Shown one piece after another: positions 1 through 64,000 of a stretch of 64,000 nucleotides of DNA; the first letter of the stretch is position 1, and each line of letters opens with the position of its first letter. The stretch comes from Reinekea thalattae (GTDB taxonomy: Bacteria > Pseudomonadota > Gammaproteobacteria > Pseudomonadales > Natronospirillaceae), in contig NZ_VKAD01000002.1 of assembly GCF_008041945.1 (NCBI RefSeq), positions 62,001 to 126,000 on the forward strand, in the 5' to 3' direction. The notes beneath the pieces are model-generated. The model saw nothing but the letters and a program-made list of their open reading frames with translations, ran no database searches and was not told where the DNA came from. The translations under genes were made by a program, and so were the position numbers.

Positions 1-987
1 GCAGGTCGCTATCTACCTGAGTATCGAGAATCCCGAGCTAAGGCTGGCGACTTCCTCAGCCTATGCAAAAACGCCGACTTTGCCTGCGAAGTGACTATGC
101 AGCCGCTGGAGCGGTTTCCGCTCGATGCTGCCATCCTATTCTCTGATATATTGACCATTCCTGATGCCATGGGTTTAGGCCTTTATTTTGAAACCGGTGA
201 AGGGCCAAAGTTTAAGCGCACTGTCCGTTCACAGCAGGATTTCGACCAGCTCATTATTCCTAAAGTTGAGGATGACTTGGGTTATGTCATGAAGGCGATA
301 TCGACCATTCGCCATGAGCTTAACGGCAAAGTGCCACTTATCGGTTTTAGTGGTAGCCCTTGGACCTTGGCGACCTACATGATTGAAGGTGGCAGCAGCA
401 AGGACTTCCGGCATAGCAAGGCGATGCTTTATGACACGCCTGAATTAATGCATCAGTTGCTCGATCGATTAGCAGATGTCGTTATCGAATACCTTAATGC
501 GCAAATCGCAGCTGGGGCGCAGGCGGTGCAGATTTTTGATTCTTGGGGTGGCGCGCTGAGTCATCGTGCGTACCAAGAGTTTTCTCTAAAGTACATGTCG
601 AAAATTGTTGCGGGTTTGAATCGCCAAGCTGAAGGCCGCACGGTGCCGGTTATTTTATTCAGTAAGGGTGGCGGCCAATGGCTGCAATCGATGGCTTCGG
701 TTGGTGCCGATGCGTTAGGGCTCGACTGGACGACATCGCTACGCGATGCACGTGCACTGGTCGGCGATCGAGTGGCTTTACAGGGGAATATGGACCCAAG
801 CGTGCTTTATGCTAAGCCTGAGCGAATCCGTGAAGAGGTCGCTTGCATCCTCGAAGAATACGGTCGCGGCTCTGGTCATGTGTTTAATTTAGGTCATGGT
901 ATTCATCAGTTTGTCGACCCTGATCACGCTAAAGCATTTATTGATGCTGTTGTTGAGTTGTCGCCTCATTATCATCTTGATGACTAA
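1..987 (+). CDS. hemE: Uroporphyrinogen decarboxylase, 5' end cut by window
   Basis: The protein decarboxylates the four acetate side chains of uroporphyrinogen III to give coproporphyrinogen III in cytosolic heme synthesis. The reading frame is open from base 1, so the internal ATG at 91 is not the start; 328 residues are visible and about 28 N-terminal residues are missing compared with the 354-residue E. coli enzyme as I recall it. The family motifs are present: AGRYLPEYR at the edge, [16 protein letters not shown] containing the catalytic aspartate, [27 protein letters not shown] and [10 protein letters not shown]. The gene ends 96 bases before parC. Nothing is odd apart from the truncation by the window boundary. 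Confidence 0.97.
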
Positions 988-1083
988 TGTTGTAGGTTGT
1001 GCTGGAACCTGAGACACTAGAGGGCAACATACGGCAAATGCAAAATATTAGCTTTAATTGATTGATTTTTAACAGGTTTTTCC

Positions 1084-3333
1084 ATGTCTGAACAAAGTGC
1101 TGATTTTACTGAATCACTATCGCTGAGTGAGTTTACCGAAAAAGCGTATCTGGATTACTCCATGTACGTCATCTTGGACCGAGCCTTGCCGCATGTGGGC
1201 GATGGTCTAAAGCCGGTACAGCGACGCATTATTTATGCGATGAGCGAGTTGGGTTTACGTAATTCGGCAAAGCATAAAAAGTCGGCGCGTACCGTCGGTG
1301 ATGTGCTTGGTAAATACCATCCGCATGGTGACAGTGCCTGTTATGAAGCCATGGTATTGATGGCTCAGCCGTTTTCCTATCGTTACCCAATGGTTGATGG
1401 CCAGGGTAACTGGGGCTCGCCAGACGATCCTAAATCGTTTGCTGCAATGCGATATACCGAATCTCGGCTGCATAAAAATGCGCAGCTGTTATTAGAAGAG
1501 TTGGGTCAAGGCACAGTCGACTGGGTGCCCAATTTTGATGGCAGTCTAAATGAACCAACGGTGTTGCCTGCGCGCCTGCCGCATGTGCTATTAAATGGCA
1601 CCACCGGTATTGCTGTCGGTATGGCGACCGACATTCCTCCGCATAATTTAAAAGAAGTTGCTGCCGCCTGTATTCATCTGATTGATCAGCCGGATGCTTC
1701 TGTTGCCGATCTGATGATGCATGTTCGTGGTCCAGATTATGCGACCGGTGCTGAATTAATCACGCCAAAAGCAGAGTTGCAAAAAGTCTATGAAACCGGC
1801 CGTGGCTCGGTTCGCTTGCGTGCTAAATACATGAAAGAAGGTAGCGATATCGTTATTACTGAGCTGCCTCACCAAGTTTCTGGCGCAAAAATACTTGAGC
1901 AAATTGCAGCTCAAATGCAGGCTAAGAAGCTGCCGATGGTTGCGGATTTGCGTGACGAGTCAGACCATGAAAATCCGACTCGCTTGGTCATTGAGCCGCG
2001 CAGCAATCGCGTCGATGCCGAATCCTTAATGAACCACCTGTTTGCCACCACCGACCTTGAAAAAACCGCTCGGGTAAACCTCAACGTTATCGGTATTGAT
2101 GGCAGCCCGAAAGTAAAATCCTTGGCTGACATTTTAACTGAGTGGTTGGTCTTTAGAACAGAAACGGTACGTCGCCGATTACAGCATCGCCTAGATAAGG
2201 TGAATGCTCGACTGCATATTTTAGATGGCTTATTGATTGCCTATCTGAACATCGATGAAGTGATCGAGATTATTCGTACCGAGGACGAACCTAAAGTCGA
2301 GCTAATGTCTCGTTTTGGTCTGACCGATATTCAAGCAGAATCGATTTTAGAAATTAAATTACGTCAGCTTGCTAAGCTAGAAGAAATTAAAATTCGTGGC
2401 GAGCAAGATGATTTATCTGCCGAGCGCGATAAGTTAGAAAAAATTCTCGCCTCTAAAGCTCGAATGAAGACATTGATTAAAAAAGAAATTTTGGCCGATG
2501 CCGAAACCTATGGCGATGACCGTCGTACAGCGCTGGTTAGTCGTAGTGAAGCTACTGCCTTTAGTGAGTCGGATATTCTACCTTCTGAAGCAGTCAGCGT
2601 TATTTTGTCGGAGCGAGGTTGGATTCGCTCAGCCAAAGGCCACGAAATCGACCCCGTAGGTTTGAGCTATAAGTCGGGTGATGGTTTTGCCTATATGGCG
2701 AAAGGTAAGAGCAATGAAGCCACCGTTCTAATTGATTCCACTGGCCGTTCTTACTCGCTGGCAACCCACACCTTGCCATCGGCTCGAGGCCAAGGTGAGC
2801 CTTTAACAACTCGGTTAAATTTACAGCCAGCATCAACTATTAAGGGTTTGTTGTTGGGCCAAGCTGAAGAAAAATATTTGCTTTGCTCCGATGCTGGCTA
2901 TGGCTTTGTTGCCAAGCTCTCAGACATGGTGAGTAAAAATAAAGCCGGTAAAGCACTGCTTAACCTACCTAAAAATGCACAGGTGTTATCGCCTGAGCCG
3001 GTAGCGCAGTTTGCCACCGATTACTTAGCTGCCGTGACCAATGAAGGTCGCTTATTGGTCTTCCCATTGCGAGATTTACCAGAGCTGGCCAAAGGCAAAG
3101 GCAATAAAATTATCAATATTCCAGCGTCGAGAGCCTCAAATGGCGAGGAGCTTATGGTTTCTGTTGCTGTGTTAGGTGCGCAAGAAACTCTGTTGGTTTA
3201 TTCCGGTAAGCGTAAGTTGAAATTAACCGGTGCTGATTTAGAGCATTATCAAGGAGAGCGAGGTCGACGTGGTAACAAGTTGCCTCGTGGTTTCCAAAAC
3301 GTATCTGGCTTAGGGGTAGAACGAAAGTCATAG
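1084..3333 (+). CDS. parC: DNA topoisomerase IV subunit A
   Basis: ParC is the DNA breakage-reunion subunit that, with ParE, decatenates daughter chromosomes. The 749 residues match the usual length. The winged-helix segment [15 protein letters not shown] leads to the active-site tyrosine in [10 protein letters not shown] (Tyr124). Ser84 and Glu88, equivalent to E. coli ParC Ser80 and Glu84, keep the quinolone-sensitive residues, so no classical resistance substitution is seen there. The C-terminal third carries beta-pinwheel repeats and ends in a basic [13 protein letters not shown] stretch that corresponds to the GyrA-box-like region. The start ATG at 1084 gives the expected N terminus. No parE is in the window. 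Confidence 0.97.
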
Positions 3334-3405
3334 GGCCGTAGGCTAGCTGTTTAATAGCTTTCCTATATCAATCTAAACCTGAATTATTTTGTAGGCGTTT
3401 TTTCA

Positions 3406-5517
3406 GTGAATGCTCGTCAACTGCTGTTTGTTTTAGTTTTTATAGCGTTACTATTGTTGGCCGGTTCGGTTACTTTGGGCGTAAAACAAAGTCGAGTTTT
3501 TGCTCAGACTAACGAACTTATTGTCGCCTATGAATCGCTGATGCAATGGCAGAAGCATGCCGAACAGCGGCCAGCTAAAGAATCGGTATTAAATCGCTAT
3601 GCACAGCAAATTATTAATAACTTGCCTGAGCTAGTCGGCAATACGGATCAGCCAGTTAGTGAACTAACACAGTACTTGTTCGACTATAGTGCAAGCCCTA
3701 ATCAGCCAGCATCGGTTGATGTTTTTCAATCTGATATTCTTGAGTCAGCGATTCTCTGGGAATTGCTCGACTGCCATCAACAGCAAACTCGGCTGGCTCA
3801 TCTAGCAAACTATATCAGCGTTGGACTGGGCTTTACGCTATTAGGTTTGGGTCTTAACGCCTACTTTATGGGGCGTCGCTCAAAGGATTATCGCTTAGCG
3901 CCTTTTTTGGAAGACAACCCCAATCCTGTTTTCGGTTTGAACTTTAACGGTAAAATCATCTACAGCAATGTTGCCGCCAATAAGGCGCTACAGCAATTAT
4001 TGCCCTACTCAGACGATGTCTCCATGTTGTTGCCTGACGACTATGGCATGCTGCTTAATAAACTGAAATCCGAACAGCAAACCACGGCAGTGTGGAATCG
4101 TGAGCTGAAAGATCGGCTGTATAAGTTTAGCGTTCACCTGATGCCTAATTATGGTCGTATTCATATTTATGGTGAAGACGTTACCGAACAAGAAAAAATC
4201 CGTGCTCATAATCATTTCTTAGCGTTTCATGACCCGATTTGCGAATTGGCGAATCGACAAAAATACGAACAGTTGGTGAATGATCTGCACGATGAGTCGC
4301 TTGATATTACATTGGTCATGACTCGCGTAATCGGCACCTCGGCCTTGTTATCTAACCAAGGCTTATTGGTTGTTGATCAATTTGTTAAAGATTTGTCTGC
4401 ACGTTTAACCAGAGCATATCGCGCAGTCGACAGCTTTGGTGAGCGTCGCGCTGAAGTAATCCGATTTGATAACAGCCTTTTTGGCTGTCTTTACTTTGGT
4501 CGCTTAACAGAACGCCAATGCCGCTACTTGACTAGCCTGCTTGAGCAATGCGGTGAAGCTCCCTATGTGTCAGGTAATAGAGAACATTACTTCAAGATTA
4601 AAAGCGGTGCGGTCTGTGAAAAATCCTCGCGCAGTGCTCAGTTTGTCATGCAAAAAGCCAACATCGCATTAGATTCACTACGTGATCCTGAACAAAGTTT
4701 TCTGCTGTTTGATGAATCGATTGAAGCTGAAATGCGAGAGTCTGAGCGTGTTCATAATGCCCTCAGGCATGCCGTGCAATTGGATGAGCTAGCCATGGTT
4801 TATCAGCCGCAGCAAGATTTAAGAACCGGCTCGTTGGTTGGCTTTGAAGCCTTAATGCGTTGGAATAACCATGGCAAAAATGTACCGCCAGATGTCTTTA
4901 TTCCTTTGGCCGAAAAAACCGGCTTAATTCATGGCATTGGTAATTGGGCAATGCGTGAAGTTTTAAGGCAAAGCATTGACTGGCAAAACCAGCCGGCAAT
5001 TAAACTTAAGCAAATTGCCTTTAATGTCTCGGCGCAAGAATTTAGCCGACAAGACTTTATTGAGTCTATCGAGGTCGCACTTGCTGACTACCCTGCAACG
5101 CCGGATACCATTCAAATCGAGTTAACCGAAAGCCTGTTAATCGATGATGAACAGGCGGCGATCGAGAAGTTACACACCTTGAAAGAACTTGGCTTTACCG
5201 TTGCTATTGATGATTTCGGTACGGGTTATTCTTCATTTAGTTACTTGTCTCGCTTCCCTATCGATAAGTTAAAAATTGATCGTTCTTTTATTACCAATAT
5301 GGCCAATGGCGAGCGCGATATCGCAATTGTGGCGGCAATGATCAATGTAGCGCATCGACTAGGTATTGGTGTTATCGCAGAAGGAGTGGAAACTCTGGAA
5401 CAACGAGATATTCTATTGAGTATGGAATGCGACCAAATACAGGGTTTTTTATTTGGCAAGCCGATGAATTCCGTGGATGCAACACTATTCTGTGTTAATG
5501 AAGGGGTAAGCCAATGA
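3406..5517 (+). CDS. Membrane-bound PAS / degenerate GGDEF / EAL protein, probable c-di-GMP phosphodiesterase
   Basis: A 703-residue signalling protein. It starts at GTG with a short purine-rich GTAGG upstream. A membrane segment lies at about residues 5-25, then a roughly 110-residue extracytoplasmic stretch, a second membrane segment near 138-155, and a PAS-like part at about 165-260. The GGDEF domain at about 270-440 is degenerate: residues 353-359 read RFDNSLF where active enzymes have RxGGDEF, so cyclase activity is not expected. The EAL domain at about 455-695 looks active: FEALMRW (Glu481), FNVSAQEF, IELTES, DDFGTGYSS, KIDRSF, EGVE and QGFLFGKP are all kept. The last four bases (ATGA) overlap the start of the ComFB gene, so the two are probably translationally coupled. 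Hydrolysis of c-di-GMP to pGpG is inferred from the family. Confidence 0.9.
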   Translation: MNARQLLFVLVFIALLLLAGSVTLGVKQSRVFAQTNELIVAYESLMQWQKHAEQRPAKESVLNRYAQQIINNLPELVGNTDQPVSELTQYLFDYSASPNQPASVDVFQSDILESAILWELLDCHQQQTRLAHLANYISVGLGFTLLGLGLNAYFMGRRSKDYRLAPFLEDNPNPVFGLNFNGKIIYSNVAANKALQQLLPYSDDVSMLLPDDYGMLLNKLKSEQQTTAVWNRELKDRLYKFSVHLMPNYGRIHIYGEDVTEQEKIRAHNHFLAFHDPICELANRQKYEQLVNDLHDESLDITLVMTRVIGTSALLSNQGLLVVDQFVKDLSARLTRAYRAVDSFGERRAEVIRFDNSLFGCLYFGRLTERQCRYLTSLLEQCGEAPYVSGNREHYFKIKSGAVCEKSSRSAQFVMQKANIALDSLRDPEQSFLLFDESIEAEMRESERVHNALRHAVQLDELAMVYQPQQDLRTGSLVGFEALMRWNNHGKNVPPDVFIPLAEKTGLIHGIGNWAMREVLRQSIDWQNQPAIKLKQIAFNVSAQEFSRQDFIESIEVALADYPATPDTIQIELTESLLIDDEQAAIEKLHTLKELGFTVAIDDFGTGYSSFSYLSRFPIDKLKIDRSFITNMANGERDIAIVAAMINVAHRLGIGVIAEGVETLEQRDILLSMECDQIQGFLFGKPMNSVDATLFCVNEGVSQ

Positions 5518-5789
5518 ACTTTGAAAGCCAAATCTCAAATTTTTATGAAAAAATGGTGGCTGACGATTTAAAAAAACGCAGCGACAAAGATCCGATCGAC
5601 GATGAAATGATGGTCGACATTGCCTGCGTCGCTCTCAATCAGTTGCCGTCGCGCTATTATCGCTACTCGGTTGATATGGCTTTTTATCTAGAAACACAAG
5701 AATACCAAAAGATGCAGGCCGCGGTGATTAAGGCGGTTGATTTCGCGATTAAGTTTGTCGAAACACATAAAACCAATCGCGCAGAATAG
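5514..5789 (+). CDS. ComFB-family small protein, candidate c-di-GMP receptor
   Basis: A 91-residue soluble protein. The central MMVDIACVALNQLPSRY and VDMAFYL segments match my memory of the ComFB family (late competence development ComFB), which in proteobacteria usually reads DIACLALNRLPPRY...DMAFY. Family members in cyanobacteria and Bacillus have recently been described as cyclic-di-nucleotide receptors; that is from memory and untested here. No membrane segment or signal peptide is present. The ATG shares four bases with the TGA of the upstream EAL gene, so receptor and degrading enzyme are probably made together. No competence genes are near, so a DNA-uptake role is not implied by context. 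Confidence 0.8.
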   Translation: MNFESQISNFYEKMVADDLKKRSDKDPIDDEMMVDIACVALNQLPSRYYRYSVDMAFYLETQEYQKMQAAVIKAVDFAIKFVETHKTNRAE

Positions 5790-5990
5790 CCATTAACGCA
5801 ATGTTCTTTATTCACGTTATAAGCTGTTGGTGTCATAGAGCATAGGCGTTACAGATTTTTGGCGTTAAATTGAAGCCAGACTGAATCTGCTTACAGGCTT
5901 GCAGTTGTACTCCTGTTCAACGCTTGCTCGGCCTTTATCGGCTAATCCAGCTAACAGCATAAACACAGCTAACATCACATAAGAATAGAA

Positions 5991-6935
5991 ATGACGAACC
6001 GAATCAGAATTGCCACTCGCAAAAGTCCTCTCGCCATCTGGCAAGCCGAATATGTAAAAACAGAGCTACTAAAACACCATTCAGATTTGCAGGTGGAATT
6101 TGTCGCGCTCAGCACACGAGGCGACAAAATTTTAGATGTGGCGCTATCCAAAGTTGGCGGTAAGGGTTTATTTGTAAAAGAATTAGAAGTTGCAATGACT
6201 GACGATGCGGCAGATATCGCCGTACACTCAATGAAAGATGTTCCAATGCAGTTACCGCAAGGATTTGAGCTGCCGATCATCTGTGAGCGAGAGGACCCAT
6301 CCGATGCTCTAGTCAGTCATCACTTCAATAGCATTGAAGCTTTGCCTCAAGGTGCCGTTGTCGGTACCTCCAGTCTAAGACGTCAAGCCCAGCTGTTGGC
6401 CATTCGCCCAGATTTGACCATAAAGGTATTGCGCGGCAATGTGGGCACTCGCTTACAGCGATTAGACGATGGTGAGTACGACGCCATTCTGCTGGCAGCG
6501 GCTGGCCTTAAGCGTTTAGGCTTAGAAGCGCGAATTGCTCAACGGCTCAACAAAGATGATTTGCTGCCTGCTTGTGGTCAAGGTGCTGTTGGCATCGAAA
6601 CTCGGCAAGGGGATGAGCGAATTATCCAACTGTTAAAGCCGCTTTATCATCGCGAGACTGCGTTACGGGTTAGCGCTGAACGGGCTATGAATCGAGCTTT
6701 AGATGGCGGCTGTCAGGTACCGATTGCCGGCTTTGCATTATTGAGCGATGACCAGCTATCGCTTGAGGGCCGAGTTGGCTCTGTCGATGGTCGTCAACTA
6801 CTTAAAGTGGCGGAGCAAATCACTCTAGTTGGCAGTGATGATGAACAGCTTGCTCAGGCCGAGCAGCTGGGTTTAAGCGTTGCAAATAAATTACGCAGTC
6901 AGGGCGCTGACGCGCTATTAGCTGAGCTCGTTTAA
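5991..6935 (+). CDS. hemC: Hydroxymethylbilane synthase (porphobilinogen deaminase)
   Basis: It polymerises four porphobilinogens into hydroxymethylbilane using a covalently bound dipyrromethane cofactor. The 314 residues match the family. Visible motifs are [17 protein letters not shown] at the N terminus, [31 protein letters not shown], and GGCQVPIAG with the cofactor-binding Cys241. The ATG at 5991 gives the expected N terminus. It is the first gene of hemC-hemD-hemX-hemY; its TAA overlaps the hemD ATG by one base. The 200 bases upstream hold its promoter, but I could not pick convincing -35/-10 boxes. Confidence 0.97.
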
Positions 6936-7672
6936 TGCGAATATTAATCCCCAAAGCGCAGAGCGAACAGCGCAGATGGCAAGCACTATTAGATGGACAG
7001 TCTGTCGAGCCGGTGTTTTGCGATCCATGGCAGATTGATCTATTGCCGCAAACAGCAGAAACAAAAACGGCATGGTTAAACTTGGATCTGAATGCAGTAG
7101 TTTTTTGTGTCAGTCCAACGGCAGCGAAAGTATTAGTTGATGCATTAGATGAGTATTGGCCAATGCCGCCAGAAGGGGTGCGTTGGCTTTGTAATGGTCC
7201 ACGAACGGCGCGAGTATTAAGCGAGTACGGCTTGCCAGCAGAATACCCAAGCAGTGGCCATACCTCTGAAGATGTTTATAAAATGGTTCAAGGCTCGTTG
7301 ACGTCGTCGCAGCGCTATCTAATTATTTGTGGTGAAGGTGGTCGCGATTGGATGCGACAAACTCTGCAGCAGCAGGGTGTTCAGGTAGGCGTTATTCGCT
7401 GCTATCAGCGGGCAGTTAATACGCAGGTGTTAGCACAGATGACCGAGCTGATTACAACGTGCCAAGCACTGTGGCTCAGTTCTGAATATTTGGGTGAAGC
7501 TCTTATTGCGCAGGCTGCGGAATTTTGGCGCAGCTGGCCGGGCGCATGGTGGCTTTCATCAAATAGGTTGGATCAGTGGGCCGAACAACAGGGTATTATC
7601 AATCGATTCCAAGCCGGTGGTGCAACGCCGGAGGATCTAAGTAGGCTAATTAAACAGCACGCTGGCGCCTAG
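6935..7672 (+). CDS. hemD: Uroporphyrinogen-III synthase
   Basis: It closes hydroxymethylbilane with inversion of ring D to form uroporphyrinogen III. The 245-residue protein is poorly conserved, as usual for HemD. Supporting signals are the N-terminal I-P-K-x-Q pattern, VVFCVSPTAAKVLV, the PSSGHTSEDV loop (family form PxxxxSEDLL), IICGEGGRDWMRQTL, and IRCYQRAV. The TAATG junction with hemC and the hemX gene 30 bases downstream place it in the standard gammaproteobacterial hem operon, which is the strongest argument for the call. Confidence 0.92.
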   Translation: MRILIPKAQSEQRRWQALLDGQSVEPVFCDPWQIDLLPQTAETKTAWLNLDLNAVVFCVSPTAAKVLVDALDEYWPMPPEGVRWLCNGPRTARVLSEYGLPAEYPSSGHTSEDVYKMVQGSLTSSQRYLIICGEGGRDWMRQTLQQQGVQVGVIRCYQRAVNTQVLAQMTELITTCQALWLSSEYLGEALIAQAAEFWRSWPGAWWLSSNRLDQWAEQQGIINRFQAGGATPEDLSRLIKQHAGA

Positions 7673-7702
7673 AGCCGTCGCGGTGCATGAACAGGTTAGA
7701 TT

Positions 7703-8899
7703 ATGAACGAATCAGATAAACAGCCATCGACTGAAAAGTCTGTAGAAACTGCCGCTACCGAGCAAGTAACCGATAGTAACGCGGCCTTGCAATCAGAGCA
7801 GGATGACAGCGCAGACCGTTCAAACCGAGCGACTAAATCAGCCGCTGCTAAACGAGCAGCCCGTGCTAAAAAACGCAAAAAAGCAAAAGCAGATAGTGAC
7901 TCTTCAGTAGCCAAAACCAGTAAGTTGCGGATCTTCGTAACAAAAAAAGCACTGGCTTTATATGTTATCTGTATCGCTATTGCTGCGATTGCTTACGCTG
8001 GCTATTGGTTAAAGGATTTCGCCTCAGATTATGTCGAGCAATATAAAGCGCGACAGGCGTTATTAGTTGAGCAAATCGAACAACAGCGTGAACGTATCGA
8101 AGTGTTAGAAAATAAGCTCGATCAGTCTCAGCAGGGCTGGCAGCAAGCAAGTGACGAACTGGAAGAATTGGTCGTTGAGTCTGCTCAGAGGCTAAATCAA
8201 TATACCAGCAATGGCGAGAATCAGTGGCCACTGGAAGAAGCACTTACCCTAACCCGCTTAGCTCAGCAACGCTTGCAATTAGACAGCTCTGCGACCATGG
8301 CCGTGCGGCTATTAAAGTCAGCTGATAGCGTCTTAGCTGGGCAAGACCAAGCCGCTGTGTTGCCTTTGCGACGTCAATTGGCGGCAGATATTCTAGCGCT
8401 TAACAATGTTGAGTCGGCTGATATTAATGGGCATTACTTTGCTTTGGAGGCGATAGCTGATCAAATCCGACAGCTAGAGTGGTTACCAAAACCGGCGCAA
8501 CAGCAAGCGCTGGCTGATGATGTAGCACCCAGTGAAGGCTTCTTGCAAAGTTTGCAGCAGATAGTTGTGGTGCGTCGCTTAGATGTACCTATGCAAGCTG
8601 CGCCATTGCAAACCACCTTTGAGCAATGGCGACAACAGACATTGTTACGTATCGAGCAAACTCAGCTGGCATTGTTGGCGCGTAATCAGCCATTATACGA
8701 CAGCGCATTGCAGCAAAGCCAGTCATTGATCAGCCAAATGCAGAGCCAAGTATCTGTCGATGCTTACTTGGCTCAGTTGACGGAGTTATCTGGTGCAGAA
8801 TTAAACCCGAGTTGGCCGGATATTTCTGCGAGCACGGAGTTGATCGAACAATACATTTCCGAGTATCAAACGACTGAATTATCGGAGGGCGACGAATGA
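7703..8899 (+). CDS. hemX: HemX-like membrane protein of the hem operon
   Basis: A 398-residue protein with a long charged, Ala/Lys-rich cytoplasmic head (about residues 1-80), one membrane segment near 84-107 (ALALYVICIAIAAIAYAGYW), a coiled coil (about 110-165, EQQRERIEVLENKLDQSQ) and a helical extracytoplasmic domain. This is the architecture of proteobacterial HemX. It is often annotated as uroporphyrinogen-III C-methyltransferase, but no SAM-binding methyltransferase motif is visible, so I do not support that activity. Its position between hemD and hemY and the ATGA overlap with hemY fix the identity. Its exact role in tetrapyrrole synthesis is unknown to me. Confidence 0.93.
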   Translation: MNESDKQPSTEKSVETAATEQVTDSNAALQSEQDDSADRSNRATKSAAAKRAARAKKRKKAKADSDSSVAKTSKLRIFVTKKALALYVICIAIAAIAYAGYWLKDFASDYVEQYKARQALLVEQIEQQRERIEVLENKLDQSQQGWQQASDELEELVVESAQRLNQYTSNGENQWPLEEALTLTRLAQQRLQLDSSATMAVRLLKSADSVLAGQDQAAVLPLRRQLAADILALNNVESADINGHYFALEAIADQIRQLEWLPKPAQQQALADDVAPSEGFLQSLQQIVVVRRLDVPMQAAPLQTTFEQWRQQTLLRIEQTQLALLARNQPLYDSALQQSQSLISQMQSQVSVDAYLAQLTELSGAELNPSWPDISASTELIEQYISEYQTTELSEGDE

Positions 8900-10068
8900 A
8901 AAAATTAGCACCGCTGTTGCTGCTGTTTATCGTCGTCTTATTGCTCGGCGGCGTATTGGCACAAATGATGTCCAAGGACGCTGGCGTCATGTTGTTAAGC
9001 TGGAATGGTTGGCTAGTAGAAACCACCTTTTGGGTCGGTGTAGCGCTGATCATTAGTTTTTTGTTGACGCTTTATTTTGGTATCTGGCTGCTGCAGCGAA
9101 TTGCGCCGACTCGATGGTTAGGCCAGTTGCAGTTACGCCGTCGGCGTCGACAAGCTCGTATCGAAACTAAGCAGGCGATTGACCGGTGGATGCTCGGTGA
9201 CGAAGAGGGCGCAAGCCAGGCGTTACAAAAGGTGGCAAAGGCTGGCGGTTCAGAGCGTTTGCCGCGAGCATTGAGTTTGGCGCTGGGTGTCACGCATGCG
9301 CAATGGCCAGATCAATTCACCGCCTTTACTCAGCAGGATGCGGAACTGACTGACTACGCATTAATGTTACAAGCAGAGCGTTACTGGCAACTCGATCAGC
9401 CATTAGCCTTTATCGCCCTGTTGAAGGATCATCCAACCTTGGCGGCACTGCCACGGCTGCAACGCAGATACTGGCAGGCATTGATTGAAAACAGCCAAGC
9501 CAGTGATGCTATCGCTCACATCATTGGTGCGCACAGCGTGCAACCAGATGAGCGTCAGCGCTGGTTGGTGCAGGCTGTGGTTATGGCGTTTAAGCAGGTT
9601 TTAGGCGAACCACAACAGAGTCAAAAAATACTCAAGCCGTTGAACAAAGCGCAAAAAGCCTTGCCAGAAATATGTGTTGCAGAAATTCAATACCTGATCT
9701 CTATTGGCGAACATAGCGCGGCATTTAAACGCATAAAACAGCTTCTGTTGCAGCCTCATCAGTTGGATCAGTGTGAGCTGTTATTGGCATTGAATATTGA
9801 CGATAAGCTTAAGCTCGATTACTTGCACAGCCTTAAGCCAGCCGAACCCAGCGCGACCTATTGCCGAGTGGTGGGCTTGTTGCATTTTAATTTGAAAATA
9901 TGGGGCAGCGCTCAAAGCTGGTTAGAGCTCGCTTGGCAACAACAGGATTTGGTCGCAGCAGTGCAACTGGCAGAGCTTTATCAACAACGAGATATGGAAA
10001 AAGAGGCTGCAAGCTTATATCAAGCGATTGCACATTCGATCCATCAGCCTAATCAGAAGGAAGATTAA
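8896..10068 (+). CDS. hemY: HemY, inner-membrane TPR protein
   Basis: A 390-residue protein with two adjacent membrane segments (about residues 4-24 and 37-67) followed by a helical repeat region rich in TPR-like A/L/Y spacing, the layout of proteobacterial HemY. It is not the protoporphyrinogen oxidase also called HemY in Bacillus. The ATG overlaps the hemX stop by four bases. It is thought to act with HemX as a scaffold for heme enzymes. The stop codon is one base before the start of the msrC-like gene, so all five genes probably share a transcript. Confidence 0.93.
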   Translation: MKKLAPLLLLFIVVLLLGGVLAQMMSKDAGVMLLSWNGWLVETTFWVGVALIISFLLTLYFGIWLLQRIAPTRWLGQLQLRRRRRQARIETKQAIDRWMLGDEEGASQALQKVAKAGGSERLPRALSLALGVTHAQWPDQFTAFTQQDAELTDYALMLQAERYWQLDQPLAFIALLKDHPTLAALPRLQRRYWQALIENSQASDAIAHIIGAHSVQPDERQRWLVQAVVMAFKQVLGEPQQSQKILKPLNKAQKALPEICVAEIQYLISIGEHSAAFKRIKQLLLQPHQLDQCELLLALNIDDKLKLDYLHSLKPAEPSATYCRVVGLLHFNLKIWGSAQSWLELAWQQQDLVAAVQLAELYQQRDMEKEAASLYQAIAHSIHQPNQKED

Positions 10069-10069
10069 T

Positions 10070-10552
10070 ATGGCAGAAACATTAGATTATGACCCAAGTG
10101 CCAGTACCGAATTGCAATACGACCAGCTGCAAACACAACTGCAAGCTCTTTGCCACGGTGAACAGGATTTAACCGCGAACTTAGCCAATATCGCAGCAGC
10201 GATGCGGCAAACCTTTGGTTTTTTTTGGGTCGGCTTTTATGTTGTTAAAGAGGCGCAGTTGGTTCTAGGGCCGTTTCAAGGAGACATTGCTTGCACTCGT
10301 ATTGGTTATGGCAAGGGCGTCTGTGGTACCGCTTGGAAAAACAAGTCGCTGCAGTGGGTGCCTGATGTTGATGCATTTGATGGCCATATAGTGTGCAGTA
10401 GCGCCTCGCGTTCTGAAGTGGTTGCACCTATTCTTAAAGATGGAGAAGTTGTCGCCGTGCTCGATATTGATAGCGATCAGCTGGATGACTTTACCGAACA
10501 GGATGTACAAGGCATACAGCGATTGAGTGATTGGATCGCCACACTGTTTTAA
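10070..10552 (+). CDS. msrC: Free methionine (R)-sulfoxide reductase, GAF-domain
   Basis: This enzyme reduces free L-methionine-(R)-sulfoxide. It is a 160-residue single GAF domain. The three redox cysteines of the E. coli enzyme are kept: Cys75 (DIACTRI), Cys85 (GKGVCGTAW) and Cys109 (DGHIVCSSASRSE). The start at 10070 is preferred over an in-frame ATG at 10028 because AGAAGGAAG lies seven bases upstream and the longer form would run back inside hemY. It sits one base after the hemY stop, so it is probably cotranscribed with the hem genes. No linkage of methionine repair to heme synthesis is established here. Confidence 0.93.
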   Translation: MAETLDYDPSASTELQYDQLQTQLQALCHGEQDLTANLANIAAAMRQTFGFFWVGFYVVKEAQLVLGPFQGDIACTRIGYGKGVCGTAWKNKSLQWVPDVDAFDGHIVCSSASRSEVVAPILKDGEVVAVLDIDSDQLDDFTEQDVQGIQRLSDWIATLF

Positions 10553-10657
10553 TAACCGCAGATTTAATGACAGCAGAGTCAGATCGCTTTAGAAACAACC
10601 TGTATTTTAATTTGCTGCTTACGTAAGGCTATTTCAATTGCATTCAGGTTTGCTTAG

Positions 10658-12742
10658 ATGAAACAACAAAAATTATATAACGATCTTAAAACAGCCTTGC
10701 GCAGTGTAAAAATAGATCCGCAACAATCACAAATAGTGGCGGAACAAGCTGTATTGGTCGCCCAGAAAAACGCCTCGATCAAAACCTTAGGTCTTGCTTA
10801 TTTAGTCCTTGGCGAGGCGAATTTAGAGAATCGAATTGACGATTTGGCGACGGATTATTTTTTGCGTGCTAACGCCATTTTCAAAGACTTAAATATCACT
10901 GAATTCAATGCAGAGTGCCATTATGGGCTCGGCTGTTGCTATGTTCATTTGGGCGATTTTGTTCAAGCCATTGAACAGTTTCGGGCAGCACAAAGACAAA
11001 TCCCCCATGCAGAAAATCGCGACTATTTAGAAGTACTTATTAAACTGGCCATTTCACGTGGTTTAATGAATCTAACCTATTGGTCTGAAGCAGAAGAAGA
11101 GTTACAAAGTATAAAGCGACAGCAGTTAGAAGACGGCGTGTTACAGGTCGAGCATCAATTACAGCTGTTGCGTATTGCCTTTCATCGCGGTAATCAGCGC
11201 TTCATTCATGACCAGTTGATTTGTTGCCGGAATTTAATATTCGATGTAAAAAATAAAAATATTCAAGATCTGTTTACCTATTTTTCTGGTCGCTTCGTTA
11301 TGAAATACCAAAGCGTTAAAAAGGGTGAAGCGATTTTGGCTAAGCTTTGGCGCGAAGTCGATTATGGCGGTGGCTATGCGTATTTTTTATGTTATGAAGC
11401 CGCGCTCGATATCCTAAAATCTGATCAGCCAAAAAAAGGCGTCAACTGGTTTAATGTGCTGTTGGCCATTGAAAACCTTCCGATGGTGCTGCGGCATCGA
11501 ATTCACATAGCCATGGCTGAATTTTATGTTGCTCACTCTGCTTATAAAAATGCCACGGAACACTTTCAGTCGGCAGAGAAAGCATCGCGTGAAATACAAG
11601 AAAATGAATTAGCCCAACAGTGGGTTAAATTTAGAGCGGAAGAAACCTATCAACAGCTGCGACATCAGGTTCAGGAGCAGCAGGAGAATAATCAACTACT
11701 GGAACAAGCCAATAGTTTGCTTGCGTCGGTCAATGAAATTGCTATCGATGTGAACTCTGCGTTGGACCATGCGACCATGTTGCAACGGCTATATGAACAA
11801 TTATCGCATTGGTTGGATGTCGACATTATCGCAATTTGTGAAATTCATCAGGGTAAATTAAAAGGTGGCTCTGTGGTTAAGCAGGGGCAGCCTGTAGATC
11901 CTAAAGAATGCATTTCTATTCAGCACAAAATGTGGGCTGTCGAGGTAATAGAGCAAAGGAAAGCATTGCTTAAGCAGGACATTGAGCTCAGCAAGGTCTA
12001 CCCGCATCCTGATCATCCGAAAACTAAAATTTCATTATTTCAGCTGCCATTAACCTGTGAAAATCGAGTTGTTGGTGTATTTTTGGTGCAGGCAAATAAG
12101 TCCTTTGTTTTTGATGAGCAGGTCATTAATTTGCTTAATTCCATTTCGCCGGTTATCGGTATTGCTTTAGCAAATCTTATTAACTTAGAACGTATGCGCA
12201 ATATGAGTGGCCAGTTAGATAAACAACAGCGAGAACTTAATGATGTCCGTAAATTAGTTAGCCACCTTGCCGAAAATGATGAGCTTACCGGGTTGTTGAA
12301 TCGATCAGGTGTCGAATATTATTGGCCGCAGTGGCAACAGCGAGAAGCCTTTTATTGTATGCAGATCAGCATACTGAATATTGATAAAATTGATCGATCA
12401 GTTAGCGGTCATTCGGCACAAGAGGCGGTAAGAGTATTGGCTGAACGATTTTCTCAGCATATTGATTCAGAATATCTTTTTGCTCGAGTGGACAATGCAA
12501 GCTTTGTTGTTTTGCTCGACGGAGATCAAGCTAAACGCACCATTAAACAATTGGCAGAAACGCTAATACAGCAGAGTCGAGAGCCGGTTGATTACGCAGC
12601 GGCGGTGTTTTCTACCGAGGTGGCTGTTGGTGTGGTGAAGTATCCAGATCATGGCGATAACTTAGAAGAATTATTATCGTTAAGTTCGATTGCAGTCAGT
12701 CACGCAGCACATGATCAGAGCAGCTTTTCTTTTATTGATTAG
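10658..12742 (+). CDS. TPR-GAF-degenerate GGDEF signalling protein
   Basis: A 694-residue cytoplasmic protein without membrane segments. Residues about 1-330 are TPR-like helical pairs (for example FNAECHYGLGCCYVHLGDF). A coiled coil follows at about 330-355. A GAF-like domain spans about 365-515, then a linker helix and a GGDEF-type domain at about 530-694 opening with ENDELTGLLNRSG. The signature has decayed: residues 610-616 read RVDNASF instead of RxGGDEF, so it is unlikely to make c-di-GMP. It might instead sense or bind a ligand or partner. A clear Shine-Dalgarno sequence is not visible before the ATG at 10658. A strong terminator follows at 12864. Confidence 0.85.
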   Translation: MKQQKLYNDLKTALRSVKIDPQQSQIVAEQAVLVAQKNASIKTLGLAYLVLGEANLENRIDDLATDYFLRANAIFKDLNITEFNAECHYGLGCCYVHLGDFVQAIEQFRAAQRQIPHAENRDYLEVLIKLAISRGLMNLTYWSEAEEELQSIKRQQLEDGVLQVEHQLQLLRIAFHRGNQRFIHDQLICCRNLIFDVKNKNIQDLFTYFSGRFVMKYQSVKKGEAILAKLWREVDYGGGYAYFLCYEAALDILKSDQPKKGVNWFNVLLAIENLPMVLRHRIHIAMAEFYVAHSAYKNATEHFQSAEKASREIQENELAQQWVKFRAEETYQQLRHQVQEQQENNQLLEQANSLLASVNEIAIDVNSALDHATMLQRLYEQLSHWLDVDIIAICEIHQGKLKGGSVVKQGQPVDPKECISIQHKMWAVEVIEQRKALLKQDIELSKVYPHPDHPKTKISLFQLPLTCENRVVGVFLVQANKSFVFDEQVINLLNSISPVIGIALANLINLERMRNMSGQLDKQQRELNDVRKLVSHLAENDELTGLLNRSGVEYYWPQWQQREAFYCMQISILNIDKIDRSVSGHSAQEAVRVLAERFSQHIDSEYLFARVDNASFVVLLDGDQAKRTIKQLAETLIQQSREPVDYAAAVFSTEVAVGVVKYPDHGDNLEELLSLSSIAVSHAAHDQSSFSFID

Positions 12743-12786
12743 CCAGTGTTTTTTTTAAATTAGAATTTAAAGAATAGCTTTTGACC

Positions 12787-12850
12787 TGCTCTAATTCAGT
12801 TTGAAGATTTAGATTGAAGGTTTTGAGATATAGATTGAAGGTAAGTTGAA
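12787..12850 (+). repeat. Short imperfect direct repeats around 'agattgaagg'
   Basis: Between the TPR-GAF gene and its terminator, the motif tagattgaagg occurs twice, about 22 bases apart, with diverged flanking copies (tttgaagat, aagttgaat). It may be a slippage product. No function is evident. Confidence 0.4.
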
Positions 12851-12863
12851 TCTTTTTAGAGTA

Positions 12864-12889
12864 GCCCGCCATACTTGGCGGGCTTTTTT
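12864..12889 (+). terminator. Rho-independent terminator
   Basis: GCCCGCC (12864-12870), loop atactt, GGCGGGC (12877-12883), then six T. It serves the + strand TPR-GAF gene. The opposite strand has no T-run after the stem, so argH, which converges on it, probably ends elsewhere. Confidence 0.9.
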
Positions 12890-12908
12890 CAAGGGCGTTA
12901 TTTTTTAA

Positions 12909-14300
12909 TTAGCTACGAGCTTTCAGTGTTTGCTGCGCCCGTAAACAGGCTGCTAACACTTGGTTTGGTGCTGTACCGCCAAGGTGGTCTCGAGCAGCAA
13001 CAGAGCCTTCTAACGTTAAGACATCAAAAACATCCTGCTCAATCAAATCAGAAAATTGCTGTAGTTGCGCTAACGTCAGTTCGGCAAGGTCTTTACTTTG
13101 TTCAATACCAAAAGCGACAGACTCACCCACAACCTCATGCGCATCTCGGAAGGGTAAACCCTTTTTAACTAAATAGTCTGCTAAGTCTGTGGCGGTTGAA
13201 TAGCCTTTGGCAGCGGCTTGATACATGCTGTCTTTTTTCGCCTTGATGTGCGGCACCATGTCGGCAAAAGCACGTAGACTTCCAGCAAGCGTATCGATGG
13301 TGTCAAACAGAGGTTCTTTATCTTCTTGGTTGTCTTTGTTGTAGGCCAATGGCTGAGATTTCATTAATGTTAGAAGACTCATCAGATGACCATAAACGCG
13401 CCCTGTTTTGCCACGGACTAATTCCGGAACGTCAGGGTTTTTCTTTTGCGGCATAATTGAAGAGCCGGTGCAAAAACGGTCAGGTAGGTCGATAAAATCG
13501 AATTGAGCTGAGGCCCACAGAACTAACTCTTCAGACATACGTGATAGATGCATCATGATCAATGCACCGACCTGGGTGAATTCAATAGCAAAGTCTCTGT
13601 CTGAAACCGAATCCAGAGAGTTTTCAGAAGGGCGATCAAAGCCCAGTAACTCAGCAGTAATGGTTCGATCAATCGGATAAGTTGTGCCTGCTAGTGCCGC
13701 AGCGCCAAGCGGCATAATGTTAACGCGCTTACGACAATCGATAATGCGTTCGTAGTCGCGCTGTAGCATTTCATTCCAAGCCAATAGGTGGTGACCAAAT
13801 GTGACTGGCTGTGCTGTTTGTAGGTGGGTAAAGCCGGGCATGATCGTATTGGCTTCAGTTTGTGCCAATTCGATAAGCGCCGCCTGTAAGCGGGTTAGCT
13901 CGCTGGCGAGGTGGTCGATTTCATCGCGCAAGTAAAGTCGTATGTCGGTGGCAATTTGATCGTTGCGTGAACGGCCAGTGTGCAATTTTTTACCAACTGT
14001 GCCGATTTTCGCCGTTAAGGCAGCTTCGACGTTCATGTGTACGTCTTCCAATGCGACTGACCATTGCATGTCGCCATTTTCAATATCACTTTGCACGGCT
14101 TTAAGACCATCAACGATAGCCTGCTGCTCTTGCTCGGTAATCACATTGCATTTTGCCAGCATCGTTGCATGAGCAATTGAACCTTCAATGTCGTGACGAT
14201 ACAGCCGAGCATCAAAGCCAATAGATGCGGTGAATTCTGCGACAAATGCATCGGTTGCCTCGGCAAATCGGCCACCCCAAGAAGCGTTCGTTTGAGTCAT
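12909..14300 (-). CDS. argH: Argininosuccinate lyase
   Basis: It splits argininosuccinate into arginine and fumarate, the last step of arginine synthesis. The 463-residue protein matches family length. The superfamily signature [16 protein letters not shown] carries the catalytic serine loop. Other family segments are [14 protein letters not shown] at the N terminus, [19 protein letters not shown], and [20 protein letters not shown]. In Pseudomonas argH is divergent from the hemC locus; here it lies downstream of that locus on the opposite strand, separated by the TPR-GAF gene. Confidence 0.97.
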
Positions 14301-14734
14301 GAAAGAGTATCCAGTTGTTGAATTTAGCCGACCATTATAGGCCTTCCGCTAAACGCATCAAACCAACTTTTTCAGCGATTGTTGATTAATTTTCACATCA
14401 TTGCAGACGAGGATGATGGAGATGAAAAAAATTTTGCTAAAAGCCTGCGAATTACTGGCGGATGCCAATGGCAGCGACTATATATACTGATGTTATCTGG
14501 CGGTGCCCTGTTTGGCTGCATAAATGCTTGCTGAAACAGACATTAAGCTGGTCAATATAATAATAACGAAAACCGATCGACAGCGGCCAATGTCGTTTTA
14601 ACGGCAACTAAGTTTACTCAATATTCGTTTGCTTAGACGTTGTTTATTTAGCAAAAAATAACCCTAGGATTCAGGGTTTTAGTGATGTCGCAGTGCGCTG
14701 ATAAGCGAGTGCAATACTGCAAAAGGAGAAGAAA
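14301..14734. other. Intergenic region between argH and the SutA-like gene
   Basis: About 430 bases with no convincing gene. A 25-codon ATG frame (14413-14490) is too short to trust. A perfect 6-bp inverted repeat, AACCCT (14660-14665) and AGGGTT (14673-14678), sits just upstream of the next gene and could be an operator or a weak terminator hairpin. The promoter of argH should lie near 14301-14400, but no clear boxes were found. Confidence 0.5.
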
Positions 14735-14944
14735 ATGACAGCAGAAAAAAAATTACCGGAAGGCCCAATCACAACAGAAGAGTTGGCGCGTACCCCGAAA
14801 TGCAATGAAAACGTTCGCTCTGCTATGAACAGCGAAGTAGAAAAATTTTTAGCTCAGGGCGGTGCGGTTACTCAAGTGGAATCAGGTTATCGGGCAGATC
14901 CACCGAAAAAGCCTGAAAGTAAATATGGCTCTCGGCCTATCTAG
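14735..14944 (+). CDS. Small SutA-like protein
   Basis: A 69-residue protein with a strong AAAGGAGAAG Shine-Dalgarno sequence ten bases or fewer before the ATG. The C-terminal half, with VEKFLAQGGAVTQVESGYRA then DPPKKPESKYGSRPI, closely resembles my memory of the C-terminal tail of SutA, an RNA-polymerase-binding regulator of slow-growing Pseudomonas aeruginosa. The long acidic N-terminal region of SutA is absent and is replaced by a short segment with EGPITTEELARTPKCNENV. It may therefore be a minimal member of the family or a protein that only shares the tail. No membrane segment is present. It stands alone between argH and thiL. Confidence 0.6.
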   Translation: MTAEKKLPEGPITTEELARTPKCNENVRSAMNSEVEKFLAQGGAVTQVESGYRADPPKKPESKYGSRPI

Positions 14945-15070
14945 GCTTATTTATTTAGCATCCCGTTTTACAGGTTTCACGGGCCGTCTCCATTGGAGCA
15001 CTTTTAGCTTAAGTTTGCTCTATTAAGATGTGACCGCTTTGTTGGAAAGCCTGCTTTATCAAAAAACACG

Positions 15071-15122
15071 TAAAGCTCTAGCCTACGATTAAAAATAATG
15101 AGTAGGCTTTAGTTCGAGCTTT
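15071..15122. other. Nested inverted repeat upstream of thiL
   Basis: AAAGCTC (15072-15078) pairs with GAGCTTT (15116-15122), and inside it GCCTAC (15081-15086) pairs with GTAGGC (15102-15107). It overlaps the likely promoter of thiL, so it could be an operator, or a terminator for the small gene upstream. The T-run is short. Confidence 0.4.
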
Positions 15123-15126
15123 TCTC

Positions 15127-15132
15127 TATAAT
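15127..15132 (+). promoter_or_regulatory. -10 box TATAAT before thiL
   Basis: A perfect TATAAT overlaps the first in-frame ATG (15131) of the thiL frame. No good -35 hexamer lies 16-18 bases upstream. If the box is used, transcription starts near 15139, which excludes the 15131 start and leaves a leader of about 20 bases before the ATG at 15161. Confidence 0.5.
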
Positions 15133-15160
15133 GCGCCTTCAATGTAACTTGCTAGAGCGC

Positions 15161-16150
15161 ATGCGCGAATTTGATCTGATAAAAACACACTTTACCGACT
15201 GGTCGACAAACTGCTCAAACCTGAAGCTGGGTATTGGCGATGACTGCTTAGTTTGGCAAGGTGATCAACCCTTGGTTATTTCGACCGATACCGCAGTTCA
15301 GGGGGTGCATTTCCCAGAGCAGGCGCGGCCCGATCAGGTAGCCTCGCGCGCGTTTTTATCGGCCTTGAGTGACCTTGCTGCCATGGGTGCGAGCGCTGAT
15401 TTTTTTACTTTGGCGTTATCGTTACCTGCAGATCTCACCGACCATTGGTTATCCGAATTTGCCAAACAGTTGAGAGTTTTAGCGCAGCAGTACCAAATTG
15501 TTTTGGCAGGTGGAGATACCACTCGCTCCAAACTCATTACCGTGACCATCAGTGTTCATGGCTGTGTTGCCAAACCGCTATTACGCAGCGGAGCTATAGC
15601 GGGCGATGATATTTGGGTTACTGGCCGTTTAGGTGGTGCAGCGGCTGCATTACCGACAATCCTTGCCAGCTACGATGAAACATCAGGCGACGCTAATTTG
15701 GGCACTCAGGCTGTAAGCGCGAAAACTTCTATTCCTAGCCAATGGTTAAACGCCTATTGGCAACCTGATATTCCCATGCTGTTTGCCAAGCAAGCGAGCA
15801 GCCTCTTGAACAGTGCAATCGATATTTCTGACGGTTTAATGGGCGATGCCGGACATCTTGCTCGGGCCAGTCAGGTCGATTTAGAATTCGATATCCATGC
15901 CTTACCACTTGCTGAACAATTGCAGCCTAACGTGCCGCAGCATCTTGCTTTGGCGCTTGCCGGAGGTGACGACTACCAGCTCTGTTTCACCGCAACTAAG
16001 GCGGCGCGTCAGTCGATAACACTATTAGCAGAATCCATTAATCAGCCGGTTAGTCTTGTTGGTCGCGTTGTTCGCGGCAACGGCGATGTTCGCTGGTATG
16101 ATGGAACCCATCAAATCAAGCCTGCTTTGCAGGGCTACCAACATTTTTAA
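15161..16150 (+). CDS. thiL: Thiamine-monophosphate kinase
   Basis: ThiL phosphorylates thiamine monophosphate to thiamine pyrophosphate with ATP. From the ATG at 15161 the protein has 329 residues and begins MREFDLIKTHF, the normal ThiL N terminus. An upstream ATG at 15131 would add ten atypical residues and overlaps a TATAAT box, so I reject it. Family motifs are LGIGDDCLV, VISTDTAVQGVHF, SALSDLAAMGA, LAGGDTTRS, VTGRLGGAAA, DISDGLMGDAGHL and LAGGDDYQLCF, covering the Mg-ATP and substrate aspartates. It is followed after 11 bases by pgpA, a pairing common in gammaproteobacteria. No TPP riboswitch is seen upstream. Confidence 0.95.
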   Translation: MREFDLIKTHFTDWSTNCSNLKLGIGDDCLVWQGDQPLVISTDTAVQGVHFPEQARPDQVASRAFLSALSDLAAMGASADFFTLALSLPADLTDHWLSEFAKQLRVLAQQYQIVLAGGDTTRSKLITVTISVHGCVAKPLLRSGAIAGDDIWVTGRLGGAAAALPTILASYDETSGDANLGTQAVSAKTSIPSQWLNAYWQPDIPMLFAKQASSLLNSAIDISDGLMGDAGHLARASQVDLEFDIHALPLAEQLQPNVPQHLALALAGGDDYQLCFTATKAARQSITLLAESINQPVSLVGRVVRGNGDVRWYDGTHQIKPALQGYQHF

Positions 16151-16161
16151 ACGAGGACGAC

Positions 16162-16641
16162 ATGTTAGAACCTTCACAGCGACGCTGGAATAATCATTGG
16201 GTACATTTTTTAGCCTTTGGTTTAGGCAGTGGTGCCGCCCCTAAAGCGCCAGGAACCTTTGGCACCATTGCTGCGGTGCCACTGTATTTGCTATTGGCTC
16301 AGCTCTCGTTGCCGCTCTATCTGGTGGTTGTTTTGGTTAGTTTTGTCTTGGGTATTTATTTGTGCGGTCAAACCTCAAAAGATATGCAAGTACACGATCA
16401 CGGCGGCATTGTTTGGGATGAGTTTGTTGGTTTTTGGATCACTATGATCGCATTACCTTTGCACTGGGCTTGGCTGTTGGCTGGTTTTGTCTTATTCCGC
16501 CTGTTCGATATTATTAAGCCGTTTCCGATTGGTTGGCTAGATAAGCGTGTGCACGGCGGTTTGGGGATTATGATCGACGACGTCTTGGCTGGTGTTTTTG
16601 CTTTGCTGGTTTTACAGGCAGTGCGCTACTTTTTCTTTTAG
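16162..16641 (+). CDS. pgpA: Phosphatidylglycerophosphatase A
   Basis: An inner-membrane lipid phosphatase converting phosphatidylglycerol phosphate to phosphatidylglycerol. The 159 residues match the family. Visible signatures are GLGSGAAPKAPGTFGT, HDHGGIVWDEFVGFW and RLFDIIKPFPIGWLD, then HGGLGIMIDDVLAG, with three to four membrane helices between. GAGGA precedes the ATG. It is cotranscribed with thiL. Confidence 0.95.
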   Translation: MLEPSQRRWNNHWVHFLAFGLGSGAAPKAPGTFGTIAAVPLYLLLAQLSLPLYLVVVLVSFVLGIYLCGQTSKDMQVHDHGGIVWDEFVGFWITMIALPLHWAWLLAGFVLFRLFDIIKPFPIGWLDKRVHGGLGIMIDDVLAGVFALLVLQAVRYFFF

Positions 16642-16657
16642 CGGTTCTGTTTTTGCT

Positions 16658-16693
16658 GTTGATTGCTGATGCGTAAGTGCAGCAGCAATCAAC
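16658..16693. other. 11-bp inverted repeat between convergent pgpA and ptsP
   Basis: GTTGATTGCTG (16658-16668) and CAGCAATCAAC (16683-16693) are perfect inverted repeats with a 14-base loop. There is no clear T-run on either side, so it may be a hairpin aiding termination for both converging genes rather than a classic intrinsic terminator. Confidence 0.5.
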
Positions 16694-16703
16694 GGTTGCT
16701 AAG

Positions 16704-18947
16704 TTAGGTAAACTTTTCTGTAAAGCCTATTTCATCAAGCCGTTGTTCTAGCTTTTTCTGAATTTCTTTCTCATTAGGTAGGTCGATAATATCGTCCAGT
16801 AGTAGCCGACAATCGCGCATTTCAATATTGCGAATTAGCCACTTTATCAGTGGCAGTTTATAAGCAGACAGGCTTAAGGTTCTTATGCCCATACCTAATA
16901 ACACCAATACTGCTTTTGGATCCCCAGCCATTTCACCACAGACACTGACTGCTAGGTTGAGTCGTCGACATTCGCGAGCGATATCATAGATGGCGCGTAA
17001 TACCGCCGGATGAAAAGGCGTAAACAGATGAGCAACGCGCGGATTATTACGGTCGACCGCCAACAAATATTGGGTTAAATCGTTTGAGCCAATAGACACA
17101 AAATCAATATGATCCCTTAGGTGTGGCAGCATCCAAATCACCGCGGGCACCTCAGCCATAATGCCAATCGGTGGTCGCACGACCGCATGGCCTTCTTCTT
17201 TAAGCTGACTGACCGCCTCATCGATAATCGCGCCAATACGCAGTAGCTCATCTTCTCGGCTCAGCATTGGCACCATAATTTGCAAGTTCCCCAAGCCGAT
17301 GTCGGCGAGCAGCATGGCGCGAATCTGGTCGAGCTGAATGTTGCGATAATCAAGCGTGAAACGAATGCCGCGCCAACCCAGATAGGGGTTTTCTTCTTGG
17401 ATTGGGAAGTAGGGCAGAGCTTTGTCGCCACCGATGTCGAGTGTCCGCATCACCACGGGTTTGGGTGCATAAGCAGACAGCACCTTGCGATAAATGCGCA
17501 CCTGTTCTTCTTCGGTCGGGAAGGTGTTGTGCACCATAAAAGGAATTTCAGAACGATACAGACCAATGCCTTCGGAGCCGCGTTCTAGTCCGGGGCGAAT
17601 ATCGGCCAGCAAGCCGGTATTGGAATAGAGGTTTACTCGCTGTTGGTCAATCGACTCGGCAGGCAAACTTTTCAGGTGCGCCAGATTAGCCTGGCGGGCT
17701 TGGTTTTGTTTGATAACCTGCTGATATTCTTCTTTTACAGCCTCTGGCGGATTGGCAATCAGAATGCCGCGATGACCGTCGAGAATAACCTGAGCGTGAT
17801 GCATGGCGCTGAGGTTGGATTCTTGCAAACCAACAATAGCCGGAATACCCAAAGCATTTGCCAATACCGAGGTATGTGAAAGCGTCGAGCCTTGGTTACT
17901 GGCAACCCCAGCTATTAATGCCGGATTAATGCGACCAAAATGTTCAATGGTGATGTTCTCACCGATCAACACAATGGGTTCATCGGTATTGATGACTTCG
18001 GGTTCTAAATTTTGTAAATGGCGGTAGACGCGAGCAGCTAAGACGCGTAAATCATCGGCACGGGCCTTTAGGTAAGGATCTTCAACGGCATCAAAAATAG
18101 CGATCTGCTCAAGCATAGCGAGCTTTAATGCACTGCTTGCGCTGACGTCAGTTGCTAAGTGTTTATCGATTGCCGCATGCAATTCTGGGCTACTCAGCAG
18201 TAAGCGATAAACCTCAATCAGCGCGGAAAGCGTTTCTTCTTGAGTATTGCCCTCACTGGCAAGCTCTTCTAAACAGTTATCGAAAGAGTCTTTGATGCGA
18301 GACTTTTCAAACTCTAGGCCAGAGCCGGGCTGAACGCTGATGTCTTCTAGGCGGATGTCGCTGCGAACGACCCACGCTTTGGCAATGGTAACGCCCGGAG
18401 CACCGGCTAAGCCGCGCACATGGCGAACTTCGTGAGCAGTAAATGGCCGCTCTTCACGAGTCGAACGTTTCAAGCTGGCCGCTTGGCTGGCAACCAGGTT
18501 TGCGCCCATGGTGACTAAGAAGGCTTCTTCTTCTTCACTGAAGCGGCGGGTCTCTTTAACCTGAACCACTAGAACGCCCAAAACATCGCCATGATGAATC
18601 AGCGGTACGCCCAAAAAGCCTTGGTAACGCTCTTCACCGGTTTCTTCAAAGTATTTAAAGCGAGGGTGTTTTTCGGCATAGGGTAGGTTAAGCAGATGTT
18701 GCCGCTCTGCAATGGTACCCACCAAGCCTTGGCCTGGCGGCATGCGAATTTTACCAATGGCCTCTTCTGCCAAACCTTCGGTGGCGGTTAATACCAGCTC
18801 ACCTTCTTGCATAATATAGAGGCTGCAAACATCTACAGATAACGCGGTGCGAATACGTTGCACAATGAGCTTAACCAGAGACTTGTGGTCTTTTACCAGG
18901 GCAGCATCTAAGAATATTTTTTTTGCGACCAGTAAAGGGTTAAGCAT
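16704..18947 (-). CDS. ptsP: PEP-protein phosphotransferase PtsP (enzyme I-Ntr)
   Basis: The first enzyme of the nitrogen-related phosphotransferase chain; it phosphorylates NPr (PtsO) from PEP. The 747 residues carry an N-terminal GAF domain (about 1-165), a PEP-utiliser N-terminal helical domain (about 180-300), the phosphohistidine domain with GSTLSHTSVLANALGIP (His358 as the expected phosphorylated residue) and a C-terminal TIM-barrel PEP-binding domain with MRTLDIGGDK, GWRGIRFTL, GIMAEVPAV, FVSIGSNDLTQYLLAVDR and SVCGEMAGD. The cytosolic GAF domain distinguishes it from sugar enzyme I. The rppH gene often found upstream is absent. No other PTS gene is in the window. Confidence 0.95.
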   Translation of the reverse strand: MLNPLLVAKKIFLDAALVKDHKSLVKLIVQRIRTALSVDVCSLYIMQEGELVLTATEGLAEEAIGKIRMPPGQGLVGTIAERQHLLNLPYAEKHPRFKYFEETGEERYQGFLGVPLIHHGDVLGVLVVQVKETRRFSEEEEAFLVTMGANLVASQAASLKRSTREERPFTAHEVRHVRGLAGAPGVTIAKAWVVRSDIRLEDISVQPGSGLEFEKSRIKDSFDNCLEELASEGNTQEETLSALIEVYRLLLSSPELHAAIDKHLATDVSASSALKLAMLEQIAIFDAVEDPYLKARADDLRVLAARVYRHLQNLEPEVINTDEPIVLIGENITIEHFGRINPALIAGVASNQGSTLSHTSVLANALGIPAIVGLQESNLSAMHHAQVILDGHRGILIANPPEAVKEEYQQVIKQNQARQANLAHLKSLPAESIDQQRVNLYSNTGLLADIRPGLERGSEGIGLYRSEIPFMVHNTFPTEEEQVRIYRKVLSAYAPKPVVMRTLDIGGDKALPYFPIQEENPYLGWRGIRFTLDYRNIQLDQIRAMLLADIGLGNLQIMVPMLSREDELLRIGAIIDEAVSQLKEEGHAVVRPPIGIMAEVPAVIWMLPHLRDHIDFVSIGSNDLTQYLLAVDRNNPRVAHLFTPFHPAVLRAIYDIARECRRLNLAVSVCGEMAGDPKAVLVLLGMGIRTLSLSAYKLPLIKWLIRNIEMRDCRLLLDDIIDLPNEKEIQKKLEQRLDEIGFTEKFT

Positions 18948-19250
18948 GGAGGTTCCTGTTGAAAGAGGGGTTTAAAGTATACCTATATGTTGGTGCGTTG
19001 ATTCGTGACCAGCATCTATAAACAATCGGTTAGTGTTTGTCAGGTTAGAACATGCCACAAAGTCAAAAAGAACACCATAAAAGCATGCTATTTAGCCTGT
19101 AGTTTAGCGTGTAAAAACAGCATAGATTGCGTTAGCTGGGTAACTGTAATGAGAAGCACTAGATAGTAACGCTTAGGGGTAAAATAAATACTTAAATCTA
19201 AAGCAGCAGTGCGGCGAGAGCCGCCACACTGCGCGTAAGTTTCGCTAGCT
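18948..19250. other. Intergenic region between mtlD and ptsP
   Basis: About 300 bases with no gene. The ptsP promoter should lie on the minus strand near 18960-19100; no strong boxes were picked. The mtlD terminator-like hairpin lies at its upper-coordinate end. Confidence 0.5.
19206..19232 (-). terminator. Hairpin downstream of mtlD
   Basis: GCAGTG-CGGC (19206-19215), loop GAGA, GCCG-cca-CACTGC (19220-19232), a stem with a three-base bulge. Read on the minus strand it follows the mtlD stop and leads into TGCTTTAGATTTAAG, only moderately T-rich, so termination may be imperfect. Confidence 0.6.
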
Positions 19251-20402
19251 TTAGGCCGATTTCAAAGCCTGATACGCCGCTTCAACACGTGCCACCTCGT
19301 CACTGTCGAGTGGCAGTTCAGAGTAGTGTGCCAGTGTTTGCTTTAAGCCTTTATCGGCAAACATGGCTTGTAGCTCAACCGCTTGTGGATCTTCTTCGTT
19401 AATGTAAAAGAACGCAGCCGCCATACCTTTTATAAGGTGGTCGTTTGCAATGCCATACTCCATGGTACCGAGTAATGGTTTGGTTAAGCGATCGGCAGGA
19501 CCTAACTTGCGGATTGGCTGGCGGCCAACGCGGTCGATTTCATCAACCAAATAGGGGTTGGCAAAGCGGCCGAGGATCTTCTCGATATAGGCAGCGTGCG
19601 CCTTAGCATCGAAGCCATAACGTCGCACTAGAACTTCACCAGACTCTTGCATTGCTGCTTTTACATCAGCTTTAACGGCATCGTCTTCAATGGCTTCGCG
19701 GATGGTTTTATAGCCCGCCAGAGCACCCAGATAAGCGGTAATAAGGTGGCCAGTATTGAGCGTGAACAGTTTACGCTCAACAAACGCCATTAAATTATCG
19801 GTTAGTTCCATACCTTTAATATCAGGAACGTCACCTTTAAATTGGCTTTGGTCGACAATCCATTCACTGAACTCTTCAACGGTGACTTCTAAAATGTCGT
19901 CACTGTCCGAAGGTGGCACAATACGGTCAACGGCCGAATCGGCAAAACCTACTAGCGCCTCAACTTTAGCGTGGTATGAATCATCAAGATGCTTGAGCAC
20001 CTCAGCTTTTAGATGGCTAGTGCCACGCACCATATTTTCGCAAGCAATGATATTAAGGTAACTTTCATTGCCTTGATCAATGCGCAGAGCCAAGCCTTCG
20101 GCCAGTGTTTTAGCAATAATATTTAAAACGTTAGGTCCAACCGCTGTCGTAATCAGATCTGTGCTGGCGATCTGATCGAGTACTGCTTGGTTATTCTTCG
20201 AGTTGACGGCATCGACATTGGTGACGGTATCGACTTGAACCTCACTACCAACAACGCGTACTGGGTAAGACTTACGTTCTTGCAGCGCAGTGATGAGTTC
20301 ATCGGCAACGTCGGCAAAGGTGACATGAACACCTGCGTCGGCTAAAAGCTTGCCGATAAAACCACGGCCAATATTACCTGCACCAAAATGTAGATTCTTC
20401 AT
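19251..20402 (-). CDS. mtlD: Mannitol-1-phosphate 5-dehydrogenase
   Basis: It interconverts mannitol 1-phosphate and fructose 6-phosphate with NAD. The 383 residues match E. coli MtlD closely in memory: [17 protein letters not shown] is the nucleotide-binding start, then [55 protein letters not shown] and [20 protein letters not shown] precedes the ATG. No mtlA transporter or mtlR repressor is adjacent, unlike the enterobacterial operon, so uptake genes must be elsewhere or the enzyme makes mannitol, for example as a compatible solute; the sequence does not decide. Confidence 0.95.
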
Positions 20403-20528
20403 GGGGCCATCCTTACATAGTTAAAAAGTGAGAAGCGTGACCAACAGGGGCAGCCCCGTGAGTCGTTGTTATTTTTATTGCGATCATTGTTATGTCGATC
20501 GGTTATTCAGCCATGCGATATTTGATAA

Positions 20529-20567
20529 CTTAAGCTTAACGTATTTTCCAAGTAACGCTTAAGCTTA
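20529..20567. promoter_or_regulatory. Pair of CTTAAGCTTA repeats upstream of mtlD
   Basis: CTTAAGCTTA occurs at 20529-20538 and 20558-20567, exactly 29 bases apart (nearly three helical turns); each copy is partly palindromic. The position 127 bases upstream of mtlD suggests an operator for a dimeric regulator acting cooperatively. This is inference only. Confidence 0.45.
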
Positions 20568-20761
20568 GCAACCAGCAGACGATTAGTTTTGCAAATAACT
20601 TGATTAAAATTGACTTAATTCGCGTATCTACTGCGTTTTATTGATTGCCTAAAGGCTGCTTAGTCGAACAGCGACCGCTTAAAAGGGCCGCTTAGGCCTT
20701 AATTGAGCGGCTTTTATCTCGAGTGAGTCAAGAAAAAACAGTTAAAAATCAAGCATCTGGC

Positions 20762-20789
20762 TAGACTTGTCGATGTTGCGCGTTATAAT
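20762..20789 (+). promoter_or_regulatory. Sigma-70 promoter of tRNA-Ile2
   Basis: A perfect -10 TATAAT at 20784-20789 is followed by the GC-rich discriminator GCGCCC typical of stringently controlled stable-RNA promoters. A weak -35 TAGACT at 20762-20767 (4 of 6 bases) gives a 16-base spacer. An A-rich tract upstream could be an UP element. Confidence 0.7.
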
Positions 20790-20835
20790 GCGCCCACTAT
20801 CCAAACAGTACAGCTTAGCCTGTGCGAATCTCTGA

Positions 20836-20912
20836 GGGCCTATAGCTCAGTTGGTTAGAGCAGTCGACTCATAATCGATTGGTCGTCGGTTCAAGTCCGC
20901 CTAGGCCCACCA
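20836..20912 (+). tRNA. tRNA with CAU anticodon, probably tRNA-Ile2 (lysidine type)
   Basis: A 77-base cloverleaf. The acceptor GGGCCTA pairs with TAGGCCC, the D stem is GCTC/GAGC, and the anticodon loop CTCATAA has CAT at 20870-20872. The CCA end is encoded. The variable segment TGGTC and the body resemble gammaproteobacterial tRNA-Ile(CAU), in which C34 is changed to lysidine by TilS to read AUA, rather than elongator or initiator methionine tRNA. The T stem GTCGG/CCGCC has one T-C mismatch. Elongator tRNA-Met remains possible. Confidence 0.9.
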
Positions 20913-21661
20913 CTCCCCATTTTTATACCTTTCTGTCTACTACAAACGAGCTCTATTTTTGCGTATGGTTTCAATGCCGATTCTCTATGCTTGATCGATA
21001 GCTTTATTCAGCTGTTTTTAAATCGCCCTTTTTTAGTTGTGTTGAACTCACTAATTTACTGAGTAAGTGTCGAGTGATTTCTTAATTGCATCGGTTTATA
21101 GGTTGTTTGGTTGTCGTGATTTCAATAAATGATCGTATTAAGGAAGTAGTTCGTATTAATAATCGATCTCGACTTTTCTATTTCATTTTTTTAGCTAATC
21201 TTTTTTTAATTTAACCTTATTTTTTTTATGGTTTTATTGTCGATATTTTTTACTTTTTAAATTTTTTTAGTTCGATAAGTCGAATTAAAAGGGTTCGATC
21301 ACAGTTCTAAAATTAAAGTCATTGCCCCTGGAACTCATTGAAAAATATTTTTATTAACAGAGGGTGGTTTTTATAAATATTATTTTGTGAGCGCATAGAC
21401 GGCATTTTTTTTTCACGTTGTGATTTTATAGCCTACTATGAGGAAATCGTATTAAGTTTTACTCTGGCATGCCGATGAATTGGCTGATAAAAATGAGCGA
21501 CTACTCTCCACTCTTGCATTTTTTTAGCGGATTGAAAATTCAATTTTATCGGTAATGAAAATCTTGAACAGCATTCGATGAATAGGTCATTGGGTGCAAC
21601 TAATATAGGCGTGTCTTCATGCTTATGAATTTTAGAATATGATAGATATAGGTTTAAAAAT
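20913..21661. other. AT-rich noncoding region before the chemoreceptor gene
   Basis: About 750 bases with no plausible gene on either strand. The middle (about 21160-21420) is very AT-rich with many T-runs. A small palindrome TTCGA-taag-TCGAA lies at 21271-21284. A FliA-type promoter lies at 21452-21478. No RNA gene or riboswitch was recognised. Confidence 0.6.
21452..21478 (+). promoter_or_regulatory. Sigma-28 (FliA) type promoter for the chemoreceptor
   Basis: TTAAGTTT (21452-21459), an 11-base spacer, and GCCGATGA (21471-21478). Against the FliA consensus TAAAGTTT-N11-GCCGATAA each box matches 7 of 8 bases at the ideal spacing. It lies 184 bases before the chemoreceptor ATG. Confidence 0.75.
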
Positions 21662-23149
21662 ATGACTTACTCGTTTCGAGCATTAGCGTTTCGAATTTCC
21701 TTCTACGTCAGTGTAGGGCTGATGGCTTATGCTCTAGTTTTAGCGAATTGGCATAACACTTGGTCGCAAGCCTTTGTTATTGGCTTACCGTCGTTACTCA
21801 TTCCATATGCACTCTACAAGATGTTAGGTGACCACCTACTATCACGTGTCGCTTACGGTCTTAGTTATATGATTTTCTCTGGCCTCTTTATCCACCAAGG
21901 CGCCGGAATGATTGAAATGCACTTTGGTATTTTTGTCTTACTGGCATTGCTGATCGTGTTCCGCGATTGGATCGTTATTTTAGCCGCTGCCGGTCTCATT
22001 GCGGTGCATCACCTGTCCTTTATGTTTTTGCAAGCCTCGGGCGTGCCAGTTTATGTATTCCCTGAAAATGAGTTACACCTCGGTATTGTTATTTTACATG
22101 CAGGCTATGTGGTCGTAGAAAGCATCGTGCTTTGTATTATTGCTTACACCAGTTTAAAAGAAGCCCGACAAGCGGAGTATTTTTTACAGGCGACCGAAAA
22201 AATGGTCGATGAACAGGGCAAAATTTGGCTTGGTGAACTTTCAATTGATAAGCACACAGCCTTAACTCGTAAATTCTCTAATGTGATCGGTACGCTTCGT
22301 TCAACTGTTGCGATGATCGACGATTCTGCAATGACCTTAAAAGACGAAACTCAAACCATGGTTGGCCAAGGTATGAGCATGATGGGAAGCATGCGTAAGG
22401 AAGCAACGCAGGTCGACACCATTGCCTCGGCGACTGAACAGATGACGGCATCAATTAACGAACTGGTGACACTTTCTGAACAGGTTGTTTCTATGGCCGA
22501 TGGTCAGCAAGAAGCATCGAAGGCAGGCCAGTCGGCGGTAACAGAAATGACCAATACCATTACCGAATTGTCTGAAACACTTGAGACAACCAAAGAGAAG
22601 GTTAATGGTTTGGCCGAGTCGACCAACAATATTCGTAGCGTACTTGAAGTCATTCAAAGCATCGCAGAACAGACTAACTTACTGGCGTTAAATGCAGCAA
22701 TTGAGGCAGCTCGTGCTGGTGAACATGGTCGAGGTTTTGCTGTCGTTGCAGACGAAGTACGTAGCCTAGCATCGCGTACGCATCAGTCGACTGGTGAAAT
22801 CGAATCGATGATCGAAGGGCTGGTACAGTCGGGTGAAGAGTCAGTTGTCTCGGTTGATGAATCTATTGCTCGATTACAGTCGACAGTCGAAATTGCTAAC
22901 GACAGTAGTGGCTGGCTGGATAAGATTTCTGAACACGCATTGAATGTATTGAATGCAGCAGAAACCATGTCTTCTACCTTGACCCAGCAAGGCGAAGCGA
23001 GTGAAGAAATTGCCCGCTCAACAGCGCTACTGAATACTATTTCTGCGTCGTTAAATGAAAAAGGCCAGACAGTCGTAGAAACTGCTCAAAGTGCAGAGAA
23101 AATCGCCGGAAAACTAAAAGAAGAAGCCGACAAGTTTGATTATAAATAA
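21662..23149 (+). CDS. Methyl-accepting chemotaxis protein with a multi-span membrane N terminus
   Basis: A 495-residue receptor. The first 165 residues contain about six membrane helices without a periplasmic domain. The [18 protein letters not shown] and [20 protein letters not shown] segments belong to a recurring membrane sensor module of proteobacterial chemoreceptors. The cytoplasmic part is a methylation/signalling coiled coil whose tip reads [20 protein letters not shown] then [15 protein letters not shown] (about residues 335-372), essential for CheA/CheW binding. No HAMP domain is apparent. Sensing is probably within or near the membrane; the ligand is unknown. TAATG overlap links it to the next gene. 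Confidence 0.92.
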
Positions 23150-23664
23150 TGGCGGTTGTGCAAAAAAAACATATCCTTGCGGCAATACTCATTGCCGTTT
23201 GGGTACCTGCCTCATTAGTGTTACTCAAACGTTTTGGCGATAGTTACACCGGAGTGTTTGACCCAAACTTTCAACTGAAAACGGTCAGCGCTAACGCCCC
23301 TGAACTGATCAGTAAGCTCGACATTCGCAACGATCAATCGGCGATCATTCATGTGTTGGATAAGACTTGTTCCTGTTATGAGCAAACGGCCGAACACGTG
23401 AATTATTTAGCTGACCAAATGCCCGCTGGTGTAGCACAGCGTGATATGAGCGTTGCAGAGCTAGCGAAAATGGGTATCGAAGTACCAGCCACACCGATGA
23501 CTATTTTGATTCGTAATAGCGAATTGCAGTACGTAGGGCCTTATGCCACAGGCCCTTTATGTACCCCACAAAGTGATATTATCCTGCCAATCTTAGAAGG
23601 TAAGATCCAGCTGCCCAACGCGTGGCTGAACAGTACTGCCGTGGCCTGTCGCTGCCCAGTGTAA
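23149..23664 (+). CDS. Membrane-anchored thioredoxin-like protein (DUF6436-like)
   Basis: A 171-residue protein with one N-terminal membrane segment (about 8-27) and an extracytoplasmic domain that looks thioredoxin-like: a beta strand IIHVLDKTCSC carrying Cys74-x-Cys76, a cis-proline-like segment VPATPMTILI, and a C-terminal Cys167-x-Cys169. A further cysteine is in GPLCTP. I connect it tentatively to DUF6436. Its ATG overlaps the chemoreceptor stop by one base, so the two are coupled, but no shared function is known. It could be a redox or metal-binding protein, or a partner of the receptor. Confidence 0.65.
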   Translation: MAVVQKKHILAAILIAVWVPASLVLLKRFGDSYTGVFDPNFQLKTVSANAPELISKLDIRNDQSAIIHVLDKTCSCYEQTAEHVNYLADQMPAGVAQRDMSVAELAKMGIEVPATPMTILIRNSELQYVGPYATGPLCTPQSDIILPILEGKIQLPNAWLNSTAVACRCPV

Positions 23665-23755
23665 CCGCATACCCTGTCGCTTTTCAGGCTTGAATTTTTC
23701 TACTGTCATTGATTTTTGTTTTAACAAACAGTGGCTAGCAAAGAGCGCTTCGATT

Positions 23756-24529
23756 TTATCCGTAAACTAATGCCTGTAGTAGCAAGCCAGTAAATAAGGC
23801 CAAGCTCATCGAAAATAAAGAGCCTAAAATAACGTACTCGGTGAACTTCCTATCGTGAGCCTCTCGCAAATCGCCCATTCTAAAAATAGATTTTGCTGCC
23901 AAGATAAAGCCGACGGCTTTAAATTCATCGTTTAGTACAAAGGTTAATACCAGCAGTCGCTCTAGGTAGCCGATGTATTGCCCAGCCTGAGGTAGCGAGT
24001 CTCGATTCTCTTTTGATGTTTGTTGTTCAATGGCTAACGTCCACTGCGAGAGTAACTGGCTAACCACAACCGCGCTGGGTTTCAGCATTAGCAAATAGCC
24101 AAGGCACAGCGCCCAGCCATTCGACCAATTTAATGTACTGAGTAAGATTTGAATTTGTGGCCCAGCGCCAGGCAATAAAAACAGCCAAAGTACGACCAAA
24201 CTTAATAGGTGCAGCGCTTGGTCCAATAAAAACCAAATCAGCGTTTTGCCCAGTAGCAGTTTTAAGTAATCAATCGCGCCGTGAATTAGGCTAAAAAGCA
24301 GCCCTGTAACGAGCGCAAGCGATAGGTTGAGCGTTGCCGTCGTTGCCAGTATTAAGGCAACAATACCGCCATGCAGCAAAGCATGTAGATAAAAATAGCT
24401 AGAACGAATTTTATGCTGCTGTTTAGATTGAGCCCAATGGTCCGGTTGCAAAAAGAAATCACCGATCAAGTGACCAAGCAATAACAACCAAAGTAGCGAA
24501 ATACCGTCCAGTGTTGCCAGCATAGCCAA
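23756..24529 (-). CDS. DUF3307 family membrane protein (SatE-like)
   Basis: A 257-residue inner-membrane protein with about six to seven helices. The LLGHLIGDFFLQPDHWAQSK start and the C-terminal GFILAAKSIFRMGDL and FTEYVILGSLFS segments are typical of DUF3307. In streptococci a DUF3307-type gene sits in the acid-tolerance satCDE cluster beside satD, and the same pairing is seen here with satD 37 bases upstream on the same strand. The biochemical role is unknown. It ends about 90 bases from the convergent DUF6436-like gene. Confidence 0.82.
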   Translation of the reverse strand: MAMLATLDGISLLWLLLLGHLIGDFFLQPDHWAQSKQQHKIRSSYFYLHALLHGGIVALILATTATLNLSLALVTGLLFSLIHGAIDYLKLLLGKTLIWFLLDQALHLLSLVVLWLFLLPGAGPQIQILLSTLNWSNGWALCLGYLLMLKPSAVVVSQLLSQWTLAIEQQTSKENRDSLPQAGQYIGYLERLLVLTFVLNDEFKAVGFILAAKSIFRMGDLREAHDRKFTEYVILGSLFSMSLALFTGLLLQALVYG

Positions 24530-24566
24530 GTTCCTCTTGGATTATTGGTCTGTGTGCAGTTCGTTG

Positions 24567-25217
24567 TTATGAATCAATGGCTGCAAGCTTATCAGCAATA
24601 ACCGCTTCATACAGCGCTAGTGTTTCAATAATGATGTCGGCATTGGCGCGCTGTAGCCGCGAGGCTAGGGAGCGTCGGTTGATCGCTGTTTTTTCTGCCA
24701 GCAGTTGTTGGGTAAGTGCCGGGTAAAGTAAGCGCGGATACAACACCTCTGCTTGCTTATGGCTTAGTGCGGTCAAGACAAAATCTAAATACTGGATAAG
24801 CAATTGATGGCTGGGGTTGATCTGCGCGCGGCTTGAACAGTTAACGGTTAACCGCTGCTCGTCCATCGCTTTTAAGGCTCGGCCCGATAACACAAAGGCT
24901 TCACCCTTGGCGGTTTTTCGCAGCTCAGGCTCTAGTTGATTAAAGTGGCCAATACCAATCGCCACCCGTGCATCGGAGCGCTTAACGCATTGCATAAGGG
25001 CTAGGCGTAACAGTACGGCGATGCGCAAACTGAATTGTGGCTGTGCAATAAAGACTTGGAACTCATCACCACGATAAATATCGCCCTGAACAGCAAACTC
25101 TTGGTTTAGAGTCAGCATCGATTGCTCTAACTGTACAAGGCAGCTGCGATGATCGGTATCGGACAAGCCGGTAGAGTTAATGATGTCGCCAGTGACGACA
25201 GCGCCGATGCTGACCAT
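24567..25217 (-). CDS. SatD family protein
   Basis: A 216-residue soluble protein. The VVTGDIINST start, YRGDEFQVF and ARVAIGIGHF segments match the SatD family, whose core has a nucleotide-cyclase-like look. The C-terminal 45 residues (LLAEKTAINRRSLASRLQRA) form a probable helix-turn-helix. It would therefore combine a ligand-sensing domain with DNA binding. It is the first gene of a two-gene unit with the DUF3307 gene. A striking repeated operator-like array lies 30-80 bases upstream and fits autoregulation, which is inference. Confidence 0.8.
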   Translation of the reverse strand: MVSIGAVVTGDIINSTGLSDTDHRSCLVQLEQSMLTLNQEFAVQGDIYRGDEFQVFIAQPQFSLRIAVLLRLALMQCVKRSDARVAIGIGHFNQLEPELRKTAKGEAFVLSGRALKAMDEQRLTVNCSSRAQINPSHQLLIQYLDFVLTALSHKQAEVLYPRLLYPALTQQLLAEKTAINRRSLASRLQRANADIIIETLALYEAVIADKLAAIDS

Positions 25218-25246
25218 AGTCTATGCCTTAGAAGTGAGATCGCTTA

Positions 25247-25296
25247 TTGGTCATACTTTAGTGGCCAAAGTATATTTGGTCAATAATTCGTGGCCA
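25247..25296. promoter_or_regulatory. Tandem TTGGTCA-N7-GTGGCCA operator-like array before satD
   Basis: TTGGTCA (25247-25253), seven bases, GTGGCCA (25261-25267) is repeated as TTGGTCA (25276-25282), seven bases, GTGGCCA (25290-25296). The period is exactly 29 bases and successive TGGYCA cores are 14, 15 and 14 bases apart. An inverted repeat ATACTTT/AAAGTAT is centred on the first GTGGCCA. This spacing fits dimers bound side by side; satD (minus) and the acyltransferase gene (plus) could both be controlled. Confidence 0.6.
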
Positions 25297-25355
25297 TTAA
25301 TGGAGCTTGAATAAATAGGAAACCCCATACAGCCATGTCATGATACGGCTTTAAA

Positions 25356-26324
25356 ATGTTAACCGATTTAATTATGCAGCGTTCCCAACTACTCGATTTA
25401 CTCAGAATCTTCGCCATCTTGCTGGTGTTTATTGCTCATTTTGGCCAATTGTTTAATCACAATTTAGGTGACTTTTTTGGCATTAAAAACTTTTATTACG
25501 TCAGTTTAGGTGGCGTTGGCGTGACTCTCTTTTTGCTGCTGTCAGGTTTACTCTTAGGTCTAACCGACGGCAATAAAAAGCGCGGTTACTTTGCTTTTAT
25601 AGGCAAAAAGCTAAAGCGCATTTATCCGCTTTACTGGATCTGCTTGCCTTTATCTTTACTTGGTTATGTACTCGGCAGTTATGTAGCGGGAGATGGCTTG
25701 CCCGATTTGGCTCCCAATGGTCTGCTGGTGGACCTGTTCGGCACATTAACGGGCTTTTATGCTTGGCTGAGTTTGTGGGGGGGGCCCTATAATGCGCCCA
25801 GCTGGTTTATTGGCCTTATTATTAGTTTGTACGCCGTAGGCCCATTACTTTTGTTTGGCCTTAAGCGCTTCCCTTATATAGTGCTGCTTATTTTGTTGCT
25901 TATTAGTGTGCTATCGCGTTGGTATGTTGGCCAAGAAGGCATTCCATTGGTATCGAATAATCTCTATGACGAAGCCAAAGGCTGGGCCTATCGTCAATTT
26001 GGTTTTATGCCTGGTCGACCAACAGACTGGTTCCCGCTGTGTCGAATATTTGAGTTTGGGTTTGGTATTTATCTTGGCTTAGTTGTGCCAAAACGAGTTT
26101 GGTTTAGCGTTAATCTGCCGGGGCAGAAAATCAGCAGCTATTTAAGTGATTTGGCATTCCCTCTTTTTTTATTGCATCTTCCGTGGTTGTTTTTTGTCGA
26201 GGTATTGATCGATAAAGGTATGCCAACTTCCGTAAGCATAGCGGTGTTTATGTTGCTGTTGGTCGTGCTCGCTCAAGGCGTGACCAAGTTGGAAAGCATG
26301 TTGCTGGCGAAGCTAGGTTATTGA
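25356..26324 (+). CDS. Acyltransferase 3 family membrane protein
   Basis: A 322-residue integral membrane protein with about ten helices. The LDLLRIFAILLVFIAHFGQL segment carries the conserved arginine and histidine of the acyltransferase-3 (OafB/NodX type) family, and FIGKKLKRIYPLYWI is the second family motif. Such enzymes transfer acetyl or other acyl groups to cell-surface sugars or peptides. No SGNH domain is fused. The start is uncertain: ATG at 25356 or 25374, neither with a good Shine-Dalgarno sequence. No polysaccharide genes are adjacent, so the acceptor is unknown. Confidence 0.85.
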   Translation: MLTDLIMQRSQLLDLLRIFAILLVFIAHFGQLFNHNLGDFFGIKNFYYVSLGGVGVTLFLLLSGLLLGLTDGNKKRGYFAFIGKKLKRIYPLYWICLPLSLLGYVLGSYVAGDGLPDLAPNGLLVDLFGTLTGFYAWLSLWGGPYNAPSWFIGLIISLYAVGPLLLFGLKRFPYIVLLILLLISVLSRWYVGQEGIPLVSNNLYDEAKGWAYRQFGFMPGRPTDWFPLCRIFEFGFGIYLGLVVPKRVWFSVNLPGQKISSYLSDLAFPLFLLHLPWLFFVEVLIDKGMPTSVSIAVFMLLLVVLAQGVTKLESMLLAKLGY

Positions 26325-26404
26325 CCAAGCTAACTAAGTTATTAAAAAAGTAAAAAGCTTAACAGCATTTAATTTACAGGGTACTGAGTTAATGGCAGTG
26401 GAAT

Positions 26405-26770
26405 ATGTTTCATTTTAACGCCAGAGCGTTTGTTATTAGTGTGCTTCTTTTTGCGGCGTTGGTCGTTATTGCAGTGTATGTAACTGACGATATTGTTAGG
26501 CCTTTTTTGGGCGATGTGCTGGTGGTGGTCTGGTTGTATTTTGTTATGCGCAGTGTGCTCAATTATTCGAAAAATATAATTATTTCCGGTGTGTTGATCT
26601 TTGCTTATGCAGTAGAGTTTGCTCAATACTTCCAGCTTTTAAGCTGGTTGGGGTTGGATCATATCTATTGGTTGCGAATTGTTTTAGGCGCGACGTTCGA
26701 TATTAAAGATTTACTGGCTTATAGCGTAGGGGCCGTTATGTTATTTTTGCTGAATGTCGATACAGCCTAA
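26405..26770 (+). CDS. DUF2809 family small membrane protein
   Basis: A 121-residue protein with four predicted membrane helices. The DDIVRPFLGDVLVVVWLYFV segment and the later LGATFDIKDLLAYSVGAV segment fit DUF2809, a family of small membrane proteins of unknown function often annotated near VanZ-like proteins. The last 35 bases overlap the end of the convergent gene on the minus strand. It lies 80 bases after the acyltransferase and may share its transcript. Confidence 0.8.
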   Translation: MFHFNARAFVISVLLFAALVVIAVYVTDDIVRPFLGDVLVVVWLYFVMRSVLNYSKNIIISGVLIFAYAVEFAQYFQLLSWLGLDHIYWLRIVLGATFDIKDLLAYSVGAVMLFLLNVDTA

Positions 26771-27215
26771 CGGCTTCTATATCTGTATTTGGGAATTGGC
26801 GATAATCCAAATAAGGGCAAAGGATTAGATTAGCCTTTACCAACAGTGAGCCTTTTTCGTTGAGTGCTTGCCAGCCGTGTAGCGAGGTCTGTTCAGTCAC
26901 ATTCTGTTGCATGGCTTGGCCGCAAAGAAAATAGCTTTTGTCAGCGTTAAACTGCATCGGCGTTTTAAACTCAATGCGTTCGTGCTGCGTTAATAGTTCG
27001 CTATCTCGGTAGTTACGCCAGTCGTCAGTATTACAGCTTAGTTTGGCCATAATGGTTAAAATCTTCCGCCAATGGTTGCCGTCCTGACTAATAATATTTT
27101 CGACCGCTACTTCACTTAACTCCGAATCTTTATTTAGCCGGTATTGCCCTTTGGGCGGTGTCGGCAAAATAAATATTATCTTGGCTTTTTCTCGGCTAAC
27201 GCCAATGCTTTGCAT
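26736..27215 (-). CDS. Conserved hypothetical protein (DUF6942-like)
   Basis: A 159-residue soluble protein with no membrane segment. It has the features IIFILPTPPKGQY, NHWRKILTIMAKL and LLTQHERIEFKTP, which I associate loosely with DUF6942, a family of unknown function in marine gammaproteobacteria. Three cysteines are scattered (CNTDD, LCGQ, LCPY). Its 3' end overlaps the DUF2809 gene by 35 bases tail to tail. No functional inference is justified. Confidence 0.7.
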   Translation of the reverse strand: MQSIGVSREKAKIIFILPTPPKGQYRLNKDSELSEVAVENIISQDGNHWRKILTIMAKLSCNTDDWRNYRDSELLTQHERIEFKTPMQFNADKSYFLCGQAMQQNVTEQTSLHGWQALNEKGSLLVKANLILCPYLDYRQFPNTDIEAVRLYRHSAKIT

Positions 27216-27371
27216 CGATTTTTACCTTATGACTTTACGACAGGAAGCTTGAACCGCTGTTGTTTGTTGAATGCTAATTTTATGGCTGGTTAAAAGCAAA
27301 GAATAATGATGAGCAATGAACTTGTAGCATGCCTGATATGCAAATAAATCCATAGGCGGTATTGGCTTATC

Positions 27372-27405
27372 GTTGTAACTTACAACCTATGAGGTTCATA
27401 ACCTC
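27372..27405. promoter_or_regulatory. Two inverted repeats upstream of the YbdH-like gene
   Basis: GTTGT-aactt-ACAAC (27372-27386) and GAGGTT-cat-AACCTC (27391-27405) lie back to back about 100-135 bases upstream of the dehydrogenase gene. The spacing suggests regulator binding sites; a LysR-type protein is encoded just past the gene. Confidence 0.45.
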
Positions 27406-27434
27406 TGTGACTTATTTATATTGTAATTGACAGT

Positions 27435-27490
27435 CTTTGTAACTAAGAACCTTTGTAACTAAGAACTTTTGTAATTAATAACCAATTTGT
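27435..27490. repeat. 16-bp tandem repeat upstream of the YbdH-like gene
   Basis: CTTTGTAACTAAGAAC occurs twice in perfect tandem (27435-27450 and 27451-27466), followed by a diverged third unit TTTTGTAATTAATAAC (27467-27482) and a partial fourth (caatttgtaatt). The array ends about 18 bases before the preferred ATG, so it lies in the leader or core promoter. It could be a binding array or replication-slippage DNA. Confidence 0.75.
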
Positions 27491-27507
27491 AATTGATGGA
27501 AGCGACC

Positions 27508-28602
27508 ATGTTAACTGCAGGCACTCACGTTCAATCGATTTCTTTACCGCATCAGGTCATTCGAGGTCCAAACAGCTTAACTCAGCTGTTTGGCTTTTTA
27601 CCTAAAAATATATCGCGTGTTTTTATTGTTGGTGGTCATACCGCGTTATCAATAGCATTGCCGACTATTGAAGCGGTTGTCACAAACAATTATCTGCTCG
27701 AGTCAGCACACTATGGTGGTGAGGTGACGAGAACTAATTTAGCACAGCTGAAACAGCAGGCGAGTCGCTTTGATGCCGATATCATCGTAGCCATTGGTGG
27801 TGGAAAGGCGCTCGATATGGGCAAGTGGCTAGCGGATGAACTTGGACTTGCTAGTGTGACAGTGCCTACTATCGCAGCGACCTGTGCTGCAACATCGACG
27901 GTTTCGGTTATTTACGATGAGGCTGGTCACTTTGAATCTTTAATTTCCGTTAACAAAGCGCCCATCGCTGTTTTTTTAGATAGTGACATTATTGCGCGTG
28001 CGCCTTATCAGTGGTTGGCCGCAGGTTTGGGTGACACACTGGCAAAGCTGTATGAGTTTCGCGCCATTGCTGAGAATTTACCCCAATGCAGCTTTAACTC
28101 GTCGGCCTATATGAACGGCAAACTTTGCTACGACATTATTGTCGAGTTTGGTGAACAGGCGATCAGTGATGTTCAGCAAGGGCGCACCTCACCAGCCCTA
28201 GAGGCAGTAATGGATGCCATTATTTTGTATGCAGGCTTTACTTCTATTATGGGGGTTGGTGATCACGTTGCTGCTGCGCACGCGTTGTACGATGGTTTTA
28301 CCACCAATGAAAAAACGCGTTTATATGGTCATGGCTTGCTGGTCGGTTTTGGTAATTTAGTCTTGCAAGTTTTAGAGGGTCGTAGTGATCTTGAATTAGA
28401 AGAAGCCATTAAGATTGCTCGCCGCTGCGCAGTTCCTACTGATTTGGATGAGATCGCCAACTTAACGCAAGCCGAACTAAAATCAATATGCCAAGCTGCG
28501 GTGGCTACTCCCGATATGAACAATATGCCGATGGACGTATCAGTCGAACAACTGATGGCAGCAGTTAATCAGGTGTCGATGTTTTCGAAATCTGTGCGTT
28601 AA
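27508..28602 (+). CDS. Iron-containing alcohol dehydrogenase, YbdH/HcxA-like
   Basis: A 364-residue GldA-type dehydrogenase. The dinucleotide site reads VAIGGGKALDMGKWLAD and the VTVPTIAATCAATSTVSVIY segment resembles E. coli YbdH (HcxA, a hydroxycarboxylate dehydrogenase reducing 2-oxo acids) more than glycerol dehydrogenase. Metal-site residues are visible in AAGLGDTLAKLYE, GDHVAAAHALYDG and LYGHGLLVGFG. The start at 27508 has GGAAG five bases upstream; TTG 27493 and ATG 27496 are alternatives. Its last 38 bases overlap the LysR gene on the other strand. Substrate is inferred from resemblance and the adjacent aminotransferase. Confidence 0.85.
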   Translation: MLTAGTHVQSISLPHQVIRGPNSLTQLFGFLPKNISRVFIVGGHTALSIALPTIEAVVTNNYLLESAHYGGEVTRTNLAQLKQQASRFDADIIVAIGGGKALDMGKWLADELGLASVTVPTIAATCAATSTVSVIYDEAGHFESLISVNKAPIAVFLDSDIIARAPYQWLAAGLGDTLAKLYEFRAIAENLPQCSFNSSAYMNGKLCYDIIVEFGEQAISDVQQGRTSPALEAVMDAIILYAGFTSIMGVGDHVAAAHALYDGFTTNEKTRLYGHGLLVGFGNLVLQVLEGRSDLELEEAIKIARRCAVPTDLDEIANLTQAELKSICQAAVATPDMNNMPMDVSVEQLMAAVNQVSMFSKSVR

Positions 28603-29452
28603 GCCAGTCAACGATTTTAGCAATGTGTGGTGTTTGATCTAATGCTTCTGCATAGCGTAAGTAGTAGTGAGCACCGCTGTTAACGCTGATAGTGGAAGGG
28701 CATATAAGGCGTCCGGTTATGATGTCTTCTTTAACTAAGTTTATGTCGGCAATGGCAACGCCAAAGCCTTGAATGGCAGCGCTAATTGATAAATCCATGG
28801 TTTCAAAGAATTGATTTTTTACCATGACAGCAGGGTCAATCTCTGCTTCATTTAACCACAAGGCCCAATCTGAGTGATTTTTCGATGGGTGCAAAAAAGT
28901 GTAGTTGTTGATATCGAAAGGTTGTTGCGGGTTATAGATAGTCGGTGAGATAACCGGCGTCAGCTGTTCATCAAAAAGTTTAATCGATCCACTTTCGTCA
29001 GGCTTATCATCATAAGAAAAAACCACCGCCATATCGAAGTTTTCTGTTTCGAAGTTTATGCCGTGCTCGGTTGTTGTGGTTAGCGCTACCTGAATATCTG
29101 GGTGGTCGTTTTCTAACTCAATTAATTTTGGTACTAGCCAACGCATCGAACAAGTAGGCGCTTTCATCTTAATGTCCGTCGAAGGGTGCATCGCCTGTTG
29201 CGTGGTTTGCATAATCTGATCAAAGGCTTGCTTCATCGAAGGCAAAATATCTTTGCCTTTATCAGTAAGCTCTAGGCCTCTGGCATGGCGATGAAAAACT
29301 TTAAAGCCTAAGTAAGATTCTAGCGCTGCAATTTGTCGGCTAACGGCACCTTGCGTTACAAATAGCTCTTCGGCTGCATGAGTAAAATTAAGATGCTTTG
29401 CTGTAATGATAAAGCTATAAAGCCCATTGAATGGAGGTGATCTTTTCGCCAT
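28565..29452 (-). CDS. LysR-family transcriptional regulator, GcvA-like
   Basis: A 295-residue regulator with an N-terminal winged helix-turn-helix (FNFTHAAEELFVTQGAVSRQ type sequence at about residues 20-45; seen as LNFTHAAEELFVTQGAVSRQ) and a C-terminal ligand-binding domain with a hinge near residue 95. It resembles the GcvA/AmpR-like branch. It is divergent from the aminotransferase gene with 120 bases between starts, the classical LysR arrangement, and overlaps the 3' end of the dehydrogenase gene antiparallel by 38 bases. It probably controls the aminotransferase-amidase unit and perhaps the dehydrogenase. Confidence 0.9.
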   Translation of the reverse strand: MAKRSPPFNGLYSFIITAKHLNFTHAAEELFVTQGAVSRQIAALESYLGFKVFHRHARGLELTDKGKDILPSMKQAFDQIMQTTQQAMHPSTDIKMKAPTCSMRWLVPKLIELENDHPDIQVALTTTTEHGINFETENFDMAVVFSYDDKPDESGSIKLFDEQLTPVISPTIYNPQQPFDINNYTFLHPSKNHSDWALWLNEAEIDPAVMVKNQFFETMDLSISAAIQGFGVAIADINLVKEDIITGRLICPSTISVNSGAHYYLRYAEALDQTPHIAKIVDWLNAQISKTSTPD

Positions 29453-29572
29453 TAGAAACCTTAACTGACTTATGTGTTTTACTCATGCCTAGTATGACGA
29501 CAAATCGATGGCGGATATAGAGGATATTTTCTCTAATAGCCAGACATTGCAAGTTTATAGCTAGGAGCCTTC

Positions 29573-30739
29573 ATGGTTGATACGCCCATTCACGTCCCGT
29601 CAAAACTCGATGATGTCGGTACCACCATCTTTAGTGTTATCGCAGAGTTGTCCGACCAGCACAAGGCTATTAACTTAGCACAAGGTGCGCCAAGTTTTGA
29701 CTGCGACCCCCGATTGATTGAGTTAACCCATGAAGCAATGCGGCGTGGCGATAACCAGTACTCTCCTATGGCAGGCGTGTTGGCGCTACGGCAGCAAGTC
29801 TCAGACAAAATAGCCCAGCTGTACCAGCATCGCTACCGGCCCGAAGATGAGGTATTGATCACCGCCAGTGCTAGTCAGGGCTTGTACATTGCGATATCTG
29901 CGTTAGTTCATGCCGGTGATGAAGTGATCTACCTTGAGCCATGTTTCGATAGCTATGCGCCAATTGTTCGCATGCAGGGCGCAACGCCGATTGGAATAAA
30001 GCTCAAGGTGCCTGACTTTAGTGTCGATTGGCAGCAAGTGGCCGAGCACATCACTCCGAAAACACGCATGATTATCCTCAATAGTCCGCACAACCCAACC
30101 GGCATGGTTTTCTCTCAACAAGATTTAGAGTGCTTAAATAATCTGACTAAAAACAGCAATATCCTTATTCTTTCTGATGAGGTTTATGAGCACACTTTGT
30201 TCGATAATAAAAAGCATCTATCGATGTCGACGCATAAAGAATTAGCTCAGCGCAGTGTCGTAGTCACCTCCTTTGGTAAGACTTTCCATGTTACCGGTTG
30301 GCGAGTCGGATGTTGTGTTGCGCCCGAGCCGATCATGAAGGAACTAATGAAGGTGCATCAATTTTTGATGTTTGCCGCAGACACGCCCATGCAGTACGCT
30401 TTTAGTGAATACCTTAAAGAGCCAGAACATTATTTGGGCTTAGCGCAGCTTTATCAGAAAAAAAGAGATCTAATGCTATCTTTATTAGAGCAGGGGCCTT
30501 TTAAAGCCTTGCCCAGTGCGGGTTCTTTTTTTGTATTGTTGAGCTATGGGCACTTGTCGCAAGAAGCCGATAGTGAAATTGTAAAACGCCTTATTCAAGA
30601 GGCTGGCGTTGCAACAATACCGCTGTCGGCTTTTTACAGTGACAGCACCGATAACAAATTTATACGTTTAGCATTCTGTAAAAAAGACGAAGAAATTATC
30701 CGAGGCGTTGAAGCGCTTAATGCATTTAAGTTAGGTTGA
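29573..30739 (+). CDS. Class I aminotransferase, YbdL-like (methionine/glutamine type)
   Basis: A 388-residue PLP enzyme. NLAQGAPSFDCDPRLIEL, NQYSPMAGVLALRQQV, YLEPCFDSYAPIVRMQGA, NSPHNPTGMVFSQQDL, ILSDEVYEHTLF and SFGKTFHVTGWRVG (PLP Lys236) are all family motifs, with the last giving the Schiff-base lysine. Overall it reads closest to E. coli YbdL, a methionine-preferring aminotransferase related to kynurenine/glutamine transaminase K. AGGAG precedes the ATG. The next gene, a nitrilase-family amidase, starts five bases after its stop, the classical transaminase plus amidase pairing. Expected reaction: L-methionine or glutamine to the 2-oxo acid. Confidence 0.9.
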   Translation: MVDTPIHVPSKLDDVGTTIFSVIAELSDQHKAINLAQGAPSFDCDPRLIELTHEAMRRGDNQYSPMAGVLALRQQVSDKIAQLYQHRYRPEDEVLITASASQGLYIAISALVHAGDEVIYLEPCFDSYAPIVRMQGATPIGIKLKVPDFSVDWQQVAEHITPKTRMIILNSPHNPTGMVFSQQDLECLNNLTKNSNILILSDEVYEHTLFDNKKHLSMSTHKELAQRSVVVTSFGKTFHVTGWRVGCCVAPEPIMKELMKVHQFLMFAADTPMQYAFSEYLKEPEHYLGLAQLYQKKRDLMLSLLEQGPFKALPSAGSFFVLLSYGHLSQEADSEIVKRLIQEAGVATIPLSAFYSDSTDNKFIRLAFCKKDEEIIRGVEALNAFKLG

Positions 30740-30744
30740 ATCGA

Positions 30745-31542
30745 ATGAAAATAGCCGCCGTTCAAATGTCTAGCCGAGCAGATTTAAAACTCAATATCTT
30801 GAAGGCAGAGCAGCTTATTAAGCAGGCTGTAGACAGCGGTGCTGAGTGTGTTTTGCTGCCGGAATATTTTTATTCAATGGCAGCAAAAGATAGCGACCGT
30901 CTGGCATTGGCAGAGGCCTTTTTAGACGGGCCTATTCAAATACACATGGCGGCGTTAGCAAAAGAATATGCTATTTGGTTGATCGCAGGCACCTTACCAA
31001 TTAAAAGCGAGCAGCCAGATAAGTTTTTTAATAGCCAGCTGGTGTATAGCCCTAACGGTGAATGCGTCTGCCGATACGACAAGGTGCACCTGTTTGGTTT
31101 TGATAATGGTAACGAAGCCTATTGTGAATCCGATACCATGGCTGCTGGATCAGAAATTAAAACCTTTCAGCTGGCGGAGCACACTGTTAGGCCGTCTATC
31201 TGTTATGACTTACGTTTTCCTGAATTTTATCGCCACGATGCAGGCTTTGACCTGATCACCGCTCCCGCCGCCTTTACCTACACCACCGGTAAAGCTCATT
31301 GGAAAACACTACTGACTTGCCGAGCCATTGAAAACCAGTGTTATGTTATCGCTGCCGCTCAGGTTGGCGAACATGAAAACGGCAGCCGTACTTATGGCCA
31401 CAGTATGATCATTAACCCTTGGGGTGAAGTGTTGGATTGCTTGCCAGAAGGCGAGGGCTTTGTTTGTGCCGAATTAGAGATGGATTACTTGAACGAAAAA
31501 CGCCAGCAATTACCGGCGCTAAAAAATAGAGTGTTTTTTTAA
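30745..31542 (+). CDS. Nitrilase-family C-N hydrolase, Nit1/omega-amidase-like
   Basis: A 265-residue amidase with the Glu40 (LLPEYF), Lys113 (YDKVHLF) and Cys153 (SICYDLRFPE) catalytic triad. The TGKAHWKTLLTCRAIENQC and SRTYGHSMIINPWGEVLD segments fit the Nit1/YbeM branch (deaminated-glutathione amidase) or an omega-amidase. A TTG at 30736 would precede; ATG at 30745 is preferred by family start MKIAAVQM. With the upstream aminotransferase it would hydrolyse the 2-oxo amides (alpha-ketoglutaramate, deaminated glutathione) that transamination of glutamine or glutathione generates. Which amide is the real substrate is not decided by sequence. Confidence 0.88.
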   Translation: MKIAAVQMSSRADLKLNILKAEQLIKQAVDSGAECVLLPEYFYSMAAKDSDRLALAEAFLDGPIQIHMAALAKEYAIWLIAGTLPIKSEQPDKFFNSQLVYSPNGECVCRYDKVHLFGFDNGNEAYCESDTMAAGSEIKTFQLAEHTVRPSICYDLRFPEFYRHDAGFDLITAPAAFTYTTGKAHWKTLLTCRAIENQCYVIAAAQVGEHENGSRTYGHSMIINPWGEVLDCLPEGEGFVCAELEMDYLNEKRQQLPALKNRVFF

Positions 31543-31653
31543 TTTCTGAATTATCAAATCCTGACTGCTGGTAAACTTTTTTAGTTAAGAGTTCTTTTAG
31601 TTAAGAGCTTTTGCAGCTAAGCATTCTGGCACGTAAAAGCTAGCAGTGAATGC

Positions 31654-33174
31654 CTAGGCCAAGCCCATAAACGCTCTAAGGCGTGCATAGTGATAGCTGT
31701 CGTTATCAAGATCTAAAATGGCCTGAGGAGACGCGCTGACTTTAATAGCACCATCTTCCATCATGACAATTCTATCGGATACCGATAACGCAAAATCCAT
31801 TTCATGAGTCACAATTATCAGCGTCATGCCGTCTTTTGCTAAGTCTTGAATGACTTTTAAAACCTCGCCGACCATTTCAGGGTCGAGTGCCGAAGTCGGC
31901 TCATCAAATAAAATAATATCCGGTGCTAACGCTAGCGTACGAGCAATGGCAACACGTTGTTGCTGGCCGCCAGAAAGTTGGTGAGGGTATTTATGAGCAT
32001 GGGCTAAAAGGCCAACTCGATCTAACAGATAAAGTGCCTGCTGCTGGTTATCCTGTTCGCTATAAAGCTTGTGGTAACTAGGCGCCAGCATCAGGTTTTG
32101 CAGAACGGTTTTATGAGCAAAGAGATTAAAGTTTTGAAACACCATACCAATGCGTAACATACCTGCTTTGCACTGCGCCGCATTGAGTTGGCTGGGTTTA
32201 GCAACAAAGCTTTCACCAAATAGAACCACTTCGCCATCATCTAATGTTTCTAGAGTATTCAGTGTTCTAATCAGCGTTGTTTTACCCGAACCAGAAGGGC
32301 CAATAATACTGACAACATCGCCCATATTGATGTTCATGTTGATATCTTTTAATACCTGATGACTGCCGTAAGCTTTGGTTAAACCCTGTAACTGTAGCGC
32401 CGGAGGTATGCCTTTTTGCACAGTCGTTTCCGTCTTTGGGGTTGCAGCCAACTGCGTTTTTAGGTGGTCACATTCGGCCTCAGTTAGGGTTTGAGGTTTG
32501 CGCGAAAAAATATCTAAGCGTTTTTCTAAGAACTGTAAAATAGTGCTAAACAGCGTGACGATTAAGACATAGTAAATTGCAACGCCTAGCAATGTTTCGA
32601 GCACCATAAAGTTTTCAGAATAGAGTCGTTGGCCGACCTGAAGTAATTCAGGTAATGAGATGGCAGAGACTAAAGAACTGAGTTTAATGATGGTGACAAA
32701 TTCGTTGGTCATGGTTGGCATCGAAATACGAAATGCCTGAGGAATAACAATGAGCCGCTGTACGCCTAAAAAACCAATATTCAGTGCATGGCCTGCTTCG
32801 CGTTGGCCTTTGGCGACGGAGAGCAAACCGCCTCGATGAATTTCGGCCATGTAGGCTGCTTCTGTTAGCACTAGGCTAACCAAGCCAGCTAAAAATGGTA
32901 CACCCAATACAGGTCGCGTTACCGGGAATAATTGCGGTAAGTTGTAGGTGAAAACCAATAACACTAATAGCGGTACGCTACGGAAAAACCAAATGTAGAG
33001 ACTCGCTGGCAAAGAAAGCCAGCGATAAGAGGACATTTTTGCGGAGGCAACAACGAAACCAAACATTAACCCTAAAACCCAAGCAAGACTGCTAATCGCA
33101 ATAACCGTGACGCAGGCTTGCCAGAACATCTTTAGGGTGAAGAGTGAAAAAACGTATTGCCAATCAAATTCCAT
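31654..33174 (-). CDS. Fused amino-acid ABC transporter permease and ATPase
   Basis: A single 506-residue chain. Residues about 1-230 are a His/Glu/Gln-type permease with about five helices and the EAA loop (EAGHALNIGFLGVQRLIVIPQ, seen in pieces); residues about 260-506 are the ATPase with Walker A GPSGSGKTT, signature LSGGQQQRVAIAR, and Walker B IILFDEPTSALD. Most polar amino-acid ABC systems keep these as separate genes, so this is a fusion; a frameshift-free single frame supports it being real. The binding protein gene is 21 bases upstream. Substrate is a polar amino acid by family. Only one permease is seen, so it may act as a homodimer. Confidence 0.92.
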   Translation of the reverse strand: MEFDWQYVFSLFTLKMFWQACVTVIAISSLAWVLGLMFGFVVASAKMSSYRWLSLPASLYIWFFRSVPLLVLLVFTYNLPQLFPVTRPVLGVPFLAGLVSLVLTEAAYMAEIHRGGLLSVAKGQREAGHALNIGFLGVQRLIVIPQAFRISMPTMTNEFVTIIKLSSLVSAISLPELLQVGQRLYSENFMVLETLLGVAIYYVLIVTLFSTILQFLEKRLDIFSRKPQTLTEAECDHLKTQLAATPKTETTVQKGIPPALQLQGLTKAYGSHQVLKDINMNINMGDVVSIIGPSGSGKTTLIRTLNTLETLDDGEVVLFGESFVAKPSQLNAAQCKAGMLRIGMVFQNFNLFAHKTVLQNLMLAPSYHKLYSEQDNQQQALYLLDRVGLLAHAHKYPHQLSGGQQQRVAIARTLALAPDIILFDEPTSALDPEMVGEVLKVIQDLAKDGMTLIIVTHEMDFALSVSDRIVMMEDGAIKVSASPQAILDLDNDSYHYARLRAFMGLA

Positions 33175-33195
33175 TAGTGCGCTCCGCTGAATGTT

Positions 33196-34008
33196 TTACT
33201 CGCTAACAGGCGTTAGCTCGTATTTTTCGATCAATGCCAAGTATGAACCGTTGGCTTTAATGGCATCCATTGCGCTTTGCAATTGGTTAAAGAGCGCGTC
33301 GTTACCCTTATCAACAAAAATACCCAGTGTTTGCGGGTAAATTAAATCCAGTGAGCTAATTACGATACGACCACGGCTACGCTCAGAAAACATCTTCGCT
33401 GCGCCAGCAATTTCAACTTGCGCATCAATGTTACGTGACAATAACGCTTGCGAAACTTCTGGTGCAGTTGGGTACTGGCGCACGGTGATGGCTGCTTTGT
33501 CATTAGCTAAGCAGTAGTCGGTTGATAACGCTTCCAAATCTTTAACCCAAGAAGTGCCTTGCTGTAAGCCAACGCTTAAGCCGCAAAGCTCTTTTTCGGT
33601 CGCTGGTTTTTGCTCACTGTCTTTTAACGTCATGATATGAGCACCGGTTCTGGCGTAAGCAATTGCATCAGTTCTTTCTAGGCGCTTAGGCAAGATGTAC
33701 ATACCAGAAATGACGGTATCAAACTTATCGCTCGACAGGCCTAAAATTAAGTTAGTGAACTTGCTGTCGACAAATTTCGGCGTTACGCCCATTTGTTCAG
33801 AGAGCAATGTTGCAAGCTCAGGGTCGAAACCGACAACCTTATCGCCATCGTAAGATTCAAACGGTGGGTAGGCGATCTCCATGCCAACGGTAAGAGTGCC
33901 TTCGCTAATCAATGTTTCTGCTTGTGTTGATGTTGCTGCTAATAGCACGCTGCTCGTTAGCGCTAAGCTGGCCAGTGTCTTCACAAAAGAGTGGGTGGTG
34001 ATACTCAT
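33196..34008 (-). CDS. Amino-acid ABC transporter substrate-binding protein
   Basis: A periplasmic solute-binding protein of family 3. From the ATG at 34008 it has 270 residues and starts with a clean signal peptide (SLALTSSVLLAATSTQA, cleavage near residue 31); GGAGAA lies just upstream. A longer frame beginning at 34059 adds 17 residues with no role. The mature part has TLTVGMEIAYPPFES, VGFDPELATLLSEQMG and ISGMYILPKRLER, typical for polar amino-acid binding. It precedes the fused permease-ATPase gene in the same operon. The ligand cannot be read from sequence. Confidence 0.92.
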   Translation of the reverse strand: MSITTHSFVKTLASLALTSSVLLAATSTQAETLISEGTLTVGMEIAYPPFESYDGDKVVGFDPELATLLSEQMGVTPKFVDSKFTNLILGLSSDKFDTVISGMYILPKRLERTDAIAYARTGAHIMTLKDSEQKPATEKELCGLSVGLQQGTSWVKDLEALSTDYCLANDKAAITVRQYPTAPEVSQALLSRNIDAQVEIAGAAKMFSERSRGRIVISSLDLIYPQTLGIFVDKGNDALFNQLQSAMDAIKANGSYLALIEKYELTPVSE

Positions 34009-34263
34009 ACTGTTCTCCAAATATCGTGGTTTCAGTTTGCAATAAGCGGTATTGGTCATTAAATATCAACTAAAAAAAAGCGAGTAACGAAACCTAGTCA
34101 TGTGAGCGATGACAAAAAATCATACCGGCGTTGGCTGCGTCAATAATCTCGGCTCGTCTTTTTGAGACAGCTGGTTGCTATTACCGACAATGCTCTCGAT
34201 AACCGATCAAATAAGGTGATAGTATTTGCTTTATTTACCTAATTTAAGAGGCAGATCGCAGCG

Positions 34264-35109
34264 ATGGCATTGCTAGACGATATAGAGATTTACCCTATCA
34301 AATCGACTCAAGGCATTGCCTTGAAACAGAGCTCGGTGCAGTTGTCTGGCCTAACGGGAGACAGGCGCTATATGCTGGTCGACGAGCGAGGCCAATTTGT
34401 AACCGCGCGTAAATATCCAGTCTTAACCCAAGTGAGCTCAACCTATCAGCCAGGCGATCAATTACAACTGACCTATAGTGAGCCTGATGCTCAGGTTGAT
34501 AGTCAATTGACAATCAACCCTGCCGACTTTACTGGCGATTACACCGATACCATTATTTGGAAAGTTGGCGTACGTGCGCTTCTATGTGGTGAAAAGTACG
34601 ACCGTTGGTTCAGTGATATCCTAAATAAACCAGTACGATTGGTTTATTTTGCTGAGCAATCCAGCCGATTAGCTAACTCGCAGCCAGAAAAGCCCGTTGC
34701 CTTTGCCGATAGTTACCCCTTTTTAATTGCCTCTCGTGCCTCTTTAAACGCCGTTGCCGAGCAATGCCCTGAGCCCGTTAACATCCAACAGTTTCGAGCT
34801 AATATCATTGTTGATGAATGCGAACCGTTTGCCGAAGATAGCTGGCAGCGTTTTAAAATTGGCGATGTGGTTTTTGAAACGGTCAGCCCCTGTGTGCGTT
34901 GTAGTTTGATTACAGTAAACCCTGCAACGGCAGAAAGAAGCAGTATTGGTGAGCCGTTTAAAACGTTGACCAAACAGCGCATGCTAGAAGAAAACGGTAA
35001 AAAACAAGGGCCAACCTTTGGTATGAATTTGGTTGCACTGAACGAAGGTACAATCCGTGTCGGTGATTCCGTCGAAGTATTGGAATACCGAACGCCAGAG
35101 CGTTACTAG
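34264..35109 (+). CDS. MOSC domain protein, YcbX-like without ferredoxin domain
   Basis: A 281-residue protein with an N-terminal MOSC beta-barrel (DDIEIYPIKSTQGIALKQS, GDRRYMLVDERGQFVTARKY) and a MOSC domain with RANIIVD, and VSPCVRCSLITV carrying the cysteine expected to bind molybdopterin. E. coli YcbX is longer because it has a C-terminal 2Fe-2S ferredoxin domain that is missing here. These proteins are molybdenum enzymes that reduce N-hydroxylated compounds or oxidised sulfur-carriers. A molybdenum hydroxylase (xdhAB) is also in the window, but no Mo-cofactor synthesis genes are near. Confidence 0.9.
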   Translation: MALLDDIEIYPIKSTQGIALKQSSVQLSGLTGDRRYMLVDERGQFVTARKYPVLTQVSSTYQPGDQLQLTYSEPDAQVDSQLTINPADFTGDYTDTIIWKVGVRALLCGEKYDRWFSDILNKPVRLVYFAEQSSRLANSQPEKPVAFADSYPFLIASRASLNAVAEQCPEPVNIQQFRANIIVDECEPFAEDSWQRFKIGDVVFETVSPCVRCSLITVNPATAERSSIGEPFKTLTKQRMLEENGKKQGPTFGMNLVALNEGTIRVGDSVEVLEYRTPERY

Positions 35110-35223
35110 TTATAGAGTGATTAACTGAATGACTAGCTAAGCGACTAAATAGCTCGAATGGCTAACTTGATTAAACCGCGCGCATAAATCCGTGTAACCA
35201 GCAAACAGAGGTGCTTGTTCAAA

Positions 35224-36339
35224 ATGCAAAATAAAATCGGCTTTCGTCATTTTTTAGCGTTGTCATTCATCGTTGCTTTAGCTTGGTTTGGTTTTTTAGA
35301 TCGCTACGCTGAATATTATATTAATGGTTCATTAGCCACCTCGACGGTCTCGTTTGGCATTGCACGACTGTTTAATGCAACGGTTTCTGTACTTTCTAGT
35401 ATTACGCTCAATGTGCCAGTGGTTGGCTCAGTGCAGATCGGAGAATTACTCGACCCACTGAATGATTTAGTCGAAGATTTTTCAACCGTGATGAAGTATG
35501 CGATTTCATCTTTATTGATTCAAAAATTCTTAGTCGAAATTTCTCAAACGCTGCATTTTAAAATTTTCTTAACCTTAACCGCGGTAGCGTATTTTTTTTC
35601 CGGACGATATTGGCCAAACCGACGTCAGCTTGCTTATCGAGCTTTTGTGTTGGCGTGCGCCTGTAAGTTTTCTATTGTGCTCGTTGCGCTTGCCAGTAGT
35701 TGGGTTGATGCTGCCTTTGTTGAAGATAAAATTGAACAGGCGAATAACTCACTAGAAGCCTTTCCGATACGCGCCCAAGAGTTGGATCAACTGCTGGACT
35801 TGAATGTCGAAATTCGTGAACAGGTAGAGCGAGATATCGTCGTTCACGAAAACAATAAAGTTAGCCTGCTGAATGAAAAGCTTTTACTGCTCGAAAAAAT
35901 CAGCCCACTAAAAAAACAGTTGGCTAGTGTTGAGCAGCAGCTAGCAGCAGAGAACGAAAAAGAAGGCCTTATTAATAGCCTAGTGAATAAAAACGAACAA
36001 CAGCTAGCGTTAAAAACAGAGGCTCGCGAATTAAACAAATCGCTTGCTCAACTAAACAGCCAGATAGCAAACCTAGATCGGCTGGTACAGAATATCGATG
36101 TCGACATCCTCAGGTTGGAGCGCCGCCTTAACAGCGATGTCGGCACATTCGAAAGCCTTATGGGCGGCTTTGATCACGTCACCGAAGCGGCAAAAAGTAA
36201 AATCACCCGCTATGTCGACACGCTCAATAACTCGATAGAAACCTTCTTAAACCTGATGGCGCTCTTTGTACTCAAAACAATAGTTCTGCCGTTATTGTTT
36301 TTATTAGTGCTTTATCTTTCGTTTAAAAAGCTTTGGTGA
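35224..36339 (+). CDS. Unrecognised membrane protein with central coiled coil
   Basis: A 371-residue protein that I cannot assign. Membrane segments lie at about residues 9-25, 110-125 and 138-160, then a long coiled coil of about residues 165-320 with heptad-like Leu/Ala/Glu/Gln (IEQANNSLEAFP, LLLLEKISPLKKQ, EQQLAAENEKEG), and a final membrane helix at about 343-370 close to the C terminus. A hydrophobic stretch at 30-60 may dip into the membrane. Start ATG 35224 is chosen; an in-frame TTG at 35215 also exists. No neighbours suggest a partner. It may be a structural or signalling membrane protein; no catalytic motif is seen. Confidence 0.75.
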   Translation: MQNKIGFRHFLALSFIVALAWFGFLDRYAEYYINGSLATSTVSFGIARLFNATVSVLSSITLNVPVVGSVQIGELLDPLNDLVEDFSTVMKYAISSLLIQKFLVEISQTLHFKIFLTLTAVAYFFSGRYWPNRRQLAYRAFVLACACKFSIVLVALASSWVDAAFVEDKIEQANNSLEAFPIRAQELDQLLDLNVEIREQVERDIVVHENNKVSLLNEKLLLLEKISPLKKQLASVEQQLAAENEKEGLINSLVNKNEQQLALKTEARELNKSLAQLNSQIANLDRLVQNIDVDILRLERRLNSDVGTFESLMGGFDHVTEAAKSKITRYVDTLNNSIETFLNLMALFVLKTIVLPLLFLLVLYLSFKKLW

Positions 36340-36679
36340 ATCTTTCTTTGGTAGGTCTATAGGTTTATAGGCCAAATGCCATAGTTATCGATATAACAGT
36401 CACTGATTTGACTAAGTTTTTGCAGCGTACATTATTCGACGTGATTTTGACGAGTGAGGCGCTCAGCGCATTTTGTGTGGCTAGCCCTTATAGCATGGAG
36501 GCTTAGCTATAAGGACAGCCTTTAGCATTTAGCTTGTTTTATGAACAAAAACTTAACACACCTCAGCTTTGAATCGAAATTCATACAAATGCATCTTTTC
36601 TCCTTATTTCCAATGCCTCCATTGCCATGTAATATCTTCATGTTTTGAATTTTAGGCATAGCATTTATAAGGAACGCTC
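36340..36679. promoter_or_regulatory. Leader region of the first lipoprotein, conserved with that of its paralogue
   Basis: No gene. The last 139 bases (from 36541, starting tgaacaaaaacttaa) closely match the 141 bases before the second lipoprotein gene (from 38743), including ttccaatgcctc, attgccatgta and aaggaacgc before the ATG. Just before it, TTGTT-ttatg-AACAA (36535-36549) mirrors TGTTCA-ca-TGAACA (38736-38749) in the second copy. The shared promoter, leader and Shine-Dalgarno AAGGA suggest co-regulation. I did not pick -35/-10 boxes. Confidence 0.7.
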
Positions 36680-38542
36680 ATGAAATACTTTAAATTAAAT
36701 GGGGCCCTGCTGGCAGCAAGTATCGCGCTGGTAGGCTGTGGAGCCGAAAGTGGCAGTTCATTCGGAAATGACATATCACTGACTAACCCAATTGCTGATA
36801 TGACGTTATCTGGTGATACAAGACTAAATTTCTCGATCCCCGACAATACCTGTACCAGTAACAGCGTCCACTCAATCAATTACGAGATCGACAATGTAGC
36901 TGACAATGTTGGCTTTTCATTAAATTACAATTCAACAACGCTAAGCGGCTATGCCGACGATGTTGGCGAGGTCACTGTATCTTATAGCTGTAGCGTTTTA
37001 GGTGGCGATACCCTAACGGATGAATTCACCATTACTGTTGTTGATTTCGATGCCGACCCAGTGGTGACAATTTCAGCCGATCAAACTGGTGATGTGCGAG
37101 GTGGAACAACGGTAACCCTAACCGCAGATGCCGAGGTGCCGAACCTAACCGGTGAAATTGACCCGGACTCGTATAACTGGGAGCAGAACTTAGGTGAAGA
37201 TGAAACTGGAACTCGGGTTGCCGATTTTACAGCAAATGGCAATGAGCTGAGTTTTGATGTTCCAGCCATCTCGTCCCCTGAAGAGCTGGTGTTTGAAGTT
37301 ACTGTGGCGGATGCTGCGGATGAAGATGCTACTGCCACTGCTACTATCTCTATTCGTGCCATTCCTCAGTACGCACCGGAAGTTTCTATTTCATTCCCAC
37401 TGTCTTTAGGTGAATACAGTGCAAGTGCTGTGGATATGTTTGGTGTAGTTGAGGCTGCGACGGGTGGAACTGTCAACAGTGTTACTGTCACTATCGATGA
37501 CGGTGTTCCTCAGACCGCTACTGTTACTGGCACCCAATGGCGAGTTGAAGATGTTACCTTGCCGATAGATGCCGAGATTAAAGTTGTAGCGGTTGGTGGC
37601 AGTGATGAAAACTACGCCGAGATCTCTCTAGACAAAGATACCTTCTACAGCACATCGCTTGATAATGACCTTTCCGATATCGCTGTCGATGAAATCAATG
37701 GCTATGTTTATGCGCAGGTCGATGGTGCGACATCCGCACAGGTTGAGTTTTTAAAGTTCGACTTAGGCTCCGCTGAAAGTAGCGTGCTCGATATTGATCG
37801 TTACTTTAGTTTTTCTGATGATGAGCCGACTTCTATCTCTATCGATGCGGAATCGCAAACACTATTTGTCGGCTATGCAACAGGTGCGACTAAAATTAAT
37901 TTAGCCACTGGTGATGAGGCTATCTTATATAACGCGCCAGATTTTACAGACGAGAATGGTGATCGTTATAGCGGTCTTATTGCTGACTTGTTTTATCATG
38001 ATGCATCAGGGTTGGTGTTAAGTGCCGAGGCGAATAATTCAGTTTTAGTTTCAGTCGACCCCGAAGTGGTGTTTGGTGACCGAACACCTTATATTAGTGG
38101 TATTGGTGCCCTTCTTTCAACGGCGATTGACTCATCTGGAAACGCCTATTTCTCTCAGGGCTATAATGTAGATGGGCAGGCAATCATTCAAAAAAATGAT
38201 GGCTCAGATTTTAGTATTATCTATGATGTCGCTGCAGGCTCTTCCGGTGGTCCAGTTTCTGATATCGCAATAAATGAAAATGGTGATTCATTGTATTTCG
38301 TAAATGGGGCAGGTGATTTAATTAAACTTGCTTTAGCCGATAACTCAACTGAAACGGTTTTATCTGAGCTGTTTGATATTAGTACTTTTCAAAATCCTGG
38401 TACGCCTTTAATCGGCTTACACTACGACAGTACTCGTCAGGTGTTAATAGCGGCAGGCCGTGATTTTGGCGGCTCGGGTAACAAGCTATTAGTTATCGAC
38501 CCTGAAACTTGGAATTACGCCAAAATAGCCGAAGGTAACTAA
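36680..38542 (+). CDS. Large surface lipoprotein with Ig-like and beta-propeller-like repeats (copy 1)
   Basis: A 620-residue lipoprotein. The signal peptide ends in a lipobox with lipidated cysteine (IALVGC, Cys20). After a Gly/Ser linker come all-beta Ig/cadherin-like modules (about 35-230), each opening with VTISADQTGDVRGGT-style strands. From about residue 330 a repeat-rich region (DIAVDEINGYVYAQVDG, ISIDAESQTLFVGYATG, DLIKLALADNS) resembles an NHL/YncE-type propeller, ending PLIGLHYDSTRQVLIAAGRD. No catalytic motif is seen, so binding or adhesion is likely. A paralogue follows directly; the first copy has one extra Ig-like module. Function is unknown. Confidence 0.85.
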   Translation: MKYFKLNGALLAASIALVGCGAESGSSFGNDISLTNPIADMTLSGDTRLNFSIPDNTCTSNSVHSINYEIDNVADNVGFSLNYNSTTLSGYADDVGEVTVSYSCSVLGGDTLTDEFTITVVDFDADPVVTISADQTGDVRGGTTVTLTADAEVPNLTGEIDPDSYNWEQNLGEDETGTRVADFTANGNELSFDVPAISSPEELVFEVTVADAADEDATATATISIRAIPQYAPEVSISFPLSLGEYSASAVDMFGVVEAATGGTVNSVTVTIDDGVPQTATVTGTQWRVEDVTLPIDAEIKVVAVGGSDENYAEISLDKDTFYSTSLDNDLSDIAVDEINGYVYAQVDGATSAQVEFLKFDLGSAESSVLDIDRYFSFSDDEPTSISIDAESQTLFVGYATGATKINLATGDEAILYNAPDFTDENGDRYSGLIADLFYHDASGLVLSAEANNSVLVSVDPEVVFGDRTPYISGIGALLSTAIDSSGNAYFSQGYNVDGQAIIQKNDGSDFSIIYDVAAGSSGGPVSDIAINENGDSLYFVNGAGDLIKLALADNSTETVLSELFDISTFQNPGTPLIGLHYDSTRQVLIAAGRDFGGSGNKLLVIDPETWNYAKIAEGN

Positions 38543-38883
38543 AATTAAGTACTCTCAGTGCAAGCCAATGCATTGAGTAACAAAACAAAAAGCCGCTGAT
38601 TAGCGGCTTTTTTTTGATTAAAAATTTATCAAATAGATGTGCCTTATAAAGTAAAACCTTAAATAGATTCGTCGATAATTTGACTTATTTTGGTGTCGCT
38701 TTTCAGATTTTGGTTTTTTTTGACGCGTTTGAACGTGTTCACATGAACAAAAACTTAATGTGATTAAATTTGAAAGTGAAAAGTATACAAATGCTCTCTT
38801 TCTGCATATTTCCAATGCCTCAATTGCCATGTAGTATCACTGCTGTTTTCAATTGGCTTGCATAGAATTTACAAGGAACGCGT
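38543..38883. promoter_or_regulatory. Terminator and leader region between the paralogous lipoproteins
   Basis: Contains the terminator of copy 1 at 38587-38615, an AT-rich spacer, an inverted repeat TGTTCA-ca-TGAACA (38736-38749), and the conserved leader from 38743 that matches the copy 1 leader. No gene is visible. Confidence 0.7.
38587..38615 (+). terminator. Rho-independent terminator of lipoprotein copy 1
   Basis: AGCCGCT (38591-38597), loop gatt, AGCGGCT (38602-38608), then T-run to 38615. The A-run upstream extends the stem. Sequence is nearly identical to the terminator after copy 2. Confidence 0.93.
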
Positions 38884-40449
38884 ATGACGTATCTAAAATT
38901 AAATAGCGCACTACTGGCAGCGAGTGTCGCGCTGGTGGGTTGTGGTGCAGAAAGCGGCGGGAGCAGTTCCCGATTAACATTGGCTAACCCAATTGCAGAT
39001 ATTGAATTGGATCGAGGTAATGAACTCGATTATTCGATTCCAAGTGATGTTTGCACAACACCAGGTGGTTACTCTTCTGCCTCTACTGTGATCACTGACG
39101 TTTCTAATAATCTTGGCTTTCAATTTAATCACTATACAACCGGTACTAGTAATGGGGTTGCCTATTCTGGTTATCGGCAGATCTATGGCTATCCAACTGA
39201 GGCTGGCGAAGTTTCCGTCACCGTTACTTGTATTGATCAGGGGGAAAGACTAACGGATGAATTTACCATTACCGTTCTCGAAAACGATGAAGCTCCGAAT
39301 GCCTCTATATCCTTCCCATTTGATTTTGGCGACTACAGTAGCTCAACCTCAATGGATGTGTTTGGCAACTTTTCAGCACCAGTGGGCGAGTCAATAAGAA
39401 GTCTTGAAGTTAAGATCAAATATAAAGCTGGATATAGTACTGTATCGGATATATCCGGCGTTACTGATACATGGCGCAGGTCGGGTATTAGTTTGGATGA
39501 GGTTGAGAGCATTTCGGTGACAGTAACAGCAGAGAACGACTATGTGGCTTATGATGAAGTGATTTTAAATAATGGTGAGCTTTATTCTACCAGCATTGAT
39601 GACTATATTTCTGATATTGCTGTTGATGAGGCCACGGGTGATATCTATGTTCATTCCGATGGTGATTATGTTAGTCAAATAGCAATCAAAAAATTTAATT
39701 TAGATTCAGGCGAGAGTGAAGAGCTAAGTTATACGGCTGACACTACCTATGGTACGTATGTTCGCTCTAGTATCGCGATCGATACTGATAATTTATATGT
39801 CAGCGCGAGTAGTGGAATAACAAAGATAAATTTATCAAACGGTATAGAGACTGTGTTATCGGATGCAAACGCAGGTAGCGGGGTTGCCTTGGATTCTACC
39901 CTTGATCTGATTTATAGCGAATCTGACGATCTTTTGTATGCGGTTCAATATTCTAACCATACGATTGTTTCTATTGACCCTGACACTGGAGATAGAGCGG
40001 TCGTTGTCGTAGATACAGATGAGCAACCAATGTCTATGGCAATTAACGAATCGACTGGAAGTATTTACTATTCCCGAGGTGTTAATATTACAGGAGATTA
40101 TATTCTATATGAATATGATGGTTCGAGCTCTACACAGCTTACATACGGTGACAGCGGAGCGGTTTCAGATTTAGCTTACGATGAGTCGAATAATATATTG
40201 TATTATGTTGATGGTGCGGGAGACTTAACCTCATATGACATATCAGCCAATGCCCAAACGACAGTTGTCGCTGATTTGTTTGCTCTTGAGAACTTAAATG
40301 GCTTAACTACTCCGCTAATCGGCCTTCATTACCACAGTGAACGTAACCTGTTGATAGCTGCTGGTAAAGATACTGACGGTACGACAAATCTGTTATTAGC
40401 TATCGACCCTGAATCAGGTAATTACGCGAAACTAGCCGAAGGTAACTAA
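38884..40449 (+). CDS. Large surface lipoprotein, paralogue of the preceding gene (copy 2)
   Basis: A 521-residue lipoprotein with lipobox VALVGC (Cys20) and the same opening LLAASVALVGCGAESGGSS as copy 1 (GALLAASIALVGCGAES). The C-terminal half shares LYSTSIDDYISDIAVDEATG and PLIGLHYHSERNLLIAAGKD with copy 1 and ends LAEGN, so the two are clear paralogues. Copy 2 lacks about 100 residues of the Ig-like part. Residue substitutions are many, so duplication is not recent. GGAACGC precedes the ATG. Probably outer-membrane or surface located. Function unknown. Confidence 0.85.
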   Translation: MTYLKLNSALLAASVALVGCGAESGGSSSRLTLANPIADIELDRGNELDYSIPSDVCTTPGGYSSASTVITDVSNNLGFQFNHYTTGTSNGVAYSGYRQIYGYPTEAGEVSVTVTCIDQGERLTDEFTITVLENDEAPNASISFPFDFGDYSSSTSMDVFGNFSAPVGESIRSLEVKIKYKAGYSTVSDISGVTDTWRRSGISLDEVESISVTVTAENDYVAYDEVILNNGELYSTSIDDYISDIAVDEATGDIYVHSDGDYVSQIAIKKFNLDSGESEELSYTADTTYGTYVRSSIAIDTDNLYVSASSGITKINLSNGIETVLSDANAGSGVALDSTLDLIYSESDDLLYAVQYSNHTIVSIDPDTGDRAVVVVDTDEQPMSMAINESTGSIYYSRGVNITGDYILYEYDGSSSTQLTYGDSGAVSDLAYDESNNILYYVDGAGDLTSYDISANAQTTVVADLFALENLNGLTTPLIGLHYHSERNLLIAAGKDTDGTTNLLLAIDPESGNYAKLAEGN

Positions 40450-40504
40450 GGCAGAGTCTCTCAGTTAAAAAATATTAGTTAATAATATTGTTAACTAACA
40501 AAAC

Positions 40505-40534
40505 AAAAAGCCGCTGATTAGCGGCTTTTTTTTT
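40505..40534 (+). terminator. Rho-independent terminator of lipoprotein copy 2
   Basis: AGCCGCT (40509-40515), gatt, AGCGGCT (40520-40526), T-run to 40534, preceded by aacaaaacaaaa exactly as after copy 1. Confidence 0.93.
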
Positions 40535-40567
40535 AGGCTAGTGTTTTTATTTTTATAAAGCTCAACG

Positions 40568-41068
40568 TCAGTTTAGTTTTTTATACATCACATAGCTGTC
40601 GACAAAACCGAGCGTTTTATGTTGGTAGGCGTTTGGTATCGTACCGATAATATCGAAGCCGAGTTTTTGCCAAAGAGTAACCGCGGCGGTGTTGGTAGAA
40701 ACAACGGCGTTAAATTGCATGGCGCTAAAGCCAAGTTCTTTTGCAAGGCTTTGGGAATGCAAGCAAAGTTGTTTGGCAATGCCTTGACCGCGCGCGCTTT
40801 CTGCCACCATGTAGCCGCAGTTACAGATGTGGCTACTCGGCCCCATGCCGTTTGCTTTTATGTAGTAAGTTCCGAGGATGTGGTTTTGTGGTTCATAAGC
40901 GTTTTGTTTTTCATAGACAAGGGTTTTTAATGGGCTTGTACACCACAGCTCGAAGGCCTGTTCAAAACTCATGTCTGGCTCATAAGCGTAGCTGTTTTGT
41001 GCTGCTATGATGCGTTTAAAGTCTGGCCAGAATTGTTGGAAATCTTCTTTGTTGAGTTCTCGAATCAT
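40568..41068 (-). CDS. GNAT family N-acetyltransferase
   Basis: A 166-residue GNAT. The acetyl-CoA pyrophosphate loop reads ARGQGIAKQLCLHS (motif A, R/Q-x-x-G-x-G/A), after the beta strand GYMVAES. NTAAVTLWQKLGFDIIGTIP is the C-terminal motif B. It resembles RimI/YhhY-type proteins that act on small amines or protein N termini, but the acceptor cannot be read. It stands alone between the lipoproteins and the Nramp-like gene. Confidence 0.88.
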   Translation of the reverse strand: MIRELNKEDFQQFWPDFKRIIAAQNSYAYEPDMSFEQAFELWCTSPLKTLVYEKQNAYEPQNHILGTYYIKANGMGPSSHICNCGYMVAESARGQGIAKQLCLHSQSLAKELGFSAMQFNAVVSTNTAAVTLWQKLGFDIIGTIPNAYQHKTLGFVDSYVMYKKLN

Positions 41069-41264
41069 TTGTCCACTCTTATGCCTAAAGCCTATTCTGT
41101 AAACCTAAAGTCTATTTTGTAAAAGAGTATGGCGCAGTCGGCTTAAATAAAAAAGCTGAAAAAAAGCAGCCAGAGAAAAGCCAGCTATAAAAATAAAGCC
41201 ACAAAAAAGCCCCAATGAAGGGGCTTAGTATTTTAAAACATAATCTGTTTAGCGAGTGCTCAGT

Positions 41265-42542
41265 TTACAGAATAAACTTCCACCAAATAAATACCGCTAA
41301 GAAACCGAATAGGTAAACAAGGCCAGCCCAGTTTAAAACCTTAAGGCGAGTAGTGAGTGCTAATACGCCAGTCAGGTTAGTCTTAGAAATAAGGCGGAAG
41401 TTAAGCAATGCGAAGATTGGCGTGGTAATAAAGGCTAGGATCATCGCGAAGTTTAACATCGGTACCAGTTCTGCTTTGTAGAAGAACAAAATCAGCATGG
41501 CGCCAGCTGCAACTAGTAACATCCAGAAACGGTGGTAATTGATGTTTTCTGGCTTATTTAAAATAAGACGCTGTGCTTCTGCTAATGCGCGCGGGTAGCC
41601 GTCGATGCAGGTTAGCGTGCTGCCAAAAATACAAAAGAACGCCAAGATCGCAACAATGTAGCGTGACCATTCACCAATGTTTGAAGAATATAAACCCACT
41701 AACTGGTGTGAAAAGCCGATGCCTGAAGTCGCTAATTCGGTGCCGCTACCGTTAAGCAATAGCGCACCCAGTGCGAGGAAGAATAACGCTAATACGGCGG
41801 TAGTAATGTAGCCGACGTTGAAGTCGAACAATGCCGAGCGCGGTGTAACGTTTGCGACTTTACGTTGGTCTTTTAACCATAATGAGGTGATGCTCGAAAC
41901 TTCGATAGTGGTCGGCATCCAACCCATCATAATCACAATAAAGCCAATCGCGCTAAGATCCCAAATAGTAGGTGGCTGGTAGTCTGCAGGAGCGACAGCG
42001 CCGTTAGTAAAGGCGGCGATGACAACAAAAATAGTCACAAGCGATAGAGTGCCAACAATCACTTTAGACATCTTGTCTAACGCCTGGTAACGGCCAGCAA
42101 ATAAAATGACTAGGCAAGCCGAAATAAGAATCAGCGCATTGTATTCCAGTGGTAAGCCGGTTTTGAATATATAGCCAAACAGACTGGCACTGAACAGTAG
42201 CAGTGCAGATACGTTGACAAAGGCAGCCACGACACTCAAGAAAGTAAATGACCACAAATAAATACGGCCCATACCCTTGTAGCCTTCGACCAAGCTGTTA
42301 CCGGTTGCCATAGTGTATTGAATACCGGCGCGGAAGAATGGGTATTTAAATAGGTTAACCAGTGCGATAACCAGCACTAATTGCCAGCCGTAAATAGCAC
42401 CAGACTTAGTCGAAGCAACTAGGTGCGAGCCACCAATAGAGGTTGAAGCTAACATGATGCCAGGGCCTAGAACCTTGATCATGTCGAGTAATGTTTGTTT
42501 TTTGATGCTGCGGCCTGATTCTGGGGCCAATGTGTTTTCCAT
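41265..42542 (-). CDS. Nramp-fold transporter lacking the DPGN and MPH metal motifs
   Basis: A 425-residue inner-membrane protein with about eleven helices and the Nramp fold. The family start GPG is kept, but the metal-binding DPGN of helix 1 is replaced by GGSH (LASTSIGGSHLVAS), and the MPH of helix 6 is replaced by MPT (GWMPTTIEVSS). It therefore probably does not move divalent metals like canonical MntH. Its substrate is unknown. It is divergent from the xanthine dehydrogenase operon, with 344 bases between starts, which raises an organic-substrate possibility such as purine, without proof. A metal-riboswitch was not seen. Confidence 0.85.
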   Translation of the reverse strand: MENTLAPESGRSIKKQTLLDMIKVLGPGIMLASTSIGGSHLVASTKSGAIYGWQLVLVIALVNLFKYPFFRAGIQYTMATGNSLVEGYKGMGRIYLWSFTFLSVVAAFVNVSALLLFSASLFGYIFKTGLPLEYNALILISACLVILFAGRYQALDKMSKVIVGTLSLVTIFVVIAAFTNGAVAPADYQPPTIWDLSAIGFIVIMMGWMPTTIEVSSITSLWLKDQRKVANVTPRSALFDFNVGYITTAVLALFFLALGALLLNGSGTELATSGIGFSHQLVGLYSSNIGEWSRYIVAILAFFCIFGSTLTCIDGYPRALAEAQRLILNKPENINYHRFWMLLVAAGAMLILFFYKAELVPMLNFAMILAFITTPIFALLNFRLISKTNLTGVLALTTRLKVLNWAGLVYLFGFLAVFIWWKFIL

Positions 42543-42886
42543 GTTCTTTCCTTTAAATGAGCCTAAGCAAAATGCAAGCAGCGGATTCTTACGTGGCTCA
42601 TGGATTTGCGGCCAGCCAGTATAACAACAGTGAAAGTTTTATTATTGAATTGTCTGCAATTCTGGTATGCAACTTTTAGCAACAGTGCGCTATTTCGTTA
42701 GCCTGTAGAGATTGGTTTAATTATTTTGTTGACCAGATAGTCAACTTTGGTACAAAAGCTGCTACAGTATCGCTAACTAGAAAAACCATAAGATGAGTCA
42801 ATGGCCTATTTTTATAGAGACCGAGCGATTGGTTGTGCTATGAAACATAGGCGTTGTTGGCTCGATAGAGAGAGTAGAGGTAGAGC
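42543..42886. promoter_or_regulatory. Divergent promoter region of the Nramp-like gene and xdhA
   Basis: About 340 bases. No full gene. A 16-codon frame at 42793-42843 looks like the first residues of a GNAT protein (see pseudogene entry). AGAGGTAGAG before the GTG at 42887 is the xdhA Shine-Dalgarno sequence. No clear operator was identified. Confidence 0.55.
42793..42843 (+). pseudogene. Possible remnant of a GNAT acetyltransferase start
   Basis: A 16-codon frame reads MSQWPIFIETERLVVL then TGA. The PI-x-x-TERLxL pattern is the typical N terminus of RimJ/RimL-like GNAT proteins. Nothing resembling the rest follows, so it may be the scar of a lost gene. Chance similarity is possible because the match is very short. 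Confidence 0.3.
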
Positions 42887-44344
42887 GTGATACGTTTTCT
42901 ATTAAATAACCGGGTAGTTGAGCTGGATGGCGTCGCGCCGACCTTAAGTACCCTAGATTGGCTGCGCACTAAAACGGATCTTGCCGGTACCAAAGAAGGC
43001 TGCGCCTCGGGCGATTGTGGTGCCTGTACCGTGGTGATCGGCGAGCAGCAAGATGGCGAGCTTAGCTATAAAAGCATGAATGCCTGCTTGTTACTGGTCG
43101 GTCAACTCAATGGTAAGCACCTTGTGACGGTTGAGGGCCTGACTGTCCAGAATACGACCGATGCGCTGAGCTTAGAAGCGCTACACCCAGTGCAGCGAGC
43201 GATGGTTGAATGCCACGGCTCGCAATGTGGTTTCTGTACGCCCGGCTTTATCATGAGCATGTTTACGCTCTATATGAATCATGTCGAATATCCAGGTGAA
43301 CATCAGGTGATAGAGCAGTTGGGTGGTAACCTCTGCCGCTGTACTGGTTATCGGCCAATTTTGGCGGCGTGTGAGCAAATGTACCAATACCCGCGTGCTG
43401 AAAATCATTTAAGTGCCGCGGCGAGCGATTTTTTTGCTTTGCCTGCGTTGCCAGAAGCTTCGTTGAGTCATCAACAACAGCAGTTTTATTTACCAGCCGA
43501 TTTAGCCACATTGACGGCGTTAAGAAGCGCTCACCCAGCGGCGTTGCTGGTGACCGGTGGCACCGACTTATCACTTGCCTTTACTCAGCAGTTGCAAACC
43601 GCCGATGCTGTGATTTCGCTTGCCGATGTCGCGGAACTCAAGCAGATCGACGACGATCGCCAAGGCCTAACCATTGGTGCGGCATTGAGCTATTCGCAAT
43701 TTATGCCGAGCTTGCTGAATTATTTTCCTGAGGCGACAGAGTTGTTTTCGCGCTTGGGCTCGATGCAAGTACGTAATGCTGGCTCATTGGGCGGCAGCCT
43801 AGGCAATGCCTCGCCGATTGGCGACCCTGCGCCGCTGTTGCTAGCGTTAGATGCAGAAATACAGCTGGTTAGCCAACGCGGTGAGCGCTGGTTAGCGATT
43901 GCAGATTTCTTTTTAGATTATCGCAAAACTCAACTGGCCGAAGACGAAGTGATTGCGCGCATTTTCATTCCTGCCAGAAAGCCAAACAGTAAATTGGCTT
44001 GCTACAAAATCTCCAAACGTATGGAAGACGATATTTCTGCCGTCTGTTGTGTCATTCATTACCAACTTATCGATGGCGTTATGCAAAATGTTAAAACCGG
44101 TTTTGGTGGCATGGCGGCAATACCTAAAGCGGCGAATCAGCTGCAAGATTATCTAGAAGGTAAGGCGTTAACGGCGGCTGAAATTGAACATGCAGCAGAG
44201 CGCTTAACAGAAGATTTTCAACCCATGGCTGACGTTCGCGCAAGTAAAGACTACCGAATGCAGGTCAGTAAAAACCTATTGCAACGACTTTGGCTGGAGC
44301 AAAGTAGCCAACTAATTACGAGGGTCGATCATGCGGCACTTTAA
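42887..44344 (+). CDS. xdhA: Xanthine dehydrogenase small subunit (2Fe-2S and FAD)
   Basis: XdhA carries the electron-transfer part of xanthine dehydrogenase. The 485 residues start with GTG. The first 160 hold two 2Fe-2S clusters: GCASGDCGACTVV with a ferredoxin-type cysteine set and, further on, CGFCTPGF and GNLCRCTGYRPI. An FAD domain follows (about 190-480), with VTGGTDLSLAFTQQL and LGSMQVRNAGSLGGSLGNAS. The 3' end overlaps xdhB by 14 bases. It accepts electrons from the Mo subunit and reduces NAD. The operon is xdhA-xdhB-xdhC. Confidence 0.95.
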   Translation: MIRFLLNNRVVELDGVAPTLSTLDWLRTKTDLAGTKEGCASGDCGACTVVIGEQQDGELSYKSMNACLLLVGQLNGKHLVTVEGLTVQNTTDALSLEALHPVQRAMVECHGSQCGFCTPGFIMSMFTLYMNHVEYPGEHQVIEQLGGNLCRCTGYRPILAACEQMYQYPRAENHLSAAASDFFALPALPEASLSHQQQQFYLPADLATLTALRSAHPAALLVTGGTDLSLAFTQQLQTADAVISLADVAELKQIDDDRQGLTIGAALSYSQFMPSLLNYFPEATELFSRLGSMQVRNAGSLGGSLGNASPIGDPAPLLLALDAEIQLVSQRGERWLAIADFFLDYRKTQLAEDEVIARIFIPARKPNSKLACYKISKRMEDDISAVCCVIHYQLIDGVMQNVKTGFGGMAAIPKAANQLQDYLEGKALTAAEIEHAAERLTEDFQPMADVRASKDYRMQVSKNLLQRLWLEQSSQLITRVDHAAL

Positions 44345-46676
44345 AATGGACGCCCAATCAAGTGGGCATAAAGTGGTGGGTAAATCACTCAAGCACGAGA
44401 GCGCCATCGCTCAAGTTACCGGCCAAGCACAGTATGTCGACGATGCTCTGATTGCCGAACAAGCCTTGCATGCATACCCAGCGGTTGCCAACCAAACGGT
44501 CGGCTTAATCAAGTCTATTGATATCGACGCCGTATTAGCCGTAGAGGGTGTTGTGACGGTACTAACTGCTGCCGATATTCCTGGTAAAAAAGACATTGGC
44601 CCAGTGTTTCCCGGCGATGTATTACTGGCTGAAGATCAGCTGCAATATCATCATCAGCCGGTGGCGCTGGTGGTTGCCGAAAGTTTTGATATCGCCCGCA
44701 AAGCCGCTCGGTTGATCAAAGTTGAGGTTGAAGCGGATGAAACTAAGCCCGCGCTGTTGGATGTTGAGCAAGCCGTTGCACAGCAAGATTGGGTGCGTCC
44801 TCCTTTTACCATTAAGCGTGGCGATGTAGAGCAGGGCTTTGCCCAAGCGCCGCATCGTTTACGAGCAAGCATGACCTTAGGTGGCCAAGAGCACTTTTAT
44901 TTAGAAGGCCAAGTAGCTTACGCCTTACCGACTGACGATGGCGGCGTGTTTGTAAAAAGCTCCACTCAGCACCCGAGTGAAGTACAGCATCTGGTTGCCG
45001 AAGTTTTGGGCTTACCATTTAATGCCGTGACCGTTGAGATGCGTCGCATGGGCGGTGGTTTTGGCGGCAAAGAAACGCAAGCCGCGCCGTGGGCAGTTAT
45101 GGCAGCGTTGGCCTGCAAAAAAACCGCTCGGCCAGTAAAATTACGTTTAGCGCGTGCCGACGACTTTAAACTCACCGGCAAGCGTCATCCCTTTACTAAT
45201 CGCTACGATGTTGGCTTTGATGATCAGGGCACCATTATCGCCGCCGATATCAATGTGACTGGTCATTGCGGTTATTCACCGGATTTATCCGATGCCATTG
45301 TCGATCGCGCCATGTTCCATTCGGATAACGCCTACTTTTATGAAAACGTCACCATTACTGGTCAGCGTGCGCGCCTCAATACCGTCAGCCATACTGCTTA
45401 TCGCGGCTTTGGTGGGCCGCAAGGTGTCATGGTCGCCGAAGCTCTGATGGACGATGTTGCCCGCCGGTTGGGTAAAGACCCTGCCGATGTACGGCTGCAT
45501 AATTTGTATCGAGAAGGCCGCGATTTAACGCCTTACCACCAACCGGTAGAGCAGTTTGTGTTGGCCGATATGATGAACATGTTGATGACTCAAGCGAACT
45601 ATCGTCAACGCCGAGAAGCCATTACCGAATTTAACAAGCAGTCGCCAATCATTAAAAAAGGTTTGTCGATTACGCCAGTGAAGTTTGGTATTTCTTTTAC
45701 CGTGCAGCATCTTAATCAGGCCGGTGCTTTGGTGCATGTCTATACCGATGGCTCGATTCATCTGAACCACGGCGGCACAGAAATGGGCCAAGGGCTTAAC
45801 ACCAAAGTCCAGCAAATTGTCGCGCAGGTATTTGGTGTTTCGGCTGATCGCGTTGGTGTTAGTGCAACCCGAACCGATAAGGTGCCAAACACCTCGCCAA
45901 CGGCGGCTTCTTCCGGCACCGATTTAAACGGTATGGCGGCGCTTAACGCGGCGATGCTGATTAAAAACCGAATGATCGATTACATGGTTGAGCAGCTCGG
46001 AGCCGAAAAGGACAGCATCGAATTTGGCGATAACAAAGTCAGTTATCAAGACGGCGAAATCAGTTTTAAAGCGCTGGCGCAGCAAGCCTATATGGCACGC
46101 GTTAGTCTTTCTGCTAATGGTTATTACGCCACGCCGAAAATTCACTTTGATCGCAATGAAGGCAAGGGTCGACCATTTTTCTATTACTCGCATGGCGTTG
46201 CCTTAGCAGAGGTTCAGGTCGATACGCTCACCGGCGAGAACAGCCTGACGCATGTCGATATCATGCACGATGTTGGTAACTCGATTAATCCGGCCATCGA
46301 TATCGGCCAGATTGAAGGCGCATTTATTCAAGGCATGGGCTGGCTAACAACCGAAGATTTGCAATGGAATGAACGTGGCGAGCTGGCCAGCAATAGCCCG
46401 GCAACCTATAAAATCCCAGCCATTGGCGACACACCAAAACACTTTAAGGTGAACCTGTACGATTCAGAAAACCCAGAGCATACGGTGTTTAAATCGAAAG
46501 CCGTTGGTGAGCCGCCCTTTATGTTGGCCAGCTCCGTTTGGTGTGCATTAAGAGATGCGGTTGCCAGTGTTGCCGACTATAAGATTTCACCGCAGATGAA
46601 TGCGCCGGCAACACCGGAAGAAATTTTAAAAGCCATCACTGCGGTTAAACAACAGGCGTTAAATAATGCTGAATAA
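44331..46676 (+). CDS. xdhB: Xanthine dehydrogenase large subunit (molybdopterin)
   Basis: XdhB binds the molybdenum cofactor and oxidises hypoxanthine and xanthine to urate. The 781 residues have the cofactor loops MGGGFGGKETQ and HGGTEMGQGLNTK, RGFGGPQ, and the catalytic glutamate in VGEPPFMLASS near the C terminus. The ATG at 44331 has GAGGG eight bases upstream and overlaps xdhA by 14 bases; an ATG at 44346 is the alternative. It overlaps xdhC by 11 bases. Confidence 0.96.
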   Translation: MRHFKMDAQSSGHKVVGKSLKHESAIAQVTGQAQYVDDALIAEQALHAYPAVANQTVGLIKSIDIDAVLAVEGVVTVLTAADIPGKKDIGPVFPGDVLLAEDQLQYHHQPVALVVAESFDIARKAARLIKVEVEADETKPALLDVEQAVAQQDWVRPPFTIKRGDVEQGFAQAPHRLRASMTLGGQEHFYLEGQVAYALPTDDGGVFVKSSTQHPSEVQHLVAEVLGLPFNAVTVEMRRMGGGFGGKETQAAPWAVMAALACKKTARPVKLRLARADDFKLTGKRHPFTNRYDVGFDDQGTIIAADINVTGHCGYSPDLSDAIVDRAMFHSDNAYFYENVTITGQRARLNTVSHTAYRGFGGPQGVMVAEALMDDVARRLGKDPADVRLHNLYREGRDLTPYHQPVEQFVLADMMNMLMTQANYRQRREAITEFNKQSPIIKKGLSITPVKFGISFTVQHLNQAGALVHVYTDGSIHLNHGGTEMGQGLNTKVQQIVAQVFGVSADRVGVSATRTDKVPNTSPTAASSGTDLNGMAALNAAMLIKNRMIDYMVEQLGAEKDSIEFGDNKVSYQDGEISFKALAQQAYMARVSLSANGYYATPKIHFDRNEGKGRPFFYYSHGVALAEVQVDTLTGENSLTHVDIMHDVGNSINPAIDIGQIEGAFIQGMGWLTTEDLQWNERGELASNSPATYKIPAIGDTPKHFKVNLYDSENPEHTVFKSKAVGEPPFMLASSVWCALRDAVASVADYKISPQMNAPATPEEILKAITAVKQQALNNAE

Positions 46677-47535
46677 AAACACACAGGGTTTTCATAACAA
46701 TCGTTGGAGCGAGGCGGTGCACCTGTTAACGCAGCGCCAGTGCGACTATGTATTGGTGACGGTGTTGGCGACAAAAGGCTCAACACCACGTGAAAACGGT
46801 AGCAAGATGGTGATCAGTGGTGATGATATTTTCGATACCATCGGCGGTGGCCATCTAGAATTTAAAGTTATAGAAAAAGCTCGCCAGCTGTTGCTTGATC
46901 GACAATACGGTCAATGTTTAGAGCAGTTTTCTTTGGGCGCGAGTCTAGGTCAATGTTGTGGCGGCAGCGTCAGTGTGCTGTTTGAGTGCCAGCAAAATGT
47001 GGCAACCGAAGTGGTGGTTTTTGGCGCGGGTCATGTCGGCCACGCCTTAGTTGATACACTGTCTGGTTTACCTATTCGTGTGCGCTGGGTTGATAGCCGC
47101 GCAGACTTATTTCCAGCTCAACTGCCTGCAAATGCTCAAATACAACTCGAAGCTTACCCCGTTGATGCAGTTAAAGATGTGGCGAAAAACTCAATCTATA
47201 TCGTCTTAACGCATAACCATCAACTCGACTTTGAGCTCACCGAGCACATCTTAAAAAGAAACGATGCGTTGTTTTTAGGTGTTATTGGTTCAAACACTAA
47301 AGCAAAGCGTTTTCAGTTACGGTTAAAGCATAAGGGGTTTAATGCTTCGGCTATTGAGCAGATGCATTGTCCTGTAGGCTTATCAGATGTGACCGGTAAG
47401 CTGCCAAAAGAAATCGCCATTGCCATAGCGGGTCAAGTTATTCAGCAGTACCAAAGGCTGGCAGAAACAACACAGCAGGATTCGCTACAATGGCAGTCGG
47501 CAACATCGCAATTAACGCACCTTGTTGATGCCTAA
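46666..47535 (+). CDS. xdhC: Xanthine dehydrogenase accessory protein XdhC
   Basis: XdhC binds the molybdenum cofactor, assists its sulfuration and inserts it into XdhB. The 289 residues have the N-terminal XdhC/CoxI motif (VTVLATKGSTPRENGSKMVI, DTIGGGHLEF) and a Rossmann domain (VVVFGAGHVGHALVDTL, then VLTHNHQLDFE and FLGVIGSNTKAKRF). It overlaps the xdhB stop by 11 bases, so translation is coupled. This is the usual third gene of the proteobacterial operon. Confidence 0.95.
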   Translation: MLNKNTQGFHNNRWSEAVHLLTQRQCDYVLVTVLATKGSTPRENGSKMVISGDDIFDTIGGGHLEFKVIEKARQLLLDRQYGQCLEQFSLGASLGQCCGGSVSVLFECQQNVATEVVVFGAGHVGHALVDTLSGLPIRVRWVDSRADLFPAQLPANAQIQLEAYPVDAVKDVAKNSIYIVLTHNHQLDFELTEHILKRNDALFLGVIGSNTKAKRFQLRLKHKGFNASAIEQMHCPVGLSDVTGKLPKEIAIAIAGQVIQQYQRLAETTQQDSLQWQSATSQLTHLVDA

Positions 47536-47638
47536 CCCGTACAACATAAAATGGTAAAGCTAAAAGGTTACTAATTTGCTGGTTAGCTTTTCTTACTGAT
47601 CGATTTTTATTAATAGTCTTTTTACTAAGAGTTGAATT

Positions 47639-48148
47639 ATGAACATTGAGCAATTTAACTTACTGCCGCAACCGCAAGCCTTTAGTGCCTTAGAAAGCTG
47701 TTGCGTTGCTAAAAACTGGGTCGACGCCATGTTGGATCTGCGCCCCTTTGCCGACTTGCCAGCCTTGTATAAAAGTGCCGAAAGTATTTGGGAAAAATGC
47801 GCCGAAGCCGATTATTTGGCTGCGTTTGAAGGCCATCCGCGTATTGGTGATGTCGCTACATTAAAAGCCAAATATCAGCATACCGCCGGTATGGCAGGGC
47901 ACGAACAGCAAGGTATGTCGCAAGCCGATGAGCAATTGCTGCATCGTATGAAACAACGCAACGACGACTATTTTGATAAGTTTGGTTTTATTTTTATTGT
48001 TTGTGCTAGCGGTAAATCAGCACAACAGATGTTAGAGATTTTAGAGTCTCGTATCGGTAACGATTACAAAACTGAGCTGGCTATTGCCGCAAATGAGCAA
48101 ATGAAAATCACCCAAATACGATTAGAAAAACTATTTATTGCGGAATAA
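47639..48148 (+). CDS. uraD: OHCU decarboxylase
   Basis: UraD decarboxylates 2-oxo-4-hydroxy-4-carboxy-5-ureidoimidazoline to (S)-allantoin, the last step of urate breakdown to allantoin. The 169 residues have FEGHPRIGD with the catalytic histidine, AGHEQQGM, and KFGFIFIVCASGKSAQQML, then RIGNDYKTELAIAANEQ with the arginine and glutamate that define the family. It follows xdhC by 103 bases on the same strand. No uricase gene is between or next to it. Confidence 0.94.
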   Translation: MNIEQFNLLPQPQAFSALESCCVAKNWVDAMLDLRPFADLPALYKSAESIWEKCAEADYLAAFEGHPRIGDVATLKAKYQHTAGMAGHEQQGMSQADEQLLHRMKQRNDDYFDKFGFIFIVCASGKSAQQMLEILESRIGNDYKTELAIAANEQMKITQIRLEKLFIAE

Positions 48149-48277
48149 ATTTTTTTTTAATCGTTTTTTTAATCGACGCTTTTTTTAAAGTGACAGTTTT
48201 TTAAATGACTGCTTTTGTTTAAACAGTTTGTCGCCAGCTAAGCTAGGTTGGCAATTTATAAATGGAGTCCATAGAGT
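48149..48277. other. Four T-tracts between uraD and hiuH
   Basis: T-tracts at 48150-48158, 48164-48170, 48180-48186 and 48197-48202 have centres 13-16 bases apart, with TTTTTTTAATCG twice. Possible curved DNA or promoter upstream element for hiuH, or simple low-complexity sequence. Confidence 0.4.
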
Positions 48278-48613
48278 ATGTCTAGAAGCCCAATCACTAC
48301 ACACGTATTGGATACAGCGACCGGTAAGCCGGCCGAAAACGTCAGCATTGAACTGCATAAGCTGCAAGGCGAGCAATATCAACAATTGGCGGTGGCGAAT
48401 ACCGATGCCGACGGCCGAATTGCGCAGTGGCCAATCGCAGATGATCAGTTGGGTTTTGGTCAGTACAAGTTGGTGTTTAACCTAAAAGACTACTACGGTG
48501 ACGAGAGCTTTTTCCCAACGGTGGATATTGCCTTTGTCGTCAGTGATGAACGCCATCACCATGTGCCACTGTTGTTATCGCCATTTGGTTATTCCACTTA
48601 TCGCGGCAGTTAA
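48278..48613 (+). CDS. hiuH: 5-Hydroxyisourate hydrolase (transthyretin-like)
   Basis: HIU hydrolase opens the ring of 5-hydroxyisourate to OHCU, the substrate of UraD. The 111 residues have the transthyretin-fold motifs ITTHVLDTATGKPA, the RIAQWP strand, RHHHVPLLLSPFGYSTYRGS and the diagnostic C-terminal YRGS tetrapeptide. Catalytic histidines are visible in THVLD and HHHVPLL. No signal peptide is seen, so it is cytosolic. It is the last gene before the bidirectional terminator at 48641. Confidence 0.96.
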   Translation: MSRSPITTHVLDTATGKPAENVSIELHKLQGEQYQQLAVANTDADGRIAQWPIADDQLGFGQYKLVFNLKDYYGDESFFPTVDIAFVVSDERHHHVPLLLSPFGYSTYRGS

Positions 48614-48640
48614 TAAGTCGTTATAAAATGAAATTCAATT

Positions 48641-48668
48641 AAAAAGGCGGCTTATGAGCCGCCTTTTT
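48641..48668. terminator. Bidirectional rho-independent terminator between hiuH and pgi
   Basis: AAAAAGGCGGCT (48641-48652), loop tatg, AGCCGCCTTTTT (48657-48668): a perfect 12-bp stem with T-runs readable on both strands, serving converging hiuH and pgi. Confidence 0.92.
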
Positions 48669-48719
48669 AATGTTTAACCGAAATGTTATTAATCGAAAGC
48701 TTTTTAATCGAATAGTCGG

Positions 48720-50375
48720 TTATTTCTTCCAAGCTTTAAATTGATTGATCAGATTATTGGTCGAACTGTCGTGACTGTTGACCAATTCACTGTCGAGCAA
48801 TTCAGGTAGAATTTTATTCGCCAACTGCTTGCCCAATTCCACACCCCATTGGTCAAAAGAAAAAATATTCCAAATAACGCCCTGTACAAAAATTTTATGT
48901 TCGTACATCGCAACCAACGCACCTAAGCTAAACGGAGTGATCTGCTGAACTAAAAATGAGTTGGTTGGCTTATTGCCATTAAAGGTTTTAAAAGCCGTTA
49001 GCTGGTCTATTTCCTGTTCGGACTTTCCTGCATTAGCCAGTTCTTCTCTGACGACTTCGGCCGATTTACCAAATGCCAGCGCCTCTGTTTGAGCAAAAAA
49101 ATTCGACATCAATTTTGGGTGGTGGTCCGAAACTGGGTTGTGGCTAATTGCTGGTGCAATGAAATCGCACGGAATCATTTTGGTGCCCTGATGAATCAGT
49201 TGGTAAAAGGCGTGTTGGCCGTTAGTGCCCGGCTCGCCCCAAATAATAGGCCCAGTTTGGTAGTCCACAGCATCACCGTTACGGTCGGTGCATTTACCGT
49301 TAGATTCCATATCGCCTTGCTGGAAGTAAGCCGCAAAGCGATGCATGTATTGGTCGTAAGGTAAAATGGCAACGCTTTCTGCGTTATAAAAGTTGTTATA
49401 CCAAATACCCAAAAGCGCCAAAATAACCGGAATGTTTTGTTTGAATTCGGTTTCTGCAAAGTGATTATCCATGGCGTGAGCGCCATCAAGGAAGGCTGTG
49501 AAATTATCAAAGCCTATAGTCAGTGCAACCGATAAACCAATGGCCGACCAACTGGAATAACGGCCACCGACCCAATCCCAAAATTCAAACATGTTGTCGG
49601 TATCGATACCAAATTCATCGACTTTTTCTGCGTTGGTCGATAGCGCGACAAAGTGTTTAGCCACGTGGTTTTTATCTTTTGCTTGGTCTAAAAACCATTG
49701 CCTAGCTGTCATCGCATTAGTCATGGTTTCTTGTGTGGTAAAGGTTTTAGAGGCGATTAAAAATAGGGTTGTTTCTGGGTTAAGCGGCTTTAGCGTTTCA
49801 ACGATTTGTGTGCCATCGACGTTAGAAACAAAGTGGCTGTTAATATGCTCAACCTGATAGGGCTTAAGTGCTTCGGTGATCATCACCGGGCCAAGATCCG
49901 AACCACCAATACCAATGTTAACAATATCGGTAATGGCTTTGCCGCTATAACCGAGCCATTGGCCAGTATGTACCTTGCTGCAAAAGCTTTGCATTTTAGC
50001 TAACACAGCATTGACCTTTGGCATCACATCTTCGCCATCAACCATCACCGGATTATTACTGCGGTTACGCAAGGCGGTATGAAGCACAGCACGACCTTCG
50101 GTCTGGTTGATTTTTTCACCGCTGAACATAGCTTTAATAGCATCAGCAAGTTTGCACTCATCAGCTAACGCAATCAGCTTGGTGAGCGTTTCGTTGTTGA
50201 TCAGGTTTTTTGAATAATCGAATAGGAGTTGCTCGCCAAAGCGAATATTAAAGTCGTCGAAACGATCGGGCGATTGTGCGAACAATTCGGTCAGGGTGGT
50301 GCCGTTAAATTCGCTAAAGTGATGTTCTAAGTCTTTCCAGGCTGCTGTCGATGTTGGATTTATTGTATGGAGCAT
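48720..50375 (-). CDS. pgi: Glucose-6-phosphate isomerase
   Basis: It interconverts glucose 6-phosphate and fructose 6-phosphate. The 551 residues match the bacterial family. [31 protein letters not shown] and [20 protein letters not shown] are the sugar-phosphate signatures. The N-terminal START is [16 protein letters not shown]. It ends near the bidirectional terminator. mtlD, also present, feeds the same fructose 6-phosphate pool, but the two genes are far apart. Confidence 0.97.
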
Positions 50376-50521
50376 AGGAACCTCTAGATAGATTGAAATC
50401 GGCTTTTTAAGCTAGCTAGCGCCAGTTAGCCGATGGACTCATGGTTAAATCAACGACTCAAAATGAATATTAAAGGCTACTTTAACTGATTAGCCAGCAG
50501 CTTCAAGCCAGCATTGACGCT

Positions 50522-51598
50522 CTAAAGGTTGTTGGTGAGCTGGGTCAGTAGTTTTTTAACCGGTGCGGCCAAACCAATAGACTGTTCACCGGCGTCCAAC
50601 AGGGCTGGGTTAAACCAAATATCATCGGACTCCTGCAATTCCGTTGGTGCTGCATCTAGCTTGGCGAGTACCGGCGTTATTTCTAGGTGGTAATGGCTAA
50701 AGGTATGGCGAAAGGTTGGCCAGTAATCGAGCTGATCCGTTTGATAATGCAGGCGGCAGTGATCGCTTAGCGCTTCGGCTTGGGCGAATTCTTTAAAGCT
50801 GTATAGGCCACCCCAAATGCCGCTGGCTGGGCGCTTTTCTAATAGGATACGGCCATCGGCTAGCTGTAGCATGAGCATAAGGGTGTGTTTTATCGGCTTG
50901 TCTTTTTTCGGCTTGGACTTGGGCAGCAACGAAACCTGATCACTGGCTAAAGCAAGGCAATGGTCGCTCAGTGGGCAATCGCCACATTTGGGTTTGCTAC
51001 GCGTACAAACCATCGCGCCTAAATCCATCATTGCTTGGTTATAGTCGGCAACCTGTTCGGTGGGTGTGAGTTGTTCGGCCCAATGCCATAATTGCTTTTG
51101 AGATTCGGTTGTTCCGGGCCATTCTTGCAGTGCAAAAAATCGGCTCAGTACACGCTTTACGTTGCCGTCTAATATCGCCTCGGCATGACCAAATACCGAA
51201 CTGGCGATAGCCGCTGCGGTAGAGCGTCCAATACCCGGAAGACTTTCTAAGTCCGTCGCATTGTCTGGCATTTCAGCTGAAAAATTGCGCACAACGGTTT
51301 TTGCCGCCTTGTGTAAATTACGCGCGCGAGCGTAGTAGCCTAAGCCGGTCCACAGGTGCAGCACCTCATCTTCGGGCGCACTAGCTAAATCACTTACCGT
51401 AGGGAAGCGCGCCATAAAGCGTTCAAAATAGGGGATGACCGTCGCAACCTGAGTCTGCTGCAACATCACTTCGGAAACCCAAACCCGATAGGCTGTTTTA
51501 CCCTGTTGCCAAGGCAAATGTTTACGGCCGTGCTGGGCAAACCAACTTAGAGTCAGCTGTTGAAAAGTCGTAGCGGATAGATGAATGGCTTCTGGCAT
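50522..51598 (-). CDS. mutY: A/G-specific adenine DNA glycosylase
   Basis: MutY removes adenine mispaired with 8-oxoguanine. From ATG 51598 the protein has 358 residues. [20 protein letters not shown] holds the catalytic glutamate, the helix-hairpin-helix is [26 protein letters not shown] holds the catalytic aspartate, and the 4Fe-4S cysteines are C-x6-C-x2-C-x5-C in [17 protein letters not shown]. The C-terminal part is the Nudix-like recognition domain. The ATG is six T after an upstream terminator stem; AGGTGG in that stem is the only Shine-Dalgarno sequence. A TTG at 51628 is a weaker in-frame start. Confidence 0.95.
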
Positions 51599-51622
51599 AA
51601 AAAAGCCACCTAAATAGGTGGC
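51599..51622 (-). terminator. Terminator of the FG-GAP lipoprotein gene overlapping the mutY RBS
   Basis: On the minus strand GCCACCT-attt-AGGTGGC (stem 51622-51605) is followed by six T directly before the mutY ATG. AGGTGG in the 3' arm is positioned as a Shine-Dalgarno sequence, so a readthrough message would hide it in the stem. Confidence 0.85.
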
Positions 51623-51660
51623 GTTCAATTAATTATAGAAGCTGCATAGTAAAAGATTCA

Positions 51661-53403
51661 TTAATACAAATAAACAGCACCAGAACTTGCTATGGGTTCA
51701 TCGGTGTATTGGCCGTTAATGCCACTGGCATTGGTATCTTCATAGGTTGTTGAAATAGCGATGGTTTTGTCATCACTAATCTGTACATTACCACCAAAAT
51801 ACTTTGATCTAGTTGGGTTAGTAGACTTTAAATAGCCCGTTTGTTGCCATGTTCCATCATTTGTTAATTGGAAAACATAGGCTGCGCCAGAATCTCTTTG
51901 TTCATTATTGTTAGGGTCACCTGTCAGTCCGATACCATTGCTGTCTTCTCCTGTTGCGCTGACAACCAGTAGTGTACCGCTACTGTCTAGATCGACTCTG
52001 TAACCAAAGTAATCGTATTTATTTTTATTTTGAGCTGTAATAAAGGCTGTTGGTTGCCATTGATCATTACTGTCTAAGTTGAAAATGAATACAACGCCAG
52101 GATCACGAACAAGTCGATCATCAATACTTGTAGCACCAACGGCAAGCACATTTCCTGCTTTGTTTAGACTAAAGCCCTTAGCAAAATCGTCGTAGTTGTC
52201 AGGGTTCGTGGCTTCTACGAACTGCTGAGCTTGCCATTGACCATTCTCTTTTGCATAAAGGTAAACGCGGCCTCTGACGCCTCTGTTTTGAGTATAACTA
52301 CTTACTGCCAAACTATTGCCATCACCACTTAAACTGATTTTATCACCGAATCTATTGTCACTTCTGGCGACTAAAATTATCGATTTGATGTACGCCTCTT
52401 CGTGCCAGCTAGCACCATTGTATTTGTAAAGATAAACAGCGCCAGCTCCCTGTCTTTTGTTTTGAGTATCAGGTGTTTGATGGGCACTGCTTTGATCTCC
52501 ATCCTCGCCAATTGCTGCAACGGCAAGAGTATTGCCGTCGTCACTTAAGCGGACTGAATGACCAAAAAGATCACCTTCTTCGGCGTTGCTGGCTTGAATA
52601 AAGTCTCGCAGGCGCCATTGGTTTGTTTCTTGATCACGAACATAGATATAAGCAGCCCCCGCATTTTTTGGATCACGGTCATTTGCGCTAGAGGCCGCTC
52701 GGTCTGCACCGAGAGCGCCAACTGCGAGAATGTTACCGTCTTTGCTTAGACTGACAGATGTTCCAAAGCGATTATATTCTTTGATGTTATCGGCTTTAAT
52801 GTGTGCTTGTTGAACCCAGTTATTTTCTGACAAGGTGTATATATAAACAGCGCCAGTATTAATGTATTCATTCTTACTTGAACTATTATTGTCGTAACTT
52901 ATATTTTCATTTGGTACGCCAACTGCGAGAGTCGAACCATCGGCACTGAGGTTGATATCTGAGCCGAACATATCAGTCATGTTTGGAGTGTTGCTTTTTA
53001 AGTGGCCAATAGCCTGATTGATAGTTTTGTTAACGGTTACTTCTGGGCTATCAACACAACCGTTTTGATTACAAGACTGCAAAACATAGCTGGCATTTGT
53101 ACGCTCATAAAGTGCTCGAACTGTAGTGTACAGATTGGTATTTGGTTCTATGTTTTCGCTGATAGTGACATAGCTGGATTGCGAGTCTAACTTTTCGAGT
53201 AGCTTATAATAGGTCGCACCTTCAACATCACTCCACGTAAACTCAAATACTTTAACCGGCTTCACAGAGAGTGTTAGCTCTGCGGCAACGTTAGGCATTC
53301 TTTGGCATGAAGAGACGAGCATACAGATGGCAATTATTGAAATTATGTTAAGGCGATACTTGAGTAGAAAAATGCAGTTATTAACGCTCATACCTATAAT
53401 CAT
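51661..53403 (-). CDS. FG-GAP repeat lipoprotein (integrin-alpha-like beta propeller)
   Basis: A 580-residue lipoprotein. The start at 53403 has AAGGA ten bases upstream; 53391 is an alternative. The signal ends in a lipobox MLVSSC. After a fibronectin-type III-like segment (about 40-125, TWSDVEGATYYKLLEKLDS) come about seven blades, each with FG-x-S-V-x-LS-x-DGNxLAVGA and GAVYIY-style strands, typical of FG-GAP propellers. Asp/Asn-rich loops between strands could bind calcium. Likely outer-membrane or surface-anchored binding protein. No enzyme motif is seen. Its terminator abuts mutY. Confidence 0.9.
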   Translation of the reverse strand: MIIGMSVNNCIFLLKYRLNIISIIAICMLVSSCQRMPNVAAELTLSVKPVKVFEFTWSDVEGATYYKLLEKLDSQSSYVTISENIEPNTNLYTTVRALYERTNASYVLQSCNQNGCVDSPEVTVNKTINQAIGHLKSNTPNMTDMFGSDINLSADGSTLAVGVPNENISYDNNSSSKNEYINTGAVYIYTLSENNWVQQAHIKADNIKEYNRFGTSVSLSKDGNILAVGALGADRAASSANDRDPKNAGAAYIYVRDQETNQWRLRDFIQASNAEEGDLFGHSVRLSDDGNTLAVAAIGEDGDQSSAHQTPDTQNKRQGAGAVYLYKYNGASWHEEAYIKSIILVARSDNRFGDKISLSGDGNSLAVSSYTQNRGVRGRVYLYAKENGQWQAQQFVEATNPDNYDDFAKGFSLNKAGNVLAVGATSIDDRLVRDPGVVFIFNLDSNDQWQPTAFITAQNKNKYDYFGYRVDLDSSGTLLVVSATGEDSNGIGLTGDPNNNEQRDSGAAYVFQLTNDGTWQQTGYLKSTNPTRSKYFGGNVQISDDKTIAISTTYEDTNASGINGQYTDEPIASSGAVYLY

Positions 53404-53699
53404 CAATGAAGAGTCCTTTAAATCTTAGTCAGGTTGACTGTGAACATTGAGTGTTGCATTACTGATACTGGATGGCAAGATTTAGACTGAAGTCGCCATC
53501 CTGTAAGTATAAAACGAAACGCTGCCATAAAATCCGGTAATGAAAGTATGAGTAGTAATTGGTATAAAGATCGACAAAGACTAAAAATTATTTACAGGCT
53601 ATATAAGAAATACGTAGAGGTTATTCAAAAAATATTTAGACATTATTTTACTGTTGCAGAGTTTATGTAAACGTAACTAACGTGACCCTTTTAAATCAA

Positions 53700-54476
53700 C
53701 TAAAGTGTCACAATAACCGGTTTTTGGTTTACCGGATGCGCCATAACAGTGGTTTCGATTGAGAATACACGCTGAATAGTCTCGCTATTAAAGATGCTAT
53801 CGCTGGCTCCCTGCTCGACAATGCTGGCTTGCTGCATCATAACGACACGGTCGGCGTACTGCGCTGCCAAGTTTAGGTCGTGCAAAATTGTCATGACACC
53901 AATGTCTTGTTTCGCTAATTGTTTTGCGAGCTTCAGTATCAGCTGTTGGTGTTCGGCATCTAATGCAGAAGTCGGTTCGTCGAGCAATAAATAGCGTGGG
54001 CCTAAATCGCTTGGCTGCCAAATTTGCGCTAATACGCGAGCTAGCTGTACGCGTTGTTTTTCACCACCAGAAAGTGACGGGTAAGCTTTTGTTTGCAGGT
54101 GGCTAATGTCGAGTGCTTCGATTGCGGCTTCGGCAATATCGATATCTTTTTTGTAGCCAGTGCTGTGCGGCAAACGCCCGAGTAAAACGATCTCTAGAAC
54201 ACTGAACGGGAAGTTCAGTAGCGAGGTTTGTGGCAGTACGCCAATCATTTTTGCGCGTTCGTTATTTGACCAAGCCTTGTAGTCTTTTTGGTTTAATTTA
54301 ATTAAGCCTTGGTAAGCAGAAATTTCACCGGCCATGACTTTAAGTAACGATGATTTACCCGCACCGTTTGGCCCCATAACGGCGACGATTTCACCTGGCG
54401 AGAATGAAAAATCAATGCCATTAAGCAGTGTTTTTTTACCAGCTTTAAGCTGTAAATGCTGAACAGAAAAACTCAC
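53700..54476 (-). CDS. hmuV: Heme ABC transporter ATP-binding protein
   Basis: The 258-residue ATPase of the heme importer. Walker A GPNGAGKSS (residues 35-43), signature LSGGEKQRVQLAR, and Walker B YLLLDEPTSALD with the D-loop are complete; the H-loop histidine is in ILHDLNLAAQYADRV. The ATG overlaps the hmuU stop by four bases. It is the last gene of the heme operon. Family is FecE/HmuV. Confidence 0.95.
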   Translation of the reverse strand: MSFSVQHLQLKAGKKTLLNGIDFSFSPGEIVAVMGPNGAGKSSLLKVMAGEISAYQGLIKLNQKDYKAWSNNERAKMIGVLPQTSLLNFPFSVLEIVLLGRLPHSTGYKKDIDIAEAAIEALDISHLQTKAYPSLSGGEKQRVQLARVLAQIWQPSDLGPRYLLLDEPTSALDAEHQQLILKLAKQLAKQDIGVMTILHDLNLAAQYADRVVMMQQASIVEQGASDSIFNSETIQRVFSIETTVMAHPVNQKPVIVTL

Positions 54477-55528
54477 AGTGCCCCTCGATTTGAACGCAAC
54501 GCTATCAGTGCAATAAAAAATGGCCCGCCGATAATCGCCGTGATTAAACCAATGGGTAATTCCGCTGGAGCAATAAGCGTGCGCGACAGCATGTCGGCCA
54601 ATACTAAAAATAAGCCACCTAACAAGGCTGAGGCCGGTAATAGATAACGATGATCTGGACCTAAACTCATGCGTACAATATGAGGCACGACCAAGCCGAC
54701 AAAGCCAATCATGCCGGAGACAGCAACTGCCGCACCCACACCTAATGCCACCAACAGGATGATACGAAATTTTACCGCATCGACATTTACGCCTAAGTGC
54801 CGCGCTTCAGACTCTCCTAGCAGTAAAGCATTAAGTTGTTTCGAATAACGTAAAATACAAATCAGCGTGACCATGCACATTAGCGATGTGATGCTCAAGT
54901 CTGTCCAAGTCGCGCCGCCTAAGCTGCCCATTTGCCAAAAGGTGAGTGTACGCAACATGGTGTCGTCGGCGAGGTAAGTTAAAATACCAATGCCGGAGCC
55001 GCAGGCGATATTAATAGCAATGCCTGCTAGCAACATCGTCGTAATAGAAGTGCCAAAGCGGCTGGTGGCAATCCAAGCAACAACGCAAGTTGTGCCTAAG
55101 CCTCCTAAAAACGCCATGATCGAGAGCGTATAGCTGCCGAACAAATCAAACACTGGCTTTAATATTGAACCTGCCAGCACAATGCTGGCAACGGCGGCCA
55201 GAGCCGCGCCACTGGAAACGCCAATCAAGCCTGGGTCGGCTAATGGGTTACGAAATAAACCCTGAATTGCCGCACCACTGACTGCCAATGTGGCACCAAC
55301 CACTAAGCCTAAAAGCGTTCTTGGTAAGCGAATCGATTCGACGACAACGATAGCGTATTGAGGCAGTTCATTGTTAAAGCTGAAAAAGCGCGTCAGTATG
55401 GCCTGAAACGATTCCACAATAGAAAGCGGCATTGGGCCGACACCAACAGAAACGCCAGTGCAAAAAATGATGGCTAAACATAGCCCGCCAATACTGTAGC
55501 GAGCTGCGGATTCACGTTTGTTTTTCAC
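54473..55528 (-). CDS. hmuU: Heme ABC transporter permease (FecCD family)
   Basis: A 351-residue inner-membrane permease with about ten helices, homologous to BtuC/HmuU. The motifs RLPRTLLGLVVGATLAVSGA and GLVVPHIVRMSLGPDHRYLL, with GNPLADPGLIGVSSGAA in between (seen as RNPLADPGLIGVSSGAA), are typical of the iron-chelate/heme permease family. It overlaps hmuV by four bases and lies 75 bases after hmuT. Works as a dimer with HmuV. Confidence 0.95.
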   Translation of the reverse strand: MKNKRESAARYSIGGLCLAIIFCTGVSVGVGPMPLSIVESFQAILTRFFSFNNELPQYAIVVVESIRLPRTLLGLVVGATLAVSGAAIQGLFRNPLADPGLIGVSSGAALAAVASIVLAGSILKPVFDLFGSYTLSIMAFLGGLGTTCVVAWIATSRFGTSITTMLLAGIAINIACGSGIGILTYLADDTMLRTLTFWQMGSLGGATWTDLSITSLMCMVTLICILRYSKQLNALLLGESEARHLGVNVDAVKFRIILLVALGVGAAVAVSGMIGFVGLVVPHIVRMSLGPDHRYLLPASALLGGLFLVLADMLSRTLIAPAELPIGLITAIIGGPFFIALIALRSNRGAL

Positions 55529-55603
55529 TAATTTACCTGTGTAAACAGTTATCGGTCAGTGGTTTTTTCTTTATAACAAAAAGAAAAAAGCAAAAAATAA
55601 AAA

Positions 55604-56473
55604 TTAAGAGCCAGAGTACAGCTGTTGAGTCAGTTCACTGATGGCTTCGCCAATGCGTGGGCCAAAGCCAAGCAGTTTTAAACCGTCGATCAAAATAAGC
55701 CGCTGTTGTTCTGCCGCAGGTGTTGCCGAAAATCCCGGTAGCGCGAACAGTTCAGTAGCGTTAGTGCTGTGACCGGCTCGGTCCATCATTAAAATGACAT
55801 CGGGTTGCGCTTTGATAATGGCTTCGACCGGCATCGGTTTATAGCCTTCAAATTCGGTCACGGCATTGTTAGCGCCAGCCAGTTGAATCATTGTATCTGG
55901 GCTGCTGTTGCGGCCTGCAACCAATGGCGAGCGATCACCTAACGACAACACAAACATAACGCGAACTGGCTTTTCGATGTTGCTCGAAATTTTCTCAGCT
56001 TCAGCGACTTGCTGTTCAACTTGCTGCCACAACGCTTGTCCTTGCTTTGGTTTTTCTAATAACTCAGCGATGCCGAGAATTTTTTCTTTCACGGCATCAA
56101 GGCTGGGTTGTTCGCTGTAGGTTTGAATGTTGACGCCTGCCGCTTGCAGCTGGTTGATTACTCTTTCTGGGCCAGAATCCTGTGTTGCCACAATGACATC
56201 AGGTAATAGCGACAGCATACCTTCGGCAGATAGGTTTCGCTTATAACCAATTTGCGGTAATTCGCTAGCCTGTTGTGGGTAAGTTGATGTGGTATCAACA
56301 CCGACTAATCGGTGTTGTTCACCCAGTGCAAAAATTATTTCGGTCAGCGAGCCATCGGCAGAGACAATCCGTTTTGGCGCTTCTGCAAACAGTGGTGAAG
56401 TCACCATAGCAACGCAAACTAAAACAGAACTGAGTAGTTTGGTGGTTGAGATTTTTAACGAAAAAAATGTCAT
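55604..56473 (-). CDS. hmuT: Periplasmic heme-binding protein
   Basis: A 289-residue type III binding protein. The signal peptide spans about residues 1-31 (LVCVAMVTSPLFAEA). KRIVSADGSLTEIIFALGEQ and LVGVDTTSTYPQQASELPQI, with VGYKRNLSAEGMLSL-type strand order, fit HmuT/ShuT. It delivers heme from the receptor to HmuUV. The start overlaps the hmuS stop by four bases. Confidence 0.93.
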   Translation of the reverse strand: MTFFSLKISTTKLLSSVLVCVAMVTSPLFAEAPKRIVSADGSLTEIIFALGEQHRLVGVDTTSTYPQQASELPQIGYKRNLSAEGMLSLLPDVIVATQDSGPERVINQLQAAGVNIQTYSEQPSLDAVKEKILGIAELLEKPKQGQALWQQVEQQVAEAEKISSNIEKPVRVMFVLSLGDRSPLVAGRNSSPDTMIQLAGANNAVTEFEGYKPMPVEAIIKAQPDVILMMDRAGHSTNATELFALPGFSATPAAEQQRLILIDGLKLLGFGPRIGEAISELTQQLYSGS

Positions 56474-57576
56474 GCCAGTGTCTCCTCAGTTAATAGGCTT
56501 TCGGCCAGAGCTCGCCATTGCAGGTTTTCTGTGTTGCCTTCTTGGCGAACGCCATTGAACTGAGCAATTTGCTCACTTTCTGCGCTGAATAATTCTAATG
56601 AAGTGATGTTGCCATCGACAGTTGGCTTTCTAACTAGCCAAGCGCTGGCGACATTTTTATGCAGCAGGTGTAGATTAAATTCAGGGTCTAAAACATTTAG
56701 CCAGTCACCAACAATTTTAATGTTAGAGACTGCGCCGCTGTGAATTTGAATGATGCCGCTGTTGCCGACAAAGCACATAATAGGCGTTTCTTGTTCGGCT
56801 GCACTGGTTAAAAAGTGCTCCAGCTTTTCTGGGTTTACTGGTAATGCCCAAGGCTCACCGACAGCGTGAAAGGCTTGTTCGCGGCTGATGTTATGGCGTT
56901 TTAAAATGCCAAAAAGCTGATGCACATCGCGCATGCCTTGCCAGTCTTGGCTCAATGTCGCGACATCGATTTTCTCGTCGGCAATGTGTTCCGTTTTTTC
57001 TAACTGGCTTACTAATGACAGAGGCGCTGTTTGGTCATCGGCCAAGAACTGTTTTACAAAGTCAGTGTAGGCGTCGATTTTTTCTTCGCTCTGTAAAAAT
57101 ATTTTCTCAATCGCGCTGCCTGTGGCATCAAAATATTGCAGGCTGTAACGCAGCCCTTTGGCTGTCCATTCTTGTACAGCAAAGCCATAAGCCCAACGAC
57201 TTAACATAATGCGCAGATCTATTTTTCGATCATCAGAAATAACCAAACCCATGTGCGGACTATTGACCGAAACGTTTTGATAAACACCTTTCTTTTCGTG
57301 TACGCAATGATCGTTACGGGTCAGTGTCATAACGTAGCCAAGGCTTGGCATCTGGTTAATTTGTTCGGCAAAGTTTGTATTTAGGCGCAGACTTAAAAGG
57401 TCACATTTTGAGTCAATTAGTTCAGCTTCGCTGACGTTTAGTGCTGTCGCTTGGTCTCGTCTTCGTAGGCTTGGCTGTTGTTCTTGCAGTGCCTTAAAGC
57501 GATCAAACAGATCGTTGTTTGCTGGGGCTTGATCAAACAAAGCCTGTAACTCAGTTGTGTTGTTTTTAGCTGCCAT
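56470..57576 (-). CDS. hmuS: Cytoplasmic hemin-degrading/trafficking protein
   Basis: A 368-residue HemS/HmuS/PhuS-type protein. It has two tandem HemS domains (about 1-180 and 185-365): LQEQQPSLRRRDQATALNVS and VMTLTRNDHCVHEKKGVYQN in the first, WQGMRDVHQLFGILKRHNIS and IMCFVGNSGIIQIHSGAV in the second. Members bind imported heme through a histidine and pass it on or degrade it. The stop overlaps the hmuT start. It is between the receptor and hmuT, a common order. Confidence 0.93.
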   Translation of the reverse strand: MAAKNNTTELQALFDQAPANNDLFDRFKALQEQQPSLRRRDQATALNVSEAELIDSKCDLLSLRLNTNFAEQINQMPSLGYVMTLTRNDHCVHEKKGVYQNVSVNSPHMGLVISDDRKIDLRIMLSRWAYGFAVQEWTAKGLRYSLQYFDATGSAIEKIFLQSEEKIDAYTDFVKQFLADDQTAPLSLVSQLEKTEHIADEKIDVATLSQDWQGMRDVHQLFGILKRHNISREQAFHAVGEPWALPVNPEKLEHFLTSAAEQETPIMCFVGNSGIIQIHSGAVSNIKIVGDWLNVLDPEFNLHLLHKNVASAWLVRKPTVDGNITSLELFSAESEQIAQFNGVRQEGNTENLQWRALAESLLTEETLA

Positions 57577-57604
57577 AGTCGCCTCAATAGGTGATTGTAG
57601 GTTT

Positions 57605-57632
57605 GCCCACTACATATGTTTATTGAGTGGGC
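57605..57632. other. Inverted repeat between the receptor and hmuS
   Basis: GCCCACT (57605-57611) and AGTGGGC (57626-57632), loop 14, in the gap between the hmuS start and the receptor end. No T-run follows on the minus strand, so it may be an mRNA-stability or attenuation hairpin. Confidence 0.45.
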
Positions 57633-57667
57633 GTTTAAGTTATTAACTCGTGTTCGAGTTTTATCCT

Positions 57668-59539
57668 TTATAGGTTAGCCGTTAAGCTAAAACCAAATAG
57701 CCGGCCTGTTTCGGTATAGGCGTTACCATCTTCATCTTCTGACGCAGCCAGACTGTCGAGTAGGTTGTAAACACCAACACGGGTAGAAAGGTGATCACCA
57801 AACTGTTTATTGAAGGTAAGGTCAATCACTGTTGATGCCGCTCGCTCACTGGTGTTGTCATCATCAACATATTGTTTGCTCGAATAGGTTGCCGCAAGTT
57901 GGCTGTTCACATCAATAACAGGCAAGCGATAGTTTACCGAGGCACTGGCTTGATGATTTGAACGGTTGGTTAATTCATTACCTGTGGCCTTATCTTCATG
58001 ATCGAGGTAGGTGTAATTTAGGCTACTCGATAGACCTTCAAAAAATTCATAGCTGGCCTCGGTTTCGATACCGGTGATGCGCGCATCTTTTACGTTCTGG
58101 TATTGGTAAGTCGTGCCGGTTGTCACTGCGGTGTTAATCAGATTTTCAACATCGTTATTAAACACAGTGATGCTGCTGGATAAACCTGCATGATTGTAAG
58201 CTGCGCTGAGTTCAAAGGTTTGGCTGGTCTCTGCTTCTAGGTCGCTATTACCAATGACGGTATAACCATAACCGTAAAAGACATAATCGCTAGAGGCCTC
58301 GCTGATCGATGGTGCTTTAAAGCCTTGGCCGTAGCCACCTTTTATATAAAACTGGTCGTTGATTTGCCAATTAACATAGGCTTTCGGGCTGATCTCGGAG
58401 CCGAATCGTTGGTTGTAGTCAAAGCGGCTACCGACGGTAAATGTCAGCTCATCGTTAAGGCTGTAAGCATCCTGAATGAAGGCAGAGGCGGCACTGAATT
58501 CATCGCTGAAGTCGGTGCTTGTTGCGGCGGTGTAATCTTTAACATATTGCTCCGATGCGAACTCGATGCCGCTAGCAATTTGGTGCGCATTAAATGGGCT
58601 GCCGACTATATCCAGCGTGGCGACGTTTTCGGTAATGTCATGACTGTAATCGTAAGATACCAAATAGTTTTCGGAGGCTGCTTGGTAAGCCTGAGCTGTG
58701 ATATCGAAGCCAGCAAGGTAGCTTTCTAAACTGACGCCTGCTTGGTGGCGGTCGATATCATAATAAAGTTCATTCGGATAAGTACTGCGCTCTTCTTGGC
58801 CGATAATGCCGGTGAGCGTCAGTGTCGTTGATTCATTCAGATAAATGCCCAGATCAGCACTGAAATTGGTAATTTCTTTGCCTTGAACGCTGGAAGATGC
58901 GCCAGTGTCATCAAAGTTGGCTTCAAAAGCATCGCTACTGCGTCGTTCTGCACTTACGGCGAGTTCACCAAAGCTGCTTAATGGTCCATAGGCGTTTATA
59001 GCCAGTGCGTTTTCATCGCCGCCGTCGCCTTGAGAATTACTGATTCGGCTTTCTGCGGTCACAGAACCAGACCAAGTGCCTGAGCTCTTTTTAGTAATGA
59101 TGTTAATGACACCACCCAAAGCGGAGGAGCCATAAAGGTTAGAAACAGGGCCGCGAATGACTTCGATGCGCTCGATGGCTTCAACCGGAACCCAGCTGAG
59201 TTGATAGTCAGAAAAAGCAATGTTGGTGTCGGTATCGCTCAGCCTGCGCCCGTCGACAAGAATCAGAGTATGGTTGGTTTCCATACCGCGAATTTGAATC
59301 CCTGAACGGCCAGAGCCGGTTCGGGTTGCACTCACACCAGGCAGGGTAGCAATGGCTTCTAGTAAATTTGTTGCGCCGCTTTGCGCGATATCATTAGCCG
59401 TTACAATATCAACGGTGCCAGCAAAGCTTTGCTCAGTCGCGGAAGATTTTCCGGTAACGATTAATGTTTCTGTGGAGTCTTGTGCTTGTAGCTCAGCGAA
59501 AAGTGAGGCTGCAATTAGCAGTGGAAGTGTCTTTTTCAT
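57668..59539 (-). CDS. TonB-dependent outer-membrane receptor for heme
   Basis: A 623-residue receptor with a signal peptide of about 19 residues, a TonB-box-like ETLIVTG at the mature N terminus, a plug domain (about 30-150, LPGVSATRTGSGRSGIQIRG, LVDGRRLSDTDT, IEVIRGPVSNLYGSSALGGV) and a 22-strand barrel that ends in an aromatic-rich LFGFSLTANL. The ligand is inferred from the adjacent heme genes; the FRAP/NPNL heme motif is not clearly kept, with GNSDLEAE in the matching place. Iron control is expected from the upstream Fur box, through hemP and this gene. Confidence 0.92.
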   Translation of the reverse strand: MKKTLPLLIAASLFAELQAQDSTETLIVTGKSSATEQSFAGTVDIVTANDIAQSGATNLLEAIATLPGVSATRTGSGRSGIQIRGMETNHTLILVDGRRLSDTDTNIAFSDYQLSWVPVEAIERIEVIRGPVSNLYGSSALGGVINIITKKSSGTWSGSVTAESRISNSQGDGGDENALAINAYGPLSSFGELAVSAERRSSDAFEANFDDTGASSSVQGKEITNFSADLGIYLNESTTLTLTGIIGQEERSTYPNELYYDIDRHQAGVSLESYLAGFDITAQAYQAASENYLVSYDYSHDITENVATLDIVGSPFNAHQIASGIEFASEQYVKDYTAATSTDFSDEFSAASAFIQDAYSLNDELTFTVGSRFDYNQRFGSEISPKAYVNWQINDQFYIKGGYGQGFKAPSISEASSDYVFYGYGYTVIGNSDLEAETSQTFELSAAYNHAGLSSSITVFNNDVENLINTAVTTGTTYQYQNVKDARITGIETEASYEFFEGLSSSLNYTYLDHEDKATGNELTNRSNHQASASVNYRLPVIDVNSQLAATYSSKQYVDDDNTSERAASTVIDLTFNKQFGDHLSTRVGVYNLLDSLAASEDEDGNAYTETGRLFGFSLTANL

Positions 59540-59735
59540 AATGCCTACTCAGGTTAATGTTTAATTCAAAACGGGTATAAATGACCCGATAAAAATTAAC
59601 TCTGGCTGGCTGGTTTTTTTGGCTGGCTGGAGTTGTTGCTTTCGTTTTGGTGATTTTTACGATAAATCTGTTTGCCTTGGTACGTTACAGATTGTGATGC
59701 TAAATTAGCTTCGATAGCCGCTGTCTAGCAGGCTA

Positions 59736-59921
59736 TTACTTAGTAAGGATCAACTTACCGCTGCTGGTTTCTTGCAGCCGATAAACAGAGTCGTTATGGA
59801 TGATTAACACCTCTTTCTGTTCGTTCAGCAGCGCTTTACTGGTAATAAAGGGCTGTGGCTCAAGGCTTTGTTCTGGACTTTGTTGTCTTGGATCGTCTTG
59901 TTTTGTCATTGTTATGCCCAT
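59736..59921 (-). CDS. hemP: Hemin uptake protein HemP
   Basis: A 61-residue protein. The C-terminal segment with ITSKALLNEQKEVLIIHNDS and YRLQETSSGKLILTK is the HemP family core. HemP is needed for heme use in several proteobacteria, probably as a positive factor for receptor expression. ATG 59921 or 59909 could be the start; neither has a clear Shine-Dalgarno sequence. It opens the heme operon and lies 11 bases from a Fur box. Confidence 0.9.
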   Translation of the reverse strand: MGITMTKQDDPRQQSPEQSLEPQPFITSKALLNEQKEVLIIHNDSVYRLQETSSGKLILTK

Positions 59922-59931
59922 TACTTTATTT

Positions 59932-59950
59932 GGTAATGAGAATCATACTC
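59932..59950. promoter_or_regulatory. Fur box before hemP
   Basis: The 19-base window GGTAATGAGAATCATACTC matches the Fur consensus GATAATGATAATCATTATC at 15 of 19 positions. It is centred about 20 bases upstream of hemP and a TATGAT -10 candidate lies inside it on the minus strand, so Fur bound to iron would block the promoter. Confidence 0.85.
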
Positions 59951-60058
59951 AATATTGTTTGTATAAAAAATCCCATTTTTTTTGGGGGTATTGAGAGAGC
60001 GACTAAAGAGTGGTTCATTGCATCGCTTAGTTAAGCGCTTTGGTCATATGGCAGGCAC

Positions 60059-60080
60059 AAAAAAGCCACCCGTAGGTGGC
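60059..60080 (-). terminator. Rho-independent terminator of ilvD
   Basis: On the minus strand GCCACC-tacg-GGTGGC (60080-60065) is followed by six T (60064-60059), 31 bases after the ilvD stop. Confidence 0.92.
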
Positions 60081-60110
60081 TTGTTGTTTAACGCTTAAGC
60101 GGCGTTCGGA

Positions 60111-61958
60111 TTATTCTTCTAGCATCGCTTTGTTGCGTACCGCGCCTTTATCGGCGCTGGTGGCGAGCAATGCATAGGCTTTTAGCGCCGTAGTCACTTT
60201 ACGCTTGCGTTGCTCGACAGGCTTCCAAGCAGCGCTGCCTTTTGCTTCCATCGCTGCGCGACGCTCGGCGAGCTGCTCGGTAGTCAGGTCGACATTAATT
60301 GAACGATTTGGAATATCGATAATCACTGAATCGCCTTCTTCAATAAGGCCAATCGCACCGCCAGCGGCGGCTTCTGGAGAACAATGACCAATCGATAAAC
60401 CACTGGTACCGCCAGAAAAACGACCATCGGTAAGTAGGGCGCAAGCCTTGCCTAAGCCTTTCGATTTTAAATAGCTGGTTGGGTAAAGCATTTCTTGCAT
60501 ACCCGGACCACCTTTCGGGCCTTCGTAGCGAATAATGACGATATCGCCAGCTTCGATTTGATCGGCCAAAATAGCGTTAACCGAATCGTCTTGGCTTTCA
60601 AAAATACGCGCACGACCAGTGAATTTTAAAATGCTTTCGTCAACACCGGCGGTTTTCACAACGCAGCCGTCTTCGGCAATGTTGCCTTTTAATACCGCTA
60701 GGCCGCCTTCTTTGGAGTAGGCGTTTTCTAATGAGCGAATACAACCATCGGTACGGTCGCCATCGAGCGTAGGCCAACGAGTCGCCTGACTAAAGGCAGT
60801 TTGTGTTGGAATGCCGGCAGGGCCAGCTTTGTACATCTCGTTCACGGCCGGATCATTGGTGGTCATGATGTCCCACTTTGCAATGGCCTCTTTCATGGTT
60901 TTGGCGTGTACCGTTGGCACGTCAGAATGTAACAGGCCCGCGCGATCAAGCTCTGCCAAAAGACCAAAAATGCCGCCGGCGCGGTGCACGTCTTCCATAT
61001 GGTATTTCGGTGAATTAGGCGCAACCTTACAAAGCTGAGGCACCTTACGAGAGAGTTGATCCATATGGTCCATGTTGTAGTCGACTTCGGCTTCTTGTGC
61101 GATTGCCAACAGGTGCAAAATGGTGTTGGTTGAGCCGCCCATGGCGATATCGAGTGTCATGGCGTTTTCGAAAGCTTTGAACGAGCCAATATTGCGTGGC
61201 AATACTGATTCATCTTCTTGCTCGTAATAGCGCTTGGCGTTTTTAACGATGAGTCGACCGGCTTCTAGGAACAACTCTTTACGATCAGCGTGAGTGGCCA
61301 ATAGGCTGCCGTTACCCGGTAGTGACAAACCAATGGCTTCGGTTAAGCAGTTCATTGAGTTAGCGGTAAACATGCCAGAGCAAGAACCACAGGTTGGGCA
61401 GGCGCTGCGTTCGTATTCGGCGACTTCTTCATCACTGGCGTTGTCGTCAGCGGCAATCACCATGGCATCTACTAAGTCGAGTTTATGCTCAGATAGCTTG
61501 GTTTTACCGGCTTCCATCGGTCCGCCAGAAACAAACACCGCTGGAATGTTAAGGCGCATTGCCGCCATCAGCATTCCGGGTGTGATTTTATCGCAGTTAG
61601 AAATACACACCATGGCATCGGCACAGTGAGCATTGACCATATATTCGACAGAGTCGGCAATGATTTCCCGAGAAGGCAGCGAATAAAGCATGCCGTCGTG
61701 ACCCATGGCTATACCATCGTCCACCGCGATGGTGTTAAATTCTTTGGCAACACCGCCAGCTGCTTCAATTTCGCGTGCAACCAATTGGCCCATGTCTTTT
61801 AAATGCACATGGCCGGGCACAAATTGGGTAAAGCTGTTCACAACCGCAATAATTGGCTTTTGGAAATCTTCATCTTTCATGCCGGTGGCGCGCCATAACG
61901 AGCGAGCACCCGCCATATTACGACCAGCGGTAGAGGTTTTGGAACGGTACTGTGGCAT
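60111..61958 (-). CDS. ilvD: Dihydroxy-acid dehydratase
   Basis: It dehydrates the dihydroxy acids in isoleucine and valine synthesis. From ATG 61958 it has 615 residues against 616 for E. coli; AGGA nine bases upstream supports it over 61967, which has the Shine-Dalgarno sequence too close. Iron-sulfur ligands are in [13 protein letters not shown] and [48 protein letters not shown], and [14 protein letters not shown] are further landmarks. It stands alone; no other ilv gene is nearby. Confidence 0.97.
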
Positions 61959-62141
61959 TGGTGTCATCCTGATAGTTCTTATAAGTGGGCTATTTTAACC
62001 TGTTATTGCGCGCAAGTAAGTGAGATTTATGCAAAGCGGTATTGCTTGCTCGGTGAATGTTTGTCAATAAACCTAAACACGGCTATTTGTTAAATAGTCG
62101 GTCGGGTTGGGTTGGGCAGGATTTAATTGTTGAGCGGAGAT

Positions 62142-62165
62142 AAAAAAGCCCGCATAAAGCGGGCT
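62142..62165 (-). terminator. Rho-independent terminator of the small secreted gene
   Basis: On the minus strand AGCCCGC-tttat-GCGGGCT (62165-62147) is followed by a T-run (62147-62142), 45 bases after the stop. Confidence 0.9.
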
Positions 62166-62209
62166 GGCTATTCTTTGCGGCTAAGCGCAAATATTAAGCG
62201 CGAGACTCA

Positions 62210-62566
62210 TTAGTCATTGTTGTCTTGACGTTCTTGGAAGCTGTAATCAACGTCAATCACGGCACGGTACTGAATGTTGTCCGGTGCGGTTGCAAATTTT
62301 TGAACATGAACCGTTGTGTTTTCTACGTTTAGGTCACGAATATCGGCACCATAGGCGTGTAGTTCAGTACGTAGTTCGCTTTGTGATGCATCGCTGAGTT
62401 GGTCGATGACGGCAAAGCCAGCGTTATAGGCTGCAGATTCTGATGAGAACGCGTCTGTGTAGATGACTTCGCTATCGGTTGCAGCTTCGAAGTTTGCAAA
62501 AGCAGCAGTGCTGAAAAGCAAAGAAGCAGAAAGAGTAGCGGCAGTAAGTAAAGTTTTAGTATTCAT
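62210..62566 (-). CDS. Small secreted protein (DUF3316-like)
   Basis: A 118-residue protein with a clear signal peptide (LLTAATLSASLLFSTAAFA, cleavage near residue 24). The mature part has SSESAAYNAGFAVIDQLSDA and a VHVQKFATAPDNIQYRAVID strand ending with SFQERQ, which recalls DUF3316, a periplasmic family of unknown role. It has no cysteine. The divergent membrane-bound winged-helix gene 358 bases away may control it. Confidence 0.65.
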   Translation of the reverse strand: MNTKTLLTAATLSASLLFSTAAFANFEAATDSEVIYTDAFSSESAAYNAGFAVIDQLSDASQSELRTELHAYGADIRDLNVENTTVHVQKFATAPDNIQYRAVIDVDYSFQERQDNND

Positions 62567-62924
62567 GGTTTGTACCTCTTATCAATTTTATGGTTTCACT
62601 GTGATTTAAAGAGAGATTCAATTTGTGCGTTACTCTTAAGCTTTAAAACAGACCGTTAGAGGATTAAAACCATCTAAGGGTTGCCCTAAGAGCACGTCAG
62701 CCGTTGCCTCTCGATGACTAATAAGATGGGGCACGGCGATTCAAATAACCAATAAAACAATATTAAAAAATATTTTTTGGTAAATAACGTCAACATTTAA
62801 GGTGACAGGCTGAAGCCTTAACCTACCCTTAACTCATTAGTCGTTACCTTGAATCTGCTATTTCAAGGCACCAGTTAGGATTATTGTTGCAGTGGGTGCA
62901 GGGTGAACAAGAGGAGTAAAAAAA
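62567..62924. promoter_or_regulatory. Divergent control region before the ToxR-like gene
   Basis: About 360 bases without a gene. It contains the palindrome AGGCT-ga-AGCCT (62807-62818) inside TTAAGG...CCTTAA (62797-62821), and a further inverted repeat CCTTGAA-N8-TTCAAGG (62847-62868) 57 bases before the regulator gene. Either could be a site for this regulator. Confidence 0.55.
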
Positions 62925-63902
62925 ATGGCTAGTGACTATCGGTTTAGACTTTTTGATAATTTTTTATTTGATTCACGCAGCAACAGTTTAAAAGATTTAA
63001 CCAAGAATGGTGCAGAATTAAGCATCGGTAATAATGAAAGCCGATTACTGGCGTTTTTTTGCCAGAATGAGAATGAATTACTCACTCGACAAATGATTCA
63101 ACAGCGCGTTTGGCTCGATCAAGGGTTTCAGGTTGATGATTCCAGCTTAACTCAAGCGATTTTTAATTTACGCAAGCTATTAAACGACTCGGCTAAATCA
63201 CCGAACTATATTGTTACCTTACCTAAACAGGGCTATCGCTTTATTGCCCAGGTCGAGCCGGAGCCAGCTTTGGATAGAGGCGTGCGAACAGATGTTGCCA
63301 AAGTGGCGACAACACCGCAGTTGCAAAACGATGCGCTAGGCTCATTCACCGACACATCAAATAGCTTAACCGACACATCAAATAGCTTAACCGACGCATC
63401 AGATACTTTAGATGCTCAAAGCACTTTAGATACTCAAAGTACTTTAAAAGCATTAACAGTACAGCCAAATACGGATCGCCTTTCAGATCAGCAAGCCGCG
63501 TCAGCCGTCGAGGCGAAAAAAAATAAGCGCATCCTGTTGTTTACCGTATGGCCCAGTATTGCTGCGGCTTTTGTGGTGGTTATTTTTTCTGCGCTATTGG
63601 TTGGCTGGTTTTATAATCAACAGCCGGGCTTTATTACCGTCAGTGATTTAGAGGGCGTGCCGATTAAGACCTATAATGGCAGTTCGGCGAATCAGGATTG
63701 GTCAGGCATAGTGAGTAGTTGTTTGGATCGGTATGGTAATCCAGAGCCTGGTCAGCCATCACCTGAACAGGTCATTATTACCGGTGATCAAGATGGTCGG
63801 ATCAACATCAACCTGTTATTTGATAAAGCCAATGCCAATATGAACGTCACCATGAGGTTATTGCCTCGATTGGATGGACAGTCGAATAGCTGTTCTATTT
63901 GA
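62925..63902 (+). CDS. Membrane-bound ToxR/CadC-like winged-helix regulator
   Basis: A 325-residue regulator. Residues about 1-110 form an OmpR/PhoB-type DNA-binding winged helix (VDDSSLTQAIFNLRKLLND, YIVTLPKQGYRFIAQV). A low-complexity linker (about 115-195) contains heptad and hexad repeats. One membrane helix (about 203-228, WPSIAAAFVVVIFSALLVGW) leads to a short periplasmic domain of about 95 residues with two cysteines (SSCLDRYG and NSCSI), which may form a disulfide as in ToxR. The downstream open frame starts 47 bases on. Stimulus unknown. Confidence 0.88.
   Translation: MASDYRFRLFDNFLFDSRSNSLKDLTKNGAELSIGNNESRLLAFFCQNENELLTRQMIQQRVWLDQGFQVDDSSLTQAIFNLRKLLNDSAKSPNYIVTLPKQGYRFIAQVEPEPALDRGVRTDVAKVATTPQLQNDALGSFTDTSNSLTDTSNSLTDASDTLDAQSTLDTQSTLKALTVQPNTDRLSDQQAASAVEAKKNKRILLFTVWPSIAAAFVVVIFSALLVGWFYNQQPGFITVSDLEGVPIKTYNGSSANQDWSGIVSSCLDRYGNPEPGQPSPEQVIITGDQDGRININLLFDKANANMNVTMRLLPRLDGQSNSCSI
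63348..63446 (+). repeat. In-frame 21-bp and 18-bp tandem repeats in the regulator linker
   Basis: ACCGACACATCAAATAGCTTA occurs twice perfectly (63348-63368, 63369-63389) and once diverged (63390-63410), encoding TDTSNSL x2 and TDASDTL. It is followed by two 18-base units (63411-63428, 63429-63446) encoding DAQSTL and DTQSTL. All keep frame, so linker length can vary without frameshift. Confidence 0.9.
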
Positions 63903-63949
63903 TACTGTTTAACCTTCATTTCAGACATGGATAAGTGAAAACAACAACA

Positions 63950-64000
63950 ATGAAAATAAAACTAACCATAGCGTTATTGCTATTGAGTATTACTTGTAGC
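63950..64000 (+). CDS. Start of a secreted or membrane protein, cut by the window
   Basis: The frame from ATG 63950 is open to the window end: 17 residues MKIKLTIALLLLSITCS, a signal-peptide or lipoprotein-like start. It follows the ToxR-like regulator by 47 bases on the same strand, the position of a ToxS-type partner. The visible part is far too short to name it. Confidence 0.4.
   Translation, partial: MKIKLTIALLLLSITCS

Follow-up and report, generated by a model that had tools for sequence, protein, structure and literature searches.

The intergenic region studied here raises the question of which protein reads a short tandem repeat situated between satD and a divergent acyltransferase gene in Reinekea thalattae, and which gene the repeat serves. 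The original prediction, made on the window (the whole analysed stretch of 64,000 nucleotides), proposed that satD is autoregulated through this repeat and named the acyltransferase gene as a possible co-target. We believe that the comparison of many loci strongly supports the autoregulation of satD, since an array with a period of 28-29 bp precedes most of the satD genes tested, and its letters change together with the SatD recognition helix. The relevant features of the window are as follows.

23756..24529, minus strand: gene of a DUF3307 membrane protein, downstream of satD (PF11750, E 8e-23)
24567..25217, minus strand: satD, 216 aa, predicted cyclase/GGDEF-like domain and C-terminal helix-turn-helix (Pfam PF16264, AlphaFold2, Foldseek against PDB)
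24828..25217, minus strand: predicted cyclase-like domain of SatD, about residues 1-130 (alignment A4, AlphaFold2 model, Foldseek against PDB)
24642..24725, minus strand: predicted SatD helix-turn-helix at about residues 165-192, with its recognition helix at about 181-190 (secondary structure of the model)
25247..25268, no strand assigned: satD-proximal candidate operator dyad, TTGGTCA-N8-TGGCCAA, centred 40.5 bp before the satD start codon
25276..25297, no strand assigned: satD-distal candidate operator dyad, TTGGTCA-N8-TGGCCAT, centred 69.5 bp before the start codon, one 29-bp period from the proximal dyad
25269..25296, minus strand: promoter-like site for satD, TGGCCA-16-TATACT (consensus scan only), overlapping the dyad array
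25283-25255, minus strand: second promoter candidate for satD, TTGACC-17-TAAAGT (consensus scan only), overlapping the dyad array

The repeat was described as a pair of TTGGTCA-N7-GTGGCCA units, and both copies are indeed exact (25247-25267 and 25276-25296, plus strand) and 29 bp apart. The four TGGYCA cores start at 25248, 25262, 25277 and 25291 with the predicted spacings of 14, 15 and 14, and the distance of 30 bp to the satD ATG (25217, minus strand) is also as described. Four cores in the 138-bp intergenic stretch are to be compared with 0.19 expected, and 100 dinucleotide shuffles of the window gave no match to the complete unit. The genome search suggested along with the prediction was run: the exact matches in the 2.94-Mb genome are the window pair only, and none was found with one mismatch; allowing at most two mismatches gives 23 matches (the window pair included) vs. 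35 for a reversed control pattern. A more accurate description of the unit is that of an inverted repeat, TTGGTCA-N8-TGGCCAA, with one mismatch in copy 1 and a terminal T in copy 2 (TTGGTCA-N8-TGGCCAT). The half-site geometry of the proximal dyad, 5-N8-5, is that of the satD arrays in Alteromonas, Proteus and Chitinophagaceae.

The upstream regions of satD were compared across families, as had been proposed. The single window SatD, used as a query of genome contigs, gave no relatives; the alignment of its subfamily gave 33 loci, mostly from named organisms, and streptococcal satD lay outside the locus sample. The original prediction relied on conservation of the motif at other satD genes: the literal letters are not common to them, but the architecture is kept, namely, inverted-repeat dyads recurring every 28-29 bp (rarely 30). 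Such arrays occur in hosts as different as Gammaproteobacteria, Alphaproteobacteria, Bacteroidota and haloarchaea, and also on small plasmids and viral contigs. A centre-to-centre distance of 28 or 29 bp separates the dyads in Alteromonas, Proteus, Vibrio, Pseudoalteromonas, Gynuella, the canonical satD of same-family genomes, Sphingomonas, Chitinophagaceae and haloarchaeal plasmids. The dyad letters depend on the lineage (TCACA/TGTGA, TTCGT/ACGAA, AAACC/GGTTT, TAGC/GCTA and, in the window, TGGYCA). For instance, 28-bp arrays consist of AATCACA-N8-TGTGATT in Alteromonas and of GTTAC-N8-GTAAC in Proteus; Gynuella has 29-bp arrays, as do Chitinophagaceae (two to four copies of TTCGT-N8-ACGAA). 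A CRP reading of the Alteromonas dyads is rejected because of half-site orientation and spacing. The satD genes of same-family genomes are preceded by the palindrome TAAACC-N5-GGTTTA, which recurs after 28 or 29 bp, with up to four copies at exactly 29. On this comparison, the window repeat is one lineage's version of a 28-29-bp dyad array preceding satD in bacteria and archaea.

The archaeal cases are the plasmids of Haloplanus (L082) and Halorientalis (L080), which carry GTTCG-N10-CGAAC dyads with a 29-bp period; the Haloplanus plasmid has two pairs of them (2847-2972), each at this distance. Haloarchaeal satD has the operator architecture of the bacterial loci in a different domain of life. 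A Cytophagaceae MAG (L053) contains five TAGC-N8-GCTA dyads in a 29-bp register over 232 bp; they lie from 291 to 43 bp upstream of satD with spacings of 29, 87, 29 and 87 bp.

The period was assessed by the best self-lag among 12-69, a lag of 28-30 with a score of at least 11 being counted as positive. The strongest self-lag fell at 28-30 in 33/44 satD upstream regions (non-redundant at 80% identity), whereas starts of other genes from these loci gave 0/87 (Fisher p about 7e-22) and shuffles 2/440. When the later loci were added, 37/53 regions were positive after 80% clustering (p 1.5e-21) and 18/29 after 50% protein clustering (p 6e-14), in both cases vs. the same controls. The 28-29-bp rule was first noticed in L022-L037 and then satisfied by loci fetched afterwards: among the nine fetched last, such arrays are found in L084, L085, L088, L090, L091 and L092 and in a weaker form in L087 and L089. 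For the window itself the plain self-lag is modest, its score of 11 being reached at some lag in 49/440 shuffles. Arrays are visible by eye in L025, L026 and L034 despite failure of the automatic test, while no clear array was found upstream of satD in L023, L031, L035, L036 and L059. The failures at L080 and L078 concern doubtful satD start codons. The start appears to be set too far upstream in both L078 (2890) and L080 (2779), and the array sequence falls inside the N terminus as annotated (L078) or as given by the longest ORF (L080). The automatic dyad finder chose wrong registers in A+T-rich loci; therefore, the registers were re-read with explicit patterns. Registers and operator arms were curated by eye, and this evidence is good, although not blind.

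If the array is bound by the product of satD, its sites should be rare elsewhere and should follow the DNA-binding part of this protein. In the genomes scanned the dyad sites are private to satD: all three WAAACC-N5-GGTTTW sites of a 4.3-Mb genome (G012) lie in the satD array, and the other genomes scanned give at most scattered single matches. SatD proteins with similar helix-turn-helices tend to have similar operators, also when the N-terminal domain is controlled (partial r 0.43, n=37), and the same comparison with one sequence per lineage gives a partial Mantel r of 0.29 (p 0.001, n=19), a test that removes phylogeny only partly, because operator and helix-turn-helix are both inherited. 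The correlation with the N-terminal domain, when the helix-turn-helix is controlled, is -0.12. At the level of sequence comparison, the operator letters track the C-terminal helix-turn-helix of SatD and not its N-terminal domain. Certain pairings of recognition helix and operator recur: SKST with TTCG, QPT with TAGC, VYK with ACC, and RSN with TCAC or TAAC. Haloarchaeal SatD joins an N domain of the canonical type to an SKST recognition helix, which, like its GTTCG operator, is of the kind seen in Chitinophagaceae. Among the later loci, L092 combines an SQPT recognition helix with TAGC sites, as in earlier loci, and L090 combines VHTVYK with GACCC sites. Such pairs offer a natural specificity table of recognition-helix residues against half-sites.

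The protein fits this role as far as its predicted structure goes. The Pfam profile PF16264 matches the window SatD with E 8.2e-6 and 26 bits, just below the gathering score of 29 (profile positions 4-200 of 211), and the conserved D11 and GD(E)F are common to it and to canonical members. The AlphaFold2 model (pLDDT 87.7) has a beta-alpha-beta-beta-alpha-beta domain followed by a C-terminal helix-turn-helix; the latter had been suspected in the original prediction and agrees with the helices 170-177 and 181-190, which take helix-turn-helix positions. Some SatD homologues give weak matches to HTH/sigma-70 region 4 profiles. The best PDB matches of the model (Foldseek) are a GGDEF domain and class III adenylyl and guanylyl cyclases, and both these matches and the topology of the model display the palm fold of the class III nucleotidyl cyclase/GGDEF superfamily. 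For the structures 4wp9, 1ybu and 4zmm, E ranges from 2e-4 to 1e-3 and TM-scores from 0.35 to 0.43 over the whole query; they share with SatD the palm and the acidic residues that close strand 1 and lie in the turn between strands 2 and 3. Alignment A4 of the subfamily shows no variation at D11 and R49-G50-D51. Judging by the predicted fold, these residues occupy the place where members of this superfamily bind metal, with D11 and D51 at the expected acidic positions (strand 1 and the strand 2-3 turn); their metal-binding role in SatD is putative. SatD differs from the cyclases and GGDEF domains in having the attached helix-turn-helix, and its catalysis is putative.

We consider it highly probable that the array is an autoregulatory operator from which SatD dimers repress the satD-DUF3307 operon, the cyclase/GGDEF-like domain probably gating the repression. 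Each inverted-repeat dyad would be bound by a SatD dimer by means of the C-terminal helix-turn-helix; where at least two dyads follow each other at 28-29 bp, the dimers would sit side by side, perhaps cooperatively, and cover the satD promoter. The gating would probably involve binding or turnover of a nucleotide or second messenger. An autorepressor is expected to contain a DNA-binding domain, which is present here as the predicted helix-turn-helix, and to have specific sites that are confined to its own promoter, as is found in the genomes scanned. Taken together, the comparisons strongly suggest that SatD is a DNA-binding switch over its own two-gene unit. The conservation of spacing under changing sequence also poses a structural question, namely, how neighbouring SatD dimers pack at 28-29 bp.

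A reading in which SatD activates the operon from the array is unlikely. The array centre lies at about -100 to -130 from the start codon in Alteromonas and Proteus (start-codon assignments being uncertain), and such positions far upstream in several loci leave room for activation. On the other hand, the window dyads overlap promoter-like hexamers, and the nearest dyad abuts the start codon in same-family canonical, Sphingomonas and haloarchaeal loci, as occlusion predicts. We find it quite improbable that another host-encoded regulator binds the array and controls satD, with the SatD helix-turn-helix acting elsewhere. Binding by SatD is so far putative, and the TCACA/TGTGA half-sites of Alteromonas are superficially CRP-like; however, in TCACA-N8-TGTGA the half-sites stand in the opposite order to those of a CRP site, the sites are absent elsewhere in the scanned genomes, and their letters vary with the recognition helix of SatD itself. 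Moreover, the same architecture occurs in bacteria, archaea and plasmids moving between hosts. The array reader must travel with the module, because the module moves on small plasmids, and SatD is the member of the pair with a predicted DNA-binding fold.

Control of the divergent acyltransferase gene (25356-26324), or of both genes, would agree with the position of the array 59-109 bp upstream of the acyltransferase start, and a weak plus-strand promoter match overlaps the array. We regard this as very unlikely and do not retain the acyltransferase gene as a co-target: the gene upstream of satD varies among loci, occurs on either strand and is often co-directional, so the array, which persists in the absence of a divergent gene, belongs to satD. 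Searches of the six other genomes of the genus found neither satD nor the acyltransferase gene, which also argues against this reading. A functionless chance tandem duplication is hardly credible. It would account for the presence of only two copies in the window and for the lack of conservation in the N7 between the half-sites; nevertheless, divergence is seen in the spacers but not in the half-sites, which are exact, and other satD loci have a matching period.

On the best reading, satD and DUF3307 travel together as a mobile two-gene module, and SatD serves this operon as its dedicated autorepressor. The linkage of satD to the downstream membrane-protein gene, present in the window, is found in nearly all loci, where a DUF3307-type ORF follows satD, often with a 4-nt overlap at the satD stop codon. 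DUF3307 itself is a membrane protein made up of helices only, in which H, D, E, R and K residues are invariant at many positions; in alignment A6, H20, H49, H83, D87, D103, Q104, H107, E190, R191, K213, R217 and E231 are invariant in predicted helices. These residues suggest an intramembrane metal site and, with the all-helical membrane character, make an intramembrane enzyme plausible; its model has no significant fold relative in PDB. A second, divergent SatD homologue (G015:C39, L031) adjoins a phospholipase D-like ORF, with no DUF3307 in the short contig.

Plasmid records with satD loci come from Vibrio, Pseudoalteromonas, Salinivibrio, Segatella, Enterobacter, Agrobacterium, Sphingomonas and two haloarchaea. 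The satD-DUF3307 pair is found on larger plasmids, on viral contigs and on plasmids of 3.8-4.4 kb in E. coli and Klebsiella that, apart from genes for replication and mobilisation, carry little more. It is nearly the sole cargo of E. coli pEC34A (L077, 3770 bp; pair at 1792-3481) and of a Klebsiella plasmid (L083, 4424 bp; pair at 221-1937), and its near-exclusive place on plasmids of this size suggests a benefit of a selfish, addiction or defence-like kind. The E. coli genomes searched yielded no near copy of the pEC34A module. Three IMG/VR contigs (predicted viral) carry satD, with 29-bp arrays at L084 and L085 and, at L086, repeats at lag 68 instead and none at 28-30; the phage records searched for satD gave no match.

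We tentatively propose, as a possibility that is rather doubtful at present, that the pair is a mobile addiction or defence-like module in which SatD both represses the operon and keeps in check a harmful, membrane enzyme-like DUF3307, which would be released if SatD or its nucleotide signal were lost. Transposon screens in S. pyogenes show satD to be essential, yet it is accessory, being present in 178/249 genomes (PMC11323703). This puzzle would be explained if DUF3307 is freed on SatD loss, and is compatible, by analogy, with restraint of a harmful partner in an antitoxin-like role; we note that an antitoxin-like regulator as the general account of an essential accessory satD would extend beyond the data of this analysis. 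A concrete hypothesis for the puzzle is nonetheless gained. SatD and DUF3307 are almost without described function, and the array makes SatD a testable transcription regulator with known candidate sites.

Several known systems resemble this one in part. SatD of the streptococcal sat (secretion and acid tolerance) system (PF16264) is akin to the window protein, a putative SatD family member that scores just below the gathering score; an operator array, DNA binding or a cyclase-like fold of streptococcal SatD was not found described in the literature searched. No paper on DNA binding by SatD was found, most literature matches to the name being unrelated acronyms. Regulators of the PucR/CdaR type, e.g., M. 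tuberculosis MabR (Rv2242), also combine a GGDEF-like and an all-alpha DNA-binding domain (PMC11617747), and the MabR structure 9f80 is among the Foldseek matches of the SatD model, although weakly (E 2.9e-3, TM about 0.3). They differ from SatD in domain order and size, MabR having an extra globin-like N-terminal domain, and none is known with DUF3307.

Autoregulated toxin-antitoxin operons share with satD-DUF3307 a small DNA-binding first gene, a partner overlapping it by about 4 nt, several operators, and a mobile, patchy distribution; here the partner is a polytopic membrane protein without a solved fold relative, and toxicity and neutralisation are hypothetical. The two-gene defence operons Panoptes (OptS-OptE) and Pycsar (PMC12657218, PMC11224242) likewise consist of a palm-fold nucleotide enzyme-like gene followed by an effector, which in Panoptes is transmembrane, as is DUF3307. 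SatD differs from them in its helix-turn-helix and in the proposed reading of an operator array. PADLOC profiles gave no match (E <= 1) for the window SatD or DUF3307, and a weak PycC match (E 0.0097) was obtained in one SatD homologue, L055.
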